The notes under the pieces are model-generated. The model saw nothing but the letters and a program-made list of their open reading frames with translations, ran no database searches and was not told the origin of the DNA. 64,000 nt of DNA. It comes from Fructobacillus broussonetiae (GTDB lineage Bacteria > Bacillota > Bacilli > Lactobacillales > Lactobacillaceae). Shown here in pieces: positions 1-64,000 of this stretch. The translations under genes were made by a program, and so were the position numbers. Location of the stretch: assembly GCF_018437275.1 (NCBI RefSeq), contig NZ_JAAMFK010000004.1, forward strand, positions 1 through 64,000, written 5' to 3'. Numbering within the stretch: the stretch's first letter is position 1; each line of letters starts with the position of its first letter.

Positions 1-65
1 AGCTCTTTAGCGCCAAAAGTAGTTGCCGGAACGCTGGCTGCGAGGATAGGACGACGCGATGCCGT
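1..65 (+). rRNA. rrf: 5S ribosomal RNA, 3' part only
   Basis: The first ~65 bases match the 3' half of a Firmicute 5S rRNA: a GCGCC...AAAGTAGTT segment followed by GCGAGGATAGGACG. The 5' half lies outside the window, so the exact 3' end (about 62-68) cannot be fixed by pairing with its own 5' strand. The tRNA cluster directly downstream is the usual tail of an rrn operon in this group. Confidence 0.85.
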
Positions 66-90
66 ACATATAAGAATAAAAAAGAGTTTT

Positions 91-181
91 GGAGAGGTGT
101 CCGAGTCTGGCTTAAGGAGCACGGTTGGAAACCGTGTAAGCGTCGAAAGGTGCTTCGAGGGTTCGAATCCCTTCCTCTCCA
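91..181 (+). tRNA. tRNA-Ser (anticodon GGA)
   Basis: The cloverleaf has a 7-bp acceptor stem (GGAGAGG with CCTCTCC), a long variable arm typical of class II tRNAs, a TTCGAAT T-loop and an anticodon loop reading TTGGAAA. The anticodon GGA decodes UCC/UCU. CCA is not encoded. It is the first tRNA after the 5S gene. Confidence 0.95.
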
Positions 182-190
182 TTAAATTCT

Positions 191-263
191 GGACGCTTAG
201 CTCAGCTGGGAGAGCACCTGCCTTACAAGCAGGGGGTCACAGGTTCGATCCCTGTAGCGTCCA
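191..263 (+). tRNA. tRNA-Val (anticodon TAC)
   Basis: 73-nt cloverleaf with acceptor GGACGCT paired to AGCGTCC, D-arm GCTC/GAGC, anticodon loop CTTACAA and T-loop TTCGATC. Anticodon TAC reads GUA. Discriminator base A, CCA not encoded. It lies 9 nt after tRNA-Ser and is probably cotranscribed with it. Confidence 0.95.
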
Positions 264-337
264 TAGCAACATTTCTTTTTTATTTTTACAGCATGGGCAA
301 GAGTGCTTAGATGGGGTGCGAGTCCTCAGCATGTTGT

Positions 338-358
338 TCAGTTATAAAACTGATTTTT
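338..358 (+). terminator. possible terminator inside the tRNA cluster
   Basis: A short hairpin (TCAGTT, loop ATAA, AACTGA) followed by five T. It would separate Ser-Val from Trp-His-Leu. The stem is only 6 bp and AT-rich, so it may be leaky. Confidence 0.35.
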
Positions 359-366
359 GAAAATTT

Positions 367-440
367 AGGGATATAGTTCAATGGTAGAATAGCGGTCTCC
401 AAAACCGTTGATGGGGGTTCGACTCCCTCTATCCCTGCCA
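367..440 (+). tRNA. tRNA-Trp (anticodon CCA)
   Basis: Acceptor AGGGATA pairs with TATCCCT, anticodon loop is CTCCAAA and the T-loop is TTCGACT. Anticodon CCA reads UGG. The discriminator is G and, unlike its neighbours, the 3' CCA is encoded (438-440). Confidence 0.95.
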
Positions 441-441
441 T

Positions 442-515
442 GGCGGTAGTGGTGAAGTGGTTAACACACTGGTTTGTGGATCCAGCATGCGAGGGTTCGA
501 TCCCCTTCTATCGCC
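442..515 (+). tRNA. tRNA-His (anticodon GTG)
   Basis: The extra 5' G (G-1, position 442) faces C73 (515), the identity mark of tRNA-His. The acceptor is GCGGTAG with CTATCGC and the anticodon loop TTGTGGA contains GTG. One oddity: the last anticodon-stem pair (31-39) is T-T. It starts 2 nt after the CCA of tRNA-Trp. Confidence 0.93.
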
Positions 516-541
516 CTAATAAAGTTGTAAAACTTTATATT

Positions 542-625
542 GCCCTTGTGGCGGAATTGGCAGACGCGCTGGACTCAAAATCCAGTGGTGGCAACACCGT
601 GTGGGTTCGACTCCCACCGAGGGCA
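542..625 (+). tRNA. tRNA-Leu (anticodon CAA)
   Basis: 84-nt class II tRNA with acceptor GCCCTTG/CGAGGGC, a variable arm and anticodon loop CTCAAAA. Anticodon CAA reads UUG, the Leu codon used very heavily in the genes of this window. Confidence 0.95.
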
Positions 626-630
626 TCACA

Positions 631-658
631 AAGCAACTCAGCAATGAGTTGCTTTTTT
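631..658 (+). terminator. terminator of the tRNA cluster
   Basis: Stem GCAACTCA, loop GCAA, TGAGTTGC, followed by six T. It closes the rRNA/tRNA unit. Confidence 0.85.
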
Positions 659-717
659 CTTTGCCTTTTTTCGTGTAAAATATGATTATATAAACACGTA
701 ATGGCAAGGAGAAGAGA

Positions 718-1302
718 ATGAAGAAAAGCACGGTTTGGACTTTGGCAGTCGTATTTGCGGCAGTATTCATCGCGTTGATGTTTATCCTCGGAAAGAACAG
801 CGGTCAAAAGGATACTACTAATAAGGAAGGTAACACCTCATCAGCCGCGATGTCTTCTTCATCATCTAAGAAGGCTGTTCAGGCCGCTAAGAGCTTCTGG
901 TCTGATGATAAGAACAAGGCCCTCTCTTCATTCATGGCTTCTTGGCAAAAGAATATGAAGCAAACCTATGTTGGGACTTATGACGATAAGGAACCAAACT
1001 ACTACGGTATCCTCTTTCCAGAAGAACTTGAGAGTGGTCATTTGAAGAACCAGGTCATCATTGATGGTAAGCAGAAGAACCTTTCTTGGAACCCATCAGC
1101 CAATGAGCAAGACGGATTGAACGTTGTGGCGGTTGCGGCCGAAGCAACACAGAGCATGAAGGGAATCCTATACTTCTTCACGGTCGAAAACAACCAGCCA
1201 ACAGTTTACGTTTCAACAACAAACAACGGTGGACAACTCTACTTCCAAAAGAGTCAAAACGCCGATCTTCAAAAGAATTTTGCGAAGGTTTTCCACTCCT
1301 AA
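718..1302 (+). CDS. DUF4767-family cell-surface protein
   Basis: 194 aa. A membrane-spanning N-terminus (residues ~8-25) is followed by a Ser/Thr/Asn-rich linker (~30-52) and a C-terminal domain of about 140 residues. That domain begins with a Trp- and Lys-rich helix (FMASWQKNMKQTY), the pattern of the DUF4767 domain found in many lactic-acid-bacterial exported proteins; its function is unknown. There is no Cys after the hydrophobic stretch, so it looks membrane-anchored rather than a lipoprotein. Start ATG has a good Shine-Dalgarno (aaggaga) 6-8 nt upstream. It is flanked by terminators and appears monocistronic. Family assignment is from the pattern of conserved aromatic residues, so moderate confidence. 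Confidence 0.7.
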   Translation: MKKSTVWTLAVVFAAVFIALMFILGKNSGQKDTTNKEGNTSSAAMSSSSSKKAVQAAKSFWSDDKNKALSSFMASWQKNMKQTYVGTYDDKEPNYYGILFPEELESGHLKNQVIIDGKQKNLSWNPSANEQDGLNVVAVAAEATQSMKGILYFFTVENNQPTVYVSTTNNGGQLYFQKSQNADLQKNFAKVFHS

Positions 1303-1350
1303 TCGGAAATTGAGTGGGGAAGTTTTGACCTTTCTGATGCTGAATAAATC

Positions 1351-1384
1351 AAAAACGCTCGGGACAAGTTCCCGGCGTTTTTTG
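1351..1384 (+). terminator. terminator after the DUF4767 gene
   Basis: AACGC-T-CGGGA, loop CAAG, TTCCCG-GCGTT, followed by a T-run. It separates the DUF4767 gene from rsmG. Confidence 0.75.
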
Positions 1385-1483
1385 TTAGGAAAAAGAAATG
1401 GGAATTCCTTGATTATCGGCTTTATTTTAGGTATTCTTGATATTAGTAAACTAGGGGAAAATGGCCTGGTTTGGAGGAAAAAT

Positions 1484-2200
1484 TTGAATCCAGAAAGTTT
1501 TAAAAATCAACTAGCCGAGGCCGGTTTATCCCTGTCTGACAAACAGTTAGCGCAATTTGAAACATACTTTGAAAAGCTTGTTTTGGCCAACCAGTCCTTT
1601 AACTTAACGGCAATTACTGAAAAAGAGGAAGTCTACTTAAAGCATTTCTTTGATTCACTTACGTTGGCTTTGGAGTTTCCAGAGTTAAAAGATGGTGAAC
1701 CGACTCTGATTGATGTCGGATCTGGCGCTGGCTTTCCTGCTTTACCATTGAAGATTGCGTTGCCAAACTTGAAGGTTACGATGGTTGACTCACTGAACAA
1801 GCGAGTGAACTTCTTGAAGGAAATGGTTCAAGAACTCGGCCTTTCAAACGTGACGGTTATTCACGGTCGTGCAGAAGACCTTGGAAAGGACGAGAAGCTT
1901 CGTGAAAGCTTTGACTACGCGACAGCCCGTGCGGTTGCTCGGACAGCGGTCCTTGCTGAGTACACGTTGCCATTCGTTAAAATTGGCGGTGCCTTCCTCG
2001 TGATGAAGGGTTCAGCTGGTCAAGAAGAAATGAAGGCAGGGCAGAAGGCTCTCGATACATTGGGTGGAAAACTTGTATCCGAAACGAATCTGACTTTGCC
2101 TAACGAAGACCCACGCGTCATCCAACGGGTTGATAAGGTGAAGAAGACCCCCAAAAAGTATCCACGTCAAGCGGGTACACCTTCAAAGAAACCCCTTTAA
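1484..2200 (+). CDS. rsmG: 16S rRNA (guanine527-N7)-methyltransferase RsmG
   Basis: 238 aa from a TTG start at 1484, chosen because GGAGG lies 6 nt upstream (1473-1477) and the family N-terminus (NPESFKNQLAEAGLSLSD) begins there. Motif I is IDVGSGAGFPALPLKIA, the SAM-binding loop; NLTAITEKEEVYLKHFFDSL is the family signature. RsmG methylates the N7 of G527 in the 530 loop of 16S rRNA. The basic C-terminus (KKTPKKYPRQAG) is typical. It is the first gene of the conserved rsmG-parA-parB cluster that lies near the replication origin in many Firmicutes. Confidence 0.95.
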   Translation: MNPESFKNQLAEAGLSLSDKQLAQFETYFEKLVLANQSFNLTAITEKEEVYLKHFFDSLTLALEFPELKDGEPTLIDVGSGAGFPALPLKIALPNLKVTMVDSLNKRVNFLKEMVQELGLSNVTVIHGRAEDLGKDEKLRESFDYATARAVARTAVLAEYTLPFVKIGGAFLVMKGSAGQEEMKAGQKALDTLGGKLVSETNLTLPNEDPRVIQRVDKVKKTPKKYPRQAGTPSKKPL

Positions 2201-2230
2201 GCATTTATTCTTTTGTAAAGGAGCAAGACT

Positions 2231-2995
2231 GTGGCAAAAATTATTGCTTTAGCCAACCAAAAAGGTGGCGTTGGTAAAACAACAACTAGTATCAATCTCT
2301 CTGCGGCTTTAGCTAAGGCTGGTAAGAAAGTCCTCTTGGTCGACGCCGACCCTCAGGGAAACGCATCATCAGGAGTGGGTGTCGACAAGTCCACTTTGGA
2401 ACACGACATTTACGATGTGATTGTTCAGGATTTTCCTGCCAAGAACGCCATTTTGCATTCCTCAACAAAGGGCTTGGACATCCTGCCAACGACGATTCAA
2501 TTGTCAGAAGCCGAAGTTCAATTGGTCGAGATGGAAGAACGTGAATACCGCTTGAACCGTGCTTTATCAACGGTATCCGGTGAATACGACTACGTGATCA
2601 TCGATAACCCACCATCATTGGGCTTGCTGACGATTAACTCCTTTACGGCGGCCGACGCCGTCTTGATTCCAGTTCAAACGGAATTTTATGCCCTTGAAGG
2701 TTTGGGCCAGTTGATCAACACGATTGAGTTGGTCCGCCAGGGGTTGAACCCAGAACTTGAAATGGCGGGTATCCTGCTCACCATGTATGACAGCCGAACG
2801 AACCTTGCTAAGCAAGTTTCTGAAGAAGTTCGTTCATACTTTGAAGACCGTGTGTACGACACGGTCATTCCGCGCTCCGTTCGTTTGTCCGAAGCGCCAT
2901 CATACGGCCAGGCCATCATTGACTTTGATCCAAAGTCACCAGGGGCCCGCGTCTACACAGCCTTTGCGAAGGAGGTAATCGCTCAATATGGTTAA
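2231..2995 (+). CDS. parA: chromosome-partition ATPase ParA (Soj)
   Basis: 254 aa, GTG start with SD aaaggag. It has the deviant Walker A box KGGVGKTT at residues 11-18, a Walker A' motif (LLVDADPQG) and Walker B (YVIIDNPPSLG). This is the Soj type: a short ATPase without an N-terminal HTH, acting with ParB on origin segregation and on DnaA control. Its stop overlaps the parB start by 8 bp, so the two are translationally coupled. Length equals the usual ~253 aa. Confidence 0.95.
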   Translation: MAKIIALANQKGGVGKTTTSINLSAALAKAGKKVLLVDADPQGNASSGVGVDKSTLEHDIYDVIVQDFPAKNAILHSSTKGLDILPTTIQLSEAEVQLVEMEEREYRLNRALSTVSGEYDYVIIDNPPSLGLLTINSFTAADAVLIPVQTEFYALEGLGQLINTIELVRQGLNPELEMAGILLTMYDSRTNLAKQVSEEVRSYFEDRVYDTVIPRSVRLSEAPSYGQAIIDFDPKSPGARVYTAFAKEVIAQYG

Positions 2996-3890
2996 TAAAA
3001 AAGGTGGCTTAGGAAAGAACATGGATTCACTCTTTGGATCCAACGGCATTTCTAAGCAAGCATTGGAACACTCTAAGACGATTACTCGTGTCGCTGACGA
3101 CGCTGAAAAGGTCGTGGACTTACCACTCGCAAAGATTGAAGCCAACCCATTCCAACCCCGTTTAAAGTTTGACGAGGATTCCATCAAGGAATTGGCCCAA
3201 TCAATTAAAGAAAACGGTTTGCTCACGCCAATCATTGTTCGCAAAGCCGGCGCAAAGTACCAAATTATTGCTGGAGAACGTCGTTTCCGTGCAACGAAGA
3301 CGCTCTTCGCTAAAACGATTACGGCCATCGTTCGCGAAACAAACGATGAAACGATGGCAACGCTTGCTTTGATTGAAAACCTCCAGCGCGACAACCTGGA
3401 TCCAATTGAAGAGGCTCGTGCCTACGCCAACTTGATGTCCCAACTTGAATTAACGCAATCTAAGTTGGCCGACCGCGTTGGTAAGGAACGGACAACGGTG
3501 GCAAACGCTTTGCGTTTGCTCAAGTTGCCTGACAAGGTTCAGCAACTTGTTCAACAAGGTGAACTATCCATGGGGCAGGCACGTGCCTTGCTTGGATTGG
3601 AAAAGGAGAGCCAGTTAAACTCGGTTTTGTCCGTTGTCTTGAAGGACGGCTTAAACGTCCGTCAGGTAGAAGCCTTGGTTAAAAAGGCAAATGCCGGAGA
3701 CAAGCCAAAGCAACCTGGAAAGCAGCCATCACCATTCGCTGAAGACTTGGCCAACCGTTTGGAAGACAAGTTTGGAACGAAGGTGAAGGTGAACGCTGGT
3801 AAGAAGGGTTCAGGAAAAATCGAAATTAACTATGTATCCAACCGTGACTTGGAACGTATTTTGGAAATCTTAGCCATCGAGGTAGACTAA
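2988..3890 (+). CDS. parB: chromosome-partition protein ParB (Spo0J)
   Basis: 300 aa. The N-terminal CTPase/ParB domain carries the GERRFRA box (around residues 90-96); the central HTH (SKLADRVGKERTTVANALRLLKLP) binds parS; the C-terminal dimerization domain is highly basic. An SD (aaggagg) sits inside the end of parA. I did not see a parS palindrome nearby in the window. The protein loads onto parS, spreads as a CTP-dependent clamp and recruits SMC. Its last base is shared with the next start (TAATG). Confidence 0.94.
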   Translation: MVNKKGGLGKNMDSLFGSNGISKQALEHSKTITRVADDAEKVVDLPLAKIEANPFQPRLKFDEDSIKELAQSIKENGLLTPIIVRKAGAKYQIIAGERRFRATKTLFAKTITAIVRETNDETMATLALIENLQRDNLDPIEEARAYANLMSQLELTQSKLADRVGKERTTVANALRLLKLPDKVQQLVQQGELSMGQARALLGLEKESQLNSVLSVVLKDGLNVRQVEALVKKANAGDKPKQPGKQPSPFAEDLANRLEDKFGTKVKVNAGKKGSGKIEINYVSNRDLERILEILAIEVD

Positions 3891-4093
3891 TGGTTGAAAA
3901 GAAGGATTACGATTTGGGTGACTTGGTGGAAATGAAAAAGCCCCATGCCTGCGGTAGTAATGCTTGGATCATCAACCGCATGGGTGCTGACATCAAGTTG
4001 ACGTGTTCAGCATGTCAACGCACCATCATGTTAACCCGTCATGACTTTGATAAGCGCCTTAAGAAGGTGCTTGAAAAAGCAGACAACAAATAA
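3890..4093 (+). CDS. DUF951 family small protein
   Basis: 67 aa; ATG overlaps the parB stop codon (TAATG), so it is translationally coupled. DUF951 proteins are small, conserved in Firmicutes and almost always found between parB and ychF. Motifs seen: LVEMKKPHACGSNAWIINR and CSACQRTIMLTR, giving a Cys at ~22 plus a CxxC pair, which suggests a small metal-binding fold. Function unknown; suggested roles in RNA or nucleic-acid binding are not shown by the sequence. Confidence 0.88.
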   Translation: MVEKKDYDLGDLVEMKKPHACGSNAWIINRMGADIKLTCSACQRTIMLTRHDFDKRLKKVLEKADNK

Positions 4094-4126
4094 CAAGAAA
4101 AGAATTAGAGAAGAGAGGACCAGAGG

Positions 4127-5227
4127 ATGGCTTTAACAGCTGGAATCGTTGGTTTGCCAAACGTTGGGAAGTCAACTTTATTTAACGCAATTACCAAAGC
4201 GGGGGCCGAAATGGCAAACTACCCCTTTGCCACGATTGAACCAAACGTCGGAATCGTCGAGGTCCCAGATGATCGCTTAGCCCGCATTCAAGAAATTGAA
4301 CCGGCTGATAAGATTATCCCAACGACCTTCGAATTTACCGACATCGCCGGTATCGTTAAGGGGGCATCGAAGGGTGAAGGACTTGGAAACAAGTTCTTGG
4401 AAAACATCCGTCAAGTAAATGCCATCGTGCACGTTGTCCGTGCCTTTGATGACGACGAAATCATTCACGTGAATGGTAAGGTTGATCCATTGGACGACAT
4501 CTCAACCATCAACACCGAATTGATTTTGGCCGATTTGGAAGCTGTTGATAAGCGCTATGCTAAGGTCGCTCGTGCAGCGAAGGGATCAGACAAGGCGGCC
4601 AAGGCTGAAGCAGCCGTTTTGGAAAAGATTAAGCCAGTCCTTGAAGAAGGTAAGGCTGTTCGTACCATCGACTTCTCAGATGAAGAAAAAGAAGTGGTGA
4701 AGGGCTTGTTCTTGTTGACGGCTAAGCCTACGTTGTACGTGGCAAACATCGCTGAAGATGACATGGCTAACCCAGAAGCTTCTGCTTACTTTAAGCAAAT
4801 TAAGGAATTTGCCGATACGGAAGGGGCCGAAGTTATCGGACTTTCAGCAAACGCCGAAGAAGAAATCGCTCAATTGGACGATGACGAGAAGGCGGACTAC
4901 CTTGAGCTTGCTGGTATCGAAGAACCTGGTTTGAACAAGCTGATTCGCTCTGCTTACCACTTGCTTGACTTGCGTACCTTCTTCACTGCTGGTGGCAAGG
5001 AAACGCGTGCATGGACGTTTAAGGCGGGTTACAAGGCACCACAAGCAGCTGGTGTTATTCACTCCGACTTCGAACGTGGCTTTATTCGCGCCGAAACCAT
5101 CGCATTTGATGACTTGGACAAGTATGGTTCAGTCAAGGCCGTGAAGGAAGCAGGACGCCTCCGCTCCGAAGGTAAGGATTACGATGTCCAAGACGGTGAC
5201 ATCATTGAATTCCGCTTTAACGTTTAA
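4127..5227 (+). CDS. ychF: redox-regulated ATPase YchF (OLA1 family)
   Basis: 366 aa. The Obg-related P-loop NTPase has G1 (GLPNVGKST), switch II DIAGIVKGASKGEGLG and the NxxE-type variant of G4 (VANIAEDD), which explains ATP rather than GTP preference. It ends with a TGS-like domain (RTFFTAGGKETRAWTF...IEFRFNV). YchF binds ribosomes and ATP and is linked to stress control. Length is the family norm. SD 'gagaggacc' lies upstream, and a 33-nt gap separates it from DUF951 in the same operon. Confidence 0.96.
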   Translation: MALTAGIVGLPNVGKSTLFNAITKAGAEMANYPFATIEPNVGIVEVPDDRLARIQEIEPADKIIPTTFEFTDIAGIVKGASKGEGLGNKFLENIRQVNAIVHVVRAFDDDEIIHVNGKVDPLDDISTINTELILADLEAVDKRYAKVARAAKGSDKAAKAEAAVLEKIKPVLEEGKAVRTIDFSDEEKEVVKGLFLLTAKPTLYVANIAEDDMANPEASAYFKQIKEFADTEGAEVIGLSANAEEEIAQLDDDEKADYLELAGIEEPGLNKLIRSAYHLLDLRTFFTAGGKETRAWTFKAGYKAPQAAGVIHSDFERGFIRAETIAFDDLDKYGSVKAVKEAGRLRSEGKDYDVQDGDIIEFRFNV

Positions 5228-5248
5228 GAAATAAAAAAGGGTGAGACG

Positions 5249-5959
5249 ATGACAGAAGTCGAACACAAATTATCAAAGAAAAATCAAGATTTCCTTTTCC
5301 GTTTTAAGAAGGGACTTCAAGCCTCGGACAAGGTGGAAGAAGAAAAGAAGGAAAGTATCCTGGCCGACATTGAAGAACAATTGGCCGAGGGACAAAAGAG
5401 TGGTCAAACGGCCGCTCAATTGTTTGGTTCACCAAGTGAAGCATTGGATAGCTTCTTGAACCCCGTGCGTTTGGCAAAGGGCTTCCATGACTATTCCTTT
5501 ACCTTCTTGGCAACCGACACGTCCTTGGTCTTGATTATGTTCTTGACTGGTTTCTTCACGGTTACGATGGGCTTTTCTGGATCTGCTAAGGGGTCTGAAG
5601 GAATCGGAATTCTTTCCGCTTTGGCCTTGTCTATCTGGGGTGGATTCATCTACACTTGGGCGATGCAAGCTTTGGTTCCAAATCCGAACCAAGACGAAAA
5701 GAAGAAGCGCTTCCCAACTTGGGCTTTGTTAATCATCGTTGCCCTTTTGTGGGTTGGTGGTTTCTCACTCTTCTTGTACTTACCAGCCGTTATTAACCCT
5801 ATCCTTCCGGTTTGGGGTTACGGCTTGGTCTTCTTCATCGCCTGGGCGGCTTTCTTTGTAAACCGTCGCATGGCAGGAATGAAGCGTGGTGGTGTTTTGG
5901 CTATTTCGAAGCTTGCCCAACAAGAGCGTTTGAAGCAGGAAGCTGATAAAAGAGGTTAA
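5249..5959 (+). CDS. DUF1129 family membrane protein
   Basis: 236 aa. A charged, Lys/Glu-rich N-terminal cytoplasmic part (residues 1-75) precedes about four to five membrane segments (VLIMFLTGFFTVTMGF; GILSALALSIWGGFIY; ALLIIVALLWVGGFSLFLY; VWGYGLVFFIAWAAFFV) and a basic tail. This architecture and the position downstream of ychF match DUF1129 (YyaS-type) proteins of lactobacilli; function unknown. Only 2 nt separate it from the response regulator, so it may be cotranscribed with the envelope-stress pair that follows. Confidence 0.8.
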   Translation: MTEVEHKLSKKNQDFLFRFKKGLQASDKVEEEKKESILADIEEQLAEGQKSGQTAAQLFGSPSEALDSFLNPVRLAKGFHDYSFTFLATDTSLVLIMFLTGFFTVTMGFSGSAKGSEGIGILSALALSIWGGFIYTWAMQALVPNPNQDEKKKRFPTWALLIIVALLWVGGFSLFLYLPAVINPILPVWGYGLVFFIAWAAFFVNRRMAGMKRGGVLAISKLAQQERLKQEADKRG

Positions 5960-5961
5960 TC

Positions 5962-6651
5962 ATGAAAATTTTAGTTGTTGATGACGATCAGGAGATCGCT
6001 GAATTACTTGAAATTTACTTGAAGAACGAAGGCTACGAACCATTGATTGCAAAGGATGGTAAGGAAGCCTTGTCCAAGTTTAACACGAACCCAGACATTG
6101 CCCTCATGGTCTTGGACATCATGATGCCAAACATGACGGGATTCGATGTGTTGAAGGAAGTTCGCAAGGACACGCACATCCCAATTTTGATGTTGTCTGC
6201 TAAGTCAACGGACATGGATAAAATTCAAGGTTTGATTTCTGGAGCCGATGATTATGTCACGAAGCCATTTAATCCTTTGGAAGTGATGGCTCGCATCCGC
6301 TCTTTGATTCGTCGTTCTCAAAACGCTGTTCAAGAACAAAAACCAGATGTATTGACCGTGGCTTCCCTTGTGATTAACAAGGATTCACACGATGTGAAGA
6401 CAGCATCCGGCGATTTGGTCAACTTGACGGCCTTGGAATTCGGTATTCTCTACCTCTTAGCTTCACACCCAAACCGTGTGTTCTCCGCTGATGATATCTT
6501 TGAACGTGTTTGGCAACAAGAATCTGTTGTTTCTGCAAAGACAGTTATGGTTCACGTTTCCCATCTTCGTGATAAACTAGAAGAGGCGACCGGTGGTGAC
6601 CAAGTCATCCAAACGGTCTGGGGTGTCGGATACAAAATTGAAGTGAACTAA
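5962..6651 (+). CDS. OmpR/VanR-type response regulator
   Basis: 229 aa. The receiver domain (1-~115) has the acidic pair D8/D9, phospho-acceptor D52 in MVLDIMMP, T/S switch in LMLSAKS and K in YVTKPF. The C-terminal winged helix (~130-229) is the OmpR/PhoB type (TALEFGILYLLASHPNRVFS...VWGVGYKIEVN). Closest in style to VanR-like regulators of cell-envelope genes. It is followed after 1 nt by its kinase and then by a D,D-carboxypeptidase, suggesting it senses or adjusts peptidoglycan maturation (inference). Confidence 0.9.
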   Translation: MKILVVDDDQEIAELLEIYLKNEGYEPLIAKDGKEALSKFNTNPDIALMVLDIMMPNMTGFDVLKEVRKDTHIPILMLSAKSTDMDKIQGLISGADDYVTKPFNPLEVMARIRSLIRRSQNAVQEQKPDVLTVASLVINKDSHDVKTASGDLVNLTALEFGILYLLASHPNRVFSADDIFERVWQQESVVSAKTVMVHVSHLRDKLEEATGGDQVIQTVWGVGYKIEVN

Positions 6652-6652
6652 A

Positions 6653-7729
6653 ATGATCAAAACCATCACATTGCGATTTTTGGCCCTGGTGAAAGTTCTC
6701 TTAGAGCTTGCTTTCTCCGCTGCAGTGGCCTGGGTCCTACTGTTTGATTGGTTAAAAGTAAGGCCCACCTGGTCAGTATGGACCGGTTGGCCTTCTTTTT
6801 GCTTTTTAACAGGAGGTATCTTCTTCTTATTCTTACTTTTGAAGATTCCAGGCTACCGAAAGGGTCGCACACTAAAGAAATTAACAAACGACCTCCGTGG
6901 CATTCGAAAAAACCAATTAGGGGATAAGAAAGCCTCAAAGCAAGTTAAAAAAACAAAGCCTGTCGCACTTCTGGACGATGTCCTTAATGGCTATCAAGAG
7001 CGTGAAAGGACCTACCAGAAGGAAGCAGCCTCAAAAGAGGAGATGATGACCAATATCTCCCATGATTTGCGAACACCTTTAACGGCGATTATTGGTTACT
7101 TAGGTTTAGTGGCAACACCGAACTCAATCGTTAAAGAAGGCGACCAGCAAAAATACATTGAAACGGCCTATCATAAAGCCAACCAGATGAAGGTCCTCGT
7201 TGAAGACCTGTTTGAATTTGCCAAGCTGCAATCCTCTCAAGTGAACTTGAACATCACGGACTTCTCACTTGGTGATCTCTTTGAACAGGTTTTGGCAAAC
7301 TACGCCATGGAAGCAAAGGATAAGCAGATTCAGCTGACAACACAGTTAGCGCCAAAGCTGATTGTGATGGCGGGTGATTCTGAAAAACTGGCTCGGGTGT
7401 TGATTAACCTCGTGGAAAACGGTTTGAAGTACGGGGCAGGTGCCTCTTTCATCAAATTAACCGCACAGGAAAAGGATGATGGCCAGGTTGAAATCCGAGT
7501 CATCAATGACGGACCAGCCATTCCGAAGGAAGCGCAAGAACAACTCTTCGACCGCTTCTACCGGGTGGAGTCTTCAAGAAACGCAAAAACCGGTGGAACG
7601 GGTCTTGGCCTGTCCATCGTAAAGGGTGTTATCGATCAGCATAAGGGTGAAATCCATGTCGAATCCAACGATGAGCTGACGGCATTTATTATGACATTGC
7701 CTAAAAAACAAAGAAAAGAAGCTGACTAA
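6653..7729 (+). CDS. sensor histidine kinase (VanS-like)
   Basis: 358 aa. Two N-terminal membrane helices (~9-32 and ~45-66) have only a very short outside loop, i.e. an intramembrane-sensing layout with no clear extracellular sensor domain. H-box ISHDLRTPLTAI has the phospho-accepting His near residue 137; the N-box (NLVENGLKYG), G1 and G2 (GGTGLGLSIVKG) follow. No obvious HAMP is visible. Its last base overlaps the dacA start. Pairs with the regulator immediately upstream. Confidence 0.9.
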   Translation: MIKTITLRFLALVKVLLELAFSAAVAWVLLFDWLKVRPTWSVWTGWPSFCFLTGGIFFLFLLLKIPGYRKGRTLKKLTNDLRGIRKNQLGDKKASKQVKKTKPVALLDDVLNGYQERERTYQKEAASKEEMMTNISHDLRTPLTAIIGYLGLVATPNSIVKEGDQQKYIETAYHKANQMKVLVEDLFEFAKLQSSQVNLNITDFSLGDLFEQVLANYAMEAKDKQIQLTTQLAPKLIVMAGDSEKLARVLINLVENGLKYGAGASFIKLTAQEKDDGQVEIRVINDGPAIPKEAQEQLFDRFYRVESSRNAKTGGTGLGLSIVKGVIDQHKGEIHVESNDELTAFIMTLPKKQRKEAD

Positions 7730-9069
7730 TGTTTAAGAAAAAGCAGTCAATCCAATTTCATACAAAGACAGCACGAAAGAAGAAAATGGGCCGTAAGACG
7801 CGGATTTGGTTATTTGCCATTCTCTTCGTTCTGGTGCTGGTAGGTGGTGCCACCTACTTCTTTTTGCCGCACGTTCAAAAAACGGTGCAAAAGCAAATGC
7901 TGGGGGATGAAGCGCCCGTAACATTGAAAGTGGATGCGAAGTCTGCTATGGTTGTGGACTTGTCCACCGGACAGGTGTTGGGTGAAAAGAACGTAAATAA
8001 GCAGGTGGCAATTGCTTCTCAATCAAAGATGCTCGTTGCCTACGGTGTTTTGAAGGGAATTGAGAGCAAGAAGATCACTTGGAACAGTCAAGTGACGATT
8101 CCTGCTTCTGCTGACCTGTCATCGCAAAACAGTAACGAGTTCTCCCACTTGGAGATTAAGAAGGGGGACAAGGTTTCTGTTCGTGATCTCTACTGGGCGA
8201 TGTTTACGAATTCCGCAAACGATGCTGCTTTTGCGTTGACGTCATACATGACACCAACTGGCCAGACGAGCCAAAGTACCTTACAAGGCTGGGCAAAGGA
8301 ATTGAACCTGAAGGAATCAGATTGGTATAACGGCGCTGGTCAAAAGAACGGGGATGCTTTTGATAACCAGGTGAAGTCTGCTTCTGCAAACGCGTATAAC
8401 AGCGCTTCTGCATCGCAGGTAGCGCAAATTGCACGCGCGGTAGTTGAGATGGATCCATCGTTGAAGAAGCTAACGAACAACGCGAACTTGGTTTACACGA
8501 AGAACAGTCGTACGAAGGCTTCCGTTTCATCTGGCTTTGGTTCTGAATTCCGACAGATTCAAGCAAACTTGGATAATGAAAACGATTTGACGATGCTTGG
8601 TTTGAAGACTGGTTCGACGCCTGAATCCGGTGGCTGCTTCACTGGAATTGTGAAGGATAAGAACGGTCACCTCTTCTTAACGGTGATTAACGGTGCTGGT
8701 TCATACACTGACAATCAGAAGCGTTTCCAAGGAACAATTGATATTGTTGACCAGGTGCTCTCAGACATGGTGCCGCATGATTACAAGGCGGGATCAACCA
8801 TTAAGGGTTCTGAAGCATTAGCAATCAAGGATAGCAAGGTGAAGGCAAAGGTTCAGGTTGCGACGAATAAGACATACTGGAACCGCTCAAAGGATGACCT
8901 CACATTGGATAAGGCACCAACGTTGAAGAAGGCACCAGATGCCTCGGATACGAAGGTTCTTGCTACACTCGGCGTTCAGATGAAGGGTGAATTCTTGCCT
9001 GGAACAACGAAGGCAGAGAAGGGTATCGGCCTTGAACTTCAAGGGCAACCGGTTCCTGAAGACGATTAA
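7729..9069 (+). CDS. dacA: D-alanyl-D-alanine carboxypeptidase (PBP5/DacA type)
   Basis: 446 aa. The N-terminal signal anchor (~25-47) is followed by the low-molecular-weight PBP fold with all three active-site motifs: SQSK (SxxK), SAN (SxN) and KTGSTPESG (KTG). It trims the terminal D-Ala of pentapeptides and so limits cross-linking. The C-terminal domain (from ~360) is the PBP5-type beta domain; I see no clear amphipathic C-terminal anchor, so the N-terminal segment may remain uncleaved. It is the third gene of the regulator-kinase-carboxypeptidase operon (start overlaps the kinase stop). Confidence 0.9.
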   Translation: MFKKKQSIQFHTKTARKKKMGRKTRIWLFAILFVLVLVGGATYFFLPHVQKTVQKQMLGDEAPVTLKVDAKSAMVVDLSTGQVLGEKNVNKQVAIASQSKMLVAYGVLKGIESKKITWNSQVTIPASADLSSQNSNEFSHLEIKKGDKVSVRDLYWAMFTNSANDAAFALTSYMTPTGQTSQSTLQGWAKELNLKESDWYNGAGQKNGDAFDNQVKSASANAYNSASASQVAQIARAVVEMDPSLKKLTNNANLVYTKNSRTKASVSSGFGSEFRQIQANLDNENDLTMLGLKTGSTPESGGCFTGIVKDKNGHLFLTVINGAGSYTDNQKRFQGTIDIVDQVLSDMVPHDYKAGSTIKGSEALAIKDSKVKAKVQVATNKTYWNRSKDDLTLDKAPTLKKAPDASDTKVLATLGVQMKGEFLPGTTKAEKGIGLELQGQPVPEDD

Positions 9070-9085
9070 TTTAATGTAAAAACAA

Positions 9086-9117
9086 AAAGGACAGGAAGAA
9101 ATTCCTGTCCTTTTTTT
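9086..9117 (+). terminator. terminator of the dacA operon
   Basis: AAAGGACAGGAA, loop GAAA, TTCCTGTCCTTT plus a T-run. It can also act on transcripts from the minus-strand busR. Confidence 0.85.
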
Positions 9118-9150
9118 AACCGATAAAATAGCTAAACACGCTTCTCTATC

Positions 9151-9780
9151 TTAGTCATTATTTTTGGGGTCAAAGAATGATTGCATCGCTTCGACCGTCT
9201 TTTCAGAACCAACGAAGTAAATCGTGTCACCCGCTGTGATATTGGCGTATGGTCCGGGTGAAAGAATCAAATCATCTTCGTGCAAGATGGCGATGATGGT
9301 TGCCCCGGTGTTTTGCCAGACATTCAGTGAACCAATTGACTGATTCAACTTGTCAGAGCCGACGTCTGGAACAATTTCAAAGGGTGACATGGGATTTTGT
9401 TGGCGAACGCGCTGGGTTTGATCCAACAGTAAAGTAAAGGCGTTATCCAAGTTTGCCAGGTCTGCTTTTTGTTGGGCGATCAGATCTTTAATTTCACTGT
9501 GTGTTTCGTGTAAGTCCCGCGTTTCTCTTGCTTGGTCAAGAAAGTCCTTGGCTCTTTCGGCAGAGAGAACTTCGACACCCGAACCGTGAACAGGCTTAAC
9601 GATGTCAAGGTCAGCAAGCACTGAGATTGCTTTTCGAGCGGTTTCTGCAGAAACCCCAAAGGTTGCAGCGAGGGTGGAACGAGCATGAAGCTTTTCACCG
9701 ATTTTAAATTTCTTTTGAACGATGTGCTCGGCGATATCCAAAGCAATCTTATGGTAGCGTGGTTCTTTAATCTTAGGCAT
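9151..9780 (-). CDS. busR: BusR, c-di-AMP-responsive repressor of osmolyte uptake
   Basis: 209 aa. An N-terminal GntR winged helix (residues 1-70; LHARSTLAATFGVSAETARKAISVL) is followed by a coiled-coil linker (~75-115, KAD and LLLDQTQRVRQQN) and a C-terminal RCK_C/TrkA-C domain (~135-209; LILSPGPYANITAGDTIYFVG). This exact domain order defines BusR of lactococci and streptococci, where c-di-AMP binding to RCK_C enables repression of the glycine-betaine transporter. It is divergent from busAA-AB, and a matching bipartite operator lies between. The family roles are known from relatives; the ligand is not visible in the sequence. Confidence 0.9.
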   Translation of the reverse strand: MPKIKEPRYHKIALDIAEHIVQKKFKIGEKLHARSTLAATFGVSAETARKAISVLADLDIVKPVHGSGVEVLSAERAKDFLDQARETRDLHETHSEIKDLIAQQKADLANLDNAFTLLLDQTQRVRQQNPMSPFEIVPDVGSDKLNQSIGSLNVWQNTGATIIAILHEDDLILSPGPYANITAGDTIYFVGSEKTVEAMQSFFDPKNND

Positions 9781-9814
9781 ACGTCTGTTTCCTCTAGTGC
9801 CGGTTAATTTCGAT

Positions 9815-9890
9815 TTGACAAAAGTGACAACCCGTGTAGAATATTAAGAGGTCACTATTGCCCACCTGTTACAAAGAACAGATGGTCACT
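9815..9890 (+). promoter_or_regulatory. busA promoter with bipartite BusR operator
   Basis: Promoter TTGACA (9815-9820), 16-nt spacer, TAGAAT (9837-9842). An inverted pair AGTGAC (9823-9828) and GTCACT (9851-9856) is separated by exactly 22 nt: one half lies in the promoter spacer, the other just past the -10, so binding would block RNA polymerase. A further GTCACT sits at 9885-9890. Between them (9861-9884) an imperfect 9-bp hairpin (ACCTGTT/AACAGAT core) could form in the leader. The long fixed spacing fits the known 'molecular ruler' binding of BusR. Confidence 0.75.
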
Positions 9891-9938
9891 TTTTAGTTTA
9901 TTTTAAATTAAGGCAGTAGTCAACTAATAGGAGGATTT

Positions 9939-11135
9939 ATGCCAAAAGTGCAAATTAAGCACTTAACCAAGGTCTTCGGTAAGAAGCAGAAAGCTGCTTT
10001 GAAGATGGTTAAGGAGAATAAGTCTAAGAACGAAATTTTTGAAAAGACTGGTTCAACGGTTGGTGTCTACGACATCAACATGGATGTTAACGAAGGTGAA
10101 ATCTTCGTTATCATGGGTCTTTCAGGTTCCGGTAAGTCAACGTTGATTCGTTTGCTTAACCGTTTGATCGAACCTACTTCAGGTCAGATCATTTTGGATG
10201 GTAAGGAAATTACCCACTTCAACAAGAAGGAAATGTTAGACATTCGTCGTAAGAAGATGTCAATGGTCTTCCAGAACTTCGCGTTGTTCCCACACCGTAC
10301 GATTTTGCAAAACGCAGAATTCGGTTTGGAAATTCAAGGGGTCAAGCCAGCAGAACGTCAGAAGCGTGCAGAACAAGCTTTGGAAAACTCAGGCTTGCTC
10401 TCATTTAAGGATCAATATCCATCACAACTTTCTGGTGGTATGCAACAACGTGTTGGTTTGTCACGTGCTTTGACAAACGATCCAGACATCCTGCTCATGG
10501 ACGAAGCGTTCTCTGCTTTGGATCCATTGGTTCGTCACGAAATGCAAGATGAACTCTTGGACTTGCAACAAAACGTGAAGAAGACAATCATCTTCATCAC
10601 CCACGACTTGAACGAAGCACTTCGTATTGGTGATCGCATCGCCATCATGAAGGACGGACAATTGCAACAAATCGGAACGGGTGAAGAAATCTTGACGAAC
10701 CCAGCAAACGATTATGTTGAAAACTTCGTTGAAGACGTTGACCGTTCAAAGGTCTTGAACGCCGAATCAATCATGATTCCTGGTTTGACGATTAACGTTG
10801 ATTCAGATGGTCCAAACGTTGCCTTGCACCGCATGCAAGAAGAAGAAGTTTCTGGTTTGGTTGCCATCGATTCAAAGCGTCAATTCGCTGGTTACTTAAC
10901 TTCTGACGCGGCTGTTAAGGCCCGTCGTGAAGAATTGCCATTGCGTGACGTCATGATGGACATGCCAAAGGTTAAGCCTGACACGATTGTGTCAGACATC
11001 ATGTCAATCATTTACGATGCCACGACACCAGTTGCTGTGGTTGATGATAACAATAAGATGCGCGGAATCATCATCCGTGGTGCTGTTATCGAAGCCTTAG
11101 CTCAAACGGAAGGAGACGGACAAGCTGATGAATAA
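9939..11135 (+). CDS. busAA: glycine betaine ABC transporter, ATP-binding subunit
   Basis: 398 aa. Walker [10 protein letters not shown], signature [15 protein letters not shown], Walker [14 protein letters not shown] and the H-switch (FITHDLNEA) define an OpuA/ProV-type ATPase. The C-terminal ~120 residues form two CBS domains, the osmosensing module of OpuA. SD 'taggagg' lies 6 nt upstream of the ATG. It overlaps busAB by 8 bp. Codon use is strongly biased to preferred codons, suggesting high expression. Confidence 0.94.
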
Positions 11136-12843
11136 TCTACTTTCAATTCCAAAGTTGCCCTTAAACGATTGGGTAACGAATGGTGTGAACTGGTTGACTG
11201 AAAACTGGTCAGGTCTCTTCAACGCCATCCAAAACTCTGGTCAATCACTGATGGACGGAACAACGGCTTTCTTGACAGCCATTCCAACGCCAATCTTCGT
11301 CATTGCCTTGGCTTTATTGGCATGGTTTACCACGCCAAAGAAGTACGGTTTGCCAGTTTTGATTTTGCTTGGTTTGACTTTGGTTGACAACCAAGCCCTC
11401 TGGGGTGACTTGATGCAAACGTTGACACTTGTCTTCTGGTCATCATTCATCGCCTTGGTTATTGGTATTCCTCTTGGAATCTGGACGTCTAAGTCACCAA
11501 AGGCTTTCGCTATCATTAAGCCAATCTTGGACTTCATGCAGACGATGCCAGCCTTTGTTTACTTGATTCCAGCCGTTGCCTTCTTCGGTATCGGTATGGT
11601 TCCAGGTGCCTTTGCCTCAATCATTTTTGCTTTGCCACCAGTTGTTAACTTGACTCACCTTGGGTTGCAACAAGTGCCTGAAGACTTGGTTGAAGCCGCT
11701 GATTCATTTGGATCAACGACTTGGCAAAAGCTCTTCAAGTTGGAATTGCCTTCAGCAAAGCCATCAATCATTGCTGGTTCAAAGCAAACGATTATGTTGG
11801 CCTTGTCAATGGTTGTGACGGCTTCAATGATTGGTGCGCCAGGTCTTGGACGTGGTGTTCTGTCAGCCGTTCAACACGCCGACGTTGGTGCTGGATTCGT
11901 TAATGGTATCGCCTTGGTTATCTTGGCCATCATCGTTGATCGTTTCGTTCAAAAGTTGAACACGAACCCTGTGACGACGGTAAAGTTGCCAAAGTGGCGT
12001 AAGCTTGCTGCATGGGCAATGGTCTTGATTATGGTTATCTCTGGTGCCGTTGGTTCAGTAATGGCTTCAAAGCAAGCAGGTAAGCAAGTAACACTTGGTT
12101 ACGTTGAATGGGATTCTGAAGTTGCCTCAACGAACGTTTTGGCCGAAGCAATGCGTCAGCACGGTTACACGGTTAAGACGACGCCATTGGATAACGCCGT
12201 TAACTGGCAATCAGTTGCTAACAAGCAAATTGATGGAACGGTTTCAGCATGGTTGCCTGTCACGCACAAGGCCATGCTTGCTAAGTACAAGGACAAGGTT
12301 GACGTTCTTGGTAAGAACTTGACAGGTGTTCGCTTGGGATTGGTAGTTCCTGATTACATGGACGTTAACTCAATCTCTGACTTGAACAACCAAGCAGACA
12401 AGAACATTGTCGGTATCGAAGCGGGTGCCGGTGTTATGACCGCCGCTCAAAAGACAATCGACTCATACTCTAACCTTTCAGGTTGGAAGTTGACGCCTTC
12501 ATCATCTGGTGCAATGCCAGCCGCATTGGATAAGGCCTACAAGGCTAAGCAACCAATCGTGATTACTGGTTGGACCCCACACTGGATCTTCAACAAGTAC
12601 AAGTTGAAGTTCTTGGAGGATCCTAAGAAGACGATGGGTGGAGAAGAATCAATCAACACCGTTGTTCGCAAGGATTTGAAGAAGACTAACCCTGACACTT
12701 ACAAGGTCATGAAGAACTTTAAGTGGTCACAAGACGAAATGCAATCAGTTATGCTTGATATTCAAAGTGGTAAGTCACCTGAACAAGCTGCTAAGGATTA
12801 CATCAAGACGCACAAGTCACAAGTTGACTCATGGTTTAAGTAA
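11128..12843 (+). CDS. busAB: glycine betaine ABC transporter, fused permease and substrate-binding subunit
   Basis: 571 aa. Residues ~50-300 are the permease (several helices, with the EAA-type loop around [23 protein letters not shown]); residues ~310-571 are an extracytoplasmic binding domain of the OpuAC family ([22 protein letters not shown]; Trp-rich [13 protein letters not shown] for betaine). Permease-binding fusion is the normal form in lactococci and relatives. With busAA it imports compatible solutes under osmotic stress. Strong terminator follows. Confidence 0.94.
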
Positions 12844-12861
12844 TCAATTAAAAGCATAAAG

Positions 12862-12895
12862 AAAAGCCCGATTCGAAACGAATCGGGCTTTTTTA
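12862..12895 (+). terminator. terminator of the bus operon
   Basis: AGCCCGATTCG, loop AAA, CGAATCGGGCT, then six T. Bidirectional shape, so it can also serve the minus-strand ABC genes. Confidence 0.9.
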
Positions 12896-12930
12896 TGTGC
12901 TGTCAAATGGGCCTGGGCCGCTTTTGACTT

Positions 12931-14163
12931 TTAGATTGATTTCTTAGTAGGCAGCATTGCCTTCCACAATTGCTTCAAGGCGTTTTCATCCGAGTAGGAG
13001 AGAACGTTTTTCGCGTACAAGCGTTGGCCGAACCAAGCGACGAGTACTAAGAAAACAACGGAGAGCAAGAGGGAAATGATTGCTTCAAACCAGTTGGCAT
13101 AGTGATTTGCCAACTGCGACGGCATCAGCGACTGTCCAACGAGTGGGACGTAAGACAAAATCTTAACCAGCAAATTATTACCGGCAGCAGATGATGAAAT
13201 ACCAACCACGTATGGAATCATCGAAATGATGGTGATGGGCATCATCGCCTGCGAAATCTGCGTCTGATCGTTAACTACAGAGGCTGAGATGGCTGCGATG
13301 ACCAAGTAGGTACTTGTTCCAACAACGACGAAGAAAAGCGTGTAGAGCCAGAAAATCGGCGTTAGAGCGGAGAAGTAAGAGAAGACCACCTGCATCATCT
13401 CAGAGTTTTGACCAAGCAACACAGTGAGGATGATGAGGGCGGCATAGATGCCTAACTGCGTGAGTAGGAGGTAGGCAATTCCTAGAATCTTACCGAAGTA
13501 TTGTCCGCGGGCAGATGATGCCGCGAGGAGCGTTTCCATGATACGTGAGGACTTCTCGTTTGCAATTTCTGTTCCAATGATGGAAGCGTAAGTTGAAACG
13601 ATGATGAAGACCGTAATGGCGATTCCAAAGGCTAATCCTTGCTTAACTGCAGAGGCGGCATCGGAATCTTTCTTCTGGTTCTTTTCAACAACCTTTGAAG
13701 ACAAAGCAAAGGGGTTCTTCAAATCGTCAATCTGCTGTTCCGTCAGGTTGTACTTGGCGGCCTTGTTGGAAAGGGCTTGCTTTGACAGAAAGTTCTTTAA
13801 CTGATCGGTAACGATGTCAGTGGACTTAGGCTGTGTTAACAGGGTTCCTTTGTCGTCTTCAATATTCAAGACACCGTCGATGTCAGCGGCGTTTAACTTT
13901 TCCTTGGCTTTGCTTTCGTCCTTAATAGAAGAAACCTTGATATTTAGGTCCTTTTCATTGTTCACTAAGGCTTGGCGCGTATTGGCAGGGGCGATGACGG
14001 CAATTTCTGCTGTGTCGTGCGACTGCATGGCGGCGATTCCAAATCCGATTCCGGCGGAAACTAAGATGAAAAGGAAGGGGGCCAAGATAAGTCCCCAGAA
14101 GGACTTCTTTTTCAAGCGACCTAAGTAGGTATGCTTGGCGACGAGTTTGATTTGATTAAGCAT
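12931..14163 (-). CDS. ABC-2 type export permease (NatB-like)
   Basis: 410 aa from the ATG at 14163, chosen for the GGAGG 8-9 nt upstream; a longer reading frame to 14235 lacks an SD. N-terminal helix (~20-42), a large extracytoplasmic loop (~45-170), then five to six C-terminal helices, the ABC-2 permease layout. The motif GTEIANEKSSRIMETLLAAS matches NatB/YhaP-type exporters. Start overlaps the end of the ATPase gene by 8 bp. Relatives export Na+ or antimicrobial compounds; the substrate here cannot be told. Confidence 0.85.
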   Translation of the reverse strand: MLNQIKLVAKHTYLGRLKKKSFWGLILAPFLFILVSAGIGFGIAAMQSHDTAEIAVIAPANTRQALVNNEKDLNIKVSSIKDESKAKEKLNAADIDGVLNIEDDKGTLLTQPKSTDIVTDQLKNFLSKQALSNKAAKYNLTEQQIDDLKNPFALSSKVVEKNQKKDSDAASAVKQGLAFGIAITVFIIVSTYASIIGTEIANEKSSRIMETLLAASSARGQYFGKILGIAYLLLTQLGIYAALIILTVLLGQNSEMMQVVFSYFSALTPIFWLYTLFFVVVGTSTYLVIAAISASVVNDQTQISQAMMPITIISMIPYVVGISSSAAGNNLLVKILSYVPLVGQSLMPSQLANHYANWFEAIISLLLSVVFLVLVAWFGQRLYAKNVLSYSDENALKQLWKAMLPTKKSI

Positions 14164-15052
14164 GGGTAGCAACCTCCGTTCTGAAAATCTCGCCCAGCGT
14201 TGGTGGTTGCTGGGAGAAGGCGGGGATGTATCCATTCGCGGTCACCTTATCAAAGATGGCGTGCCCGGCAGCTTCCTCAGTTAAGTAGAGGAGATAGCCG
14301 GCGCCCCTGGCTTCGACTTTAGTTACCCCTTCCATATCCAAGAAGTCCGCAGCGGTAAAGTCAGGAGCTTCCACAAAGAGTCGCGTGCGCCCGAAGGACT
14401 CACGGATTTCTTGCAAAGGTCCCTGCAAGACCGTGTGGCCCTGCTTCAACATGACGAGCTTGTCGGAAATTTCCGTGACGTTGTCCATGTTGTGGGAGGA
14501 GAAGATGATCATGGCGCCCTGCTTTTTCAGCTCCTTGATGACGTCCATGAAGATGGAGGCGTTTACGGGATCTAACCCGGAGAAAGGCTCGTCCAAGATG
14601 ATGAATTTCGGCTTAAAGATGAGTGCCAAAATCATTTGAATCTTCTGCGCGTTTCCCTTTGATAAAGTCTGGACCAGATCGGACTTCTTACCAACGACCT
14701 GAAGCTTGTTCATCCAATCGGTTAATTCAGCCTTGGCGTCTTCTTTGTTCATCCCGTGTAATTGGGCGAGGTAGAGGACTTGGCTCTCGATGGATTCCTT
14801 TTGGTAAAGGCCACGCTCTTCGGGCAGAAAACCAATTTTTTGCTTTTGTTCCTGGGTGATGGGGTGACCATCCCAGGTGATTTCACCAGAGTCAGCGTCA
14901 ATGAAGTTCAAAATCATGCGGAAAGTCGTGGTCTTTCCGGCACCGTTTTGTCCGATCAAACCAAGGACTTCGCCTGGTTCAATCGTGAAGTTCAAATCCG
15001 AAACTGCTTGATGGTCACCAAAAGACTTATTCACGTGCGATACGGTGATCAT
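14156..15052 (-). CDS. ABC transporter ATP-binding protein (NatA-like)
   Basis: 298 aa. Walker A GQNGAGKTT, signature LSKGNAQKIQMILAL, Walker B FIILDEPFSGLDP, and a C-terminal DUF4162-like extension (from ~215), all typical of NatA/EcsA-type export ATPases. SD 'aaaggagc' precedes the ATG. It forms a two-gene operon with the permease. The unusual signature (SKG rather than SGG) is common in this subfamily. Confidence 0.88.
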   Translation of the reverse strand: MITVSHVNKSFGDHQAVSDLNFTIEPGEVLGLIGQNGAGKTTTFRMILNFIDADSGEITWDGHPITQEQKQKIGFLPEERGLYQKESIESQVLYLAQLHGMNKEDAKAELTDWMNKLQVVGKKSDLVQTLSKGNAQKIQMILALIFKPKFIILDEPFSGLDPVNASIFMDVIKELKKQGAMIIFSSHNMDNVTEISDKLVMLKQGHTVLQGPLQEIRESFGRTRLFVEAPDFTAADFLDMEGVTKVEARGAGYLLYLTEEAAGHAIFDKVTANGYIPAFSQQPPTLGEIFRTEVATHA

Positions 15053-15280
15053 AGTTGCTCCTTTGATTTGTTTATTTAATGTTGCTTTACTGCGAGGCAG
15101 TTGTTAATTGTGAGCAAGAGAACCCACATGATAACAGTTTTATTATACGGGAGTTTGTTTGGGTGGGGCATTTTAAGAGGAGAGTTTAATGGTTTTTTAA
15201 GTAACGAAGAAAGGCGAAATACCGCCAAAATGGTTGACCGCAGAGGGTCAATCTAGTAAACTGATTAAGTATTGAAATAT

Positions 15281-15352
15281 GGCCCTATGGTCAAGTGGTT
15301 AAGACGTCGGCTTCTCAGGCCGAAATCGAGGGTTCGACTCCCTCTGGGGCTA
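15281..15352 (+). tRNA. tRNA-Glu (anticodon CTC)
   Basis: 72-nt cloverleaf with acceptor GGCCCTA/TGGGGCT (G1-U72 as usual for Glu), anticodon stem TCGGC/GCCGA, loop TTCTCAG. Anticodon CTC reads GAG only. A single tRNA gene; CCA not encoded. Confidence 0.9.
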
Positions 15353-15359
15353 TGTCTTG

Positions 15360-15391
15360 AAAGCAGCGATCGAAAGATGGCTGCTTTTTTT
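15360..15391 (+). terminator. terminator after tRNA-Glu
   Basis: AAAGCAGC ... GCTGCTTT followed by T-run; 12-nt loop. Confidence 0.75.
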
Positions 15392-15410
15392 GTTAGTTAG
15401 GACAAGGGCG

Positions 15411-15506
15411 TTTACTTTGGTGGGAGTTGGTGCTATATTAAAGTCAGAATTTTGAAGATAGTTTGGATTACCAACTTTCGAAAACACCGCCGGTCAGCGG
15501 TGTTTT
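15411..15506 (+). ncRNA. candidate antitoxin small RNA A1
   Basis: A strong promoter (TTTACT 15411-15416, 17-nt spacer, TATATT 15434-15439) is followed ~45 nt later by a terminator hairpin (ACACCGC, loop CGGTCA region, GCGGTGT, T-run; 15482-15506). There is no start codon with an SD between them, so the product would be a ~60-nt RNA. It converges on the 39-aa peptide gene whose own terminator (CCCCCGAT ... ATCGGGGG) lies at 15520-15541. The layout is that of RNAII in Fst/par type I systems. Near-identical copy at 16877-16972. Confidence 0.5.
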
Positions 15507-15550
15507 TCTTTATAAAGAAACCCCCGATGGGGAATCGGGGGACGTGTAAA

Positions 15551-15670
15551 TTAATCGTCATGGAAAAACGATTCAATCAACTTTTTCAGCTGGTCTAATA
15601 CTAAATCGACCAATAGGTGATCTAATACAGCCTCTGGCAGCTGAGCTAAAAATTGGAGAAATTCGTTCAT
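15551..15670 (-). CDS. 39-aa amphipathic peptide, candidate type I toxin (copy 1)
   Basis: 39 codons, start ATG at 15670 with a near-perfect SD (aaaggagg, 6 nt spacing). It contains the block LAQLPEAVLDHLLVDLVLDQ, followed by LKK and an acidic tail ending HDD. Leu/Val/Phe residues recur every 3-4 positions, giving an amphipathic helix rather than a plain membrane span. The copy at 17017-17136 has the same length and about 26 of 39 identical residues with mostly conservative changes, which shows selection on the protein. Its leader carries a hairpin just upstream of the SD. Not recognised as Fst or another named toxin; could alternatively be a secreted peptide. Confidence 0.65.
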   Translation of the reverse strand: MNEFLQFLAQLPEAVLDHLLVDLVLDQLKKLIESFFHDD

Positions 15671-15686
15671 ATCTACCCTCCTTTCC

Positions 15687-15707
15687 TGGCACCTAAACCT
15701 AGTGCCA
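15687..15707 (-). promoter_or_regulatory. leader hairpin upstream of peptide copy 1
   Basis: On the minus strand TGGCAC, 9-nt loop, GTGCCA, ending 4 nt before the GGAAAGGAGG SD. The second copy (17154-17173) keeps the stem (GGCACT/AGTGCC) with a compensated end pair, which supports a real RNA structure. Type I toxin mRNAs commonly carry such a hairpin next to the ribosome-binding site. Confidence 0.5.
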
Positions 15708-15814
15708 TAAAAAGAGGAATATCTTTTTCGCTTCATCGAATGATACGTATCAAATTCGTTTTTGCCGCAAAGAAAATGACTTAACTTAATTCGCATTTAG
15801 TTAGGTCATAAGTA

Positions 15815-15913
15815 TTTACATGCTATGAAGGTGGTGTTATATTTTAAGTAGAAATTGGAGGTTAGTTGTCTACTCAACTTTCCAAAAGCCACCGTGGGGA
15901 CGGTGGCTTTTTT
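15815..15913 (+). ncRNA. candidate small RNA B1, paralogue of A1
   Basis: Promoter TTTACA (15815-15820), 17-nt spacer, TATATT (15838-15843), then a ~60-nt transcript with a small AGTTG/CAACT hairpin and a terminator (GCCACCG ... CGGTGGC, T-run). The AACTTTC..AAA(A) block before the terminator is shared with A1, A2 and B2. No peptide gene converges on it; instead an unattached minus-strand-capable terminator follows at 15923. Confidence 0.45.
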
Positions 15914-15922
15914 TATTGCAAT

Positions 15923-15952
15923 AAAAAAGGCCCAATTTTGTTGGGCCTTTTT
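15923..15952. terminator. bidirectional terminator without an adjacent gene
   Basis: AAAAAGGCCCAA, loop, TTGGGCCTTTTT. In the second module the equivalent hairpin terminates a minus-strand membrane-protein operon; here no minus-strand gene is left, so it may be a relic of duplication. Confidence 0.7.
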
Positions 15953-15971
15953 ACGTGGGAAAGTTGAAGCT

Positions 15972-15988
15972 GGTGCGGTTTAGACTTT
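15972..15988 (-). repeat. dispersed 17-bp intergenic motif, copy
   Basis: Minus-strand copy AAAGTCTAAACCGCACC of the motif AAAGTCNGACCCGYRCC found in several spacers of this window. Confidence 0.45.
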
Positions 15989-16069
15989 GCCAGTAACACT
16001 TGCTATACAAATGCCAGTCTTTCTTGCTAGTATTTAGTGAGTAAACCGACTTTAATTGGAGACGAAGAC

Positions 16070-16843
16070 ATGAGCTTTGAGACAGACATCAAGCAATTAC
16101 GTATTAATCAAGAGATGACCCAGCAGGAATTGGCGGACCGGATGCACGTGAGCCGGCAAACCGTTTCAACCTGGGAAACTGGAAAGAACTATCCAAACTT
16201 GGAGATTATGCGTGAGCTGAGTTTGCTCTTTGGCGTGTCTTTTGAAAAATTAGTGTTTGGAGAAGAGACAATGAAGAAGGAAAATACTGTTGCTGAAAAG
16301 GTCGATTTGGACCTTAAGAAGAAGGGACGTTACAAGAAGGTCTTGATGGGGATTGGTTCCTTGGCAGCCGTCTTGATGGTTTTGGGTGGCGTGCTGTTTT
16401 ATGGATATGAAAAGGGGATTGATTTTATTGATCGAACGAACCCGTTTTTGTCTTATACGATTGGTGTCGCTGAGTTGCCAAGTGATAATGAAGTGAATCC
16501 AAACAATAAGAATCATGGTCGCTGGACGGCCTGGTTTTCTGATGATGACTGGGGGGATAAGTGGACGAAGCTGACGCTTTCGACTGGAATTAATCCTGGC
16601 ACGAATAAGCCCTACGTGATGGCTTACCACAAGGGATCGTATGTGAAGCGTGCGCGTATTGTGCCGGAGAGTGCTGTGAACAGTATGCGTAAGGCAAACG
16701 TGCAAACAATCAAGGAACTTGCTGACGGTAAGTGGGATGAGGATGCGAAAGCTTCTGGTGCGCCAAAGGACTTGCTGACATCAAAGGATTTGAAGCAGAA
16801 AAAGCACTTGAACGATAGTATTATGACGATGCCGCAGGATTAA
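16070..16843 (+). CDS. XRE-type regulator with membrane anchor and outside domain
   Basis: 257 aa from the ATG at 16070 (GGAGA 7 nt upstream; the GTG at 16037 has no SD). Residues 1-65 are a Cro/CI helix-turn-helix (MTQQELADRMHVSRQTVSTWETG). A cytoplasmic linker leads to one membrane helix (~93-115, VLMGIGSLAAVLMVLGGVLF) and an outside domain of ~140 residues of unknown fold (ending in MTMPQD). Such HTH-TM-ectodomain proteins may couple outside signals to transcription. It sits exactly between two copies of the peptide/small-RNA module, so it may have been carried with or regulate them (inference). Confidence 0.75.
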   Translation: MSFETDIKQLRINQEMTQQELADRMHVSRQTVSTWETGKNYPNLEIMRELSLLFGVSFEKLVFGEETMKKENTVAEKVDLDLKKKGRYKKVLMGIGSLAAVLMVLGGVLFYGYEKGIDFIDRTNPFLSYTIGVAELPSDNEVNPNNKNHGRWTAWFSDDDWGDKWTKLTLSTGINPGTNKPYVMAYHKGSYVKRARIVPESAVNSMRKANVQTIKELADGKWDEDAKASGAPKDLLTSKDLKQKKHLNDSIMTMPQD

Positions 16844-16876
16844 ATGCTCGGACTGATGTCATTTAGGACACTGCAG

Positions 16877-16972
16877 TTTACTTAGTGAGAAGAAGGTGCT
16901 ATGTTTATGTCAGGTAATTATCAAGATTGAAATACCCACTTTCGAAAACACCGCCGGTCAGCGGTGTTTTTT
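16877..16972 (+). ncRNA. candidate antitoxin small RNA A2
   Basis: Promoter TTTACT (16877-16882), 17-nt spacer, TATGTT (16900-16905; one change from copy A1), then ~45 nt and a terminator whose sequence (ACACCGCCGGTCAGCGGTGT) is identical to that of A1. Convergent with peptide copy 2, whose terminator (CCCCCGA ... TCGGGGG) lies at 16986-17007. Confidence 0.5.
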
Positions 16973-17016
16973 CTTTTATAAGAAAACCCCCGACGGGGAA
17001 TCGGGGGACATGTTGA

Positions 17017-17136
17017 TTAATCGTCGTGGAACAACGAATTAATCCACTTTTTCAGCTGGTCTAATATTAAATCAACTAAAAATTGATTTAATACAGCACT
17101 AGGCAGCTGAGCTATAGTTTTAAGAATCTCTTCCAT
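17017..17136 (-). CDS. 39-aa amphipathic peptide, candidate type I toxin (copy 2)
   Basis: 39 codons, ATG at 17136, SD aaaggagg 6 nt upstream. It contains IAQLPSAVLNQFLVDLILDQ, then LKKW and the same acidic end HDD. Paralogue of copy 1: the AQLP, VDL and LDQLKK blocks and tail are invariant while E/S, D/N, F/I and V/I swaps keep the helix character. The leader hairpin (GGCACT/AGTGCC) precedes the SD. Function not recognised; the type I toxin reading rests on the convergent small RNA, the leader hairpin and the duplication. Confidence 0.65.
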   Translation of the reverse strand: MEEILKTIAQLPSAVLNQFLVDLILDQLKKWINSLFHDD

Positions 17137-17277
17137 GTTTAACCTCCTTTCCAGGCACTTAAACCTAGTGCCATCAAAAGAGGACAATCTTTTTGCTTCA
17201 TCGAATGATACGTAGAATAGTCATTTTTATCGCAAAAAAAGACCTAACCTGAATTAAATTTAATTAGGACATGAGTA

Positions 17278-17377
17278 TTTACTTGGTGAGTAGAAGGTGT
17301 TATATTTTAGTCATAGTTTTAAGGATTGTTGTTTGACCAACTTTCTCAAAGCCACCGTGGGGACGGTGGCTTTTTTT
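17278..17377 (+). ncRNA. candidate small RNA B2
   Basis: Promoter TTTACT (17278-17283), 17-nt spacer, TATATT (17301-17306), ~50-nt body with a CCAACTTTC block, terminator with the same stem and loop as B1 (GCCACCGTGGGGACGGTGGC). Ends facing the terminator of the minus-strand membrane-protein operon. Confidence 0.45.
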
Positions 17378-17384
17378 AATGCAA

Positions 17385-17417
17385 TAAAAAAGACCCAACG
17401 TGATGTTGGGCCTTTTT
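17385..17417. terminator. terminator of the membrane-protein operon
   Basis: AAAGACCCAAC, loop GTGAT, GTTGGGCCTTTTT; reads as a terminator on the minus strand directly after the stop at 17422 and on the plus strand as backup for small RNA B2. Confidence 0.75.
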
Positions 17418-17421
17418 GCGT

Positions 17422-17868
17422 TTAATATTCTTTGTCATACTTGTACCAGCGGGTGAGGTAACGGTAGCTTGGTAGGAAGAAGGCGATACCAGCCCAAAGG
17501 ATAAAGATTCCCTTGGTAAAAGCAAAGTCGCTCATGTCATTTCCTTGTAGGAACAAGAGGCCCCAACCAAAACCGATAGAAATGATGAAGGTGTAATCCT
17601 TGATTAAATCAGCGTTGATTTTGTTGATGATGCTCTTTTCGCGTTCATCGGTAGCGAGTTCTAAAGCGTTTTTCTTCAAAACATTGATTTGTAACTTCTT
17701 TTTAACGTAGAAAGCAAAGATGGCGTAGATGACTACTGAAATGATGAGGCCGGCAATTGATGCTGTTTCATAATTAAATAGATATAGTCCAGCCCAAACC
17801 ATGGCCATCACGGTCATCAGTGTGTTGGAGTAGAAACTCCAAATAACATACTGTTTTATTTTAGACAT
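17422..17868 (-). CDS. small membrane protein (paralogue 1), unknown
   Basis: 148 aa with four hydrophobic segments arranged as two pairs (~12-30, ~37-55; ~92-108, ~118-135) around a cytoplasmic block ELATDEREKSIINKINADLI. The block is shared with the next gene (FIADERDAAILEKVN), so the two are tandem paralogues. The layout 'small XRE regulator + DUF2178/6773-like four-helix proteins' is common in Firmicutes, but the function is unknown. SD 'aaggagt' upstream; 18-nt gap to its partner, so same operon. Confidence 0.7.
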   Translation of the reverse strand: MSKIKQYVIWSFYSNTLMTVMAMVWAGLYLFNYETASIAGLIISVVIYAIFAFYVKKKLQINVLKKNALELATDEREKSIINKINADLIKDYTFIISIGFGWGLLFLQGNDMSDFAFTKGIFILWAGIAFFLPSYRYLTRWYKYDKEY

Positions 17869-17886
17869 TGATATACTCCTTAAAAA

Positions 17887-18324
17887 TTATTCTTGATCGA
17901 ACTTGTTCCAGAGATAGTAGTACTCGCAGGTTGGAAGAATGGTGGCCGTCACCATAAAGAAGGCGAACAATATCACTTTGTAAGCTGACTCCATCGTTGA
18001 ATTGAAGACAAAGAATCCGACAATCAGTAAGGAGTAGGCAATGTTATCTCGGTTATAACGAATCGTGTGGTTTACTTTTTCTAGTATTGCTGCGTCTCTT
18101 TCATCGGCGATGAAATCAAATTTGTTCGCGTTGAATAGGTTGATGTCGAAAAGCTTTTGGACAAGGGCCATCCCTGCGAGAAAAGTAATGGAGCAAGCGA
18201 TAAATAAGTCAAAAGCGATGTCACGTTGATTAAATCCTTGGAAAAGAACTGCTGCAATAGCAAGGCTCTGCCAAAGTAGTTTCCAATAGAAAGTAAAACG
18301 AACGTATTTCTTTGTTTTAGACAT
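17887..18324 (-). CDS. small membrane protein (paralogue 2), unknown
   Basis: 145 aa; begins MSKTKKYVRFTFYWKLLW, like its neighbour (MSKIKQYVIWSFYSN), and has the same four-helix plan with a central DERD box. Its start lies 2 nt from the stop of the XRE gene (18327), so the three are one operon. I cannot assign a function; a possible role is a membrane complex under control of the small repressor. Confidence 0.7.
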   Translation of the reverse strand: MSKTKKYVRFTFYWKLLWQSLAIAAVLFQGFNQRDIAFDLFIACSITFLAGMALVQKLFDINLFNANKFDFIADERDAAILEKVNHTIRYNRDNIAYSLLIVGFFVFNSTMESAYKVILFAFFMVTATILPTCEYYYLWNKFDQE

Positions 18325-18326
18325 GG

Positions 18327-18548
18327 TTAGATTTCCTTATCTGATAGGCGGATGGGCTTGTCGTAGTGGAAGAGGTCTTGAACAGTTGTGTGCAAGACGT
18401 AGGCCAGTTCGAAAGCAAGTGCGAGTGATGGGTCGTACTTGTTGTTTTCGATGGCGTTGATCGTTTGACGGGTGACGCCAGTGCGCTGAGCGAGCTCGTC
18501 TTGTGAGAAACGTTGGCTCTTGCGCATTTCACGAATTTGATTCAGCAT
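18327..18548 (-). CDS. small XRE-family repressor
   Basis: 73 aa from the ATG at 18548, picked because GGAG lies 8-9 nt upstream (the upstream in-frame ATG has none). Almost the whole protein is a Cro/CI domain (RFSQDELAQRTGVTRQTINAIENNKYDPSLALAFELA) as in YozG/SinR-like single-domain regulators. A perfect palindrome in its own promoter region indicates autoregulation and control of the two membrane proteins. Confidence 0.85.
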   Translation of the reverse strand: MLNQIREMRKSQRFSQDELAQRTGVTRQTINAIENNKYDPSLALAFELAYVLHTTVQDLFHYDKPIRLSDKEI

Positions 18549-18568
18549 GGTTATTTTCTCCAATCAAA

Positions 18569-18631
18569 ATGTCAAAGTGTTTTGACATAATTAGTAAAAC
18601 ATCCTTTACATAAAATGTCAAAGACCTTTTA
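18569..18631 (-). promoter_or_regulatory. palindromic operator array of the small XRE operon
   Basis: Perfect inverted repeat ATGTCAAA-GTGT-TTTGACAT at 18569-18588. A second, looser copy at 18614-18632 (ATGTCAAA-GACC-TTTTACA) and a third half-type site between (GTAAAACA...TTTACAT, 18594-18611) follow. On the minus strand these overlap the TTGACA-type promoter elements. Spacing near 45 bp between the two main sites suggests cooperative binding. Confidence 0.65.
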
Positions 18632-18645
18632 CAAAAAAGTAGTAA

Positions 18646-18677
18646 AAAAGCACAACGTGATATACGTTGTGCTTTTA
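18646..18677 (-). terminator. terminator of the anchored-protein gene
   Basis: AAGCACAACGT, loop, ACGTTGTGCTT with a minus-strand T-run; overlaps the stop codon of the gene ending at 18675. Confidence 0.8.
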
Positions 18678-19118
18678 ATCGTTATAGGGTTCGGATTTGG
18701 AAGCCACTTCATCTAAATCTTTTGCCTCGATATATTTTTGATAGTCGTCACCATTGTAGGTGAAGGATTGAATCTGATCAGTAGGTTGCTTTGTGTATAT
18801 GGCAAAGTAACCCATGCGGTAGTAAGAAGCAACAACCGGAGTTTTCTTGCCGTGAATGGTTAGTTGCGACTTCCAATAAATTGAGCCGTTATCTAGATGC
18901 CCTTCCGTCATTGGAAGAAGCGTGATTTTTTTACCTGAGAAGTAGGTTAAATCATTTGATTCTTTATCTTCATCTTTTTGGCCGTCAACTCGATTTTGAT
19001 CCTGAAAATTGTCCAGATTCTTTTTTGGTTTTGAGTCGAGCGTCATCACCACAAGTGAAACGGTTGCGAGAAAAATCAGGGTCGCGAATGCGACTTTGCC
19101 CTTAAGGGTTTTAAACAT
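18675..19118 (-). CDS. membrane-anchored protein of unknown function
   Basis: 147 aa from ATG at 19118, which has AGGAG 9 nt upstream; the longer frame to 19187 lacks an SD. One N-terminal membrane helix (~8-27) is followed by a Lys/Asp/Glu-rich linker (~30-55) and a ~90-residue outside domain with many aromatic residues (IYWKSQLTIHG; ASYYRMGYFAIYTKQP; FTYNGDDYQKYIEA). I do not recognise the family. It is a single gene with its own terminator between the XRE operon and thyA. Confidence 0.65.
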   Translation of the reverse strand: MFKTLKGKVAFATLIFLATVSLVVMTLDSKPKKNLDNFQDQNRVDGQKDEDKESNDLTYFSGKKITLLPMTEGHLDNGSIYWKSQLTIHGKKTPVVASYYRMGYFAIYTKQPTDQIQSFTYNGDDYQKYIEAKDLDEVASKSEPYND

Positions 19119-19178
19119 TAAAAATACTCCTAATAACAGTAGGGACAGTTTATCGTTTCGCTGAGTGAATGTAAACAT

Positions 19179-19210
19179 AAAAAGCACAACGTTTCAAACG
19201 TTGTGCTCTT
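19179..19210 (-). terminator. terminator of thyA
   Basis: AGCACAACGT, loop, ACGTTGTGCT then T-run on the minus strand. Its stem sequence is nearly the same as the terminator at 18646, suggesting local copying. Confidence 0.8.
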
Positions 19211-19216
19211 ACTCGT

Positions 19217-20179
19217 TTAAACAGCAACCGGTGCCTTGATTGCTGGTTCTGATTCGTAGTCCACCAACTTGATGTCATCCATCGTGTAGTCAAAGATGGA
19301 CTTCACTTCAGGATTCAACCAAATCTTAGGCAAGTCGTGCATTGGACGTGACAATTGTTCTTCCACTTGTTCCACGTGGTTCTTGTAGATGTGCGTGTCA
19401 CCAATCGTGTGGACGAAGTCACCGACTTCAAGACCTGTTTGTGCCGCAATCATGTGAATGAGCAATGAGTATGAGGCGATGTTAAAGGGCACACCCAAGA
19501 AGAAGTCACCGGAACGTTGGTAAAGTTGGGCAGACAACTTACCATCTGACACGTAGAACTGTGACAAAACGTGACAAGATGGCAACGGAGCCTGTGGGGT
19601 TGTTTCGGCGTTCCATGCTGATAGGATTAAACGACGTGAGTTGGGGTTCGTCTTAATTTGGTCAATCAAGTTTTGAATCTGGTCAACTTCTTGACCACCT
19701 GGCTTAACAGATGCCCATGAACGCCAGAGCTTTCCGTAAACCTCACCGATGTAACCAAACTTTTCCATGAAGTCGTCGTCTTCCAAAATTAATTGAACAA
19801 AACAATCCTTTTGCTTCAAGTATTCTGCCTTAAATTCAGGATCTTTTTCAGAACGGAGTCCAAAATCGGTCATGTCAGGACCATCATAGTCTTCTGATTC
19901 GACCCACTTCTTAAAGGCCCATTCGTCCCAAATGTGGTTGTTGTTTTGGAGCAGGAAACGGATGTTGTTATCACCTCGCAAGAACCAAAGTAATTCAGAC
20001 TTGATGAGCTTGAAGAAGACTTTCTTCGTCGTTAACATTGGGAAACCTTCGTTCAAGTTGAAGCGCATCTGCGTTCCAAAGATGGAGTATGTACCCGTTC
20101 CTGTACGATCAGCCTTGTAGTGACCTTCGTCCAGGATGCGGCGGGCCAAGTCCAAATATTGTTCTTCGTTTTTGCTCAT
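19217..20179 (-). CDS. thyA: thymidylate synthase
   Basis: 320 aa, matching the long form (with ~50-aa insert, around [18 protein letters not shown]) found in Lactobacillales. Active-site Cys in [13 protein letters not shown], dUMP-binding [23 protein letters not shown] (split as QLYQRSGD and [12 protein letters not shown]), and the C-terminal AVV-type end (IKAPVAV). It converts dUMP to dTMP using methylene-tetrahydrofolate, linking it functionally with the dCMP deaminase and folD close by. Confidence 0.97.
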
Positions 20180-20259
20180 GTTACAACCTCATTCATCGTG
20201 ATTTATCATTGTTTAAGTATGACGAATTGGGGATGGTTTTTCAAGTGTCAAAATGGTGT

Positions 20260-20276
20260 GGTGCGGGTTTGACTTT
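20260..20276 (-). repeat. dispersed 17-bp intergenic motif, copy
   Basis: AAAGTCAAACCCGCACC on the minus strand, preceded by CTATA. Nearby GTCAAA (20247-20252) and TTTGAC (20268-20273) form an inverted pair around it. Confidence 0.55.
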
Positions 20277-20302
20277 TATAGGAACCATATGCTCATTTTG
20301 TC

Positions 20303-20330
20303 TAATAAAAAAAGCCACTAAAAGTGGCTG
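20303..20330 (-). terminator. terminator of the dCMP deaminase gene
   Basis: AGCCACT, loop, AGTGGCT followed on the minus strand by seven T. Confidence 0.8.
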
Positions 20331-20342
20331 ATTCTTGAAATA

Positions 20343-20819
20343 TTACTTTAAAAATTGGGCCAAATTGATTTGTTCGGCCGTTTCTGCTTCGAAGGGAACT
20401 TGACGCAAAGGGACTTGCTTTTCTTTTAAAAGATTTTCAGCAAACTCGTCGTTTCGGTAATCGCGCATAAAGTTGATTTTCTTAATGCCAGCTTGAAGGA
20501 GCAACTTGGTACAGAAAATACAGGGAGCATCGGTTACGTAGAGAGTGGAACCATCAACCCCAATTCCCATTGAGGCAGCCTGCATGAGGGCGTTTTTTTC
20601 GGCGTGAACAGCTCGGATGCAGTGGCCATCGACGATGTAATCGCCAACTTCGGTACAGTGTGGCGTACCCGAAACAGCGCCGTTATAACCAGAAGCGATG
20701 ATGCGGTTATCCTTCACCAAAATGGCCCCGACGTGGCGACGGGTACAAGTCGAACGGGTCGACAAGATGGCGGACTGCGCGATGAAGTACTGGTCCCATG
20801 AAATTCGTTCGTCGGTCAT
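20343..20819 (-). CDS. comEB: dCMP deaminase (ComEB-like)
   Basis: 158 aa zinc-dependent deaminase: HAEKNALMQ supplies the His ligand and catalytic Glu, and PCIFCTKLL supplies the two Cys ligands; TCTRRHVGAILV is the conserved entry motif. It makes dUMP from dCMP for thymidylate synthase. In Firmicutes the homologue is named ComEB although it is not needed for DNA uptake. Divergent from folD with a 91-bp spacer that must hold both promoters. Confidence 0.92.
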   Translation of the reverse strand: MTDERISWDQYFIAQSAILSTRSTCTRRHVGAILVKDNRIIASGYNGAVSGTPHCTEVGDYIVDGHCIRAVHAEKNALMQAASMGIGVDGSTLYVTDAPCIFCTKLLLQAGIKKINFMRDYRNDEFAENLLKEKQVPLRQVPFEAETAEQINLAQFLK

Positions 20820-20910
20820 TTTCTACTCCTTTTGCGTTGTGCTTTGATAGAATATAAGATATTGATATTTTACAACACTTCACCGCTACAGAGGAATGAA
20901 AGGGGCTAAA

Positions 20911-21765
20911 ATGGCTAATATTTTAGACGGAAAAAAGGTCGCAAAAGAACTCCGCGAGGAATTGGCGGAAGAAATCTCGGCTGCTGGGGATGCCCTTTCA
21001 CTCGCCGTTTTGTTTGATCCAAAAGACGACGGGTCCCGCCTGTACGTCGGGATGAAGCAACGTGCCGCGGCCAAGGTGGGGATTGAAACGAAGGATTTTG
21101 AAGTTTCACCTGGACAGACCACACAAGATGCCATTGCAATGGTAGAAAAGTTGAACGCTGACGATTCCGTTAATGGAATTTTGGTGCAGGCACCGCTCCC
21201 AGAAGGTATTGACGACGCGGCGGTTTTTGCGGCTGTTGCGCCTGAAAAAGACGTCGATGGACTAGGCGTTACGAACCAAGGCCGTTTGTTTGCAAACGAA
21301 AAGGGGAGCTACCCGGTCGCCGCTACGCCGAAGGGTGTGATGACGCTTTTGGACCGCTATGGTTTGGACGTTGCTGGAAAGACTGCCGTTGTTGTGGGTC
21401 GCTCCCAGTTGTTTGGACGCCCAATGGCAGCCTTGTTGTTGAACGCGAATGCGACGGTTTCGATTGCCCACCGTTACACATCAAAAGAAGTCTTGGACGA
21501 CATGTTGGCGAAGGCTGACATCATTGTTTGCGGTGTCGGTAAGCCGAACTTCATTCGTGGTGAGCAAATTAAAGCGGGTGCCATTGTGATTGACGTGGGA
21601 ATGAACCTCGTTGATGGCAAGGCTTGCGGAGATGTTAATCAAGAGGAGGCCATGGCGAAAGCTTCTTGGTTGACGCCCGTGCCGGGCGGTGTTGGTCCCA
21701 TGACAATCGCCACGTTACTCGAATCCACGCGTCAGGCGGCTTTGGAACAGAAGGCGTTAAAGTAA
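20911..21765 (+). CDS. folD: methylenetetrahydrofolate dehydrogenase/cyclohydrolase
   Basis: 284 aa from ATG at 20911 (AAAGGGG just upstream; the ATG at 20896 overlaps its own SD region). Catalytic Tyr/Lys in SRLYVGMKQRAAAKVGI, then KDVDGL, NADP loop VVVGRSQLFGRPMA and PVPGGVGPMT, all family signatures. It interconverts methylene-, methenyl- and formyl-tetrahydrofolate and so feeds thyA. Length is normal (283-285 aa). A strong terminator follows. Confidence 0.96.
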   Translation: MANILDGKKVAKELREELAEEISAAGDALSLAVLFDPKDDGSRLYVGMKQRAAAKVGIETKDFEVSPGQTTQDAIAMVEKLNADDSVNGILVQAPLPEGIDDAAVFAAVAPEKDVDGLGVTNQGRLFANEKGSYPVAATPKGVMTLLDRYGLDVAGKTAVVVGRSQLFGRPMAALLLNANATVSIAHRYTSKEVLDDMLAKADIIVCGVGKPNFIRGEQIKAGAIVIDVGMNLVDGKACGDVNQEEAMAKASWLTPVPGGVGPMTIATLLESTRQAALEQKALK

Positions 21766-21778
21766 ATATATGGCGTTT

Positions 21779-21814
21779 TAAGTCGTTCCCCGAAAGGGGG
21801 ACGGCTTTTTTTTA
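21779..21814 (+). terminator. terminator of folD
   Basis: AAGTCGTTCCCC, loop GAAA, GGGGGACGGCTT with an eight-T run. Confidence 0.85.
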
Positions 21815-21852
21815 TATATTTATAGAAAAAATTGCGATAAGTTCTGAGACTT

Positions 21853-21860
21853 TACGTATT
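21853..21860 (+). promoter_or_regulatory. possible competence (cin-box-like) element before comGA
   Basis: TACGTATT, 24 nt before the comGA ATG, loosely resembles the TACGAATA box used by ComX/SigX-type sigma factors in lactic acid bacteria. No sigma-A promoter is clear in the same spacer. Two mismatches, so weak. Confidence 0.25.
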
Positions 21861-21883
21861 ATTCGCGTGAAGGGAGGAAGAGC

Positions 21884-22828
21884 ATGCCAAGTAATTTTTC
21901 ATCATTGCCCACCCCTGATCATTCCTCTGCCCAACCCTGGCTTGACCACTTTCTCCAAACTGCCATCGCTCAGCACTTTTCTGATCTCTATTTCAAGCCT
22001 TCCGTCGATGGTTATCGTCTCTCCGGTCAAGCTCGTGGTGAGCTTCGTTTTATTCTTTCTCTCTCCCATGACTTTGCCGAACGACTGCTTTCCATCATCA
22101 AGTATCACGCACTGCTCAACCTTGCTGAAAAGCGCCGCCCCCAACTCGGCCGCTTTACCTTTCAAGGGCACTTCGTACGGGTGTCTTCCGTTGGTGATTT
22201 TCTCGGCAGGGAGAGCATTGTTCTCCGTATTATCTACCCGGATTTAGGCGAACAGCGTTTTATTGATGATCGACAAATGGCGCACTTATCATCCGAACAA
22301 CCAGATAATGGCCTCTATCTGTTATCTGGTCCAACAGGTGCTGGTAAAACCAGCACACTCTATCGCCTGCTACACACCTGGTCGAAGGGGCGGGTCGTTT
22401 TAACTGTTGAAGACCCCGTTGAATATTATCAGCCCGATTATCTGCAACTTCAGGTCAATGCCGACGCTGGTATTTTCTACGAGGACCTCATCAAAGTGGC
22501 GTTAAGACAACGACCTGACATCCTAGTTATTGGCGAGATTCGAGATGGAAAAACGGCTGCTGCGGCATTGCAAGCGGCTCTGTCAGGGCACCTTGTTCTG
22601 TCAACCATTCACGCGAATTCCGCCTCCATGGTCATTAACCGCTTAATTGACCTCGGCTTAGATTTAGCCTTGGTGCAGGCGGCTCTGGTGAAGACTGTCT
22701 ACCAACGACTGGTGCGAAATGATGAAGGCGAGTTAGCAGCCACCCTTTCGTGGATCGACTGGCGAGAAGGTGAAGTGACTAATGTGTCTGGGATTCCAGA
22801 AAGGACGACGGATGAAACTTGCGATTAA
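21884..22828 (+). CDS. comGA: competence pilus assembly ATPase ComGA
   Basis: 314 aa, SD gggagg 8 nt before ATG. GspE/PilB-family secretion ATPase: Walker A GPTGAGKTSTLYRLL, Asp box (VEDPVEYY), Walker B ILVIGEIRDGKTA and His box (STIHANSASMVINRLIDLG). It lacks the long N-terminal domain and the zinc motif of PilB, as usual for ComGA. It powers the pseudopilus that pulls in DNA. First gene of a seven-gene operon without internal terminators. Confidence 0.95.
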   Translation: MPSNFSSLPTPDHSSAQPWLDHFLQTAIAQHFSDLYFKPSVDGYRLSGQARGELRFILSLSHDFAERLLSIIKYHALLNLAEKRRPQLGRFTFQGHFVRVSSVGDFLGRESIVLRIIYPDLGEQRFIDDRQMAHLSSEQPDNGLYLLSGPTGAGKTSTLYRLLHTWSKGRVVLTVEDPVEYYQPDYLQLQVNADAGIFYEDLIKVALRQRPDILVIGEIRDGKTAAAALQAALSGHLVLSTIHANSASMVINRLIDLGLDLALVQAALVKTVYQRLVRNDEGELAATLSWIDWREGEVTNVSGIPERTTDETCD

Positions 22829-23834
22829 GAAACAGCGACTGGCAAAAACCGACCAGGTTCTCTTTTTAAAGGAACTTGCAGAATTAGGACAGGCGGGATA
22901 CTCCGTGAATCAGTCACTGAATATCTTGCTTGGCGCACATCGAAGTTGGCAGGTTCAACTTGAAAAGGTGCAAGAAGAATTGGGAACGGGAAACAGAATT
23001 TCATCTGCCTTTGCTCCTCTTTTTGATTCAGACGTTCAAGTTTATCTTCGCCTGGCTGAGGAACAGGGACGCTTTTCAGAAACAATGCAGGAATTAGCCA
23101 GTAAAATGCAGTTGATTATCGATTACAAGCGCCAATTAAAAGCCGCTTTAACGTATCCAGCCATTCTCTTAATCATTTTATTTGCTTTGGTTTTTGGACT
23201 GGAAAAAACGTTATATCCAGTCTTTGCAACGCTTACTGAAACGTTGGGACAGGGCCGAGAAAACTTTGCCCTGACGGTTCTTAATATTTTATTGGGGATT
23301 GTGTTATTAGTTTGCGCAGTAGTCGTTTTCAGCTACCTTGTTTTAATCAAAGTGCGTCCAGTAAGACGCTGCCACTTAGTCGCCAGAATACCGTATCTGC
23401 GTGCGCTAAGTAAGTCGCTGATTTCTGCTTTGCTCGCTGAGCAATTAGCCCTTTTGTTGAAGGCGGGGTTGACGCTACCCGCTATCATCGCGACTTTCGC
23501 ACAAGAAGGTAAGAAAAGCCTTGCACAGGAAATGGCGAGAGAGGCCCAGCTTTTTTTAAAAGAAGGCCAGGGTATTTCTTCTTGGATCGACCGCCAGCCC
23601 TATTTGAATCAAACGCTATCAGCCTATTTGAGCCGAGGCTTTAATGCCTCTCTCTTGGCCACCTACTTGTCCTATTTTGCCAAACATGAGTTCAGGGATT
23701 TTGACCGTCGTATCAAGCGCCTCTTTGCCTGGATTCAACCGATTCTTTTTGCAGTCATCGGTGCAGCTATTGTGTTACTTTACTTGGCTATGCTTTTACC
23801 CCTTTATAAAAATCTAGGAGGAATTCAAACATGA
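22812..23834 (+). CDS. comGB: competence pilus inner-membrane platform protein ComGB
   Basis: 340 aa from ATG at 22812 (AAAGGA 8 nt upstream), overlapping comGA by 17 bp. PilC/GspF family: two T2SSF domains, each with cytoplasmic helices (KDLKELAELGQAGYS-like start) and three membrane helices near residues ~115-140, ~160-185 and ~310-335. It anchors the ATPase to the growing pseudopilus. Length is the family norm. Confidence 0.92.
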   Translation: MKLAIKKQRLAKTDQVLFLKELAELGQAGYSVNQSLNILLGAHRSWQVQLEKVQEELGTGNRISSAFAPLFDSDVQVYLRLAEEQGRFSETMQELASKMQLIIDYKRQLKAALTYPAILLIILFALVFGLEKTLYPVFATLTETLGQGRENFALTVLNILLGIVLLVCAVVVFSYLVLIKVRPVRRCHLVARIPYLRALSKSLISALLAEQLALLLKAGLTLPAIIATFAQEGKKSLAQEMAREAQLFLKEGQGISSWIDRQPYLNQTLSAYLSRGFNASLLATYLSYFAKHEFRDFDRRIKRLFAWIQPILFAVIGAAIVLLYLAMLLPLYKNLGGIQT

Positions 23835-24184
23835 AAACAGAAGAACAAAAGCAAATCACCTTATCAAAAACGCATTTCTTATCGAAGAAGCGAGAAGGAT
23901 TGACGTTGATTGAAGCAACGATTGTCCTCTTCATTATCGGTTTGTTAATGTTGCTGATCTTACCGAATCTATCGAACCAACGTGAACACGCGAAGGAGAC
24001 CCATCGCAAGGCAATGGCTGCTGCAGTCCAGACGCAAATTGATTTGTATCTAAACGACCATCCGGATCAAAGTAATGTCAACCTGGACCAACTTGAATCC
24101 AATGGCTATTTATCATCCGAGCAGGTGAATAAAGTAAACGACTTAGATATTACTGTTCAAGGCCGAGTAGCGAAGTTTGCTTAA
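23831..24184 (+). CDS. comGC: major pseudopilin ComGC
   Basis: 117 aa; overlaps comGB by 4 bp (ATGA), with SD aggagg. Class III prepilin signal: a basic 23-residue leader ending KKREG, then LTLIEATIVLFIIGLLMLLILP. The residue after the cleavage Gly is Leu instead of the usual Phe; Glu at +5 is kept. The C-terminal domain (~50-117) is the short soluble head. It is the main subunit of the DNA-uptake pilus and is cleaved by ComC, not seen in this window. Confidence 0.92.
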   Translation: MKTEEQKQITLSKTHFLSKKREGLTLIEATIVLFIIGLLMLLILPNLSNQREHAKETHRKAMAAAVQTQIDLYLNDHPDQSNVNLDQLESNGYLSSEQVNKVNDLDITVQGRVAKFA

Positions 24185-24584
24185 TCGTCGAGCGGCGTTC
24201 ACCCTAGTTGAATCATTACTTGTGTTGGGGATGGTAAGCCTCTTGCTGTTTTTGGCTGTACTGCTGAGGCCGCAGTCCTATGCCGGAATGGAAATCACGA
24301 CCTTTGAAAAACGTTTTTCCATTCTTTACCAAAAGGAACGTTTACTGGCGCAAGAAAAGGAACGGATTCTTCGGCTAACCTTCGATCGAGAAAGTGTTTG
24401 GAGCGAGGAGGAAGAATTGCCATTTCCTGTTGGTTATCAAATGAATCAAAGGGAAGTGGTTCAAGTGTCTTCAAGCGGCTTTGTTTCCCCAAGAACCATC
24501 ATTTTTTCAAACACTCAAAAAAAGAAGCAGCTGAAGTTAGTTTTTCTGTTTGGAGGTGGCGATTATTACTTCGAAGAAAAATAG
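24177..24584 (+). CDS. comGD: minor pseudopilin ComGD
   Basis: 135 aa, start overlaps comGC. The N-terminus MLNRRAAFTLVESLLVLGMVSLLLF is a very short prepilin leader with Ala rather than Gly before the cleavage Phe, and Glu at +5. A ~100-residue head follows. TTG start at 24177 inferred from overlap with comGC (GTTTGCTTAATCG region). Minor pilins prime assembly of the pilus tip. Confidence 0.85.
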   Translation: MLNRRAAFTLVESLLVLGMVSLLLFLAVLLRPQSYAGMEITTFEKRFSILYQKERLLAQEKERILRLTFDRESVWSEEEELPFPVGYQMNQREVVQVSSSGFVSPRTIIFSNTQKKKQLKLVFLFGGGDYYFEEK

Positions 24585-24585
24585 A

Positions 24586-24792
24586 ATGAAACGTTTGCTT
24601 AAGTTGCGTTCAGCCTTTGTGCTCAGTGAGGCAATGATTGCTTTTTCTTTGCTGACCGCAGTGCTTTTTGTGGAAGCGCAGAGTGTACAAGATTATTTGC
24701 TAAAGGAAAGGGCACTTCAAAAGCAATCGAAAGAGGTGCATGAGGTAAAAATGGCCTTACTAGCTGATCTTGAAAAGGTTTCTAGTGAATAA
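24586..24792 (+). CDS. comGE: minor pseudopilin ComGE
   Basis: 68 aa from ATG at 24586, one base after the comGD stop; a longer N-terminus starting upstream near GGAGG (24552-24556) is possible, since the ATG itself has only a weak SD. Leader MKRLLKLRSA is followed by FVLSEAMIAFSLLTAVLFVEAQS, a prepilin-like helix with the conserved Glu. Head is very short (~35 aa). Assigned mainly from position in the comG operon. Confidence 0.75.
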   Translation: MKRLLKLRSAFVLSEAMIAFSLLTAVLFVEAQSVQDYLLKERALQKQSKEVHEVKMALLADLEKVSSE

Positions 24793-24806
24793 AGGAAAGA
24801 ACAGTC

Positions 24807-25259
24807 ATGAAAGAAAAAAGACAAGCCTTTACCTTAATTGAAAGTCTTTTGGCCCTTTTGATTGCCGCTATCGTTTTTCAAGGTTTGGTCTTTTTGACGC
24901 AGTGGAGTCGGCGGATGTTAGAAACTCGCCAGCGTGAAGACGAAACGTTGGCTTTGCAAGTGAGTCTCAATCAATTGGCCAATCAGGGGTACCTTGTTGA
25001 ATCTGTTTCGAAAAAACAAATTGAACTGCTTAGTCGTGATGGGAGTGGCCCTAAAACACTCCACCTTAAAAAAGGACAATTGGTCCTAGATGGCGATCGG
25101 AATGGTCGAATGGTTCTGCTGGGAGGAGTGAAAGATTTTTGTGTCACGAAGCATAAAACGTACCAAAGTGTCTGCCTAAAGACGACACATAACAATCGAA
25201 TTGAAGGAGAATTACTCCTTGGTGAAAGAAAAGAACAGTTAACGGACAAAAAAGAATGA
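24807..25259 (+). CDS. comGF: minor pseudopilin ComGF
   Basis: 150 aa; SD aaaggaa upstream. Prepilin-type N-terminus (KRQAFTLIESLLALLIAAIV), again with Ala before Phe, then a ComGF-family head with the expected two Cys (FCVTKHKTYQSVCLK) that could form a disulfide. Fourth minor subunit; overlaps comGG by 4 bp. Confidence 0.88.
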   Translation: MKEKRQAFTLIESLLALLIAAIVFQGLVFLTQWSRRMLETRQREDETLALQVSLNQLANQGYLVESVSKKQIELLSRDGSGPKTLHLKKGQLVLDGDRNGRMVLLGGVKDFCVTKHKTYQSVCLKTTHNNRIEGELLLGERKEQLTDKKE

Positions 25260-25564
25260 AGAGAAAAAGAACAGCCTATATCTTATTGCCAACGATTACG
25301 GTCATCATGCTATTAAGTACCTTTTATCTTGTTCAAGGAAAAGTTTTCGTTAATCGTCTCCAAACAGAAAGGCTTCAAATAACATCTGAAGAGGTCGACT
25401 GCACACAAATTTATGCCAGTAAGTTGTATTTAAGCGAGGGACAACGAAAGGGGAATTTTAAAGAATTTTCCTATGAAATTGATGAGAATCAGCGAGAAAT
25501 GACCATCTCGGATCAAAAGGGCGCGTACCATCGTTTTTTATTGGGTAAAAAGCCAGATAAATAG
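25256..25564 (+). CDS. comGG: minor pseudopilin ComGG
   Basis: 102 aa, ATGA overlap with comGF. The N-terminus KRKRTAYILLPTITVIMLLSTFYLVQ has the membrane helix but no canonical prepilin cleavage site, as usual for ComGG. The remainder is a short head with one Cys. Identification rests on last position in the operon and topology; sequence conservation in this family is poor. Confidence 0.8.
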   Translation: MKRKRTAYILLPTITVIMLLSTFYLVQGKVFVNRLQTERLQITSEEVDCTQIYASKLYLSEGQRKGNFKEFSYEIDENQREMTISDQKGAYHRFLLGKKPDK

Positions 25565-25601
25565 CCTTGTTTGAGTTTCTAAAAGAGGCTAAAATAAAAG
25601 C

Positions 25602-26642
25602 ATGACAAAAGTAAATGTTCCAGAAATTTTTCAACAAATTCAAAACGTTGTGGACCAGGTTGTGTCAGAAGAAAAGGTGAATGTTCGCCAGGCTCTGATT
25701 CAGACTTTGGCTACTTTAAACGAGCAAAAGCTATCTGATAAAGACAAAGAGATGCTTAGCGAAAACAGTCAAAAGGCACTCGGTGAACTTTTTAAGCTTG
25801 ATTGGTCAAGTTTTTCATACCAAGATAAGCGTCACATTCTTCAATTGTTAGTTTTAAAGGCTGATAAAGAAGACAAGGTACCAGCCAATAATCAGCTAAC
25901 TCCGGATGGAATTGGTTACTTGCTTGGGGACTTGGTTGAGAAAACTGCTAATTTGAACAAAAAGAATGGTGAAGTTGCTACATTGACCGACATGACTGTC
26001 GGAACTGGTAATTTGCTATGGACTGTTCAAGAAACGTTAGCCAAAAAGGATATCAAAGTTCAGGCTTCCGGGATTGATGGCTCTGAAGAACAGTTAGCCC
26101 TTGCATCAGTCTTGGCTGATTTACTCGGAGAAGACGAAACGGAACTCTTCTTGGGGGATGTGGTTAGCTTGCCTAAGAACGAATTACAACCAGCCGACGC
26201 TGTTATCGCTGATTTGCCAATCGGTTATTACCCAAACGAAGCACCCGAAGGAATGGTCACTGCCTTTTCTAAGGAAAAGGAAGATGAAAAATCATACGCT
26301 CACTTCTTAATGATTGAGAAGTCTTTGGACCTGATTAAAGAGGATGGTTGGGCTTACCTCGTCGTGCCTGCAAACTTACTTTCAGCAGAAAAGCGCGAAA
26401 GTATTTTGAAATTACTCTCAACGAAGGCACAGTTGAAGGCCTTCTTGACATTGCCACAGGGCTTTTTCAAGAATAAGAATCAACAAAAGGCAATCTTGGT
26501 TTTGCGTCATCAAAACGCCCAACCAAAGACCGAAGTGATGCTCGGTCAATACCCTTCAGTTAAGGAAAGCCAGGCCCTGGAAGAATTTTTGCAAGATTTG
26601 GGTGACTGGGGTAAACTGAATAAAGAAAATGTGGAAGACTAG
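25602..26642 (+). CDS. ytxK: class I SAM-dependent methyltransferase (YtxK family)
   Basis: 346 aa. N-terminal helical part (1-90), SAM-binding motif DMTVGTGNLLWTVQE (~127-141), acidic IDGSEEQLALAS, and a catalytic-type motif DLPIGYYPNEAP in place of the (D/N)PPY of N6-adenine methylases. YtxK regularly sits between comG and ackA in Firmicutes, as here; its substrate is unknown. A separate weak promoter may exist in the 37-nt gap after comGG. Confidence 0.9.
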   Translation: MTKVNVPEIFQQIQNVVDQVVSEEKVNVRQALIQTLATLNEQKLSDKDKEMLSENSQKALGELFKLDWSSFSYQDKRHILQLLVLKADKEDKVPANNQLTPDGIGYLLGDLVEKTANLNKKNGEVATLTDMTVGTGNLLWTVQETLAKKDIKVQASGIDGSEEQLALASVLADLLGEDETELFLGDVVSLPKNELQPADAVIADLPIGYYPNEAPEGMVTAFSKEKEDEKSYAHFLMIEKSLDLIKEDGWAYLVVPANLLSAEKRESILKLLSTKAQLKAFLTLPQGFFKNKNQQKAILVLRHQNAQPKTEVMLGQYPSVKESQALEEFLQDLGDWGKLNKENVED

Positions 26643-26664
26643 AACAAGGATAGGTGGATAAGAC

Positions 26665-27897
26665 ATGGCAAAAATCATGGCCGTTAACGCTGGATCATCA
26701 TCATTAAAGTTCCAATTGTTGAAAATGCCAGCCGAAGAAGTAATTGCCCAAGGATTAGTTGAACGAATCGGGATGGACGATGCCATCTTCACGATTAAGT
26801 TTGCAGCAAACGATAAGGCTGCTTCAAACGAAAACGTTGAAGTAAAGGGATCCAAGGCAAAGTTCCAAACAACGACTGCCATTAAGAATCACCAAGTGGC
26901 CATCAACATGATGTTGGAAAACTTGTCTGACTTGGACATCATCGCTGACTTCTCAGAAATCGTTGGTGTTGGTCACCGTGTTGTTGCTGGTGGTGAATAC
27001 TTTGATAAGTCTGTTTTGGTAAACGATGATGTTTTGGCCAAGATCGATGAATTGGCTGATTACGCGCCATTGCACAACCCAGCAAACGCTTTGGGAATCC
27101 GCGCATTCCAAAAGTTGTTGCCAAACGCAACTTCCGTAGCTGTCTTTGATACATCCTTCCACCAAACGATGCCAAAGGAAAACTACTTGTACTCATTGCC
27201 ATACGAATACTACGAAAAGTATGGTGCTCGTAAGTACGGTGCTCACGGAACTTCTCACCGTTACGTTGCTCAAAAGGCAGCTGAATTGTTGAAAAAGGAC
27301 TTGAAGGACTTGAAGTTAATCACGTTGCACTTGGGTGCCGGTGCTTCAATTACTGCCGTTAAGAATGGTAAGTCATTCGATACTTCAATGGGATTCACAC
27401 CACTTGCTGGTGTGACGATGGCTACTCGTTCAGGTGACATCGATGCCTCATTGGTATCATTCATCCAAGGTAAGGAAAACTTGTCTAACGATGAAATGTT
27501 GACTGTTTTGAACAAGAAGTCTGGATTGCAAGGTATCTCTCAATTGTCATCTGACATGCGTGACTTGCGCGCTGCCCGTAAGGACAACGAAAAGGCAGAA
27601 TTGGCCATCCAAATCTTTGTTGCCCGCGTTGTTTCATACATTGGGCAATACATCGCTAAGATGGACGGTGCAGATGCCATCGTCTTCACTGCCGGAATCG
27701 GTGAAAACGCTGACTGGGTTCGTGAAGAAGTTGTTGCTCGCCTTGGTTACTTCGGTATCAAGATTGATGCTGACAAGAACGAAGGCTGCCGTGAAGAAGC
27801 GGATATTTCAGCTGCAGATGCTAAGATTAAGACATTGGTTGTTCCAACCGATGAAGAGTTGATGATTGCCCGCGATGTACAATCTTTGATGGCTTAA
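26665..27897 (+). CDS. ackA: acetate kinase
   Basis: 410 aa. ASKHA-fold signatures: NAGSSSLKFQL at the N-terminus, HRVVAGGEYF, HGTSHRYVAQKAAELL, HLGAGASI and FTAGIGENADWVRE. It makes ATP from acetyl phosphate, the energy-yielding end of the phosphoketolase pathway when an outside electron acceptor is present. Codon bias is strong. SD 'ataggtgg' upstream. Ends in an unusually long terminator stem. Confidence 0.97.
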   Translation: MAKIMAVNAGSSSLKFQLLKMPAEEVIAQGLVERIGMDDAIFTIKFAANDKAASNENVEVKGSKAKFQTTTAIKNHQVAINMMLENLSDLDIIADFSEIVGVGHRVVAGGEYFDKSVLVNDDVLAKIDELADYAPLHNPANALGIRAFQKLLPNATSVAVFDTSFHQTMPKENYLYSLPYEYYEKYGARKYGAHGTSHRYVAQKAAELLKKDLKDLKLITLHLGAGASITAVKNGKSFDTSMGFTPLAGVTMATRSGDIDASLVSFIQGKENLSNDEMLTVLNKKSGLQGISQLSSDMRDLRAARKDNEKAELAIQIFVARVVSYIGQYIAKMDGADAIVFTAGIGENADWVREEVVARLGYFGIKIDADKNEGCREEADISAADAKIKTLVVPTDEELMIARDVQSLMA

Positions 27898-27920
27898 TCA
27901 TAACTGTTAATAAAACACTT

Positions 27921-27952
27921 AAAAGGCACTGCGAATTTACGCGGTGTCTTTT
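27921..27952 (+). terminator. terminator of ackA
   Basis: 13-bp stem AAAAGGCACTGCG paired to CGCGGTGTCTTTT (two G-U pairs), loop AATTTA. It rules out a GTG start at 27944 for the next gene. Confidence 0.85.
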
Positions 27953-27982
27953 CCATCATTTACCAAAAGAAAGCCAAGTGTT

Positions 27983-29194
27983 ATGGAAAAGGAATTTACT
28001 AAACGTCCTCGTCGAAAGCAAAAGCGTCCCGTTCGCAATCTCATTCTATTAATCGTGATTGCTGTTGTTGCAATTGTTGCTGGGACAGCCTATATCAACC
28101 ACCGTGGATACTCTGCCAAGAATCCAAATGATTTCGAATTAATCGAAGTGAAGGTTTCAAAGAGCGACAATATCAAAGATGTTGGAAAAAAGCTTGAAAA
28201 AGCAGGTGCTATCCGTGGTGAAAAGTATTTGACCAAGTACGCTAAGCGTTACGGGGCCAAGGAAATTAAATCGGGAACTTATCAATTCTCACCAGTTCAA
28301 AGCGTGGATAACGTTTATCAGGAATTGAGCGAAGGAGCGGGCAACGGTCCCGTTTTGGATCCCCAATACACCTACATCAATGTGAACAAAACAGCTGATC
28401 AAACGGCTGGAACATTGGCTGATAACGCCAACGTATCAAAGAAGGCTTTGCTGAATGCTTACTCAGATAAGGACTTGATGTCCAAAATGAAGAGCAAGTA
28501 TCCACGACTTTTCAAGAATGCAAAGTCTGACTTAACCTTGTACGACTTTGTATACCCGGGAATTTATCGGATTAAGGATGCTAAGAACGCGGATGGATTA
28601 GTCGAACAACTGATGCAACGTTCTGATAAGGAAATGTCTTCTTACTACGACACGCTGGAAAAGCGTGGAATGCCTGTAGAAACAGCCATTCTCCTAGCCG
28701 AGAATGGAGGGAAGAAGGAATTTGATCGTCGATTGGCCTTCATCGATAAGATTTCTTCTTATGCAAAGGAGTTGAAGAGCCAATATGGTATCTTGCCATC
28801 AATCTCAATAGCCCAGGCCATTCATGAGTCAAATTGGAATGACTCAGTTTTGTCTTCTAAGTACAACAATTTCTACGGTGTGAAGTCTGATGACGACACT
28901 GCTGGTAAGTCTGTTGTCATGGAGACACAAGAGGTTGAAAATGGTGAAACCGTAACGAAGAAGGCACGCTTTGCCACATACTCCTCATACAAGGAGTCAA
29001 TGAAGGCGCACGCGAAGACATTGGTTAACGGAAACACTTGGAACGCTAACCAATTCAAGGATGTGTTGGCGGCGGATAATTATAAGGATGCAGCTCAGGC
29101 GCTTTACGATAATGCCTATGCGACGGATCCAAACTATCCAAAGGCCATCATTCGAATTATTGAAAACTGGAATTTGTCACGCTATGACAAATAA
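27983..29194 (+). CDS. MltG-like N-terminal half fused to a GH73 glucosaminidase
   Basis: 403 aa from ATG at 27983 (weak SD AGAAAG; the earlier in-frame GTG lies inside the ackA terminator). Basic cytoplasmic start, one membrane helix (~21-42), then a YceG/MltG-type LysM-like part (~55-115; DNIKDVGKKLEKAGAI, KSGTYQFSP). Near residue ~232 a segment ETAILLAENGGKKEF resembles the MltG active-site helix, but the catalytic MltG domain stops there. It is replaced by a GH73 (FlgJ/LytG-type) domain: SISIAQAIHESNWNDSVLSS with Glu near ~282, YNNFYGVK, FATYSSYKESM. It likely cuts peptidoglycan strands as an N-acetylglucosaminidase at the membrane surface. Confidence 0.75.
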   Translation: MEKEFTKRPRRKQKRPVRNLILLIVIAVVAIVAGTAYINHRGYSAKNPNDFELIEVKVSKSDNIKDVGKKLEKAGAIRGEKYLTKYAKRYGAKEIKSGTYQFSPVQSVDNVYQELSEGAGNGPVLDPQYTYINVNKTADQTAGTLADNANVSKKALLNAYSDKDLMSKMKSKYPRLFKNAKSDLTLYDFVYPGIYRIKDAKNADGLVEQLMQRSDKEMSSYYDTLEKRGMPVETAILLAENGGKKEFDRRLAFIDKISSYAKELKSQYGILPSISIAQAIHESNWNDSVLSSKYNNFYGVKSDDDTAGKSVVMETQEVENGETVTKKARFATYSSYKESMKAHAKTLVNGNTWNANQFKDVLAADNYKDAAQALYDNAYATDPNYPKAIIRIIENWNLSRYDK

Positions 29195-29219
29195 AAAGAG
29201 ACCCGAAAGGGTCTTTTTT
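29194..29219 (+). terminator. terminator of the fusion gene
   Basis: AGACCC, loop GAAA, GGGTCT, T-run. Confidence 0.85.
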
Positions 29220-29254
29220 ATTTTTATTTTGAATATAGGAGTTGGCTTGAAGCA

Positions 29255-29271
29255 CTGCCGGGACTGACTTT
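29255..29271 (-). repeat. dispersed 17-bp intergenic motif, copy
   Basis: AAAGTCAGTCCCGGCAG on the minus strand, preceded by CTATA as at 20260-20276. Confidence 0.5.
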
Positions 29272-29326
29272 TATAGGATAGGCTGAAATAAAAACGAAAA
29301 AATTGTCGAATTTGTGAAGAAAAAGG

Positions 29327-29355
29327 TTGTGTAAGCGTTTACATCACGTTATAAT
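29327..29355 (+). promoter_or_regulatory. promoter with cre (CcpA) site for the sugar permease
   Basis: TTGTGT (29327-29332), 17-nt spacer, TATAAT (29350-29355). The palindrome TGTAAGCGTTTACA (29330-29343) matches the cre consensus and overlaps the -35 and spacer, a repressing position. Predicts catabolite repression of the permease if CcpA is present. Confidence 0.75.
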
Positions 29356-29388
29356 AATACATGTAAACAAGTGAAAGGAGTCCAGAAT

Positions 29389-30333
29389 ATGGATTTTGCA
29401 ATTATTATGGCTTTGCTGCCCGCACTCTTTTGGGGGTCAGTTGGATTAGTATCAAGTAAGATGGGAGGGTCTGCCGCACAGCAGACGCTCGGAATGGCAA
29501 CCGGAGCTTTGATCTTCGGTTTGATCACGATGTTTGGTTTCGTTATGCCAAACGGCTACTACATGGGTGTTGATATCTGGGTAGTAGGTCTCTTGTCTGG
29601 ATTGGTCTGGGCAATGGGAATGGCTTTCCAGTTCTTGCTCTTCAAGCAAATGGGTGTCTCACTTGGTGTGCCACTTTCAACTGCTGGACAGATCATCATG
29701 AACGCTTTGCTTGCCGCAACGATGCTTGGGGAATGGACGTCTGTTGCAATGTGGATCGTTGGAATTGTTTCCATCGCCCTCGTTGTAACGGGTGCCATCT
29801 TCATCTCAAAGCCTGACAAGGGTGATCTTGAAAAGTCCAAGATCGACTCTAAGTCAATCTTCTACTTAATCATGTCAACTGTTGGTTTCATGCTTTACTT
29901 CATCTTGCCAAACTTCTTGGCAAAGATCGGCTACGTTTCAGAAGAAACACGTGCTGCCGGTCACGGTTTGAACTACATGACGGCCATCGTTGGGCCACAA
30001 GGAATCGGTCAAGCACTTGGTGCCTTGTTCATCGTTATCTTCGTCTTGCGCGAATCAAAGACGATGTTCGAAAAGCCAACGCAAAAGAACTTGATCACTG
30101 GTTTGATTTGGGCATTGGGTAACATCTTCATGTTCGCTTCAGCCGCAAACCCACACGTTGGTCAAACGATTGCCACGACGTTGTCACAGTTGAACATCAT
30201 CGTTGGAACGTTCGGTGGAATCTTCATCTTGAAGGAAAAGAAGTCTTCAGCTCAAATGAAGGCCATCATTTTCGGAACAATCCTGGTTGTTGTTGGTGCA
30301 ATGATCATCGGAAACATCCACGCTTTCGCTTAA
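29389..30333 (+). CDS. glucose/ribose porter family permease (GRP, GlcU/RbsU type)
   Basis: 314 aa from ATG at 29389 (AAAGGAG 10 nt upstream). Ten hydrophobic helices in two five-helix halves; N-terminus FAIIMALLPALFWGSVGLV and the central GxxxG-type GVPLSTAGQIIMNALL fit the DMT-superfamily GRP family, which imports glucose or ribose by proton symport. The cre site in its promoter supports a sugar substrate, but which sugar cannot be told. Monocistronic. Confidence 0.85.
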   Translation: MDFAIIMALLPALFWGSVGLVSSKMGGSAAQQTLGMATGALIFGLITMFGFVMPNGYYMGVDIWVVGLLSGLVWAMGMAFQFLLFKQMGVSLGVPLSTAGQIIMNALLAATMLGEWTSVAMWIVGIVSIALVVTGAIFISKPDKGDLEKSKIDSKSIFYLIMSTVGFMLYFILPNFLAKIGYVSEETRAAGHGLNYMTAIVGPQGIGQALGALFIVIFVLRESKTMFEKPTQKNLITGLIWALGNIFMFASAANPHVGQTIATTLSQLNIIVGTFGGIFILKEKKSSAQMKAIIFGTILVVVGAMIIGNIHAFA

Positions 30334-30355
30334 TCAATTAAATGAAATATATAAG

Positions 30356-30394
30356 AAAGCAGGTTGAATCAGTTTGATTCAGCCTGCTTTTTGT
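30356..30394 (+). terminator. terminator of the sugar permease gene
   Basis: AAAGCAGGTTGAATCA, loop GTT, TGATTCAGCCTGCTTT plus T-run; one internal mismatch. Confidence 0.85.
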
Positions 30395-30518
30395 TTTGCT
30401 TATAGAAGGGGTGTGCGTAACGGATATCCGAAAAAAACGTGGTGAGGCTGCAAGGATTAAGGAAGAGAAGCGTGGCCTCTGCAAGAATGGACGACAGTGC
30501 TTTTTCCAGAAGCAAAAG

Positions 30519-30547
30519 AAAAAGGACCACTTATAAGTGGTCCTTTT
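30519..30547 (-). terminator. terminator of greA
   Basis: AAAGGACCACTT/AAGTGGTCCTTT with T-runs on both sides; acts on minus-strand greA. The 125 bp between this and the previous terminator contain nothing I can assign. Confidence 0.85.
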
Positions 30548-30555
30548 GATTTAAA

Positions 30556-31047
30556 TTAAGCTTCGTCTTGCTTTACTTCAAGAATCTTAACTTCGATGTC
30601 CACGCCGTTTGGCAATGGAACCTTAACTGTTTCACCAGTCTTCTTACCGATCAAAGCGGCAGCCATTGGTGATTCGTTTGAAATCTTACCTGACATTGGG
30701 TCAGCTTCGACTGAACCAACAATCGTGTAAGTTTCAGGTTCTTCATCAGGCAATTCTTGGAAGGTAACGCTCTTACCCATGGCCACTTCGTCAGCAGCTG
30801 AATCGTCAGCAGAAATGATTTCGGCGTTTTCGATCATCTTACGCAAGGTAACGATACGTCCTTCAACAAAGGCTTGTTCGTCCTTTGCTGATTGGTATTC
30901 TGAGTTTTCAGACAAATCACCGTATGAACGGGCGATTTGGATTCGCTTCGTAATTTCTGGGCGCTGACGTGTGATTAAGTCTTCCACCTCAGCTTGTAGT
31001 TTGTCACGACCTTCGGCCGTCATTGGAAATGTTTTTTCTTCCGCCAT
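30556..31047 (-). CDS. greA: transcription elongation factor GreA
   Basis: 163 aa. N-terminal coiled coil with the acidic tip ([19 protein letters not shown]) that enters the RNA-polymerase secondary channel, and the C-terminal FKBP-like domain ([23 protein letters not shown]). It stimulates transcript cleavage in backtracked polymerase. SD 'aaaggat' upstream; single gene. Confidence 0.97.
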
Positions 31048-31125
31048 GCAATTTCATCCTTTCAATGCCTTAGGCATAAAAAATACAGCAAACTGACTAT
31101 ATCACGGGCATAGTCCCGGTGCAAG

Positions 31126-33735
31126 TTAGAATCTTCTTTTATTTATCATAACACCAAACAGGCCAAGAAGAGCAGTCAATCCAGAAATTACCAGCCCTAA
31201 ATCAAAGTACGGCGGTGTGTAAGTTAGAGTGACCTGGTGTTTTCCTGGCGTTGTCGGTACAGCCAACAAACCGTCGGCGACGGTCTTTGTGGCAACCTTC
31301 TTGCCGTCGATACGTGCCTGCCAACCATTTTCGGCTGGAATGCTTGTCATCAAGAGTGACTGGTCCTTTGTCGTTTCAACCGTTCCTTCGATGCGACGAC
31401 TGTTCCGCTTCGTGACGGTCATTTGGTGTGTTTGCAAACGCTGGAGGTCTTTTCGAACGGCTTCTTGGTTGAATGAATAGAGGGCAAAGTCATCGAGGTA
31501 GCGACTCTTCACACCCTTGTTCATGATGATGGAGAGGGTCTGCTCCTGGCCCTTGGCGTCCTTTACAAGGTTCAAAGCAACCGTGTGGTTGTAACCCGTC
31601 TCCTGCGTGAGGACCTTGCCGTTTAGGACGAGTTTTACGCCTGATAGGTCAAATGCCCCGCCCAAGTTTAAGTAGTAAGGGTCGTTGCTGTCAGGTGTAA
31701 AAGTCAACGTCGCACTTGCTTTCTTTTTCTTGTCCACTGGATGCAATAAGCCGCCCGTTATACGCTCGGGTTTTTCCATGTTATCGAGGTAGGTAATGGC
31801 CATTGGTTTTTGGCTTAAGAAAATTTCATCGGGCTTTCCAGCTAGATGAGTCAACAGGCGTTCCTGGTTTGCTAATGGGTAGCGAACGGTTAACGGTGTT
31901 TTCAATGCATCCGTGGAGGCTGCATAGGCAATGGGGAGTGCTGACTTATTTTCCTTTAGTTGCCAGTTCTGACCAGAAGCGACCACCTGAGCCGTGTTGT
32001 GATCGGGACGGGTGCTTTTCTTAATACTATGAGGCTGCTTATCGTAAGAATTGCTTGGTGCCAGGTAGTACTTGAAAGACAAAAGGGAATCCGTGATGGT
32101 CGTTCCATTATTATAGGAAAGCTTCGAATCCCCAGAGATCTGTCCGATGTTTCGGTAGAAGGTGGAAGACTTCGCTGACAACAAAGAAGAAAAGTGTGAG
32201 CCGGCGTTGAAATGACCGAGGTAGGCGTCGTTATACGTGCGTCCTAATCCTTGGGCCACGCGGTAAAAGGACTTATTCTGCTTCAGTGCTGGATCGACAT
32301 CGCTCACAATCTTTGCACCCTTTTGATATTCTCCAGTGCTGAGATACGCGATGTGATTCAGCGTTAGAGCAGCGTTTAAAAGCAAGAAGAGGACGGTCAA
32401 AAATCCAAGCACAGGTAAGCGCAGCGTTTTTTCAGTGACAAAAAGGAGGGTCAAAAATACCAGCAAGTACCCAAACAAGAACACCAGCAACTCCGCCTTA
32501 TCAATGTAGGACACCTTGCTCATCTGAAGCGATCCGTACACCGTGATACCCAGCGTTGCAATCAAAAAGAATGCCCTTGCTGGAATCGACGGCATCCAGT
32601 TTTCATCAAAGCCCTTTGCCGCCATCACGATGAGTAGAAAGGAAATCAGAAATGAGAAGCGGGCCGGGTACCAAATCGGATACTGACCACCGTGAAAGAG
32701 CAGCACGAGGGGCGTCCACGTCGTTGCCAGCACCAGGATGGCCAACGCCAATCCGGCCGCCATTTTCTGTGCTATGCGGATTTGTTTGTTTGAGAAGAAA
32801 GCCCACATAAAAAAGAAAATGATTGGCGCTACCAGCCAGTTTGCCTGGCCACTCTGCATCTGGTCAAAGTCAAAGGAGCCCGGGATGAGCTTTAGCAACA
32901 AATCCAATGGGTTGTTCTCAAATCCAAGTGTCCAGTGGACAGCATGCGTTGTTTTTCCCTGCTGCAACTGACTAACTGTTGGCAGCCACAACCAGGCCGA
33001 CAACAACACGGCGATTGCGCCTGTTGAAATGAATTTCCAACTTTTCTTCCATACATTCGTGATGGACTGCTTATCAAGTAATAAGAATGGGAGGTAGAGA
33101 ATAACGAAAAGCCCCACCATCCAAGCGATGTAATAGTTCGTTAGAATTGTGGCCAACAACAAAAAGAGGAAGGGGCGAACTTTGCCAGTTCTCACCAAGT
33201 GATGCAAGGACCAAATAAGTAATGGCAGGAGAATGGCCGTATCCAGCCACAGCAAATTCAAATCATTTGCGATGAACCAGGCTGACAAGGGATAGTTGAT
33301 GGCAAAGATTGGCAGATAATATCCTGAAAGCCAATCCATCTTCTTCAAAAAGAAGCCCATCGTCCAACCTGCAGAAGCAATCTTCAGCACCGTGACGACA
33401 AGAATCCACGCTGGCAAGCTCTTGGTTGTTGCAATCAAAAACAACAAGTTAAAGGGCGACATCAAGTAGTAAGACCATTCGCCCACCATGTTGCCACCAA
33501 GTCCTGTTGAAAAAGAATAAAGGAAGGCGCTCGGATCTTGTAAAATAGTGTGTTTGAACTGCGCAAAGTAATCCAAGTACTGCTGACCTAAATCAACGGT
33601 CAGAATCGTGGATGAACCGAAGGGGGCCATTCCTCTGTATACAAAGTAAAACAGCATGATGAAAAAAGGCGCCCAAAAGGAAAGCGCCAAAGGAGTTAAA
33701 AAGGCTGAATAAAGGTATTGCTTAAAAGATTTCAT
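31126..33735 (-). CDS. YfhO-family multispanning membrane protein
   Basis: 869 aa. About 12-14 helices occupy residues ~15-480; a large extracytoplasmic part (~500-840) follows and a last helix lies at ~842-860. The TVDLGQQYLDYFAQFKHTIL and GLGGNMVGEWSYYLMSPFNLL segments are the GT-C-like conserved loops of YfhO/YfhO-like proteins, with acidic residues in the first outside loop. Relatives glycosylate lipoteichoic or wall polymers. No neighbours point to the acceptor. Codon use is less biased than in flanking genes. Confidence 0.85.
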   Translation of the reverse strand: MKSFKQYLYSAFLTPLALSFWAPFFIMLFYFVYRGMAPFGSSTILTVDLGQQYLDYFAQFKHTILQDPSAFLYSFSTGLGGNMVGEWSYYLMSPFNLLFLIATTKSLPAWILVVTVLKIASAGWTMGFFLKKMDWLSGYYLPIFAINYPLSAWFIANDLNLLWLDTAILLPLLIWSLHHLVRTGKVRPFLFLLLATILTNYYIAWMVGLFVILYLPFLLLDKQSITNVWKKSWKFISTGAIAVLLSAWLWLPTVSQLQQGKTTHAVHWTLGFENNPLDLLLKLIPGSFDFDQMQSGQANWLVAPIIFFFMWAFFSNKQIRIAQKMAAGLALAILVLATTWTPLVLLFHGGQYPIWYPARFSFLISFLLIVMAAKGFDENWMPSIPARAFFLIATLGITVYGSLQMSKVSYIDKAELLVFLFGYLLVFLTLLFVTEKTLRLPVLGFLTVLFLLLNAALTLNHIAYLSTGEYQKGAKIVSDVDPALKQNKSFYRVAQGLGRTYNDAYLGHFNAGSHFSSLLSAKSSTFYRNIGQISGDSKLSYNNGTTITDSLLSFKYYLAPSNSYDKQPHSIKKSTRPDHNTAQVVASGQNWQLKENKSALPIAYAASTDALKTPLTVRYPLANQERLLTHLAGKPDEIFLSQKPMAITYLDNMEKPERITGGLLHPVDKKKKASATLTFTPDSNDPYYLNLGGAFDLSGVKLVLNGKVLTQETGYNHTVALNLVKDAKGQEQTLSIIMNKGVKSRYLDDFALYSFNQEAVRKDLQRLQTHQMTVTKRNSRRIEGTVETTKDQSLLMTSIPAENGWQARIDGKKVATKTVADGLLAVPTTPGKHQVTLTYTPPYFDLGLVISGLTALLGLFGVMINKRRF

Positions 33736-33842
33736 AAGTTAAGAATACCAAAAATACACGCTTTTTTAGCGGAAAAATCTAGCAATATGGTAAAGTAGAG
33801 AAGATTACTCATTTTATCTTAAAATAATGGAAAGTATATATC

Positions 33843-35894
33843 ATGAATCGCAACCGCTATTTAGAAGATGCAAATAAAAACGACGCCCGAGCCAACTTAC
33901 CGGGCCGTCTGAAACTGCTTTTGGGATTGGTCGTCGCATTAATCGCTGCGCTCCTCATCCAACTGGCCTTTTTGACGCTTAAGCAAGGAGCCGGCTACCA
34001 ATCCGAAGTGACCCGTTCCGATGAAACCGTCGAAAAAGGAAACGCGCCACGTGGTTTGATCTACGATTCCACTGGTAAGGTGATTACTGGAAACCAAGCC
34101 TCACCGGCCATTACATACACCCGTGGTTCCTCAACGACGACCTACAAGATTGCATCCATTGCCAAGGAATTAGCTAAGTATATTTCGATTGACACGAGTC
34201 GCATGAACGCTCGCTCTAAGGCTGACTACTACTTAGTATCGAACCCTGATAAGGCGACGAAGATTCAAGAAACCTTGAAGAAAAAGTACGGTAAGACCTA
34301 CTCCGAATGGTCTAGCACTGAACAAAACACCGCGATGGCCAAGTACGTAATGGATAAAAAGATTGCGGATGGTAAAGTCGACGACAACGTTGCCATGATT
34401 TTCCAAAAGATGTCAGGTGCCTCTGCTCTTTCAACGACATACATCAAGGAAAACGACATTTCCGATGATGCGATGGCAAAAATCGCCGAACGTTTGTCAG
34501 AAATGCCAGGTGTTAAGATTGGTGAAGCCTGGTCACGAAACTATCCAGAAGGAGACGACTTCAAGTCTTTGACTGGTACGGTTTCTAACGAAGCGGCCGG
34601 TCTTCCAGAAGACCGTTTGCACCGCCTTTTGGCCCAGGGATATTCCCACAACGAACCAGTTGGAACCTCTGCCATGGAAAAGCAGTACGAATCCTTGCTG
34701 AAGGGGTCACCTTCCCAAACGACGGTAACGACGATGGGAAACATCAAGACTTCTGATTTGAAGTATGCTGGACAGGCTGGGGATGCCCTGAAGTTGACGG
34801 TTAATGCTGAATTCCAGAAGAAGGTGCAACAAATCCTGCAGGATAACCTGCCGGGAGGAAACGCCCAAGGTGCTTACTCAACGGTCATTAATCCATACAA
34901 TGGTGGTATTTACGCCATGGCTGGTGTGACAAAGGATCCTCAAACGGGCGCCAAGAACGCTGACCAGCTTGGAAACATTAACCGGGCCATTGTCATGGGA
35001 TCCGTTGTGAAGCCTGCCATCCTGGCAACTGGTTTCCAAAAGGGAATCGTGACACCTACTTCCAATACGATGAATGATCAGGGGATTAGTATTCAAGGAA
35101 CGCCTAAGATTACGTCATACTGGAATAAGAGTGGAAATCCTGTTTCAATCGATGCGAAAACCGCCTTGGAACGTTCTTCCAACACCTACTTCGTTCAATT
35201 GGGAATGAAAATCGGTGGCCAGACCTATAAGGCAAACGATACCCTGCACCTACGATCAGACGCCTTTCAGACGCTTCGTAATGGCCTTGCGCAGTTTGGC
35301 CTGGGTACAAAGACCGGAATTGATTTGGAAGGGGAGACAGCTGGTTACCGTGGTTTGACAACGGGTGAAAACGTCGGTAAGTATCTCTTCGAATCTTTTG
35401 GTCAGTATGATTCTTACACGACTTTGCAGTTGGCTCGCTACGTTTCAGCAATCGCCAACGGGGGTTATCTTGTTCAACCACACTTGGTTGGTTCTGTTTT
35501 GCAAACCGACAAGGCGGCAAAGTACTTGAACACCGTCTGGACGGCACAACCACAACTGCAGTCACAAGTTCAGTTGTCAGACGATGAGTGGCAAGTGATT
35601 AAGGATGGAATGAACCGTGTTGCTAACGGTTCTGACCCTCATAACACGGGTTCATCTCTTCATGGTTTGGATCCGAAGGTTTATGCAAAGACCGGTACTG
35701 CCGAAACACAGACAAACGGTGCGACAACCTATACGGAATCCATGGTCGTTTACGTCCCTGGAACACCGTTTGCCATGTCATTGGCTATTCCCGGTATGGA
35801 TTCTTACTTGGATGGTACGAACGGACGCATTGCCCGCGAAATTATTAATGCTTTCTGGTCGATGGTCATTTCAAAGGACTCAGCCGTTAAGTAA
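33843..35894 (+). CDS. class B penicillin-binding protein (PBP2b-like transpeptidase)
   Basis: 683 aa. Short cytoplasmic N-terminus, one membrane helix (~25-47), dimerization domain (APRGLIYDSTGKVITGN), then transpeptidase with SVVK (SxxK, Ser near residue 386), SSN and KTG (YAKTGTAE). No PASTA domains. It cross-links peptidoglycan, probably in lateral-wall growth or septation; the elongation versus division role cannot be told because no mre or fts genes are adjacent. Ends in a strong bidirectional terminator. Confidence 0.9.
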   Translation: MNRNRYLEDANKNDARANLPGRLKLLLGLVVALIAALLIQLAFLTLKQGAGYQSEVTRSDETVEKGNAPRGLIYDSTGKVITGNQASPAITYTRGSSTTTYKIASIAKELAKYISIDTSRMNARSKADYYLVSNPDKATKIQETLKKKYGKTYSEWSSTEQNTAMAKYVMDKKIADGKVDDNVAMIFQKMSGASALSTTYIKENDISDDAMAKIAERLSEMPGVKIGEAWSRNYPEGDDFKSLTGTVSNEAAGLPEDRLHRLLAQGYSHNEPVGTSAMEKQYESLLKGSPSQTTVTTMGNIKTSDLKYAGQAGDALKLTVNAEFQKKVQQILQDNLPGGNAQGAYSTVINPYNGGIYAMAGVTKDPQTGAKNADQLGNINRAIVMGSVVKPAILATGFQKGIVTPTSNTMNDQGISIQGTPKITSYWNKSGNPVSIDAKTALERSSNTYFVQLGMKIGGQTYKANDTLHLRSDAFQTLRNGLAQFGLGTKTGIDLEGETAGYRGLTTGENVGKYLFESFGQYDSYTTLQLARYVSAIANGGYLVQPHLVGSVLQTDKAAKYLNTVWTAQPQLQSQVQLSDDEWQVIKDGMNRVANGSDPHNTGSSLHGLDPKVYAKTGTAETQTNGATTYTESMVVYVPGTPFAMSLAIPGMDSYLDGTNGRIAREIINAFWSMVISKDSAVK

Positions 35895-35908
35895 TCAATC
35901 AAGCACAT

Positions 35909-35955
35909 AAAAAAAAGATCGCTCATTTCAATTAAGAAATGAGCGATCTTTTTTT
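35909..35955. terminator. bidirectional terminator between the PBP and Fur-family genes
   Basis: AAAAGATCGCTCATTTC, loop AATTAA, GAAATGAGCGATCTTTT with T-runs on both strands. Confidence 0.9.
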
Positions 35956-35959
35956 ATAT

Positions 35960-36370
35960 TTAGTTGTTTGCCTTGTCATCAGGTTCTACTCCGTAGAGAT
36001 CGATTCGATAATCGGTAATCTTCAAACCAGTTGCAGCCTGTGCGGCTTTAATCAATGAGGCTGGGTCGAAGTTTGCGGCATCAATAATTTCATTAGTGTT
36101 TGTGTTAATTACGTGGTAGTGCGGGTGGTCAGCAGCGTCGTAGTGGCGCTTACCGTCTGAGATGCCATCAATAATGACGACTAACTTCTTCTCAACAAAC
36201 TTTTCCAAGGTGTTGTACACCGTGGCCAAAGAAATATGAGGAAGATCGTTGTGAATCATTTCCGCCGTTGGGTGGGTGTCGTGAGTCATCATATATTCTA
36301 GCAAGGTCAGGCGCTGACTAGTTGCCTTAAGCTTGTGTTCTTGAAGAACCGATTTTAATGGATTCAGCAT
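35960..36370 (-). CDS. Fur/PerR-family metalloregulator lacking structural-zinc cysteines
   Basis: 136 aa. The winged helix (1-80; KATSQRLTLLEYMM, ISLATVYNTLEKFVEKKLV) and His-rich metal site (RHYDAADHPHYH at 75-86) are clearly Fur family, with the D-and-H pattern of PerR. There is no Cys anywhere: the usual CxxC after the HxH is NTNT (89-92), and the second C-terminal CxxC is also missing. It is divergent from two VIT-type transporters and its spacer carries a Fur/PerR-type box and a half-site over its own promoter. Likely senses Fe, Mn or peroxide (inference). Confidence 0.85.
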   Translation of the reverse strand: MLNPLKSVLQEHKLKATSQRLTLLEYMMTHDTHPTAEMIHNDLPHISLATVYNTLEKFVEKKLVVIIDGISDGKRHYDAADHPHYHVINTNTNEIIDAANFDPASLIKAAQAATGLKITDYRIDLYGVEPDDKANN

Positions 36371-36435
36371 GTTAACCTCCTAGCTAATATTAACTACATT
36401 TCAATTATAACATTAGAATGAAACAATACAAAAGA

Positions 36436-36482
36436 TTGACATATAGTATTTTTCTTGGTAAAATAATTTAGATTCATTCTAA
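36436..36482 (+). promoter_or_regulatory. promoter and Fur/PerR-type box of the VIT genes
   Basis: TTGACA (36436-36441), 17-nt spacer, TAAAAT (36459-36464). TTAGATTCATTCTAA (36468-36482) is a 7-1-7 palindrome with one mismatch, sitting at the transcription start. On the other side TTAGAATGAAACAAT (36411-36425) gives a half-site upstream of the -10 of the regulator gene, consistent with autoregulation. Confidence 0.7.
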
Positions 36483-36500
36483 CTAACCAGGAGAAGAACT

Positions 36501-37175
36501 ATGGAAAAGCAATCATTAATGGCGCACAACAATTTGGTGCGTGCCGGCGTGATGGGTGGTAACGATGGTATTTTGTCGGTTGCCGGAATCATCGTCGGGG
36601 TGGCCGGAGCCGGGCAAAGCTTGGGAGCAATTATGTTATCAGGTTTTGCCGGGACTTTGGCCGGTATGGTCTCAATGGCCATGGGTGAATTCGTTTCCGT
36701 GCGATCATCCCACGATGCACAACAAAAGGCTCGTCACAGTCAAGAAGAAGCCCTTAAAGCAGATTACGATAAGGAGTTTAACTTTGTTAAAGAAAAGTAC
36801 CAGGGTGATGGAATTTCTGAAGAGTTAGCTCAACAGGCCACAGAAGAAATGATGAAGAAGGATCCGTTGGAAACGACGGTTCGTGAACGTCACGGATTCT
36901 CATTGAAGTCTGAAGTTTCAGCTTGGGGAGCAGCCCTTGTTTCCTTTGTTACTTTCCCAACTGGTGCCGCGTTACCAATGGCCTTCATGGCTTTAGCAAC
37001 GCCAAATCTTCGTATCATGGCGACGTTCTTAGCTGTTTTGATTGCCTTGCTTTTGACAGGATACATGGCTGCCGTTGTTAACGGGGCGAACCGGACAAAG
37101 GGTGCTATTCGTAACTTGATTTCAGGAATTTTGACGATGGTCGTCACGTTCTTGATTGGAACACTTTTCAAATAA
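36501..37175 (+). CDS. VIT1/CCC1-family metal transporter 1
   Basis: 224 aa; SD caggag 9 nt upstream of ATG. The first helix carries the family motif RAGVMGGNDGILSVAGIIVG; membrane pairs flank a cytoplasmic, Glu/Met-rich metal-binding loop (~75-130; LAQQATEEMMKKDPLET, ERHGF). CCC1/VIT proteins move Fe2+ or Mn2+ out of the cytosol; bacterial members with this full loop are probably exporters. Forms an operon with a second VIT protein 12 nt downstream. Confidence 0.88.
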   Translation: MEKQSLMAHNNLVRAGVMGGNDGILSVAGIIVGVAGAGQSLGAIMLSGFAGTLAGMVSMAMGEFVSVRSSHDAQQKARHSQEEALKADYDKEFNFVKEKYQGDGISEELAQQATEEMMKKDPLETTVRERHGFSLKSEVSAWGAALVSFVTFPTGAALPMAFMALATPNLRIMATFLAVLIALLLTGYMAAVVNGANRTKGAIRNLISGILTMVVTFLIGTLFK

Positions 37176-37187
37176 GGGAGATTGACC

Positions 37188-37904
37188 ATGTTGACATTAT
37201 TTATGAATTGGCAAAAGAAGCGGGCTGAGAAAAAGTCCGGACAAACAATGGAAGAGCGTTTGAACGCTATTCGAGCTGGGATTCTTGGATCAAACGACGG
37301 AATCCTAACCGTTGTTGGTGTTGTGTTCTCGGTTGCTGCCGCAACTTCAAACCGCTTGGTTATCGTGCTCGCTGGTTTGTCTGATTTGTTGGCCTGCGCC
37401 CTTTCAATGGGTTCAGGAGAGTTTGCTGCGGTTTCATCACAAGCAGACTCAGAAAAGGTTGCTGAAACGCTTGAACGTGCCCGTTTGAAGGAAGCCTTCG
37501 GAGAGCAAGTTGAAACGGTTCAGGCCTTTTACACCGACCGTGGTGTGAGCCCAGAAACGGCGAAGGCAATCGCCTGCGAATTGTTGGCCGAAAAGCCATT
37601 GGAAACGGTGCTGTCCGTAAAGTATGACATGCAATTGGGACACTACGTTTCACCAATGTCTGCCGCCTTCTCTTCGACTTTTTCAGCTGCTTTGGGTGGT
37701 GCCTTGCCTTTGATTGCCCTCTTGGTGTTCCCGGTTGAATACCAATACTTGGCCGCAATCTTAGCAACGGTTGTTGCTTCAGCGTTGACCGGATTGCTCT
37801 CAGCTGTCTTCTCACAGGGAATGATTGGCCGTGCTGTCTGGAGAAATATTTGGGTTGGTTTAGTGACGATTGCTATTCACTACGGCATCGGGTTGCTATT
37901 CTAA
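37188..37904 (+). CDS. VIT1/CCC1-family metal transporter 2
   Basis: 238 aa from ATG at 37188 (SD gggaga 7 nt upstream). Paralogue of the preceding gene: IRAGILGSNDGILTVVGVVFSVAAA, MGSGEFAAVSSQADSE, and a cytoplasmic loop (PETAKAIACELLAEKPLETVL) with fewer Met residues. The two may form a heterodimer, since VIT proteins act as dimers (inference), or have different metals. Tandem VIT pairs are frequent in lactobacilli. Confidence 0.88.
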   Translation: MLTLFMNWQKKRAEKKSGQTMEERLNAIRAGILGSNDGILTVVGVVFSVAAATSNRLVIVLAGLSDLLACALSMGSGEFAAVSSQADSEKVAETLERARLKEAFGEQVETVQAFYTDRGVSPETAKAIACELLAEKPLETVLSVKYDMQLGHYVSPMSAAFSSTFSAALGGALPLIALLVFPVEYQYLAAILATVVASALTGLLSAVFSQGMIGRAVWRNIWVGLVTIAIHYGIGLLF

Positions 37905-38005
37905 ACAATTGGTTTAGTCTGGATTTTTCGAAATTCGGGCTTTTCTTATGTGATGAAAGACACTATAATAGGTGTCAGTTAAAGTGATATTTATGGAGGA
38001 TTGAA

Positions 38006-39367
38006 ATGAAAGTTGTAATTATTGGTGCATCACACGGTGGTCACGAATCAGCACACGAATTGTTGACGCGTTACTCAGACGTAGACGTTACCGTCTACGA
38101 AGCAGGAGATTTCATCTCATTCATGTCTTGTGGAATGGAATTGTTCCTCGAAGGTAAGGTTACGAAGCGTGATGATGTTCGTAACTTTAAGGAATCCGAT
38201 ATCGAACAATATGGCGGAAAGGTTTTGAAGTCTCACTTGGTTGAATCAGTTGATACTGACAAGCAAGAAGTATCAGTGAAGAACCTTGAAACTGGGGAAG
38301 TATTCACGGACTCTTACGATAAGTTGATCATTTCATCCGGTGTTACGCCAATGACGTTACCAGTTGATGGTGCTGATTTGGACAACGTCTTCTTGATGCG
38401 TGGTCGTGACTGGGCACAAAAGATTGATGACAAAGTTAAGGACGCCTCAGTAAAGAACGTTGTCGTTGTTGGAACTGGTTACATCGGTATTGAAGCGGCT
38501 GAAGTTTTTGCTGAAGCTGGCAAGAACGTGACGGTTGTTGACATGATTAAGCGTCCTTTGGGAAACTGCTTGGATGAAGAATTGGCAGAACCAATTGCTA
38601 AGGCTTTGAAGGACGGAGGGGTTAACCTCCACTTGGGTCACACAGTTTCATCATTTGAAGGAAACGGTGCAGTTGAAAAAGTTGTGACTGATGACGGTCA
38701 AAACTTTGACGCTGATTTGGTTATCGTTGCCGCGGGTGTTAAGCCAAACACAGAATACTTGAAGGGAACGATTGACTTGGACCAACGTGGTTGGATCAAG
38801 ACCGACCCTTACTTGCGCACGAACGCTAAGAACGTTTACGCCATCGGTGATGCTATCTTGCCACTCTTTGCGCCTGCTGGCCAACCAGCACCAATCGCAT
38901 TGGCAACGACGGCTCGTCGTGAAGCCCGCTACGTGGTTGAAAACATCATGATTGATCAACCAGAACGCGCCTTTGCTGGTGTAAATGGTTCATCAGCCTT
39001 GACTGTCTTTGATTACAAGTTGGCTTCAACTGGTGTGAACGCCAACAATGCTGAAAAGATGGGCTTGAAGACGGCTAGTTCTCTGTACCACGCAACGGTT
39101 CGTCCTGAATTCGTTACCGATGGAAACCCTGAAATCTGGGTGAAGTTGACTTACCAACCAGAAACACACGCCATCTTGGGTGGACAAGTGTTGTCAACGG
39201 CTGATGTAACGGCCCATGCTAACACGATTGCCTTGGCTATCAAGGGTAAGATGACATTGGAAGACTTGGCTGAAGCTGATTTCTTCTTCCAACCTGGATT
39301 CGACCGTCAATGGTCTGTTTTGAACTTGGCCGCACAAGTTGCCTTGGGTCAAACGCCATCTGTTTAA
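38006..39367 (+). CDS. nox: NADH oxidase (H2O-forming type)
   Basis: 453 aa flavoprotein of the pyridine nucleotide-disulfide family. N-terminal FAD loop VVIIGASHGGHESA, single redox Cys42 in FMSCGMELFL, NAD loop VVVVGTGYIGIEAAEV, second FAD motif NVYAIGDAI. The lone active-site Cys (sulfenic acid) is the mark of water-forming Nox and related CoA-disulfide reductases. It reoxidizes NADH with O2, allowing acetate kinase to make extra ATP in heterofermenters. Strong codon bias implies high expression. Confidence 0.93.
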   Translation: MKVVIIGASHGGHESAHELLTRYSDVDVTVYEAGDFISFMSCGMELFLEGKVTKRDDVRNFKESDIEQYGGKVLKSHLVESVDTDKQEVSVKNLETGEVFTDSYDKLIISSGVTPMTLPVDGADLDNVFLMRGRDWAQKIDDKVKDASVKNVVVVGTGYIGIEAAEVFAEAGKNVTVVDMIKRPLGNCLDEELAEPIAKALKDGGVNLHLGHTVSSFEGNGAVEKVVTDDGQNFDADLVIVAAGVKPNTEYLKGTIDLDQRGWIKTDPYLRTNAKNVYAIGDAILPLFAPAGQPAPIALATTARREARYVVENIMIDQPERAFAGVNGSSALTVFDYKLASTGVNANNAEKMGLKTASSLYHATVRPEFVTDGNPEIWVKLTYQPETHAILGGQVLSTADVTAHANTIALAIKGKMTLEDLAEADFFFQPGFDRQWSVLNLAAQVALGQTPSV

Positions 39368-39389
39368 TCTGAATTGTTATTCTAAAGTG

Positions 39390-39421
39390 AAAAAAGGACG
39401 CCCTAAGGACGTTCTTTTTTT
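39390..39421 (+). terminator. terminator of nox
   Basis: AAGGACG-CC, loop, GG-CGTTCTT plus T-run, one internal mismatch. Confidence 0.7.
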
Positions 39422-39435
39422 ATATAATAGGGACT

Positions 39436-40293
39436 ATGATAAATCGAATTAAAAAATGGTGGGCGAAGCTTGATCGTCTACTCCATGTTAATGACCTCGT
39501 TACTTACTTTTCTCGAGCTCAAATCGGCCTTGTAGGTCCAACCTTTGCCTACTATGTTTTGTTAACCTTGTTCCCGTTATTGATTGCCGTTGTCCTTGTC
39601 ATTTCGGCTTTGAATGTGACAACATCTCGATTGACGGAAATGATGACAGACTTCTTCCCAGAATCGGTTACGGAGTTTATTCATCCAATCTTAAATTCCG
39701 TGGCGCACGGGAATACACAGTCTTATTGGTCGATTTCTTTGATCTTTATTATTTGGGCTTTGTCCCGTGTGATTACTGTTTTACGCGAAGCCTTTAACCG
39801 GGTTGCAGATGTCGAAGAGCCGTTTTTGCCAATTTTGGCCCGACTCTGGTCTTTTCTCTGGCTGGTTTTGATGGTTGTGGTCCTCACGGTGCTTATCTTT
39901 GCCGGAAACATCCTAGGTGTCTATATTCAACAATGGACTGGTTTAGAATTCTGGGTAAAGCCGACTCGTTGGATTTTAATGTTCAGTCTTTGGGTTGTCT
40001 TGATATGGATGAACTACGAGCTGCCAACTAAGGAAGCAAGGGCGCCTTTTCGGGCATCATTGCTTGGCTCACTCTTTGATTTAGTTGCCCTAAACGCCCT
40101 AAACAAAGTCTTTGCGCTGGTTGCAAACCTTCAATTTGGAAAGTATGGTTTCTACCAGTCATTGACTTCCATCATTGTGTTCCTACTTTGGTTGAACCTT
40201 GTTGCTTCAGTATTGGTCACCGGTTTTGTCTTGATTAATTGGCTTTCGGGCTTCAATGGAATTGGAAGGAAGAAAAATGTTTCAGAAGACTGA
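39436..40293 (+). CDS. YihY/BrkB-family membrane protein
   Basis: 285 aa, six predicted helices. The family signature is present in the first third (FAYYVLLTLFPLLIAVVL) with later RVITVLREAFNRV and YGFYQSLTSIIVFLLWL. Once named ribonuclease BN by mistake; the true role is unknown, maybe export or LPS/teichoic-acid-related. Ends 17 nt inside the next gene. Confidence 0.9.
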   Translation: MINRIKKWWAKLDRLLHVNDLVTYFSRAQIGLVGPTFAYYVLLTLFPLLIAVVLVISALNVTTSRLTEMMTDFFPESVTEFIHPILNSVAHGNTQSYWSISLIFIIWALSRVITVLREAFNRVADVEEPFLPILARLWSFLWLVLMVVVLTVLIFAGNILGVYIQQWTGLEFWVKPTRWILMFSLWVVLIWMNYELPTKEARAPFRASLLGSLFDLVALNALNKVFALVANLQFGKYGFYQSLTSIIVFLLWLNLVASVLVTGFVLINWLSGFNGIGRKKNVSED

Positions 40294-40882
40294 TTTTGAT
40301 ATTTTTAATGATCAAACCCTCGAGGGGCGAATGCACAAAGTCCGAACCGTCATTGACCCGAAGTTTGAAGCTTTCGCTGATTTGGCTATGCCAATCCTAA
40401 ATGCTGACGGCCGTCCTTGGGTGGCCCACGTGGCCAAACACAAGATGCGTAAGGTGAATCCGCCTGAAAACACATGGGTAGCCTTCGCACCAAACAAGCG
40501 TGGTTATAAAATGGAAGCCCACTTTGAACTTGGCTTCTGGGATGACCACTTGTACTTTTATCTGGCCATTGAAGAAAATATGAAGAAGGTCAAGGCCGAC
40601 GGCCCTCGTTTGGCTGAACAAATGATGGCTTTGTCCGACGAAGTATCTAAGTTGCCATCTGATTACGTGCTATCACAAGATCACATGGATAATAACCGCC
40701 ACGAATTGTCAGAGTATGGTGAAATCGTGACTCGTTACGGTCGGGTTAAGGCCGCAGAAGTCTTGATCGGGCGCCAAATTCCAAAGGACAGTCCGCTCTT
40801 CGATGACTCCGAAAAGTTAACAAAGGTACTCTTGGATACCTTGAAAGAATTGTTACCACTGTACGAACAGTTGGCCGACTAA
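40277..40882 (+). CDS. DUF1054 family protein (YktB)
   Basis: 201 aa from ATG at 40277, which has AAGGAAG 6 nt upstream inside the yihY end; an upstream ATG at 40256 has no SD. Soluble, with motifs DFDIFNDQTLEGRM near the start, AKHKMRKVNPPENTWVAFAP and RGYKMEAHFELGFWDDHLYFYLAI. DUF1054 is conserved in Firmicutes with a solved structure but no known function. Translationally coupled to yihY. Confidence 0.9.
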   Translation: MFQKTDFDIFNDQTLEGRMHKVRTVIDPKFEAFADLAMPILNADGRPWVAHVAKHKMRKVNPPENTWVAFAPNKRGYKMEAHFELGFWDDHLYFYLAIEENMKKVKADGPRLAEQMMALSDEVSKLPSDYVLSQDHMDNNRHELSEYGEIVTRYGRVKAAEVLIGRQIPKDSPLFDDSEKLTKVLLDTLKELLPLYEQLAD

Positions 40883-40895
40883 TCATTGACGAAAC

Positions 40896-40935
40896 AAAAA
40901 GCAGCAAGCCTTTCGATAAGGTTTACTGCTTTTTA
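40896..40935. terminator. bidirectional terminator
   Basis: AAAAAGCAG ... CTGCTTTTT with an AAGCCTT/AAGGTTT inner stem. Serves DUF1054 and the antiporter gene on the other strand. Confidence 0.75.
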
Positions 40936-40952
40936 TGTGCATCGACTAAAAC

Positions 40953-43022
40953 TTATTCTTCATGATTTTCTTGTTCCATGAGGAGCAGTGTCTGTGCTTG
41001 GTTAATTTCGTTGTACAATTCGTTGGCTACTGCAGGTTTGACTTGTCCGGCCGCTAATTGCACAGATAAGTAGGAATACTCGTCCGCAAAAGCCTGTACG
41101 TATTCGGCTGTGTCGACGGCTACTGCTTTCTTGCGGTAGTCGTGGTTAACAATACGGAAGAAGCGGTCGAGTAGCTTACGAACAGGGGCCACGTTTTCAG
41201 TGTGTTCGTGCGTTTCAAGTTCTTCTTTCAAGACATTAGCTAAGAGGGCGTCAGCAGTCTTTTTCATCTCTTTGTTCAAGGAAAGCATCGCTTCACGATC
41301 ATTCTTCCATTCACGAACCTGCTGAGCACGTGTCGGATCCTTTTCCATCATTGCTTCGCGGTAACGTTGACGCTGTCCCTTGGTGAAGGTGCGTGTTTTT
41401 GTGTGCCAAGCAATTTCGTGACGAAGATGGTGAAGGCTCTGCTTGATTCGAACGAGCGGATGACGAGAAATAGCGGGTGAAAGAAGACCGCGTTGCAGGA
41501 AACGGGTATAGCGATCAACGACGTCTTGGTCGTATCCTTCTTCAATCATTTGATCCAGTCGTTCCTGCAATTGATCAGAAATTTTGGTCAACAATGCGAT
41601 TGACGCTTGCTCACTGTGAGGATTTGGCTGAGCAATGGTGAGCTTTTGCGTTTGTAAGGTCTGAGCAATGGCTGTTTTAACGTCGTGGTTAGCAATGCGT
41701 TGTTCGACCTTAATGATGGCGGAGTCAATCATTTCAGAACGGGTGTTATTTAATTCCTCTTCGCTGTATGCAAGCTCCTCATCATCTAGGAGCTTTGGCA
41801 AAGCAAAAGTGGCAACCAGAAGTGAAATCAAGATAACCAACGTCGCGATCAAAAGAATTTCGTTCAAGAATGGTAATGGTCGTCCGTTGATGGTATTTGG
41901 CAATGAGAGAGCCAAAGCCAAGGTTACGGCTCCGTGCACACCGGCAATTCCAAAGATTTGGGCACGGTGAATCCGGTCTTTGGTTTGGTGTTTACCGAAG
42001 AAGCCGACCAACCGGTCCTGCTTCTGGAATGATACCCAGACGAAGCGAGCGGCGAACATGATAGCGTAAATGATGATAGCCAACCAGAAGAGGGCAAATG
42101 ACTTATTGAAGCCGAAATCACCGATGAACTTTAAAATCCGTGGGATGGACAAACCTAAGATAACGAAAACGATTCCGTTTAAGAGGGTCGTCAGTGTTTG
42201 CCAAATTGTTCCTGATACAACGCGGGATTCCGTCGCAATCAATTGCAAACGAGATTCTTCGTAATTGTGGACAATACCTGCAGCGACCACAGCTAAAATC
42301 CCTGACAAGTGGAAGTGTTCTGCCAACAAGTAGATGGCAAATGGTGTCAAAATATTTAGTGGGATGGTTGTCGCTTGTGCCGAAGAAGCGTGGAATGAAA
42401 GATATAGGCGCAAGGCCACGATTAATCCAGAAGCGAGGGCACCGATAATCAGACCACCAAGGGCCACGATGGCAAAGTGGCCAATGGCGTTTGGTAAGCT
42501 GAAGTGACCTTCTCGATAAACGGAGAGTGCGAGGTCTAACAATACGATACCCGTTGCATCATTAAAGAGTGATTCGAGTTCGAGTGATTGGTTCAATCCC
42601 TTTGGCATCTTCAAACCAGTTGTCATTGATTTGACGGCCACGGCATCCGTTGGCACAACGATGGCGGCTAAGGCGATGGCAAGGGTTAACGGCCAGGCAG
42701 ACTGAATCTTGTTCGTAACGAAGGCTACGATTCCAACAACGAACAAGGCCAAAATAACCGACAGTTGGAAAATGGCGTTGAAATGTTTTTTCATCGTCGC
42801 AAAAGAGATGCCTTGTCCCTCCTGGAACATCAATGGCGCGATAATCAGGAATAAGAAGAACTCGGGATCGAGTTCAAAATTCTTGAAGACCGGAATGAAG
42901 GTGAATAATCCTCCAACCACGATTAACACGAGGGCTTCTGGCACCCGGGGGATGAAGGGTTTAACAATGTTTGCTGCGATAACCGCAACTAAGAGTAACG
43001 CGATCAAATAGAGTGTCGTCAT
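40953..43022 (-). CDS. CPA1-family Na+/H+ antiporter
   Basis: 689 aa from ATG at 43022 (AAAGGA 8 nt upstream). About 12 helices (residues 1-395) with the ion-site motif LESLFNDATGIVLLDLALS (FNDATG) and LAIALAAIVVPTDAVAV. A ~290-aa cytoplasmic, charged and helical C-terminal domain follows (YSEEELNNTRSEMIDSAII and later). NhaP/NHE-type exchange of Na+ (or K+) for H+, giving pH and salt homeostasis; complements the bus osmolyte system functionally. Confidence 0.9.
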   Translation of the reverse strand: MTTLYLIALLLVAVIAANIVKPFIPRVPEALVLIVVGGLFTFIPVFKNFELDPEFFLFLIIAPLMFQEGQGISFATMKKHFNAIFQLSVILALFVVGIVAFVTNKIQSAWPLTLAIALAAIVVPTDAVAVKSMTTGLKMPKGLNQSLELESLFNDATGIVLLDLALSVYREGHFSLPNAIGHFAIVALGGLIIGALASGLIVALRLYLSFHASSAQATTIPLNILTPFAIYLLAEHFHLSGILAVVAAGIVHNYEESRLQLIATESRVVSGTIWQTLTTLLNGIVFVILGLSIPRILKFIGDFGFNKSFALFWLAIIIYAIMFAARFVWVSFQKQDRLVGFFGKHQTKDRIHRAQIFGIAGVHGAVTLALALSLPNTINGRPLPFLNEILLIATLVILISLLVATFALPKLLDDEELAYSEEELNNTRSEMIDSAIIKVEQRIANHDVKTAIAQTLQTQKLTIAQPNPHSEQASIALLTKISDQLQERLDQMIEEGYDQDVVDRYTRFLQRGLLSPAISRHPLVRIKQSLHHLRHEIAWHTKTRTFTKGQRQRYREAMMEKDPTRAQQVREWKNDREAMLSLNKEMKKTADALLANVLKEELETHEHTENVAPVRKLLDRFFRIVNHDYRKKAVAVDTAEYVQAFADEYSYLSVQLAAGQVKPAVANELYNEINQAQTLLLMEQENHEE

Positions 43023-43198
43023 GTGAGTCCTTTCCTGTGACAGTGTTTCATTAATTACTATTATAGAAGGGTTTTTAGTACCAAACAAGGAAGATTGAAA
43101 TTCTTAAAAATAACCCTATCTTTTTTGGAGGGCTTTCGCTATACTGAGGCTAAGCGATATTTTTATCATAATTCTTTAATAAAAGGAGAGGAAAAGCT

Positions 43199-45733
43199 AT
43201 GGCATCAATTCAACGACTCTACGAGATTTTTCAGCCGGAACACTATGATCTGAAGATTCACGTGTCCCGAGAAGAAAAGCTCATTACTGGAACGGCAGTA
43301 ATTACTGGTGAGGCAAAGCAAAAAGACTTGGCCTTGCACCAACACGATTTGACGATTTCATCATTGAAAGTTGACGGTGAAGACGTTGCCTTCGACATGG
43401 ATAGAAAAAACGATCAGTTCACCTTTGAAAGCCCAAAGGACGGTTCAGTTAAAATTGAAGTGGCCTATACGGCACCTTTGACGGATAACATGAATGGAAT
43501 TTATCCTTCATATTACAAGGAGAATGGTGAAGATAAGCAGGTTGTGTCAACGCAGTTTGAAACTTACTTTGCCCGCCAAGCCTTCCCATCAATCGATGAA
43601 CCAGAAGCAAAGGCGACCTTTGAACTCGCGCTCTCCTTTGACGAAAAGAAGGGTGAAGTTGCCATCTCAAACACGCCGGAAGTGAAGGTGGAAGACGGTG
43701 TGCACTACTTCGAAAAGACCGTCAAGATGTCAACGTACTTGGTTGCTTTTGCTTTCGGTGACTTCCAGTCAATCGAAACGAAAACGAAGTCAGGCATCAA
43801 GGTTGGTGTTTACGCAACGAAGGCCCACCCTGCAAAGGATATGGACTTTGCCTTAGACATCGCTAAGCGCTCCATCGATTTCTACGAAGATTACTATCAA
43901 ACACCATATCCATTGGCCCAATCCTTGCAAGTTGCCTTGCCGGACTTCTCAGCCGGTGCCATGGAAAACTGGGGGATGGTCACTTACCGTGAGGCCTATC
44001 TCTTGGTTGACCCGGATAATACCGAGCTCTCAATGAAACAAGTAGTAGCCACAGTGATTGCCCACGAATTGGCACACCAGTGGTTCGGAGATCTTGTCAC
44101 GATGAAGTGGTGGGACGAACTCTGGTTGAACGAATCCTTTGCCAACATGATGGAATTCGTCTGCATCGATGCCATCGAACCCGACTGGAAGATTTGGGAA
44201 AGCTTCAACGCCAAGGATGCACAGGCAGCTTTGAAGCGCGACGCTGTTCCTGGTGTGCAATCCGTTCATGTTGAAGTGCACCACCCAGAAGAAATCGACG
44301 CGCTCTTTGATCCAGCCATCGTTTATGCGAAGGGGGCGCGTTTGCTCGTCATGGTTCGTTCACTCATTGGTGATGATGCCTTGCGCAAGGGATTGAAGGC
44401 CTACTTTGAAAAGAAGGCCTATGGCAATGCTTCGGGTGACGACCTCTGGGACGCACTTGGAAAAGCATCTGGTCAGGATATCGGGGCCGTTATGAAGACT
44501 TGGTTGGACCAACCGGGTTACCCTGAAATTCACGTGGCTGTCGAAAACGGTCGCGTGAAGGTTAGCCAAAAGCCATTTGTCTTGGGCGAAAAGCCAGCAA
44601 ATGATAACCGCCGTTGGGCAGTGCCGTTGGCGGCTTCTGTTGACGGTTTGCCAGCCTTGCTTTCAGAAGAGAGCTTGGACTTGGGCGACTGGGAAGAGTT
44701 GAAGGCGGCTTCCGATGGGCCATTCCGTCTGAACGTTGGAAACGCCAGCCACTACATCGTGTCATACGACGATGAAATCACGGCGGAACAGGTTGAAGGT
44801 TTGGCTCAGATGTCAGCCATCGATCAGGCACAGTTCTTGCAAAACCAGTTGTTCTTAGCTCAAGCAGGACAAGTGGGAATTGCTGATATCTTGCCGGTTT
44901 TGCCAAAGTTGAAGGGCTCTGACTCCGCATTGGTTCAAAACTTTGTCTACCAAGTGATTGGTCAGGCTAAGGTCTTTGCGGAAGCTGGTAGCCAGTTGGA
45001 AAAGGATTTGAAGGCCTTTGCAAAAACGTTGTCTGAAGACAGCTACGAACGCCTTGGATTCGACAAACAGGCTTCAGATTCTGTGTCCGACGAGTTGATG
45101 CGTCCGGTTGTTATTTCAGCAGCACTCTTTGGTCAAAACAGCCAAATGCAAAAGGATGCGCATTCTCGCTATGCCTCTGCGACGAGCATTGAAGCTTTGG
45201 CGGCCGATGGTCGAACGGAAGTTCTTCAAAATGAATTATCAAACTACAACAGCCAAGAAACCTTCGACGAAATGGTCAAGGCTTACGTTGATACAAGTAA
45301 CGCTTCTTTGAAGCGCGACTTGCGTGCCGCTTTGGTCACGAGCCCAGAAGAAGGGCAATTGAAGACCTTAGTTTCCTACTTCATGGACGCCTCCGTTATT
45401 AAGCCACAAGATTTGCGTGACTGGTTCGGTGGTGTCTTGGCAAATGCCAAGGGTAAGGATATGGCCTGGAACTTTGTTACGAAGAACTGGGGATGGTTGG
45501 AAGACCGCCTCGGTGGTGACATGTCGTTTTCTTCTTACATCACGGTGATGTCTCGGACGTTGAAGACTCAGGCGCAATTAGATGCCTTCAACGACTTCTT
45601 CACACCAAAGGAAGACCAACCAGGAATTGCCCGCGAAATCATTGTTGACCGCGTGGTAATCGAAAACCGAGTAAAGTTGGTCGAAAATCAACAGGCTGAC
45701 GTTGCAAAGGCGTTGGCAGGGTTGGTCAAATAA
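43199..45733 (+). CDS. pepN: M1-family aminopeptidase N
   Basis: 844 aa zinc metallopeptidase. Exopeptidase motif GAMENWG, zinc site VIAHELAHQWFGD with downstream Glu in WLNESFANMMEF, and the late catalytic Tyr region. The C-terminal ~330 residues form the ERAP1-like helical cap. It frees N-terminal residues from peptides in the cytoplasm, a central enzyme for peptide-derived amino acid supply. SD aaaggagagg. Confidence 0.96.
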   Translation: MASIQRLYEIFQPEHYDLKIHVSREEKLITGTAVITGEAKQKDLALHQHDLTISSLKVDGEDVAFDMDRKNDQFTFESPKDGSVKIEVAYTAPLTDNMNGIYPSYYKENGEDKQVVSTQFETYFARQAFPSIDEPEAKATFELALSFDEKKGEVAISNTPEVKVEDGVHYFEKTVKMSTYLVAFAFGDFQSIETKTKSGIKVGVYATKAHPAKDMDFALDIAKRSIDFYEDYYQTPYPLAQSLQVALPDFSAGAMENWGMVTYREAYLLVDPDNTELSMKQVVATVIAHELAHQWFGDLVTMKWWDELWLNESFANMMEFVCIDAIEPDWKIWESFNAKDAQAALKRDAVPGVQSVHVEVHHPEEIDALFDPAIVYAKGARLLVMVRSLIGDDALRKGLKAYFEKKAYGNASGDDLWDALGKASGQDIGAVMKTWLDQPGYPEIHVAVENGRVKVSQKPFVLGEKPANDNRRWAVPLAASVDGLPALLSEESLDLGDWEELKAASDGPFRLNVGNASHYIVSYDDEITAEQVEGLAQMSAIDQAQFLQNQLFLAQAGQVGIADILPVLPKLKGSDSALVQNFVYQVIGQAKVFAEAGSQLEKDLKAFAKTLSEDSYERLGFDKQASDSVSDELMRPVVISAALFGQNSQMQKDAHSRYASATSIEALAADGRTEVLQNELSNYNSQETFDEMVKAYVDTSNASLKRDLRAALVTSPEEGQLKTLVSYFMDASVIKPQDLRDWFGGVLANAKGKDMAWNFVTKNWGWLEDRLGGDMSFSSYITVMSRTLKTQAQLDAFNDFFTPKEDQPGIAREIIVDRVVIENRVKLVENQQADVAKALAGLVK

Positions 45734-45744
45734 TTTTGCAGAGT

Positions 45745-45778
45745 TAAAAAAGCCTCCGATGAAAATCGGAGGCTTTTG
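45745..45778. terminator. bidirectional terminator between pepN and the HD gene
   Basis: AAAAAAGCCTCCGAT, loop GAAA, ATCGGAGGCTTTTG. Confidence 0.88.
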
Positions 45779-45786
45779 TTTTGACA

Positions 45787-47139
45787 TTAATCTTCACCAG
45801 GAATGAAGGTGTCGTTTTTAATCAATGATTGGAATGAGTCGTGCACGGCTTCGAACAAGTCGTCCGGCCCGTTGTCCAACATCTCACGTGGGAAGAAGAA
45901 GCGTTGGTCCAGTGACGCGCGTCCCTTAATCGCCCCTACAAGCGTTGAGAGCTCTGACAATTCCTTTTGGGTACCGTCAGCCATCACCAATTCGATTTGC
46001 GTTCGTGGCTTCTTTGCCGCTGGCTTATAATCGTCGTATGGCAAATCGTAGGCGTCGTTTCGTGCCGTGTAGTATTCAGGGTCGAAACCGGCGTCCTTAA
46101 TAATCTTCTCGAGGCGGTCCAAGTGTGGTGCTGAATCCTCGTTAATCTGAATGGACTTAAACGGCTTTCGTCCTAAGAAACGCTGGGACAAATCCGCCAA
46201 GATCGTGTCGTCCGAATCCTGCCAGCCGTTGATGGCCGTCAAAAAGAGGTTGTCATCCAAGCGTAGGTATTCATGTACCGTCAAGTCGTGATCTGGTTGG
46301 AACACCGGCTTCAGTAACGGCCCAACCAACGATTCGGGCTCCTTGCCGGAAGCCAAAAGCTCCTTCACGCGACCAAGGATGTGCTCCAAGATAATTTCCA
46401 TTCCGCGGGAAACGGGGTGGAAGTATACCTGTAAGTACATCTGGTAGCGGGCAACCAAGTAGGATTCAACCGCGTGCATACCACCGATTCCAACAGCGAT
46501 TCCGCGCTTGCATGGGCGAAGCATTCGCAAAATTCGAGAAAGATCGAATTCACCGTATGAGGCCCCGGTGTAATAGGCGTCGCGAAGGAGATAATCCATG
46601 CGATCAACATCCAGCTGGGATGAAATCAGCTGCACAACCTGTGGGTTCGGGTAGGTCTTTGCAATAACGGATGCGACCTTGTTTGGGAAGTCTGGTCCTT
46701 CTTGCAAGAGGACCTTATTAATTTCGGTGTCACCCGTGATGATGTGCTGCGTCATCGCTTCGTGATCCGTGTGGAAGAGGTGCTCAAAGGTGTGAGAGAA
46801 AGCACCGTGTCCAACGTCGTGAAGCAATGCGGCGGCCAACGTCACCATGCGTTCTTCTGGATTCCAGAGGCCATCGCCTTCTTCTTTTGTGCAGTAGTAC
46901 TGCTCAAAGTATTCGGTTACCCGGCGGGCCAGTTCGTAAGCACCCGCACAGTGACCGAAACGGTCATGGGTTGCGCCGTGGAAAATCGTGTTCGCCACAC
47001 CAAGCTGTTGGACGCGGCGCAAACGTTGAAATTCCTTCGTGTTGATCAAATCCAAAATCAGTTGGTCTTGGATGTGAATAAAGTCGTGAATGGGGTCTCT
47101 GAGGACTTTTTCGTGTTCTAATTTTTCCAAAAGATTCAC
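45787..47139 (-). CDS. HD-domain phosphohydrolase (YwfO-like)
   Basis: 450 aa from GTG at 47139; a TTG at 47130 has better SD spacing (AAAGGTG), and a longer frame to 47181 is unsupported. HD motif with metal ligands: RVQQLGVANTIFHGATHDRFGH, then ALLHDVGHGAFSHTFEH and later SSQLDVDRMDYLLRDAYYTG. The group is related to dGTPase-like and SAMHD1-like enzymes acting on nucleotides or polyphosphate-like substrates. C-terminal ~150 aa carry the family tail (DGTQKELSELS). Substrate not shown. Confidence 0.9.
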   Translation of the reverse strand: MNLLEKLEHEKVLRDPIHDFIHIQDQLILDLINTKEFQRLRRVQQLGVANTIFHGATHDRFGHCAGAYELARRVTEYFEQYYCTKEEGDGLWNPEERMVTLAAALLHDVGHGAFSHTFEHLFHTDHEAMTQHIITGDTEINKVLLQEGPDFPNKVASVIAKTYPNPQVVQLISSQLDVDRMDYLLRDAYYTGASYGEFDLSRILRMLRPCKRGIAVGIGGMHAVESYLVARYQMYLQVYFHPVSRGMEIILEHILGRVKELLASGKEPESLVGPLLKPVFQPDHDLTVHEYLRLDDNLFLTAINGWQDSDDTILADLSQRFLGRKPFKSIQINEDSAPHLDRLEKIIKDAGFDPEYYTARNDAYDLPYDDYKPAAKKPRTQIELVMADGTQKELSELSTLVGAIKGRASLDQRFFFPREMLDNGPDDLFEAVHDSFQSLIKNDTFIPGED

Positions 47140-47215
47140 CTTTCCCTTCGTCGATATCCCTATTATAATAGAAAGAAGCAAAACTTGCGAAAAATGAGGG
47201 CAGAAAGCGTTAAAT

Positions 47216-47635
47216 ATGACAGGAAAATTGGTTCAAGTACAATTCCAATCAAAAATTTACCAGGATGCTGGTGACGAAAGCTTCGACATTGAAGCGAGTG
47301 GACGCCTGATTGAAAAGGGGGATGCCCTCTATTTGACCTACGATGAAGAAATCGAAGAACAAGCCATCACAAAGGTTATGGTCAAGATGGAAGAGGGGCG
47401 CGTGGCCATTACACGTTCCAACGTGAATAAGACCCGCTTGGTCTTTGAACCTGGTTTGCTTGCTAACCAGCCTTATCAAACGGCGGCGGGGATGATGTTG
47501 CTTGATACCAACACGCGTCGTTTCGAGCTCGATTTAGCGGACAACAAAAAGAGTGGAAAGCTCGTCTTAGACTACTCTTTGTCTGCAAACGGCGAAGTTG
47601 TTGGACAGTATCAGGTTTCCTTGCAATTTTCTTGA
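47216..47635 (+). CDS. DUF1934 family beta-barrel protein
   Basis: 139 aa lipocalin-like protein (YwiB group). Features: LVQVQFQSKIYQDAGDES, LYLTYDEEIEE, RSNVNKTRLVFEPG and the C-terminal LDYSLSANGEVVGQYQVSLQF strands (cut as LDYSLSANGEVVGQ and YQVSLQF). Function unknown. It precedes rpoE, as in many Lactobacillales, and is divergent from the HD gene. SD is weak; start ATG at 47216 is the only sensible one. Confidence 0.88.
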   Translation: MTGKLVQVQFQSKIYQDAGDESFDIEASGRLIEKGDALYLTYDEEIEEQAITKVMVKMEEGRVAITRSNVNKTRLVFEPGLLANQPYQTAAGMMLLDTNTRRFELDLADNKKSGKLVLDYSLSANGEVVGQYQVSLQFS

Positions 47636-47681
47636 TTTTTCAGTATAGTTAACTAGTTAGAAGTGCGAAAGGATACGAGCC

Positions 47682-48242
47682 ATGTCACAAATGAAAAACG
47701 GTCAACTCAAAGAAGAAATGGCGTTGGTGGAAATCGCCACGGCCATCTTATCCGAACAAAAGAAGGCAATGGCCTTCTCAGATCTTGTTGCAGCCATCGA
47801 GGATTTCCTTGGGGTTGACGACGAGACCTTTAAGTCCCGTTTGTCTCAGTTCTACACGGACTTGAACACGGACGGATCTTTCATCTCACTTGGGAACAAC
47901 GAATGGGCATTGCGTGCCTGGTACCCAGTTGACGCCATCGATGAATCAATTCACGAAATCGATGACGAAGAAGAAAAGCCAAAGAAGAAAAAGAAGGCTT
48001 CTAAGAAGGTTAACGTCTTTGCCGACAACGCCGCTGATGACGACGTTATCGACTACAACGACGATGACCCTGAAGACGACGACTTCGATGACATCGACGG
48101 ACACGACGCCGAAGACGGTGACGGAAACGATTCCGAAGATGACGATGATTCAGACAAGGAAGAATCAATCGACCAAAACCTGACTGAATTGGCAGGAACG
48201 GACGACTTGGACGACCTTTCTGACGGTGACGAAGAGAAGTAA
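47682..48242 (+). CDS. rpoE: DNA-directed RNA polymerase delta subunit
   Basis: 186 aa. N-terminal HARE-HTH domain (1-90; EMALVEIATAILSEQKKAMAF, ALRAWYPVDAIDE), a Lys-rich patch (KKKKKASKK), and an intrinsically disordered tail of ~80 residues that is mostly Asp and Glu. The acidic tail displaces nucleic acid from RNA polymerase and aids recycling and rapid response to NTP levels. rpoE usually lies next to pyrG; here a ~5.3-kb segment (48243-53589) lies between them. Confidence 0.95.
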   Translation: MSQMKNGQLKEEMALVEIATAILSEQKKAMAFSDLVAAIEDFLGVDDETFKSRLSQFYTDLNTDGSFISLGNNEWALRAWYPVDAIDESIHEIDDEEEKPKKKKKASKKVNVFADNAADDDVIDYNDDDPEDDDFDDIDGHDAEDGDGNDSEDDDDSDKEESIDQNLTELAGTDDLDDLSDGDEEK

Positions 48243-48323
48243 TTTTAGCTGAAAATTTTCAGTCAAAGTCTTGCTTTTTATAAGCGCCTTAGGTAATATA
48301 TATAACTGTGCTAAGCACTGATT

Positions 48324-48397
48324 GCTCTCGTAACTCAGTTGGTTAGAGTAGGGGATTTTTAATCCCAAGGTCCTCGGTTCGAATCCGAGCGAGAGCA
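48324..48397 (+). tRNA. tRNA-Lys (anticodon TTT)
   Basis: Acceptor GCTCTCG/CGAGAGC, T-arm CTCGG/CCGAG with TTCGAAT loop, anticodon loop TTTTTAA giving TTT (AAA/AAG). Discriminator A. The first anticodon-stem pair (27-43) is G-A, a mismatch. Isolated gene. Confidence 0.9.
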
Positions 48398-48432
48398 CTG
48401 ATAGTTTTATCAGGAGACCTTGGGAGATTTCC

Positions 48433-48467
48433 AAAAAAGCGTTCGGTAGAAATACCGGACGCTTTTT
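48433..48467 (+). terminator. terminator downstream of tRNA-Lys
   Basis: AAGCGT-CGGTA, loop GAAA, TACCG-ACGCTT plus T-run. Confidence 0.85.
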
Positions 48468-48482
48468 GTTTTGCTTTTAATA

Positions 48483-48499
48483 AAAGTCGGACCCGTGCC
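48483..48499 (+). repeat. dispersed 17-bp intergenic motif, best copy
   Basis: AAAGTCGGACCCGTGCC, continued by a perfect 6-bp hairpin CGGACC/GGTCCG. Lies between the tRNA-Lys terminator and the T-box promoter. Confidence 0.6.
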
Positions 48500-48560
48500 G
48501 GTCCGGCGGGCACTTGGAATATTTTTATCATTTTTCTTTCATTTTTCTTTTAAAAAGAGC

Positions 48561-48600
48561 TTGCATTTGCATGTTGTATCTTTTATGATAGATACAACAT
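48561..48600 (+). promoter_or_regulatory. T-box promoter with overlapping 10-bp inverted repeat
   Basis: TTGCAT (48561-48566), 17-nt spacer, TATGAT (48584-48589). Perfect inverted repeat ATGTTGTATC (48571-48580) and GATACAACAT (48591-48600) with a 10-nt centre that contains the -10 box. Position suggests a repressor site acting on initiation in addition to the T-box downstream. Confidence 0.6.
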
Positions 48601-48833
48601 TAAGAAGACGAGTAAAGCAGGATTGTTATACAGCGACGTCATGGTTGGTGAGAATGGCGAACAACCTGTTTGAAGACTACTTCTTAGAAATGACATACGA
48701 GTAGCGTGTGAAAGTATGCCCGGTGAGACCCACCGTTATGCAGGTCTTAAAGGTTACGTGTGTTAACGTAGCAAATTTGGGTGGTACCACGCGCCGGCGT
48801 CCCTAGCTTTATTGGCTAGGGGCGCCTTTTTTG
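48596..48833 (+). promoter_or_regulatory. T-box riboswitch, probably tRNA-Thr
   Basis: Stem I base AAGAAG/CTTCTT and upper helix AAGCAGG/CCTGTTT enclose a specifier loop with 5' strand ACGAGTA and 3' strand GAAGACTA. By the usual rule (codon followed by A before the helix) the specifier is ACT, Thr (48676-48678). The T-box core GGTGGTACCACG lies at 48780-48791; its TGGT pairs with a discriminator A, which argues against Asp. Terminator: GGCGTCCCTAGC ... GGCTAGGGGCGCC and T-run. Uncharged tRNA would allow read-through into the permease. Confidence 0.88.
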
Positions 48834-48853
48834 TTAGCCAAAACCTTTAACTT

Positions 48854-50275
48854 GTGGACAGATTTAGAATTAGGAGTGCTGTTATGGCAGAGAATAAAAA
48901 AGCATTAAATCGATCACTATCATCCTTCCAAATGGAAATGATTGCCCTCGGTGGAACCATCGGGGTTGGGCTCTTCATGGGAGCTTCTTCTACCATTAAG
49001 TGGACCGGGCCTTCCGTTATCTTGGCCTACCTCCTTTCTGGTTTGGTTTTGTACATTGTGATGCGTGCCTTGGGAGAAATGCTCTACGTTGATCCTGAAG
49101 TTGGTTCCTTTGCCAACTATGCGAAGCGTTACATTCACCCAGCCGCAGGGTACTTGACGGTTTGGGCCAACGTCATTCAGTGGCTGATGGTCGGAATCTC
49201 TGAAACCATCGCCGTTGGTGTTTACCTTGAATACTGGTGGCCAGGAATTCCTTCCTGGGTAACGGGTGTGATTGTGTTGGCAACGTTGACGGCCGCCAAC
49301 CTGGTAACGGTTAAGGCGTACGGTTCAATGGAATCCTGGTTCTCACTGATCAAGGTCTTGACGATTGTCTTCATGATCATCATGGGATTCATGGTCATCT
49401 TGCTTGGTGTCGGGAACCACGGTCACCCACTTGGCTTCTCAAACCTTTGGTCACACGGCGGCTTCTTCGCCGGTGGGTTCAAGGGCTTCATGTTCGCCTT
49501 GTCCATCGTGATGACGTCTTACCAAGCCATCGAAATTATTGGTATTACGGCCGGTGAAGCTAAGAATCCTCAAGAAGCAATTGTGAAATCAATTAAGTCC
49601 ATTGTGGCTCGTATCTTGATTTTCTACGTTGGATCCATCTTCGTGATTATCACGATTTACCCATGGAACCAATTGGACCAAGTTGGTTCTCCCTTCGTTG
49701 AAACCTTTGCACGAGTTGGTATCACGGCCGCGGCTGGAATTATCAACTTCGTCATGATGACGGCCGCTATTTCAGCCTTGAACTCAGGTCTCTTCTCATC
49801 TTCTCGTATGATTTACACGTTGGCTTTGAACAAGGAAATCTCTCCTAAATTCTTGAAGCTCTCTAAGAAGCGCGTGCCTGAAGTTGCTGTTTTGGCCATG
49901 TCAGGAGGAATCTTGATTGGAATTATCTTGAACGCCGTTTTGCCTTTGATCTGGCACGACTCATCTAAGCTCTTCGTGATGGTGTACTCCGCTTCAACGT
50001 TGCCAGGAATGGTTCCTTGGTTTGTCATCTTGTACAGCCAAATCCAATTCCGTAAGGAAAACCCTGACAAGTTGAAGGGGCACCCATTTAAGTTGGCCTT
50101 GTCGCCACTTTCAAACTACTTCGCTATGGCGATGTTGATCATCACGTTGGTCTTCATGACGATGAACGAAGACACGCAAGTGCCACTGCTTATTGGCTTC
50201 TTGCTACTTGCTCTCGTCTTGGTTTGGTACTTCATCAAGCACCGCCACGATTCAGAAAAAGACATCGAATATTAA
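48854..50275 (+). CDS. amino acid permease, APC/AAT family
   Basis: The frame opens at 48854, but the likely start is ATG at 48884 (MAENKKALNRSL, SD aggag 8 nt upstream), giving 463 aa. Twelve helices; consensus AAT motif FQMEMIALGGTIGVGLFMGA in helix 1 and GEMLYVDPEVGSFANYAKRY after helix 2. The T-box upstream, read as threonine-specific, suggests a threonine (or serine/threonine) importer. A Tyr reading of the specifier cannot be fully excluded. Confidence 0.88.
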   Translation: MDRFRIRSAVMAENKKALNRSLSSFQMEMIALGGTIGVGLFMGASSTIKWTGPSVILAYLLSGLVLYIVMRALGEMLYVDPEVGSFANYAKRYIHPAAGYLTVWANVIQWLMVGISETIAVGVYLEYWWPGIPSWVTGVIVLATLTAANLVTVKAYGSMESWFSLIKVLTIVFMIIMGFMVILLGVGNHGHPLGFSNLWSHGGFFAGGFKGFMFALSIVMTSYQAIEIIGITAGEAKNPQEAIVKSIKSIVARILIFYVGSIFVIITIYPWNQLDQVGSPFVETFARVGITAAAGIINFVMMTAAISALNSGLFSSSRMIYTLALNKEISPKFLKLSKKRVPEVAVLAMSGGILIGIILNAVLPLIWHDSSKLFVMVYSASTLPGMVPWFVILYSQIQFRKENPDKLKGHPFKLALSPLSNYFAMAMLIITLVFMTMNEDTQVPLLIGFLLLALVLVWYFIKHRHDSEKDIEY

Positions 50276-50284
50276 ATAACCTTT

Positions 50285-50310
50285 AAAAAGGCCCGTTTAG
50301 GGCCTTTTTT
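50285..50310 (+). terminator. terminator of the permease gene
   Basis: AAAAAGGCCC, loop GTTTA, GGGCCTTTTTT. Confidence 0.88.
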
Positions 50311-50317
50311 ATTTGAC

Positions 50318-50334
50318 AAAGTCAGACCCGGTCT
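50318..50334 (+). repeat. dispersed 17-bp intergenic motif inside a promoter
   Basis: AAAGTCAGACCCGGTCT. It fills the space between TTGACA (50314-50319) and TACAAT (50338-50343) of the next gene's promoter (spacer 18 nt or so), so here the motif is part of an active-looking promoter. Confidence 0.5.
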
Positions 50335-50374
50335 TGGTACAATGGACGGAGTTTAAATTTACGTTGGAGGAAAC

Positions 50375-51091
50375 ATGACAAAAGCAGAAATTCGTCGTCA
50401 AATTAAGGCGACTGTAAAAGACAAGTTGACTGGTAACTGGGGCTATGCCATCTTGATCGCCTTGCCTGGAATTATCTTCGGGTGGGTTTCAAACCGCTCA
50501 GATTACAACAGCACGATTAACGACGTGGCGCAGGGATACGGCTTCACGTTCCCAACGGTTGCCGTAGCGAACACAACGATTTTTGGCATCCTTGCCTTCT
50601 TCGCCTCAACGGCGGCAATGTATGCCTTCTTGAACTTCTACCGTACGGACAAGCGCGAACCGCAGCCATTCTTGCAAACGATTAACGCCTACGGCGAATC
50701 AAAGGGTCTCTTCTTGGGTACTTTGGTTGTTGGTTTGTTGCAATTTGTTTTGACCTTCCTTTGGTTATTGCTCTTGTTTGTTCCTGGAATTATCAAGTCA
50801 TTCTCATACTCACAAGCCTTGTTTGCTTACAAGGATGCGAAGGCAAACGGTGAAGACATTCGCTTTATCGATGCCATCACGCGTTCACGTGAATTGATGG
50901 ACGGTCACAAGTGGGAATTGTTCGTTCTCTACTTGTCATTCCTTGGATGGGGAATCGTTGTCTTCTTCACCTTCGGAATTGGAACGCTTTGGTTGACGCC
51001 ATACATGAACATGACGTTGGCTGGCTTCTACGACCACTTGAAGAAAGAAGCTGAAAAGAAGGCTTCAGAAGACGTTACCTCTGAAGTTTAA
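50375..51091 (+). CDS. DUF975 family membrane protein 1
   Basis: 238 aa, SD ggagg 7 nt upstream. About five to six helices; DUF975 motifs IIKSFSYSQALFAYKD and SRELMDGHKWELFVLYLSFLGW with the final GIGTLWLTPYMNMTLAGFYDHL. Function unknown; a second member lies at 62876-63586. Strong codon bias suggests high expression. Monocistronic. Confidence 0.9.
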   Translation: MTKAEIRRQIKATVKDKLTGNWGYAILIALPGIIFGWVSNRSDYNSTINDVAQGYGFTFPTVAVANTTIFGILAFFASTAAMYAFLNFYRTDKREPQPFLQTINAYGESKGLFLGTLVVGLLQFVLTFLWLLLLFVPGIIKSFSYSQALFAYKDAKANGEDIRFIDAITRSRELMDGHKWELFVLYLSFLGWGIVVFFTFGIGTLWLTPYMNMTLAGFYDHLKKEAEKKASEDVTSEV

Positions 51092-51100
51092 TCAGTTAAG

Positions 51101-51132
51101 AAAAAGCACCGCCGAAATGGCGGTGCTTTTTC
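51101..51132. terminator. bidirectional terminator
   Basis: AAAAAGCACCGCC, loop GAAAT, GGCGGTGCTTTTT; between DUF975 and the levansucrase. Confidence 0.9.
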
Positions 51133-51143
51133 GTTTTTATATT

Positions 51144-52655
51144 TTACCAATGCTGAGCCGAGGCAGGAATGTGCTTTCCTCCTAGTGAGAGCGCCCCTTG
51201 GTCATACACCTTCTGGTTTTGCACCCAAGTCTCTTTATCCTTGATGGTCAGACCAACTGTTGGCCCAAAAGTACAGTCCCCCGTAAAGGACGTGATGGTG
51301 AAGTTGTCATCGTTTTCGTCTTTTGGCGGAAGAACCGTGTAGGCGTAGGTGAACTTCTTCGTGTTCCGCTTGGTATTTGAACCAAGCACCAAACCCGTCT
51401 TGTTCAACTTCTCGTACGGACCATCAATTCCATCCGTCGAGACGTAGCCGTACAAGAAATTCTCATCCTTGAAGCGCTTGTCCGTTGTCGCCAAGGACTT
51501 GCCTTGGAAGCACGTGAACAGGTACCACTTGTTCTTATAGAAGAAAAGGTCGGGTCGCTCCGTGATATCGTTTGCCGAAGAGGTCATCAAAAGCGGCGGC
51601 TTAACCGTTTTTACCGTGAAGTCTGGATTCAATTCCAGAAGACCAATGGCGCCCGAAGCCAGGGCCGCCTTTGAACCCAGCTCGTTATTCGTTGCCATCT
51701 TCTTGCGTTCGCTCGTGTAGGACTCCAGTGAGCCGTAATCTTCAGGCGAGTTCAAGGTCACTTGGCCGTCACCATACTTCTTTCCTGTGTTTCCTTCAAA
51801 GGTCAGGTAGTAATGACCGTTTGCTGCCACAAAGTGTGGGTCGCGCATGGCAAAAGAGTCGTTTTTACTCTTAATCTGGTTCACGGTTTGGTAAATCTTG
51901 CCGTCACCTAAGAAGACGGTCTTGTGATCCGAGGCCTTTTGGTGGTTAACCTTCAATCCAGAGTCCCAGTTCGAACCGTCTTTTGGTTCGACACTAACCC
52001 GAACGGTGGAAAGGGACTGCGCCTGACCGTGCTTTGTCATCGCTCCGGTGTAAAAGACACGAATGGTGTCGTCTTCAGGGTTCATCATGACAGACGACCC
52101 CGACCACTCATTGTTAATTTTTTTAATCGTTTTGTCCGGATTGTCCGTCCCCTCCGTAAAGGAATTCAAGACATAGCCCAAGTAAATCCATGAGCTAGGA
52201 TCCGTTTTCTTATCGTCAATCTTTTGGGCAAAGAGAGCCATCTTGACGCCCTTCTTATCCCGCCTTTTTCCAACGGCTGAAAGGGCGATGGTCAAACGGT
52301 AACCGTGATAATTAGCCACGCGACCATCTTGGTCGGTGACGGGCCATGAATCCCAGAGGGAGAGAGGCTTGACCTGTCCGTCCTTTGGGTCGATTCCCTT
52401 TGCGTCAGGAATTCTTTGTGCGCTTTTATCGGCATCAAAAGTTGGCATCGCAAATCGACTGTCCTTCATCTGACTCGGAATGTCTGACAAATCTAAACGG
52501 GTAAAGTGAGCGATACCACTTGCTTGCGGATTACTCTTGCCGAGTGGTTGCTGATTAATGCCGAGTAAAATGGCGGTTGTGGTGAGAGACCCCATCAAAA
52601 TCGCAATGTAGGAAAACTGCTTGTGCCTTCCAAGAAAGGATCGATACCGATACAT
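51144..52655 (-). CDS. levansucrase, GH68 fructosyltransferase
   Basis: 503 aa. N-terminal signal anchor (~14-33), then the five-bladed GH68 catalytic domain with the full triad: nucleophile Asp102 in LWDSWPV, transition-state Asp272 in MRDPHF, acid/base Glu366 in ITERPDLF; also EWSGSS (183-188). No N- or C-terminal repeats or LPxTG, so it is the compact type near 500 aa, probably secreted. It splits sucrose and builds levan or fructo-oligosaccharides. Inulosucrases share the fold, so the linkage type is not certain. Single gene with a structured leader. Confidence 0.92.
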   Translation of the reverse strand: MYRYRSFLGRHKQFSYIAILMGSLTTTAILLGINQQPLGKSNPQASGIAHFTRLDLSDIPSQMKDSRFAMPTFDADKSAQRIPDAKGIDPKDGQVKPLSLWDSWPVTDQDGRVANYHGYRLTIALSAVGKRRDKKGVKMALFAQKIDDKKTDPSSWIYLGYVLNSFTEGTDNPDKTIKKINNEWSGSSVMMNPEDDTIRVFYTGAMTKHGQAQSLSTVRVSVEPKDGSNWDSGLKVNHQKASDHKTVFLGDGKIYQTVNQIKSKNDSFAMRDPHFVAANGHYYLTFEGNTGKKYGDGQVTLNSPEDYGSLESYTSERKKMATNNELGSKAALASGAIGLLELNPDFTVKTVKPPLLMTSSANDITERPDLFFYKNKWYLFTCFQGKSLATTDKRFKDENFLYGYVSTDGIDGPYEKLNKTGLVLGSNTKRNTKKFTYAYTVLPPKDENDDNFTITSFTGDCTFGPTVGLTIKDKETWVQNQKVYDQGALSLGGKHIPASAQHW

Positions 52656-52699
52656 GATTCTAAATAGCCTTCATTCTTTAGTTATTAGAATCATTATAA
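52654..52699 (-). promoter_or_regulatory. levansucrase promoter/leader with Fur-type box and start-codon hairpin
   Basis: Plus-strand TTAGAATCATTATAA (52685-52699) is a near 7-1-7 Fur/PerR box; read on the minus strand it contains the -10 TATAAT. TTAGAATCAT (52685-52694) and ATGATTCTAA (52654-52663) are a perfect 10-bp inverted pair, so the mRNA 5' end could fold back onto the start codon region. The SD (AAGG, 12-13 nt upstream) lies in the loop. Confidence 0.5.
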
Positions 52700-52810
52700 C
52701 AAAGTGGTGGAAAGGTGGCGTTAAATAAAAAAGCACGCCGAATTCATGAAGAATCGGAATGTTTTTGGTTAGTTAGGGCACAGGCCTATCTTTTTCTTAA
52801 ATCTGCACGC

Positions 52811-52868
52811 ATAATTCAGTTAGCAAAGAAGCCGAGACGGCGACGCAGACCCTCCAAAGGAGGTGAGT
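52811..52868 (+). promoter_or_regulatory. leader of the third peptide gene with sequestered ribosome site
   Basis: A possible -10 CATAAT lies at 52810-52815. Hairpin GCCG-AGA-CGGC (52831-52841) precedes CCTCC-AAA-GGAGG (52851-52863), in which the anti-SD pairs directly with the SD. Translation would be blocked unless the structure opens. Confidence 0.5.
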
Positions 52869-52871
52869 TAT

Positions 52872-53027
52872 ATGCCCGAAATACTTGTATTTCGAGGAGG
52901 TATGGTGAAATCCGATGAGAAAGGATGCGTCATGCAGGAGTTTCTTGAATTTCTTTTTGAGAATCTTGAGTCCGCTGCGAAAGTAGTTGAAATCATCAAG
53001 AACCTCAAGGAAATTTTCAAGAAATAA
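52872..53027 (+). CDS. 51-aa (or 31-aa) amphipathic peptide, candidate type I toxin
   Basis: A frame of 51 codons with a canonical SD (aaaggaggtga) 5-6 nt before ATG at 52872; an internal ATG at 52932 also has an SD (aaagga) and would give a 31-residue peptide beginning MQEFLEFLFENLES and ending LKEIFKK. The 31-residue part is an amphipathic helix that opens like the 39-aa peptides (MNEFLQFL, MEEILKTI). It faces a convergent small RNA and ends at a shared bidirectional terminator. Not recognised; a PSM- or bacteriocin-like secreted peptide is the alternative. Confidence 0.55.
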   Translation: MPEILVFRGGMVKSDEKGCVMQEFLEFLFENLESAAKVVEIIKNLKEIFKK

Positions 53028-53143
53028 AAAGCAACCATCTCGCTTTGACGAGTAGATGGTTGCTTTTGTAATCATTAACTAGTCGCCGTTTTTGCGGCTT
53101 TGCTAAGGGCTTCCGGTTGCCTCCGGAAGTCCTTTTCAATTGC
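53028..53143 (-). ncRNA. candidate antisense RNA facing the third peptide gene
   Basis: Minus strand: -10 TATACT at about 53144-53149, then hairpin CTTCCGG/CCGGAAG (53112-53132), hairpin GCCGC/GCGGC-like around 53089-53102, and the terminator shared with the peptide mRNA (AAGCAACCATC ... GATGGTTGCTT, 53030-53066). Convergent RNAs with one common terminator are the hallmark of par/Fst-type systems. The -35 is poor. Confidence 0.45.
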
Positions 53144-53204
53144 TAGTATAACATGAGTTGTTGATCGCAGCAGGTTTTTTATGAATGATTGGAATATTTA
53201 TAGA

Positions 53205-53300
53205 AATAAAAAAGCAATCCTCTCGCTTTGACCGGCTGATGGTTGCTTTAGCAATTTATCACTAGTCGACGTTTTCGGTGACACTGATATCCTATCATGG
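53205..53300 (-). repeat. degenerate second copy of the third module's RNA end
   Basis: AAAAGCAATCCTCTCGCTTTGAC ... GATGGTTGCTTT repeats the terminator at 53028-53066, and CACTAGTCGACGTTTTCGG repeats AACTAGTCGCCGTTTTTGCGG. There is no peptide gene beside it, so this looks like a decayed or orphan antitoxin copy. Sequences are given in fragments. Confidence 0.5.
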
Positions 53301-53419
53301 TTTGTTTGAATTTTTAGGCGTTATTCGTTATCATAATAGTCGTCATTTGAATAATTAAAAAGATTTGTCGAAATTGGTCTACTGGTCTAGCCCGACTAAT
53401 GAAAAAGAAAGAATATTTC

Positions 53420-55212
<1,793 letters not shown>

Positions 55213-55230
55213 AACGATAGATTTTTACTA

Positions 55231-55260
55231 AAAAAGACCGCCTGTAAGGGCGGTCTTTTT
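55231..55260 (+). terminator. terminator of pyrG
   Basis: AAAAAGACCGCC, loop TGTAA, GGGCGGTCTTTTT. Confidence 0.88.
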
Positions 55261-55285
55261 CTGGCGAAAAGGATATAATGGACCT

Positions 55286-57085
55286 ATGCTAGCAAAAACC
55301 TCAAAACATATTGAACAAAAACTGTCGCTTTTGCCAAGCGAACCTGGTTCCTACCAGATGAAGGACTACCAGGGGAAAATTATCTATGTCGGGAAGGCCA
55401 AAAACCTAAAGAACCGTGTCCGCTCCTACTTTAAGCAGGACCACGAGTGGAAGACTGCTGAACTGGTTTCAAACATCGTCGACTTCGACTTCATTGTAAC
55501 CAATTCCGACAAAGAGGCCTTTTTGCTCGAAAACGAGCTGATTAAAAAATATAAGCCGTACTACAACATCCGTTTGAAGTACGGAACGGGTTATCCCTAC
55601 ATCAAGATTACCCAGGAAAAGGATCCACGCCTTGCTTTGGTTTCCGAAGTGAAGAAGGACGGCGCCTTTTACTTTGGGCCTTACCCAAACGTTTACGCGG
55701 CCCAAGAGACCCTTCACTTTTTAGAGAAGAACTATCCTTTGCGCCGTTGTAAGGGTCGTCAGGGACGGCCTTGCCTCTACTATTCCATGGGACAGTGCCT
55801 GGGTGCCTGCTTTAAGCACGTACCAAAGGAAGAATACGATGCGCAGGTCGAGAAGATTAAGAAATTCTTGTCTGGTGACACCAAGGTCGTGAAGCGTCGT
55901 CTCCAAGAAGAGATGAGCTCGGCTGCTGAGAACATGGAGTTCGAACGAGCCGCTGATTTGCGTGATCAGTTGAAGTACATCGATGAGACCGTTGAAAGCC
56001 AGCGGATGCTCTCAAAGGATTCAACACCACGCGACCTTTTCAACTACTACCTCGACAAGGGCTGGATGACCGTTTCGGTCTTCTTCTTGCGACAGGCACG
56101 TTTGATTCGGCAGTCGAAACAGACTTTTGCCGTGGTTTCAGACGGTGTGGATGAACTGACGACCTTCATCCAGCAATTCTACTTGCAAAAGAACATCCAA
56201 AAACCAAAGGAAGTCTTGGTGCCTGACGTCATCGATACTGACCTGTTGTCACAGGCGTTGGATTTGCCCGTCCGCACACCGGTCCGTGGTGAAAAAAAGG
56301 ACCTGCTCGATTTGGCTGGTAAGAACGCTCGGATTTCGTTGGAAGAAAAGTTCCGCTTGATGGAGCTAAACGAACAGAAGACGACGGCGGCGATGAAGGA
56401 AATTACGGACGCCCTTGGTATCTCTATGGGGCACCGCATCGAGGCCTTCGATCACTCGCACACACAGGGGGATGAAATCGTGTCTGCGATGGTCGTCTTT
56501 GAAGACGGTCGTCCAAACAAGGATCTCTACCGGAAGTTCAAGATTCGAACGGTGACGCACGCCGACGAATGGGCGGAAACGCAGGAAGTGATTCGCCGTC
56601 GCTACTCCCGCTTGTTAAAAGAACACGACGACCTGCCGGACTTGATTCTGATGGACGGTGGTCTGGCTCAGTTGCACGCCGCAAAGGAAGTGCTGGAAGA
56701 CGAGCTTGGACTAGACATTCCCGTCGCTGCCATGGTCAAAAACGATAAGCACAAGACGGCCGATTTGATTTCGGGTAAGACCGAAGAGATTGTGCCCTTG
56801 GATCACCGTTCCCAGGGATTCTTCTTGTTGCAAAGGATTCAAGACGAAGTACACCGCTTTGTCATCACCTTCCACCGCAAGTCTCATTCAAAGAAGTCCT
56901 TGGCTTCTCGTTTGGACGCGATTTCTGGTGTTGGACCAAAGACCCGCCAGAAGTTGCTCACGAACTTCGGGTCGCTTTCTAAGATTGAACAGGCCTCACC
57001 GGAAGAATTGCAGGAGTTAGGACTGTCAAAGAAGACGGCCCAACTCGTTCACTGGTCACTATCACAGTCTAAGGTGGATAAGTAA
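55286..57085 (+). CDS. uvrC: excinuclease ABC subunit C
   Basis: 599 aa. N-terminal GIY-YIG nuclease (PGSYQMKDYQGKIIYVGKAK), Cys-rich stretch RRCKGRQGRPCLYYSMGQC, UVR motif (EMSSAAENMEFERAADLRDQ), RNase-H-like C-terminal nuclease (IEAFDHSH) and helix-hairpin-helix tail (ISGVGPKTRQKLLTNFGS). It makes both cuts in nucleotide excision repair. uvrA and uvrB are not in the window. No good SD is visible for ATG 55286, in the short spacer after the pyrG terminator. Confidence 0.97.
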   Translation: MLAKTSKHIEQKLSLLPSEPGSYQMKDYQGKIIYVGKAKNLKNRVRSYFKQDHEWKTAELVSNIVDFDFIVTNSDKEAFLLENELIKKYKPYYNIRLKYGTGYPYIKITQEKDPRLALVSEVKKDGAFYFGPYPNVYAAQETLHFLEKNYPLRRCKGRQGRPCLYYSMGQCLGACFKHVPKEEYDAQVEKIKKFLSGDTKVVKRRLQEEMSSAAENMEFERAADLRDQLKYIDETVESQRMLSKDSTPRDLFNYYLDKGWMTVSVFFLRQARLIRQSKQTFAVVSDGVDELTTFIQQFYLQKNIQKPKEVLVPDVIDTDLLSQALDLPVRTPVRGEKKDLLDLAGKNARISLEEKFRLMELNEQKTTAAMKEITDALGISMGHRIEAFDHSHTQGDEIVSAMVVFEDGRPNKDLYRKFKIRTVTHADEWAETQEVIRRRYSRLLKEHDDLPDLILMDGGLAQLHAAKEVLEDELGLDIPVAAMVKNDKHKTADLISGKTEEIVPLDHRSQGFFLLQRIQDEVHRFVITFHRKSHSKKSLASRLDAISGVGPKTRQKLLTNFGSLSKIEQASPEELQELGLSKKTAQLVHWSLSQSKVDK

Positions 57086-57125
57086 AGCGTCCTGATGGTA
57101 GTTTAAACAGGGACACGCTTTGTCT
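57084..57125 (+). terminator. terminator of uvrC
   Basis: AAAGCGTCCTG ... CAGGGACACGCTTT, stem with a two-base bulge, T-rich tail. Confidence 0.55.
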
Positions 57126-57156
57126 CCCGGGATTGCCTTTTGGCTTTACAACTAGT

Positions 57157-57223
57157 CAAGTCCGGGGCACCCCAGGCCCAAATTCAGTGCGCTGCATGCT
57201 GAATCTGGTACGGGTCGGACTTT
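57157..57223. repeat. palindromic element made of two dispersed motifs
   Basis: Left CAAGTCCGGGGCACC (57157-57171) and right GGTACGGGTCGGACTTT (57207-57223, minus-strand AAAGTCCGACCCGTACC) face each other; between them ATTCAG and CTGAAT (57182-57204) form an inner inverted pair. The whole ~67-bp unit could fold as one hairpin. Lies in the 350-bp uvrC-obg spacer. Confidence 0.55.
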
Positions 57224-57271
57224 GGTAGAAAAGAAAACATATAAAAGCGTGATTTTTGTAAGGAAAATCTC

Positions 57272-57312
57272 AAGGTTCTAAAGTATGAAATTATTTTCTT
57301 TAGAACCTTTTT
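57272..57312 (+). terminator. terminator with no gene in front (uvrC-obg spacer)
   Basis: AAGGTTCTAAAG ... CTTTAGAACCTT plus T-run: a 12-bp perfect stem. A possible -10 (TATAAA, ~57240) lies 30 nt upstream, so it may end a very short RNA or act as an attenuator for obg. A later -10-like TATAAT near 57330 probably drives obg. Confidence 0.6.
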
Positions 57313-57436
57313 CATTTGCCCAAAAGAGGGTATAATTATAGTCATATTGCTACTTTTCAGCTAGTAAAGCAGGCGGTTCTGTGATAAACTTATATGTCTG
57401 AAGTACGATGTTTGAAAGAAAAGGAGAAACCGGTTC

Positions 57437-58756
57437 ATGGCATTCGTTGACCAAGCACAAGTAGAATTAAAAGCCGGAAAGGGAGGCGATGGAATCGTCT
57501 CCTTCCGTCACGAAAAGTTTGTCGCCATGGGTGGTCCCTTTGGAGGTGATGGAGGCCACGGTGGTTCCATCATCTTGAAGGTGGACGAAGGACTCCGCAC
57601 GCTGATGGACTTCCGTTACAACCGCCACTTTAAGGCACAATCCGGTGGTAAGGGTGGAACCAAGGGAATGACCGGTGCTTCCGCTGAAGACCGTATCATC
57701 AAGGTCCCACAGGGAACGATTGTTTCTGATGCCGACACCGGTGAAGTCCTCGGTGATTTGGTCCATGAAGGACAAACTCTCCTGGTTGCTCGCGGTGGTC
57801 GCGGTGGTCGTGGAAACATCCACTTTGCCACGCCGGCTAACCCAGCGCCTGAACTTTCTGAAAACGGGGAACCTGGACAAATCCGCAACATCAAGATGGA
57901 GATGCGGGTTTTGGCCGACGTTGGTTTGGTTGGCTTCCCATCCGCCGGTAAGTCCACTTTGCTTTCCGTTGTTTCAAACGCAAAACCAAAGATTGCGGCC
58001 TACCACTTTACGACGATTGATCCAAACATCGGAATGGTCCGTCTCTCAGACGACCGTGACTTTGTTATGGCCGACTTGCCAGGGTTGATTGAAGGTGCTT
58101 CCGAAGGTGTCGGTCTTGGATTCAAGTTCCTCCGTCACGTGGAACGCACCCGTGTCATCCTCCATTTGGTTGACATGTCAGGTATTGAAGGACAGGATTC
58201 TTACACCCAGTACCGTAAGATTTTGACCGAGTTGGAACAATACGATCCAACCATCTTGGAACGTCCGCAAATCGTTGTGGCAACGAAGATGGACATGCCT
58301 GAATCTGAAGCCTTCTACCAAGAATTCGTGAAGCAGGTAAAGGCTGATTCCGGTTTGAAGGAAACACCTGAAATTATGTCTATTTCAGCCGTGACCCACA
58401 AGGGTGTTGACGAACTCTTGCGCGCAACCGCCGATATGTTGGACAAGGCACCCGTTGCCGAAGCCTACAAGGTACAAGAAGAAGCCGCCGAAAACGAGAA
58501 GGTTTACAAGTTCGAAGAAGAGAATTCTGACCTTTCCGTTGACTGGGATCAAGAATACGCATGCTGGATGATTTCTGGTAAGGAAGTCGAAAAGTTGGCC
58601 GCGATGACCAACTTGCAGCGTGAAGCGACCGTTATGCGCTTTGCCCGCCAGATGCGCCACATGGGTGTTGATCAAATGCTCCGTGACGCCGGTGCAAAGG
58701 ACGGCGACGACGTTCGCGTTAACAATACAAACTTTGTCTTTGAATATTCTGATTAA
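57437..58756 (+). CDS. obg: GTPase Obg
   Basis: 439 aa. N-terminal Gly-rich Obg fold (1-158; [16 protein letters not shown]), G domain with [11 protein letters not shown] (G1), [16 protein letters not shown] (G3), ATKMD (G4), and a C-terminal OCT domain (~360-429). It binds the 50S subunit, takes part in ribosome maturation and responds to (p)ppGpp. SD aaaggag. In many bacteria it follows the L21/L27 genes; here it stands alone. Confidence 0.97.
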
Positions 58757-58757
58757 G

Positions 58758-58784
58758 AAAAAACCTGGGCGACCAGGTTTTTTT
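58758..58784 (+). terminator. terminator of obg
   Basis: AAAAAACCTGG, loop GCGA, CCAGGTTTTTTT. Confidence 0.88.
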
Positions 58785-58792
58785 AGCAGGAT

Positions 58793-58894
58793 TAAGTCTG
58801 GCCCGGGGGCTGTGATGCCCCACGGGCCGTTGTGCAAAGAGCGTGCGTACCGGTTTCGCTCCTTTAGGAGCGGGACGGGTGCGGAGGCGACTTT
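58793..58894. repeat. ~100-bp element bounded by inverted dispersed motifs
   Basis: Left TAAGTCTGGCCCGGGGG (58793-58809) and right GGTGCGGAGGCGACTTT (58878-58894, minus-strand AAAGTCGCCTCCGCACC). The inside holds further GC-rich inverted pairs (GCTCC...GGAGC at 58858-58872; GGGCTGTGATGCCC at 58806-58820). No coding sequence with SD. MITE-like or REP-like arrangement. Confidence 0.5.
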
Positions 58895-58943
58895 TATAAT
58901 AATTTAAAAAGGGTGGCAAGCGCTATCCTTCATGGAGAACGAT

Positions 58944-60362
58944 ATGATTTTACCCGAATTAACCGCCGAGTTTGACAAGAACTTCAAGGCAAAAACGCCC
59001 ATTCAAGAGGCCTTATTCGAACGCTTGAGCGAAGGGGAATCCCTCTTTGGTTTGGCACCAACCGGTTCTGGAAAGACCCTGGCCTTCGCCTTGCCTTTGC
59101 TGTCACGTCTTGATTTGTCAAAGAAGGGCCACCAACTCTTAATCTTGGCGCCTTCCCAGGAATTGGGTGCGCAGTTGGCCCAAGTGATTCGCCCTTATGC
59201 TGCTTTGATTGGTGTCAAAGTCGCTGCCTTGATCGGTGGTGCGAATGGAAAGCGCCAGGCCGACAAGTTAAAGAAGGAAAAGCCAGCCGTCGTGGTTGGA
59301 ACGCTTGGCCGGATTCAAACGATGATTGACGGAAAGGCCTTGAAGACCAACAACTTCTCGATGTTGGTGGTGGACGAAGCCGACGCGACGTTGACAGACG
59401 AACACAAAGACGATTTGGAAAAGTTGGCTGACAACTTGCCAAACTTGAAGCAGGTCACACTCTTTTCTGCCACTTCTGGTGTCAATCTGGCCTGGGTGCA
59501 AGAACTCTTCGGTCAGTCCGTAAAGCCCGTTTCCGTTGGCCAACAGTCGCCAAAGGAAATCGCGCACACCTACTTGCACGTTGACGCTCGTTCAAGCCAC
59601 AAGGTCTTAATCGAACTGGCCCGTCGTCACGTTCAAGCCCTCGTGTTCTTCAACTCCATCAACGCCTTGGTTGCCGCACAGGCAGCTTTGCGTCACGAAC
59701 ACGCCTCCGTGATGTCCGTTGGAAACAACGAGAAGTCCCACTTGAAGCGAGCAGACGCCTTGCAGGCCTTCAAGAAGGGCAAGCTGGACTTGCTCTTGGC
59801 CACGGACGTTGCTGGTCGTGGACTGGATATTAGCGGTTTGCCACTCGTCGTAAACGCGCAGGTGCCACGTAACTTGACGGCCTACTTGCACCGCTCTGGT
59901 CGTACCGGTCGTGCCGGCATGCCTGGTCAGGTGTTGATGCTTGGAAACGGCCACGACATTCGACTGTTGAAGCAATACCTTCCTGACGAATTGGAATTGG
60001 ATAAGTTCTCTTGGGCATCCGTTGATGACAAGAAGACGAAGGCGGCTTCTGCTGCGCGTCGTGATCGCTTTGCTGATTGGGAAGATGATGGTGGCAAGGA
60101 AGGTGATGACCGTGTCGCAGACGAACTAGCACCACGCTCGATTGCCTCAACGAAGAAGCAAAAGCCGGGTGCACGGTCACAGGTTAAGCGTTCTAATGAT
60201 GGTGCTTCTTCTGTTAAGAGACCTGGTCAAGGCTTTGCGGCTAAGAAGGCTGCAGCTCGCAAGAAAAACGATCCAGAGGCCCAAAAGAAGGTGAAGCAAA
60301 AGCACCAAGCCCGTAAGAAGAAAAACAAGGGTAAGCCTAAATGGGCGCAAAAAAGAGACTAA
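58944..60362 (+). CDS. DEAD-box RNA helicase
   Basis: 472 aa from ATG at 58944 (GGAG 7-8 nt upstream). Motifs in order: Q motif TPIQEALF, motif I APTGSGKT, Ia, motif II VVDEADATL, motif III SAT, motif V ATDVAGRGLDI and motif VI HRSGRTGRAG. The C-terminal ~115 residues are Lys/Arg-rich and low-complexity, probably an RNA-binding tail. Resembles CshB/YfmL-type small helicases in ribosome assembly or cold adaptation; exact member uncertain. Confidence 0.92.
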   Translation: MILPELTAEFDKNFKAKTPIQEALFERLSEGESLFGLAPTGSGKTLAFALPLLSRLDLSKKGHQLLILAPSQELGAQLAQVIRPYAALIGVKVAALIGGANGKRQADKLKKEKPAVVVGTLGRIQTMIDGKALKTNNFSMLVVDEADATLTDEHKDDLEKLADNLPNLKQVTLFSATSGVNLAWVQELFGQSVKPVSVGQQSPKEIAHTYLHVDARSSHKVLIELARRHVQALVFFNSINALVAAQAALRHEHASVMSVGNNEKSHLKRADALQAFKKGKLDLLLATDVAGRGLDISGLPLVVNAQVPRNLTAYLHRSGRTGRAGMPGQVLMLGNGHDIRLLKQYLPDELELDKFSWASVDDKKTKAASAARRDRFADWEDDGGKEGDDRVADELAPRSIASTKKQKPGARSQVKRSNDGASSVKRPGQGFAAKKAAARKKNDPEAQKKVKQKHQARKKKNKGKPKWAQKRD

Positions 60363-60370
60363 TTTGTAAG

Positions 60371-60404
60371 AAAAAAAGCCACGCTAAGGAAAGCGTGGCT
60401 TTTT
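60371..60404 (+). terminator. terminator of the helicase gene
   Basis: AAAAAGCCACGCT, loop AAGGA, AGCGTGGCTTTTT. Confidence 0.88.
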
Positions 60405-60454
60405 ATATTTGGAAGATAAGTGGCTTCTTCATGTCGTCTTAGACTGTCGCCGAT

Positions 60455-61747
60455 TTAGTTGGCCTTGTTTTTCATTGCTAAGAAGTAAAAGGGAACGGCC
60501 AGGACTAACGCACCGAGTCCCCAGAGTAAATTGCTTGGTGCAACATGGCTGAGCAGCCAGAAGGAAGCCAACAATCCGACAATGGGGATGAGTGGTCCAA
60601 ACGGAATTCGGAAACCGTTTCCGTCGTGTGCCCTCTTTTTACGGAAGACAAGAACCGCTAGAATGGTTGGAATAAACTGGGCGAAGCGAGAGACAGCCGA
60701 AATCTGTGCTAACACCGCAAATGATCCGGAAAGGGCAATGATAAGCGAAGCGGTTCCCGAAACTAGGATAGCAACGAAGGGCGCCTCACGTCGGTTCTTC
60801 TTCTTTAGGACGACTGGCATCATCCGATTTTCTGCCAAGGCGACCCCCGAACGCGGTGAAACGAAGGATGAGGCGATGCAGAGCCCGCCGATGGAAAGTA
60901 GTGTTCCAAGGGAGATGAGGTGGCCACCGAAGTTACCAGCGGCGGCCTGGAAGGTGTCTCTCAGTGGAACCGTTGAAGTGGCGAGCTGATTACCTAGGAC
61001 ACCGATGGAAGTGACCATCACCAGAATGTAGACCGTTACGACCGTTGCAAGTGAAATCAACAGGGCGCGTGGCAGGTTCTTCTGCACGTTTTTCATGTCA
61101 CCGGCCGTGATAACCACTCGCTCAAAACCAGAGAAAATGTAGAACAGAGTAATCGCCGCCGTTGCAAAATTCGGCACCGTCGTGAGCTTCGAAATGAAGA
61201 AGGGGTCAAAGTGTGCGGGCTTGATAAAGAAAAGTCCAACGATGATAACCAACAGAATTGGCGTGAGTTTTCCAACGGTCACCACGTTAGAAATGATGGT
61301 GGTGAGGCGAACACCAGAGATGTTTAAGGTGATCAAGAAGAGGTAGAGACTAACGATAATGATAATCTTGGCACTCGGGTTCGCCAAGGCGGGAAAGATA
61401 CCACCCAAAGCCGTTGCAAAGGCGGTGTACATCGTTCCTTCCGCAATAATCCAAATTGCCCAGGTCACAAAACCAACCTCGTAGCCGACAAAGTGTCCGA
61501 AGGCCTCTTTGGCATAGACGTACGCGCCACCGGTTTCTTTAAAATAGCTGGCACATTCCGCAAAGCAAAGAGCAATGCAAAAAGCGAGCGCGGCATCAAA
61601 GAGAAGGACCAGGATACTTGCGGGACCGAAAAGCTTCATACCAGTTGATGGAAGTAAGAAGATTCCTGAACCGATAATCGCGTTAATCCCAAACAAAATA
61701 AGGGAGAAGAACCCCATTTTTGATGCTGCTTGTTTTTCCTGTGCCAT
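60455..61747 (-). CDS. APC-family amino acid permease
   Basis: 430 aa, twelve helices, SD gggag 5 nt upstream of ATG. Helix 1 carries FFSLILFGINAIIGSGIFLLP, followed by FKETGGAYVYAKEAFGHFVGYEVG, the pattern of the APA/LAT branch of the APC superfamily. Substrate unknown. It differs from the T-box permease at 48884 in family branch. Single gene; the 240-bp spacer to mutM contains its promoter and the mutM promoter. Confidence 0.88.
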   Translation of the reverse strand: MAQEKQAASKMGFFSLILFGINAIIGSGIFLLPSTGMKLFGPASILVLLFDAALAFCIALCFAECASYFKETGGAYVYAKEAFGHFVGYEVGFVTWAIWIIAEGTMYTAFATALGGIFPALANPSAKIIIIVSLYLFLITLNISGVRLTTIISNVVTVGKLTPILLVIIVGLFFIKPAHFDPFFISKLTTVPNFATAAITLFYIFSGFERVVITAGDMKNVQKNLPRALLISLATVVTVYILVMVTSIGVLGNQLATSTVPLRDTFQAAAGNFGGHLISLGTLLSIGGLCIASSFVSPRSGVALAENRMMPVVLKKKNRREAPFVAILVSGTASLIIALSGSFAVLAQISAVSRFAQFIPTILAVLVFRKKRAHDGNGFRIPFGPLIPIVGLLASFWLLSHVAPSNLLWGLGALVLAVPFYFLAMKNKAN

Positions 61748-62034
61748 GATACTCCCAAGTTTCGACTGAATTTTTTAAAAGAATTCATTTTTTTAAAGCA
61801 AAAACGTTGTTTTTATTATAGAAAACTTTGCACCCGTTGTCATGCTGATTTTCCCATGTTAAAAGAAAAGTAATTTTTACTAAACTTTTTTCAGAATTAC
61901 ATTCAAAAAAGGGGGCGAGTACGCCTGTTATTTAGGGGGCGCTATGCTAAAATATGAAAGTGTGTACGCTCTTTTTATAGTGCATAATGAGTGCTAAAAA
62001 AGACGTTGAAAAAAGGATTGCCGGAGGAAGAGAC

Positions 62035-62865
62035 ATGCCTGAATTACCAGAAGTCGAAACGGTTCGTCGTGGTTTGACCGCCTTGGTTAAGGAGGCCATC
62101 ATCGAAAAAGTTGACCTACCCTATCCAAAGGCGGTGACTTCTGATTTGAAGGCCTTCCAGCAAGAACCGGTCGGTCGAACAATCGAGGCCATCGAGCGTC
62201 GCGGGAAGTACTTACTTTTCCGTCTATCCGGCAACGAGACCATCGTCTCTCACCTTCGCATGGAAGGGCAGTACTCGGTGGAACCAAAGGGGTCAACACC
62301 TCACAAACACACCGAGGTCATTTTTACGTTAAAAGACGATCGCGTCCTTTTTTACAATGACACCCGTCGTTTCGGTCGTATGACCCTGGTGAAAACGGGT
62401 GACGAAATGACACAGGTTTCGGGTTTGAAGGATCTTGGTCCCGAACCAACGGAAGAGACCTTAAGTCTCGACTACATGAAGGAAATCTTCAAGAAGTCGA
62501 AGCGACTGATTAAGCCCTTCTTGCTTGACCAGTCAAACATCGCCGGACTCGGTAACATCTATACCGACGAGGTGCTTTGGCAGACGAGAATTCATCCCGA
62601 AACGACAACGGATAAGATCTCGAGCCAAAAGATTCGCGAACTCCGAGAAAACATCATTAACGAAATTGCCCGGGCCACAAAGCACCACGGAACAACGGTC
62701 CACTCCTTCTCCAACGTCTTTGGAGAGGTCGGCAAATTCCAAAACGAACTCGACGTATACGGTCGGGCAGGGTTGCCATGTCGACGCTGTGAAACACCTT
62801 TGAAGAAGATTAAGGTGGCCCAGCGAGGCACGACCTTCTGTCCAAAGTGCCAAAAGAAAAAGTAA
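62035..62865 (+). CDS. mutM: formamidopyrimidine-DNA glycosylase
   Basis: 276 aa from ATG at 62035 (ggagg 8 nt upstream); the mature protein begins PELPEVETVRRGL with catalytic Pro and Glu. Central H2TH region (DQSNIAGLGNIYTDEVLW) and C-terminal zinc finger with CRRC and CPKC. It removes 8-oxoguanine and ring-opened purines and nicks the site. Next to coaE, a common pair in Firmicutes (polA-mutM-coaE). Confidence 0.97.
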   Translation: MPELPEVETVRRGLTALVKEAIIEKVDLPYPKAVTSDLKAFQQEPVGRTIEAIERRGKYLLFRLSGNETIVSHLRMEGQYSVEPKGSTPHKHTEVIFTLKDDRVLFYNDTRRFGRMTLVKTGDEMTQVSGLKDLGPEPTEETLSLDYMKEIFKKSKRLIKPFLLDQSNIAGLGNIYTDEVLWQTRIHPETTTDKISSQKIRELRENIINEIARATKHHGTTVHSFSNVFGEVGKFQNELDVYGRAGLPCRRCETPLKKIKVAQRGTTFCPKCQKKK

Positions 62866-62875
62866 AAAAATCGTT

Positions 62876-63586
62876 ATGCTACAAGTTGAACCAATTTCAC
62901 GTAAGCGCGTCAAAGTGACCGCTAAAAAACAATTAAAAGAACACTTCAAAAAGGGACTCCAAGCGACTTGGCCCATCATCTTCATGCAGTTGATTCAAAC
63001 GGGGATGTTAGTCTTTACGCTTTACATGTTCTACCGGGGATACGTTTTGTCCCAGTCGGGGGTGAGCGATTCGGGTGCTGACCTGTACTTCTCACGCACG
63101 GTGTCTGGGGCCATTGCCCTTTTGGTTTCCTGGTCGGCAAAGTGGGCGATTATCGATGCCTTTCAAAAGCCTGATCGAAAGCTTTCATGGGCTTCTGGTT
63201 TACAGGCCTTTTCATTCAAGACCTTCTTCCCAGCCTTCCTACTCGCTTTCGTTTCGAAGATTTTACTCTTCTTCTGGTCCTTGTTGATTTTGCCAGCCAT
63301 TGTAAAGGTCTTTTCATACTCGCAGACCTATTACGCCTACAAGATGGATCTGCTCTTCGACCGTAAGCAAGCGTCTTTGACGGACTACATCACCATCTCA
63401 CGACGCGTGATGAGCGGGCGCAAACGGGAACTATTCTTGCTTGAATTGTCCTTTATCGGTTGGCACCTATTCGGTTTGTTAACGTTTGGTTTGGGCTACA
63501 TTTTTGTCACGCCCTACATCAACACTTGCCGCGTGGTCTACTCAACACAAGTATTTTCAAAAGCAATTGAAGGGGTATTGAAATGA
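62876..63586 (+). CDS. DUF975 family membrane protein 2
   Basis: 236 aa; starts 10 nt after mutM with a poor SD, so translation is probably coupled. Shares the DUF975 features of the protein at 50375: KVFSYSQTYYAYKMDLL, ISRRVMSGRKRELFLLELSFIGW and a final FGLGYIFVTPYINTC. Function unknown. Its insertion between mutM and coaE is unusual compared with the standard order. Overlaps the coaE start (ATGA). Confidence 0.85.
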   Translation: MLQVEPISRKRVKVTAKKQLKEHFKKGLQATWPIIFMQLIQTGMLVFTLYMFYRGYVLSQSGVSDSGADLYFSRTVSGAIALLVSWSAKWAIIDAFQKPDRKLSWASGLQAFSFKTFFPAFLLAFVSKILLFFWSLLILPAIVKVFSYSQTYYAYKMDLLFDRKQASLTDYITISRRVMSGRKRELFLLELSFIGWHLFGLLTFGLGYIFVTPYINTCRVVYSTQVFSKAIEGVLK

Positions 63587-64000
63587 GAGTCATTGCGATT
63601 ACGGGAGGCATTGCCTCAGGTAAGTCCTTTGTGACGAATCAAATCCGAAACGCTGGGTACAAGGTGATTGATGCCGATTTAGTGTCCCGCCAAGTGGTTG
63701 AGCCTGGAACACACACCCTGGAAGAAATTAAGTCTGCCTTTGGCGACCAAATCATTTCAAATGGTGTTTTAGACCGGAAGGCCTTGGGTGAAAAAGTCTT
63801 TTCCAACCCAGCTTTGTTAAAAGAGCTCACCAACATTACGGCGCCAGAAATTCGCTCAAGCATTCAGGACTCGCTTTCGTTTTTTAAAATGAAGGGCGAA
63901 GAAGTAGTTTTCTGTGCGATTCCGCTTTACTTTGAACAAGGATATGACCAGAGTGGCTGGTTCGACCAAGTTGTCGTGGTTGTCTCGGACGAACGCGTTC
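63583..64000 (+). CDS. coaE: dephospho-CoA kinase (cut by window end)
   Basis: 139 codons visible of ~200. P-loop ITGGIASGKS at residues 6-15, then IDADLVSRQVVEPG and AIPLYFEQGY (the DIPLLFE-type motif with Ala and Tyr variants). Last step of coenzyme A synthesis. Start ATG overlaps the stop of the DUF975 gene (AATGA). The frame is open to the last base, so it is truncated only by the window. Confidence 0.93.
   Translation, partial: MRVIAITGGIASGKSFVTNQIRNAGYKVIDADLVSRQVVEPGTHTLEEIKSAFGDQIISNGVLDRKALGEKVFSNPALLKELTNITAPEIRSSIQDSLSFFKMKGEEVVFCAIPLYFEQGYDQSGWFDQVVVVVSDERV

Follow-up and report, generated by a model that had tools for sequence, protein, structure and literature searches.

A probable type I toxin-antitoxin module beside pyrG in Fructobacillus broussonetiae, with a RatA-type antisense RNA and an mRNA predicted to pair its 5' end with its 3' UTR

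How Gram-positive type I toxin mRNAs avoid translation before the antitoxin arrives is an unsettled question. The accessible text of one review contrasts the Bacillus subtilis systems with the processed mRNAs of Gram-negative bacteria (PMC6562991), and a 2024 PNAS paper, in the part available, proposes that mRNA refolding may control par and txpA/RatA, given that these mRNAs do not seem to be processed (PMC11228461). A small peptide locus adjoining pyrG in Fructobacillus broussonetiae poses the same question. A preliminary description placed it at positions 52811-53149, borders that proved accurate, and reported an mRNA with a self-paired Shine-Dalgarno (SD) sequence and a structured RNA on the other strand. 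We analyzed it in its window (the whole 64,000-nucleotide [nt] stretch of DNA), in its 1.27-Mb genome, and in a comparison set of 13 Fructobacillus genomes (its own and 12 others).

We consider the locus to be probably a type I toxin-antitoxin module, chromosomally encoded and akin to TxpA/RatA and SprG/SprF, that is controlled by a closed mRNA and an antisense RNA. The computed evidence consists of the homology of the antitoxin, the layout, covarying complementarity between the 5' and 3' parts of the mRNA, and a predicted locked SD. The module lies between pyrG and an open reading frame (ORF) on the opposite strand (51144-52655), which we take to be levansucrase-like. PyrG of this genome shares 93% identity with the Fructobacillus papyriferae protein and 92% with the F. 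fructosus protein. At blastn sensitivity, the module had no match in plasmids or phages.

The antisense RNA and the peptide mRNA

The RNA on the minus strand has inferred ends at 53141 and 53022 (about 110-120 nt), placed with covariance models and folding. This strand folds at -45.3 (z, -6.6), and the stretch is preceded by a -10 box TATACT (53145-53150, minus strand) with TGT before it and a weak -35. The Rfam RatA model RF01776 matched over its full length with 32.1 bits (E, 0.032), below the gathering score of 49. We also built a genus covariance model from 23 RatA-like RNAs of other Fructobacillus genomes, themselves chosen by weak RF01776 matches and layout. This model, which holds no sequences from the own genome, gave 60.2 bits, with E-values of 1.2e-11 in the window and 2.4e-10 genome-wide that are rough because the calibration was short. 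The structured RNA announced in the preliminary description is thus borne out and, as judged from its sequence and fold, is a RatA-type antitoxin, which would make the locus a TxpA/RatA-SprG/SprF-like type I module. Sequence and layout agree with this class, the predicted convergent antisense RNA covering the 3' region of the toxin mRNA.

The txpA/RatA system of the B. subtilis skin element likewise consists, according to the text available, of convergent RNAs that overlap by ~120 nt, with the toxin SD paired (PMC3531473; PMC7430163). As there, the antitoxin beside pyrG is antisense to the 3' part of the mRNA and matches RF01776, here below threshold; RatA measures 222 nt and is thus longer. 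The gathering threshold of RF01776 was reached in 0 of the 13 Fructobacillus genomes and in 56 of 201 Lactobacillaceae genomes (matches at E 0.001 in 86 of 201). In a phylum sample, 1 of 299 genomes had a match at E 1e-4, a survey that excludes strong matches only, because its strict filters also missed the genome of the pyrG module.

The two RNAs had been described as sharing a bidirectional terminator, which holds in part. The hairpin T1 (53027-53067, 14-bp perfect stem) can in principle serve both strands, but it is chiefly the terminator of the antitoxin and possibly a partial one of the mRNA. T residues occupy 8 of the 9 positions after the stem on the antitoxin strand and 6 of 9 on the sense strand, and the antitoxin strand had more T in 30 of 33 genus modules. 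Its loop CTTTG is partly conserved (16/33 modules versus 1/33 in a control window). A second hairpin, T2, lies on the sense strand (53106-53139; stem 53106-53133, then TTTCAA) and in the mRNA fold sits at the 5' end of the antitoxin. Its U run is short, and the count made of its U tract is not dependable, since folding took in part of the antitoxin promoter. The txpA mRNA is reported, in the available text, to extend as far as a terminator that lies about 270 nt beyond the transcript start (PMC3531473). On this precedent and the T2 hairpin, we infer an mRNA from ~52820 to 53139 (roughly 320 nt) that probably runs ~70 nt past T1; the antitoxin would therefore be antisense to its whole 3' untranslated region (UTR). 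A fixed consensus scan for promoters and terminators reported neither module promoter and neither T1 nor T2; its single terminator was the attenuator-like hairpin of pyrG.

The predicted mRNA starts behind a -10 box CATAAT (52810-52815, plus strand), a 5/6 match that ends 4 nt before a pairing segment described below; no convincing -35 was found. The SD had been said to be self-paired, and the letters are as stated: CCTCC (52851-52855), AAA, and GGAGG (52859-52863), followed by ATG at 52872. This SD1 hairpin (52851-52863) is present in the minimum free energy (MFE) and centroid folds. The stretch 52818-53139 has an MFE of -133.6 versus a shuffle mean of -84.5 (z, -8.7), and 0 of 100 shuffles were as low. 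The two alternative SD/ATG pairs could also be read directly from the sequence: the starts at 52872 and 52932 share one frame and end at 53027. The upstream start is thereby fused to the toxin ORF and gives 51 residues (52872-53027), and the internal one gives a toxin-like peptide of 31 residues (52932-53027) with SD2 AAAGGA at 52920-52925.

To place the upstream start, we examined leader-ORF candidates chosen by script in the 33 genus modules; in one of these the script found no toxin ORF. In 25 of 33, the ORF behind the first, locked SD is separate, has 2-19 codons and stops ahead of the toxin start or slightly past it. In 6, the pyrG-adjacent module included, the first start is fused in frame with the toxin, and in 2 the leader ORF is long and overlaps the toxin. 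By analogy, this suggests that the upstream pair is a leader ORF and the downstream pair the toxin start. In sprG1/SprF1 of Staphylococcus aureus, two in-frame starts give a long and a 31-residue peptide, and the antitoxin overlaps the 3' end (PMC8309996, as far as its text was available). The pyrG module shares the two in-frame starts and the 31-residue length of the shorter peptide.

The peptide and the related modules

The peptide is the unusual part of the module. Small hydrophobic transmembrane peptides are the rule for type I toxins, and the 31-residue peptide is not of this kind. Its best 19-residue hydropathy is 0.98, versus 2.58-2.86 in three hydrophobic toxins of the family; it is charged, has a hydrophobic moment of 0.53 and contains no transmembrane-like stretch. 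From its sequence, it would be amphipathic rather than transmembrane. TxpA, in contrast, is a transmembrane toxin of 59 residues, and the SprG1 peptides are hydrophobic single helices. Neither the 31- nor the 51-residue form had a match in Pfam at E 1, Hol_Tox (PF16935) included, or in NCBIfam, PepG1 included. Its likeness to the Hol_Tox toxin of G003 is weak (shuffle P = 0.014). A nearer relative is the paralogue at C1:86.6 kb (score 52, reached in 0 of 2,000 shuffles). A search for relatives in related genomes had been proposed earlier; with the 51-residue form, it returned none at E 1 in the 12 other Fructobacillus genomes, a result that excludes close relatives only, because the same search missed this paralogue.

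Of 44 RatA-model hits examined across the 13 Fructobacillus genomes, 33 have the layout of the pyrG module. The own genome holds 13 RatA-type RNAs at E < 1e-4, the pyrG-adjacent one included, and the Hol_Tox profile found nothing there at E 0.001. Nine of the 13 belong to modules with leader, ORF and 5'-3' pairing; a tenth (C8:140.1 kb) has the complementarity and an unclear toxin frame, and three look like orphan or duplicated antitoxins. Among the other eight modules of this genome, the hydropathy of the peptide is 0.41-1.81 in seven and 2.86 in one (C1:251.7 kb), whose peptide has sub-threshold matches to Hol_Tox and to NCBIfam PepG1. RNA control is thus conserved while the peptide beneath it diverges beyond recognition.

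Hol_Tox relatives occupy the same layout in other genomes. A sister module of G002 encodes a Pfam Hol_Tox peptide (2e-9; NCBIfam PepG1 match sub-threshold), and G003 and G010 carry Hol_Tox modules at the same site upstream of pyrG (2.3e-11 and 1e-12). The other 10 of the 13 genomes had no RatA-model match upstream of pyrG, even at E 10. It is plausible that the pyrG module descended from a Hol_Tox module at that site, though the upstream flanks differ and the likeness to the G003 toxin is weak. G010, like the F. broussonetiae genome, has a partial second copy beside the module. In the latter, the remnant lies at 53191-53316 (minus strand), comprises T1 and the antitoxin core, and forms a direct repeat (D1, 76% over 80 nt) with the module; it was recovered as a 79% nucleotide match (E, 4.2e-13) and by the genus RatA model (18.7 bits; E, 0.029). 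By-eye inspection of this remnant showed neither an antitoxin 5' hairpin nor a promoter.

These features raise the alternative that the module is decaying, its RNA parts remaining while the peptide is no longer a transmembrane toxin and is now inert. The low hydropathy, the adjoining remnant, the fusion of the two starts, the RatA-type RNAs elsewhere in the genome that have no intact module, and the lack of a close peptide relative in 12 genomes all speak for it. We nevertheless regard decay as unlikely. No damage is seen in the ORF, in SD2, in either hairpin or in the 5'-3' complementarity, and the C1:86.6 kb locus has the same layout and encodes a related peptide. Moreover, the tandem copies on contig C7 have stayed open despite 10 codon differences, 6 of them non-synonymous. 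The reading that we prefer is a probable toxin-antitoxin module whose peptide has diverged.

Several further observations concern the sister loci. The tandem copies just mentioned (L029, C7:58.3-59.2 kb) encode 49-residue peptides. RatA-type RNAs with no intact facing toxin mRNA were seen at L097 (C7:10.5 kb), L079 (C6:99.9 kb) and L187 (C1:251.4 kb), and these are candidate orphan antitoxins, which might control other modules in trans. At L079 (C6:100.07 kb) and L196 (C8:140.1 kb), a seven-T run follows the second ATG and, read by eye, shifts the expected toxin frame out of register with this start. The runs could be a matter of phase variation, slippage or decay.

Complementarity between the mRNA ends

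The segment at or near the 5' end of the mRNA (52820-52844, plus strand) and a segment of the 3' UTR (53082-53106) form an inverted repeat (I2) and pair in the fold, with 80% complementarity over 25 nt. We refer to this as the long-distance interaction (LDI). Sister loci show the same relation between leader and 3' UTR in different letters. In 30 of 33 genus modules, the pairing segment begins 4-8 nt after a -10 box and therefore corresponds to the predicted mRNA 5' end; a -10 with at least a 5/6 match lies within 24 nt before it in 29 of 33, versus 9 of 33 in a control window.

To test whether leader and antitoxin belong together locus by locus, we scored their similarity in 44 of the 85 RatA-model hits in the genus. 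These were picked by E-value and not by pairing: they are the 46 hits with E up to 0.684 minus C9:25213, which lies within a large ORF, and C8:15840, which is the sRNA of the 15-kb locus discussed below. Cognate pairs summed to 612, whereas permuted pairs had a mean of 465.5 and a maximum of 516 (0 of 5,000 as high). The 11 hits of the own genome gave 162, against a permuted maximum of 155 (0 of 5,000). The leader of the pyrG module ranked first among 44 against its own antitoxin; among canonical modules that closely resemble one another, the cognate frequently ranks lower because their leaders are nearly alike. An opposite-sense control scored 10.98 versus 13.91, a modest gap.

Covariation was counted in a set of 46 distinct modules that had been chosen because they pair; they come from Fructobacillus, from other members of the Lactobacillaceae and from one further family of the order. 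Covarying combinations numbered 4,311, versus a mean of 896 and a maximum of 1,506 in 1,000 shuffles. The paired fraction was 81% versus 70%, a value inflated by the selection, so the permutation over 44 hits is the firmer test. Beyond the genus, 32 loci were tested (the 30 best of a longer list plus 2), 3 of which had too short an upstream stretch. A pairing that passed the filter was absent in 11 of the 44 genus hits and in 11 of the 29 other testable hits; several of these are orphan antitoxins. Before the count, 22 of 73 failed or were removed, one (G008_C14_14643) by hand. Two adjacent columns in the middle of the helix are kept as non-pairs, leader AA facing 3'-UTR GG, in 40 and 43 of the 46 modules; at this conserved A-G mismatch site, the antitoxin mostly keeps CC for its own hairpin. 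In ensemble folding, the mean pairing probability was 0.71 over 52 modules.

We considered whether the LDI masks SD1. Opening SD1 costs several kcal/mol in every mRNA form. Compared with the T1-truncated mRNA, the full-length one opened more easily in 33 of 52 modules and less easily in 5. Since SD1 is not harder to open with the LDI, the pairing probably serves to shield or close the mRNA, or to gate binding of the antitoxin, rather than to mask SD1. A partial stop at T1 could yield a form of the mRNA without end-to-end pairing. The aapA/IsoA and hok/Sok mRNAs combine a 5'-3' interaction with local SD-masking hairpins (PMC6733600), and hok also requires translation of the upstream ORF mok (PMC4147584), both as given in the parts of these papers that were accessible. 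The pyrG module resembles them in its 5'-3' pairing, SD hairpin and upstream ORF, a likeness for which we claim no kinship. The SD of those mRNAs is masked by the 5'-3' pairing, an effect that our folding did not reproduce.

A precedent is txpA, whose long-range helix SL4 is reported to have RNase III cleavage sites at nt 96-98 and 218-220 and to be undone by RatA binding (PMC3531473, text available in part). Refolding upon antitoxin binding therefore has a precedent, as far as that text goes. By the quoted positions, SL4 does not include the extreme 5' end, unlike the LDI. In the published text covered, a helix between the extreme 5' end and the 3' UTR is unmentioned; figures or the bsrG structure work may already describe one. 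The par (Fst) module of pAD1 also has convergent RNAs with a common terminator (PMC4147584, in the accessible part). The par RNAs pair by direct repeats and block the ribosome, whereas the repeat that links leader and antitoxin gene here is inverted, and none of the 7 direct-repeat families in the window links the two.

Because this repeat is inverted, both RNAs carry it in the same sense, and they might instead bind a common third partner, a protein or the ribosome, with the antitoxin as a decoy and no end-to-end pairing. A GCCG...CGGC element is kept in both RNAs at the pyrG module, and ribosome binding has been reported for SprF1 of S. aureus (PMC8309996, in the text available). The common sequence, however, changes in step locus by locus, a behavior not needed for binding one protein, and it forms a continuous helix in most modules. 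We therefore judge a decoy improbable and retain end-to-end pairing.

According to the model that we prefer, the locus would be transcribed into a roughly 320-nt mRNA, its 3' end near T2, from which a small peptide would be translated from the upstream (51 residues) and the internal (31 residues) start. With SD1 locked in its hairpin and the 5' end paired with its own 3' UTR, the message would be closed and highly structured, and the pairing would keep it inert or stable. The RatA-type RNA would dock, probably via the T1 and T2 loops; in txpA/RatA, the available text describes the loop of the mRNA terminator as facing an antitoxin stem-loop and the antitoxin terminator as facing an mRNA stem-loop (PMC3531473; PMC7430163). 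The antitoxin would then open the 5'-3' pairing and form a long duplex destined for decay by RNase III, so that the presumably toxic peptide would be produced only when the antitoxin is short. The covarying helix, the locked first SD and the leader ORF make this a concrete model that is testable by point mutations.

The pyrG module is accordingly placed as a divergent member of the TxpA/RatA kind, and the 5'-3' pairing as a family-wide RNA feature that goes unmentioned in the literature covered. A wider version, which we put forward tentatively and rate a little short of probable, is that, throughout Bacilli, a covarying helix joining the extreme 5' end to the antitoxin-covered 3' UTR closes the RatA/Hol_Tox mRNAs. 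The antitoxin would then duplicate the 5' end of the mRNA and act by strand displacement, and in Fructobacillus the RNA chassis would have come to carry unrelated peptides that are amphipathic and not transmembrane, the one beside pyrG among them. Among the 30 best-scoring Hol_Tox loci of the class, 5 show the leader/3'-UTR repeat at shuffle P ≤ 0.01. The claim beyond the genus is tentative because other Hol_Tox loci sit behind a -10-like box but fail this cutoff.

The neighboring pyrG leader and the 15-17 kb peptide loci

An amphipathic peptide could also be secreted or serve as a signal, in the manner of a phenol-soluble modulin (PSM) or a bacteriocin, under borrowed toxin-antitoxin RNA control. 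The hydrophobic moment given above would suit such a role, and two other peptides in the window, at 15-17 kb, are of similar make-up (0.56). The RNA control, however, is that of type I toxins, and we hold this reading to be quite improbable, slightly more so than the decoy. That the module is a regulatory element of pyrG can practically be dismissed: it adjoins pyrG at a site common to two other species, but in 13 of 13 Fructobacillus genomes a TTGACA-type promoter and a GGGCTC leader belong to pyrG itself, 10 of the 13 are without a RatA match there, and the antitoxin is read away from pyrG.

The pyrG promoter region itself (53420-53513) combines the GGGCTC start with a strong attenuator-like hairpin, found in 13 of 13 Fructobacillus genomes. 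Its match to the Rfam PyrG_leader model is weak (25.8 bits versus a gathering score of 65). The hairpin presumably acts in CTP-sensing attenuation.

The preliminary description had counted the pyrG locus and the 15-17 kb modules as three loci of one system. This grouping gained no support: no convincing RatA and no such pairing were found at 15-17 kb, and the real sisters of the pyrG module occupy other parts of the genome. None of the 25 matches from a lax Rfam search of the 15-17 kb stretch was RatA, and the inverted repeats listed there include none of the LDI kind between leader and 3' UTR. On the two divergent sRNAs, matches of the RatA model were marginal (E, 0.56 and 3.8; genus model, 0.0022 and 0.059), from which a distant kinship with RatA may be read. 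The 31-residue peptide had also been said to start like the 39-residue peptides of these loci, a likeness that comes down to 6 of 8 residues; in shuffles, P was 0.0055 for the comparison with the 15-kb peptide and 0.34 for that with the 17-kb one.

The 15-17 kb loci (15437-15915 and 16903-17380, minus strand) each hold a gene for a 39-residue amphipathic peptide; the two peptides are related to each other, and sRNAs flank their genes. Relatives were the 2 copies in the own genome, with no convincing match in 150 other genomes of the family; matches in 13 other genomes of the 151 (E, 0.08-0.9) were taken as noise. The logic of the sRNAs differs from that of RatA, and the loci are possibly a second type I-like system. 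The pairing of each divergent sRNA with its own mRNA spans the SD and start region, at -45.6 and -51.2 kcal/mol, while swapped sRNA/mRNA pairs gave -33.2 and -29.1 and all six other combinations -21 to -33 kcal/mol.
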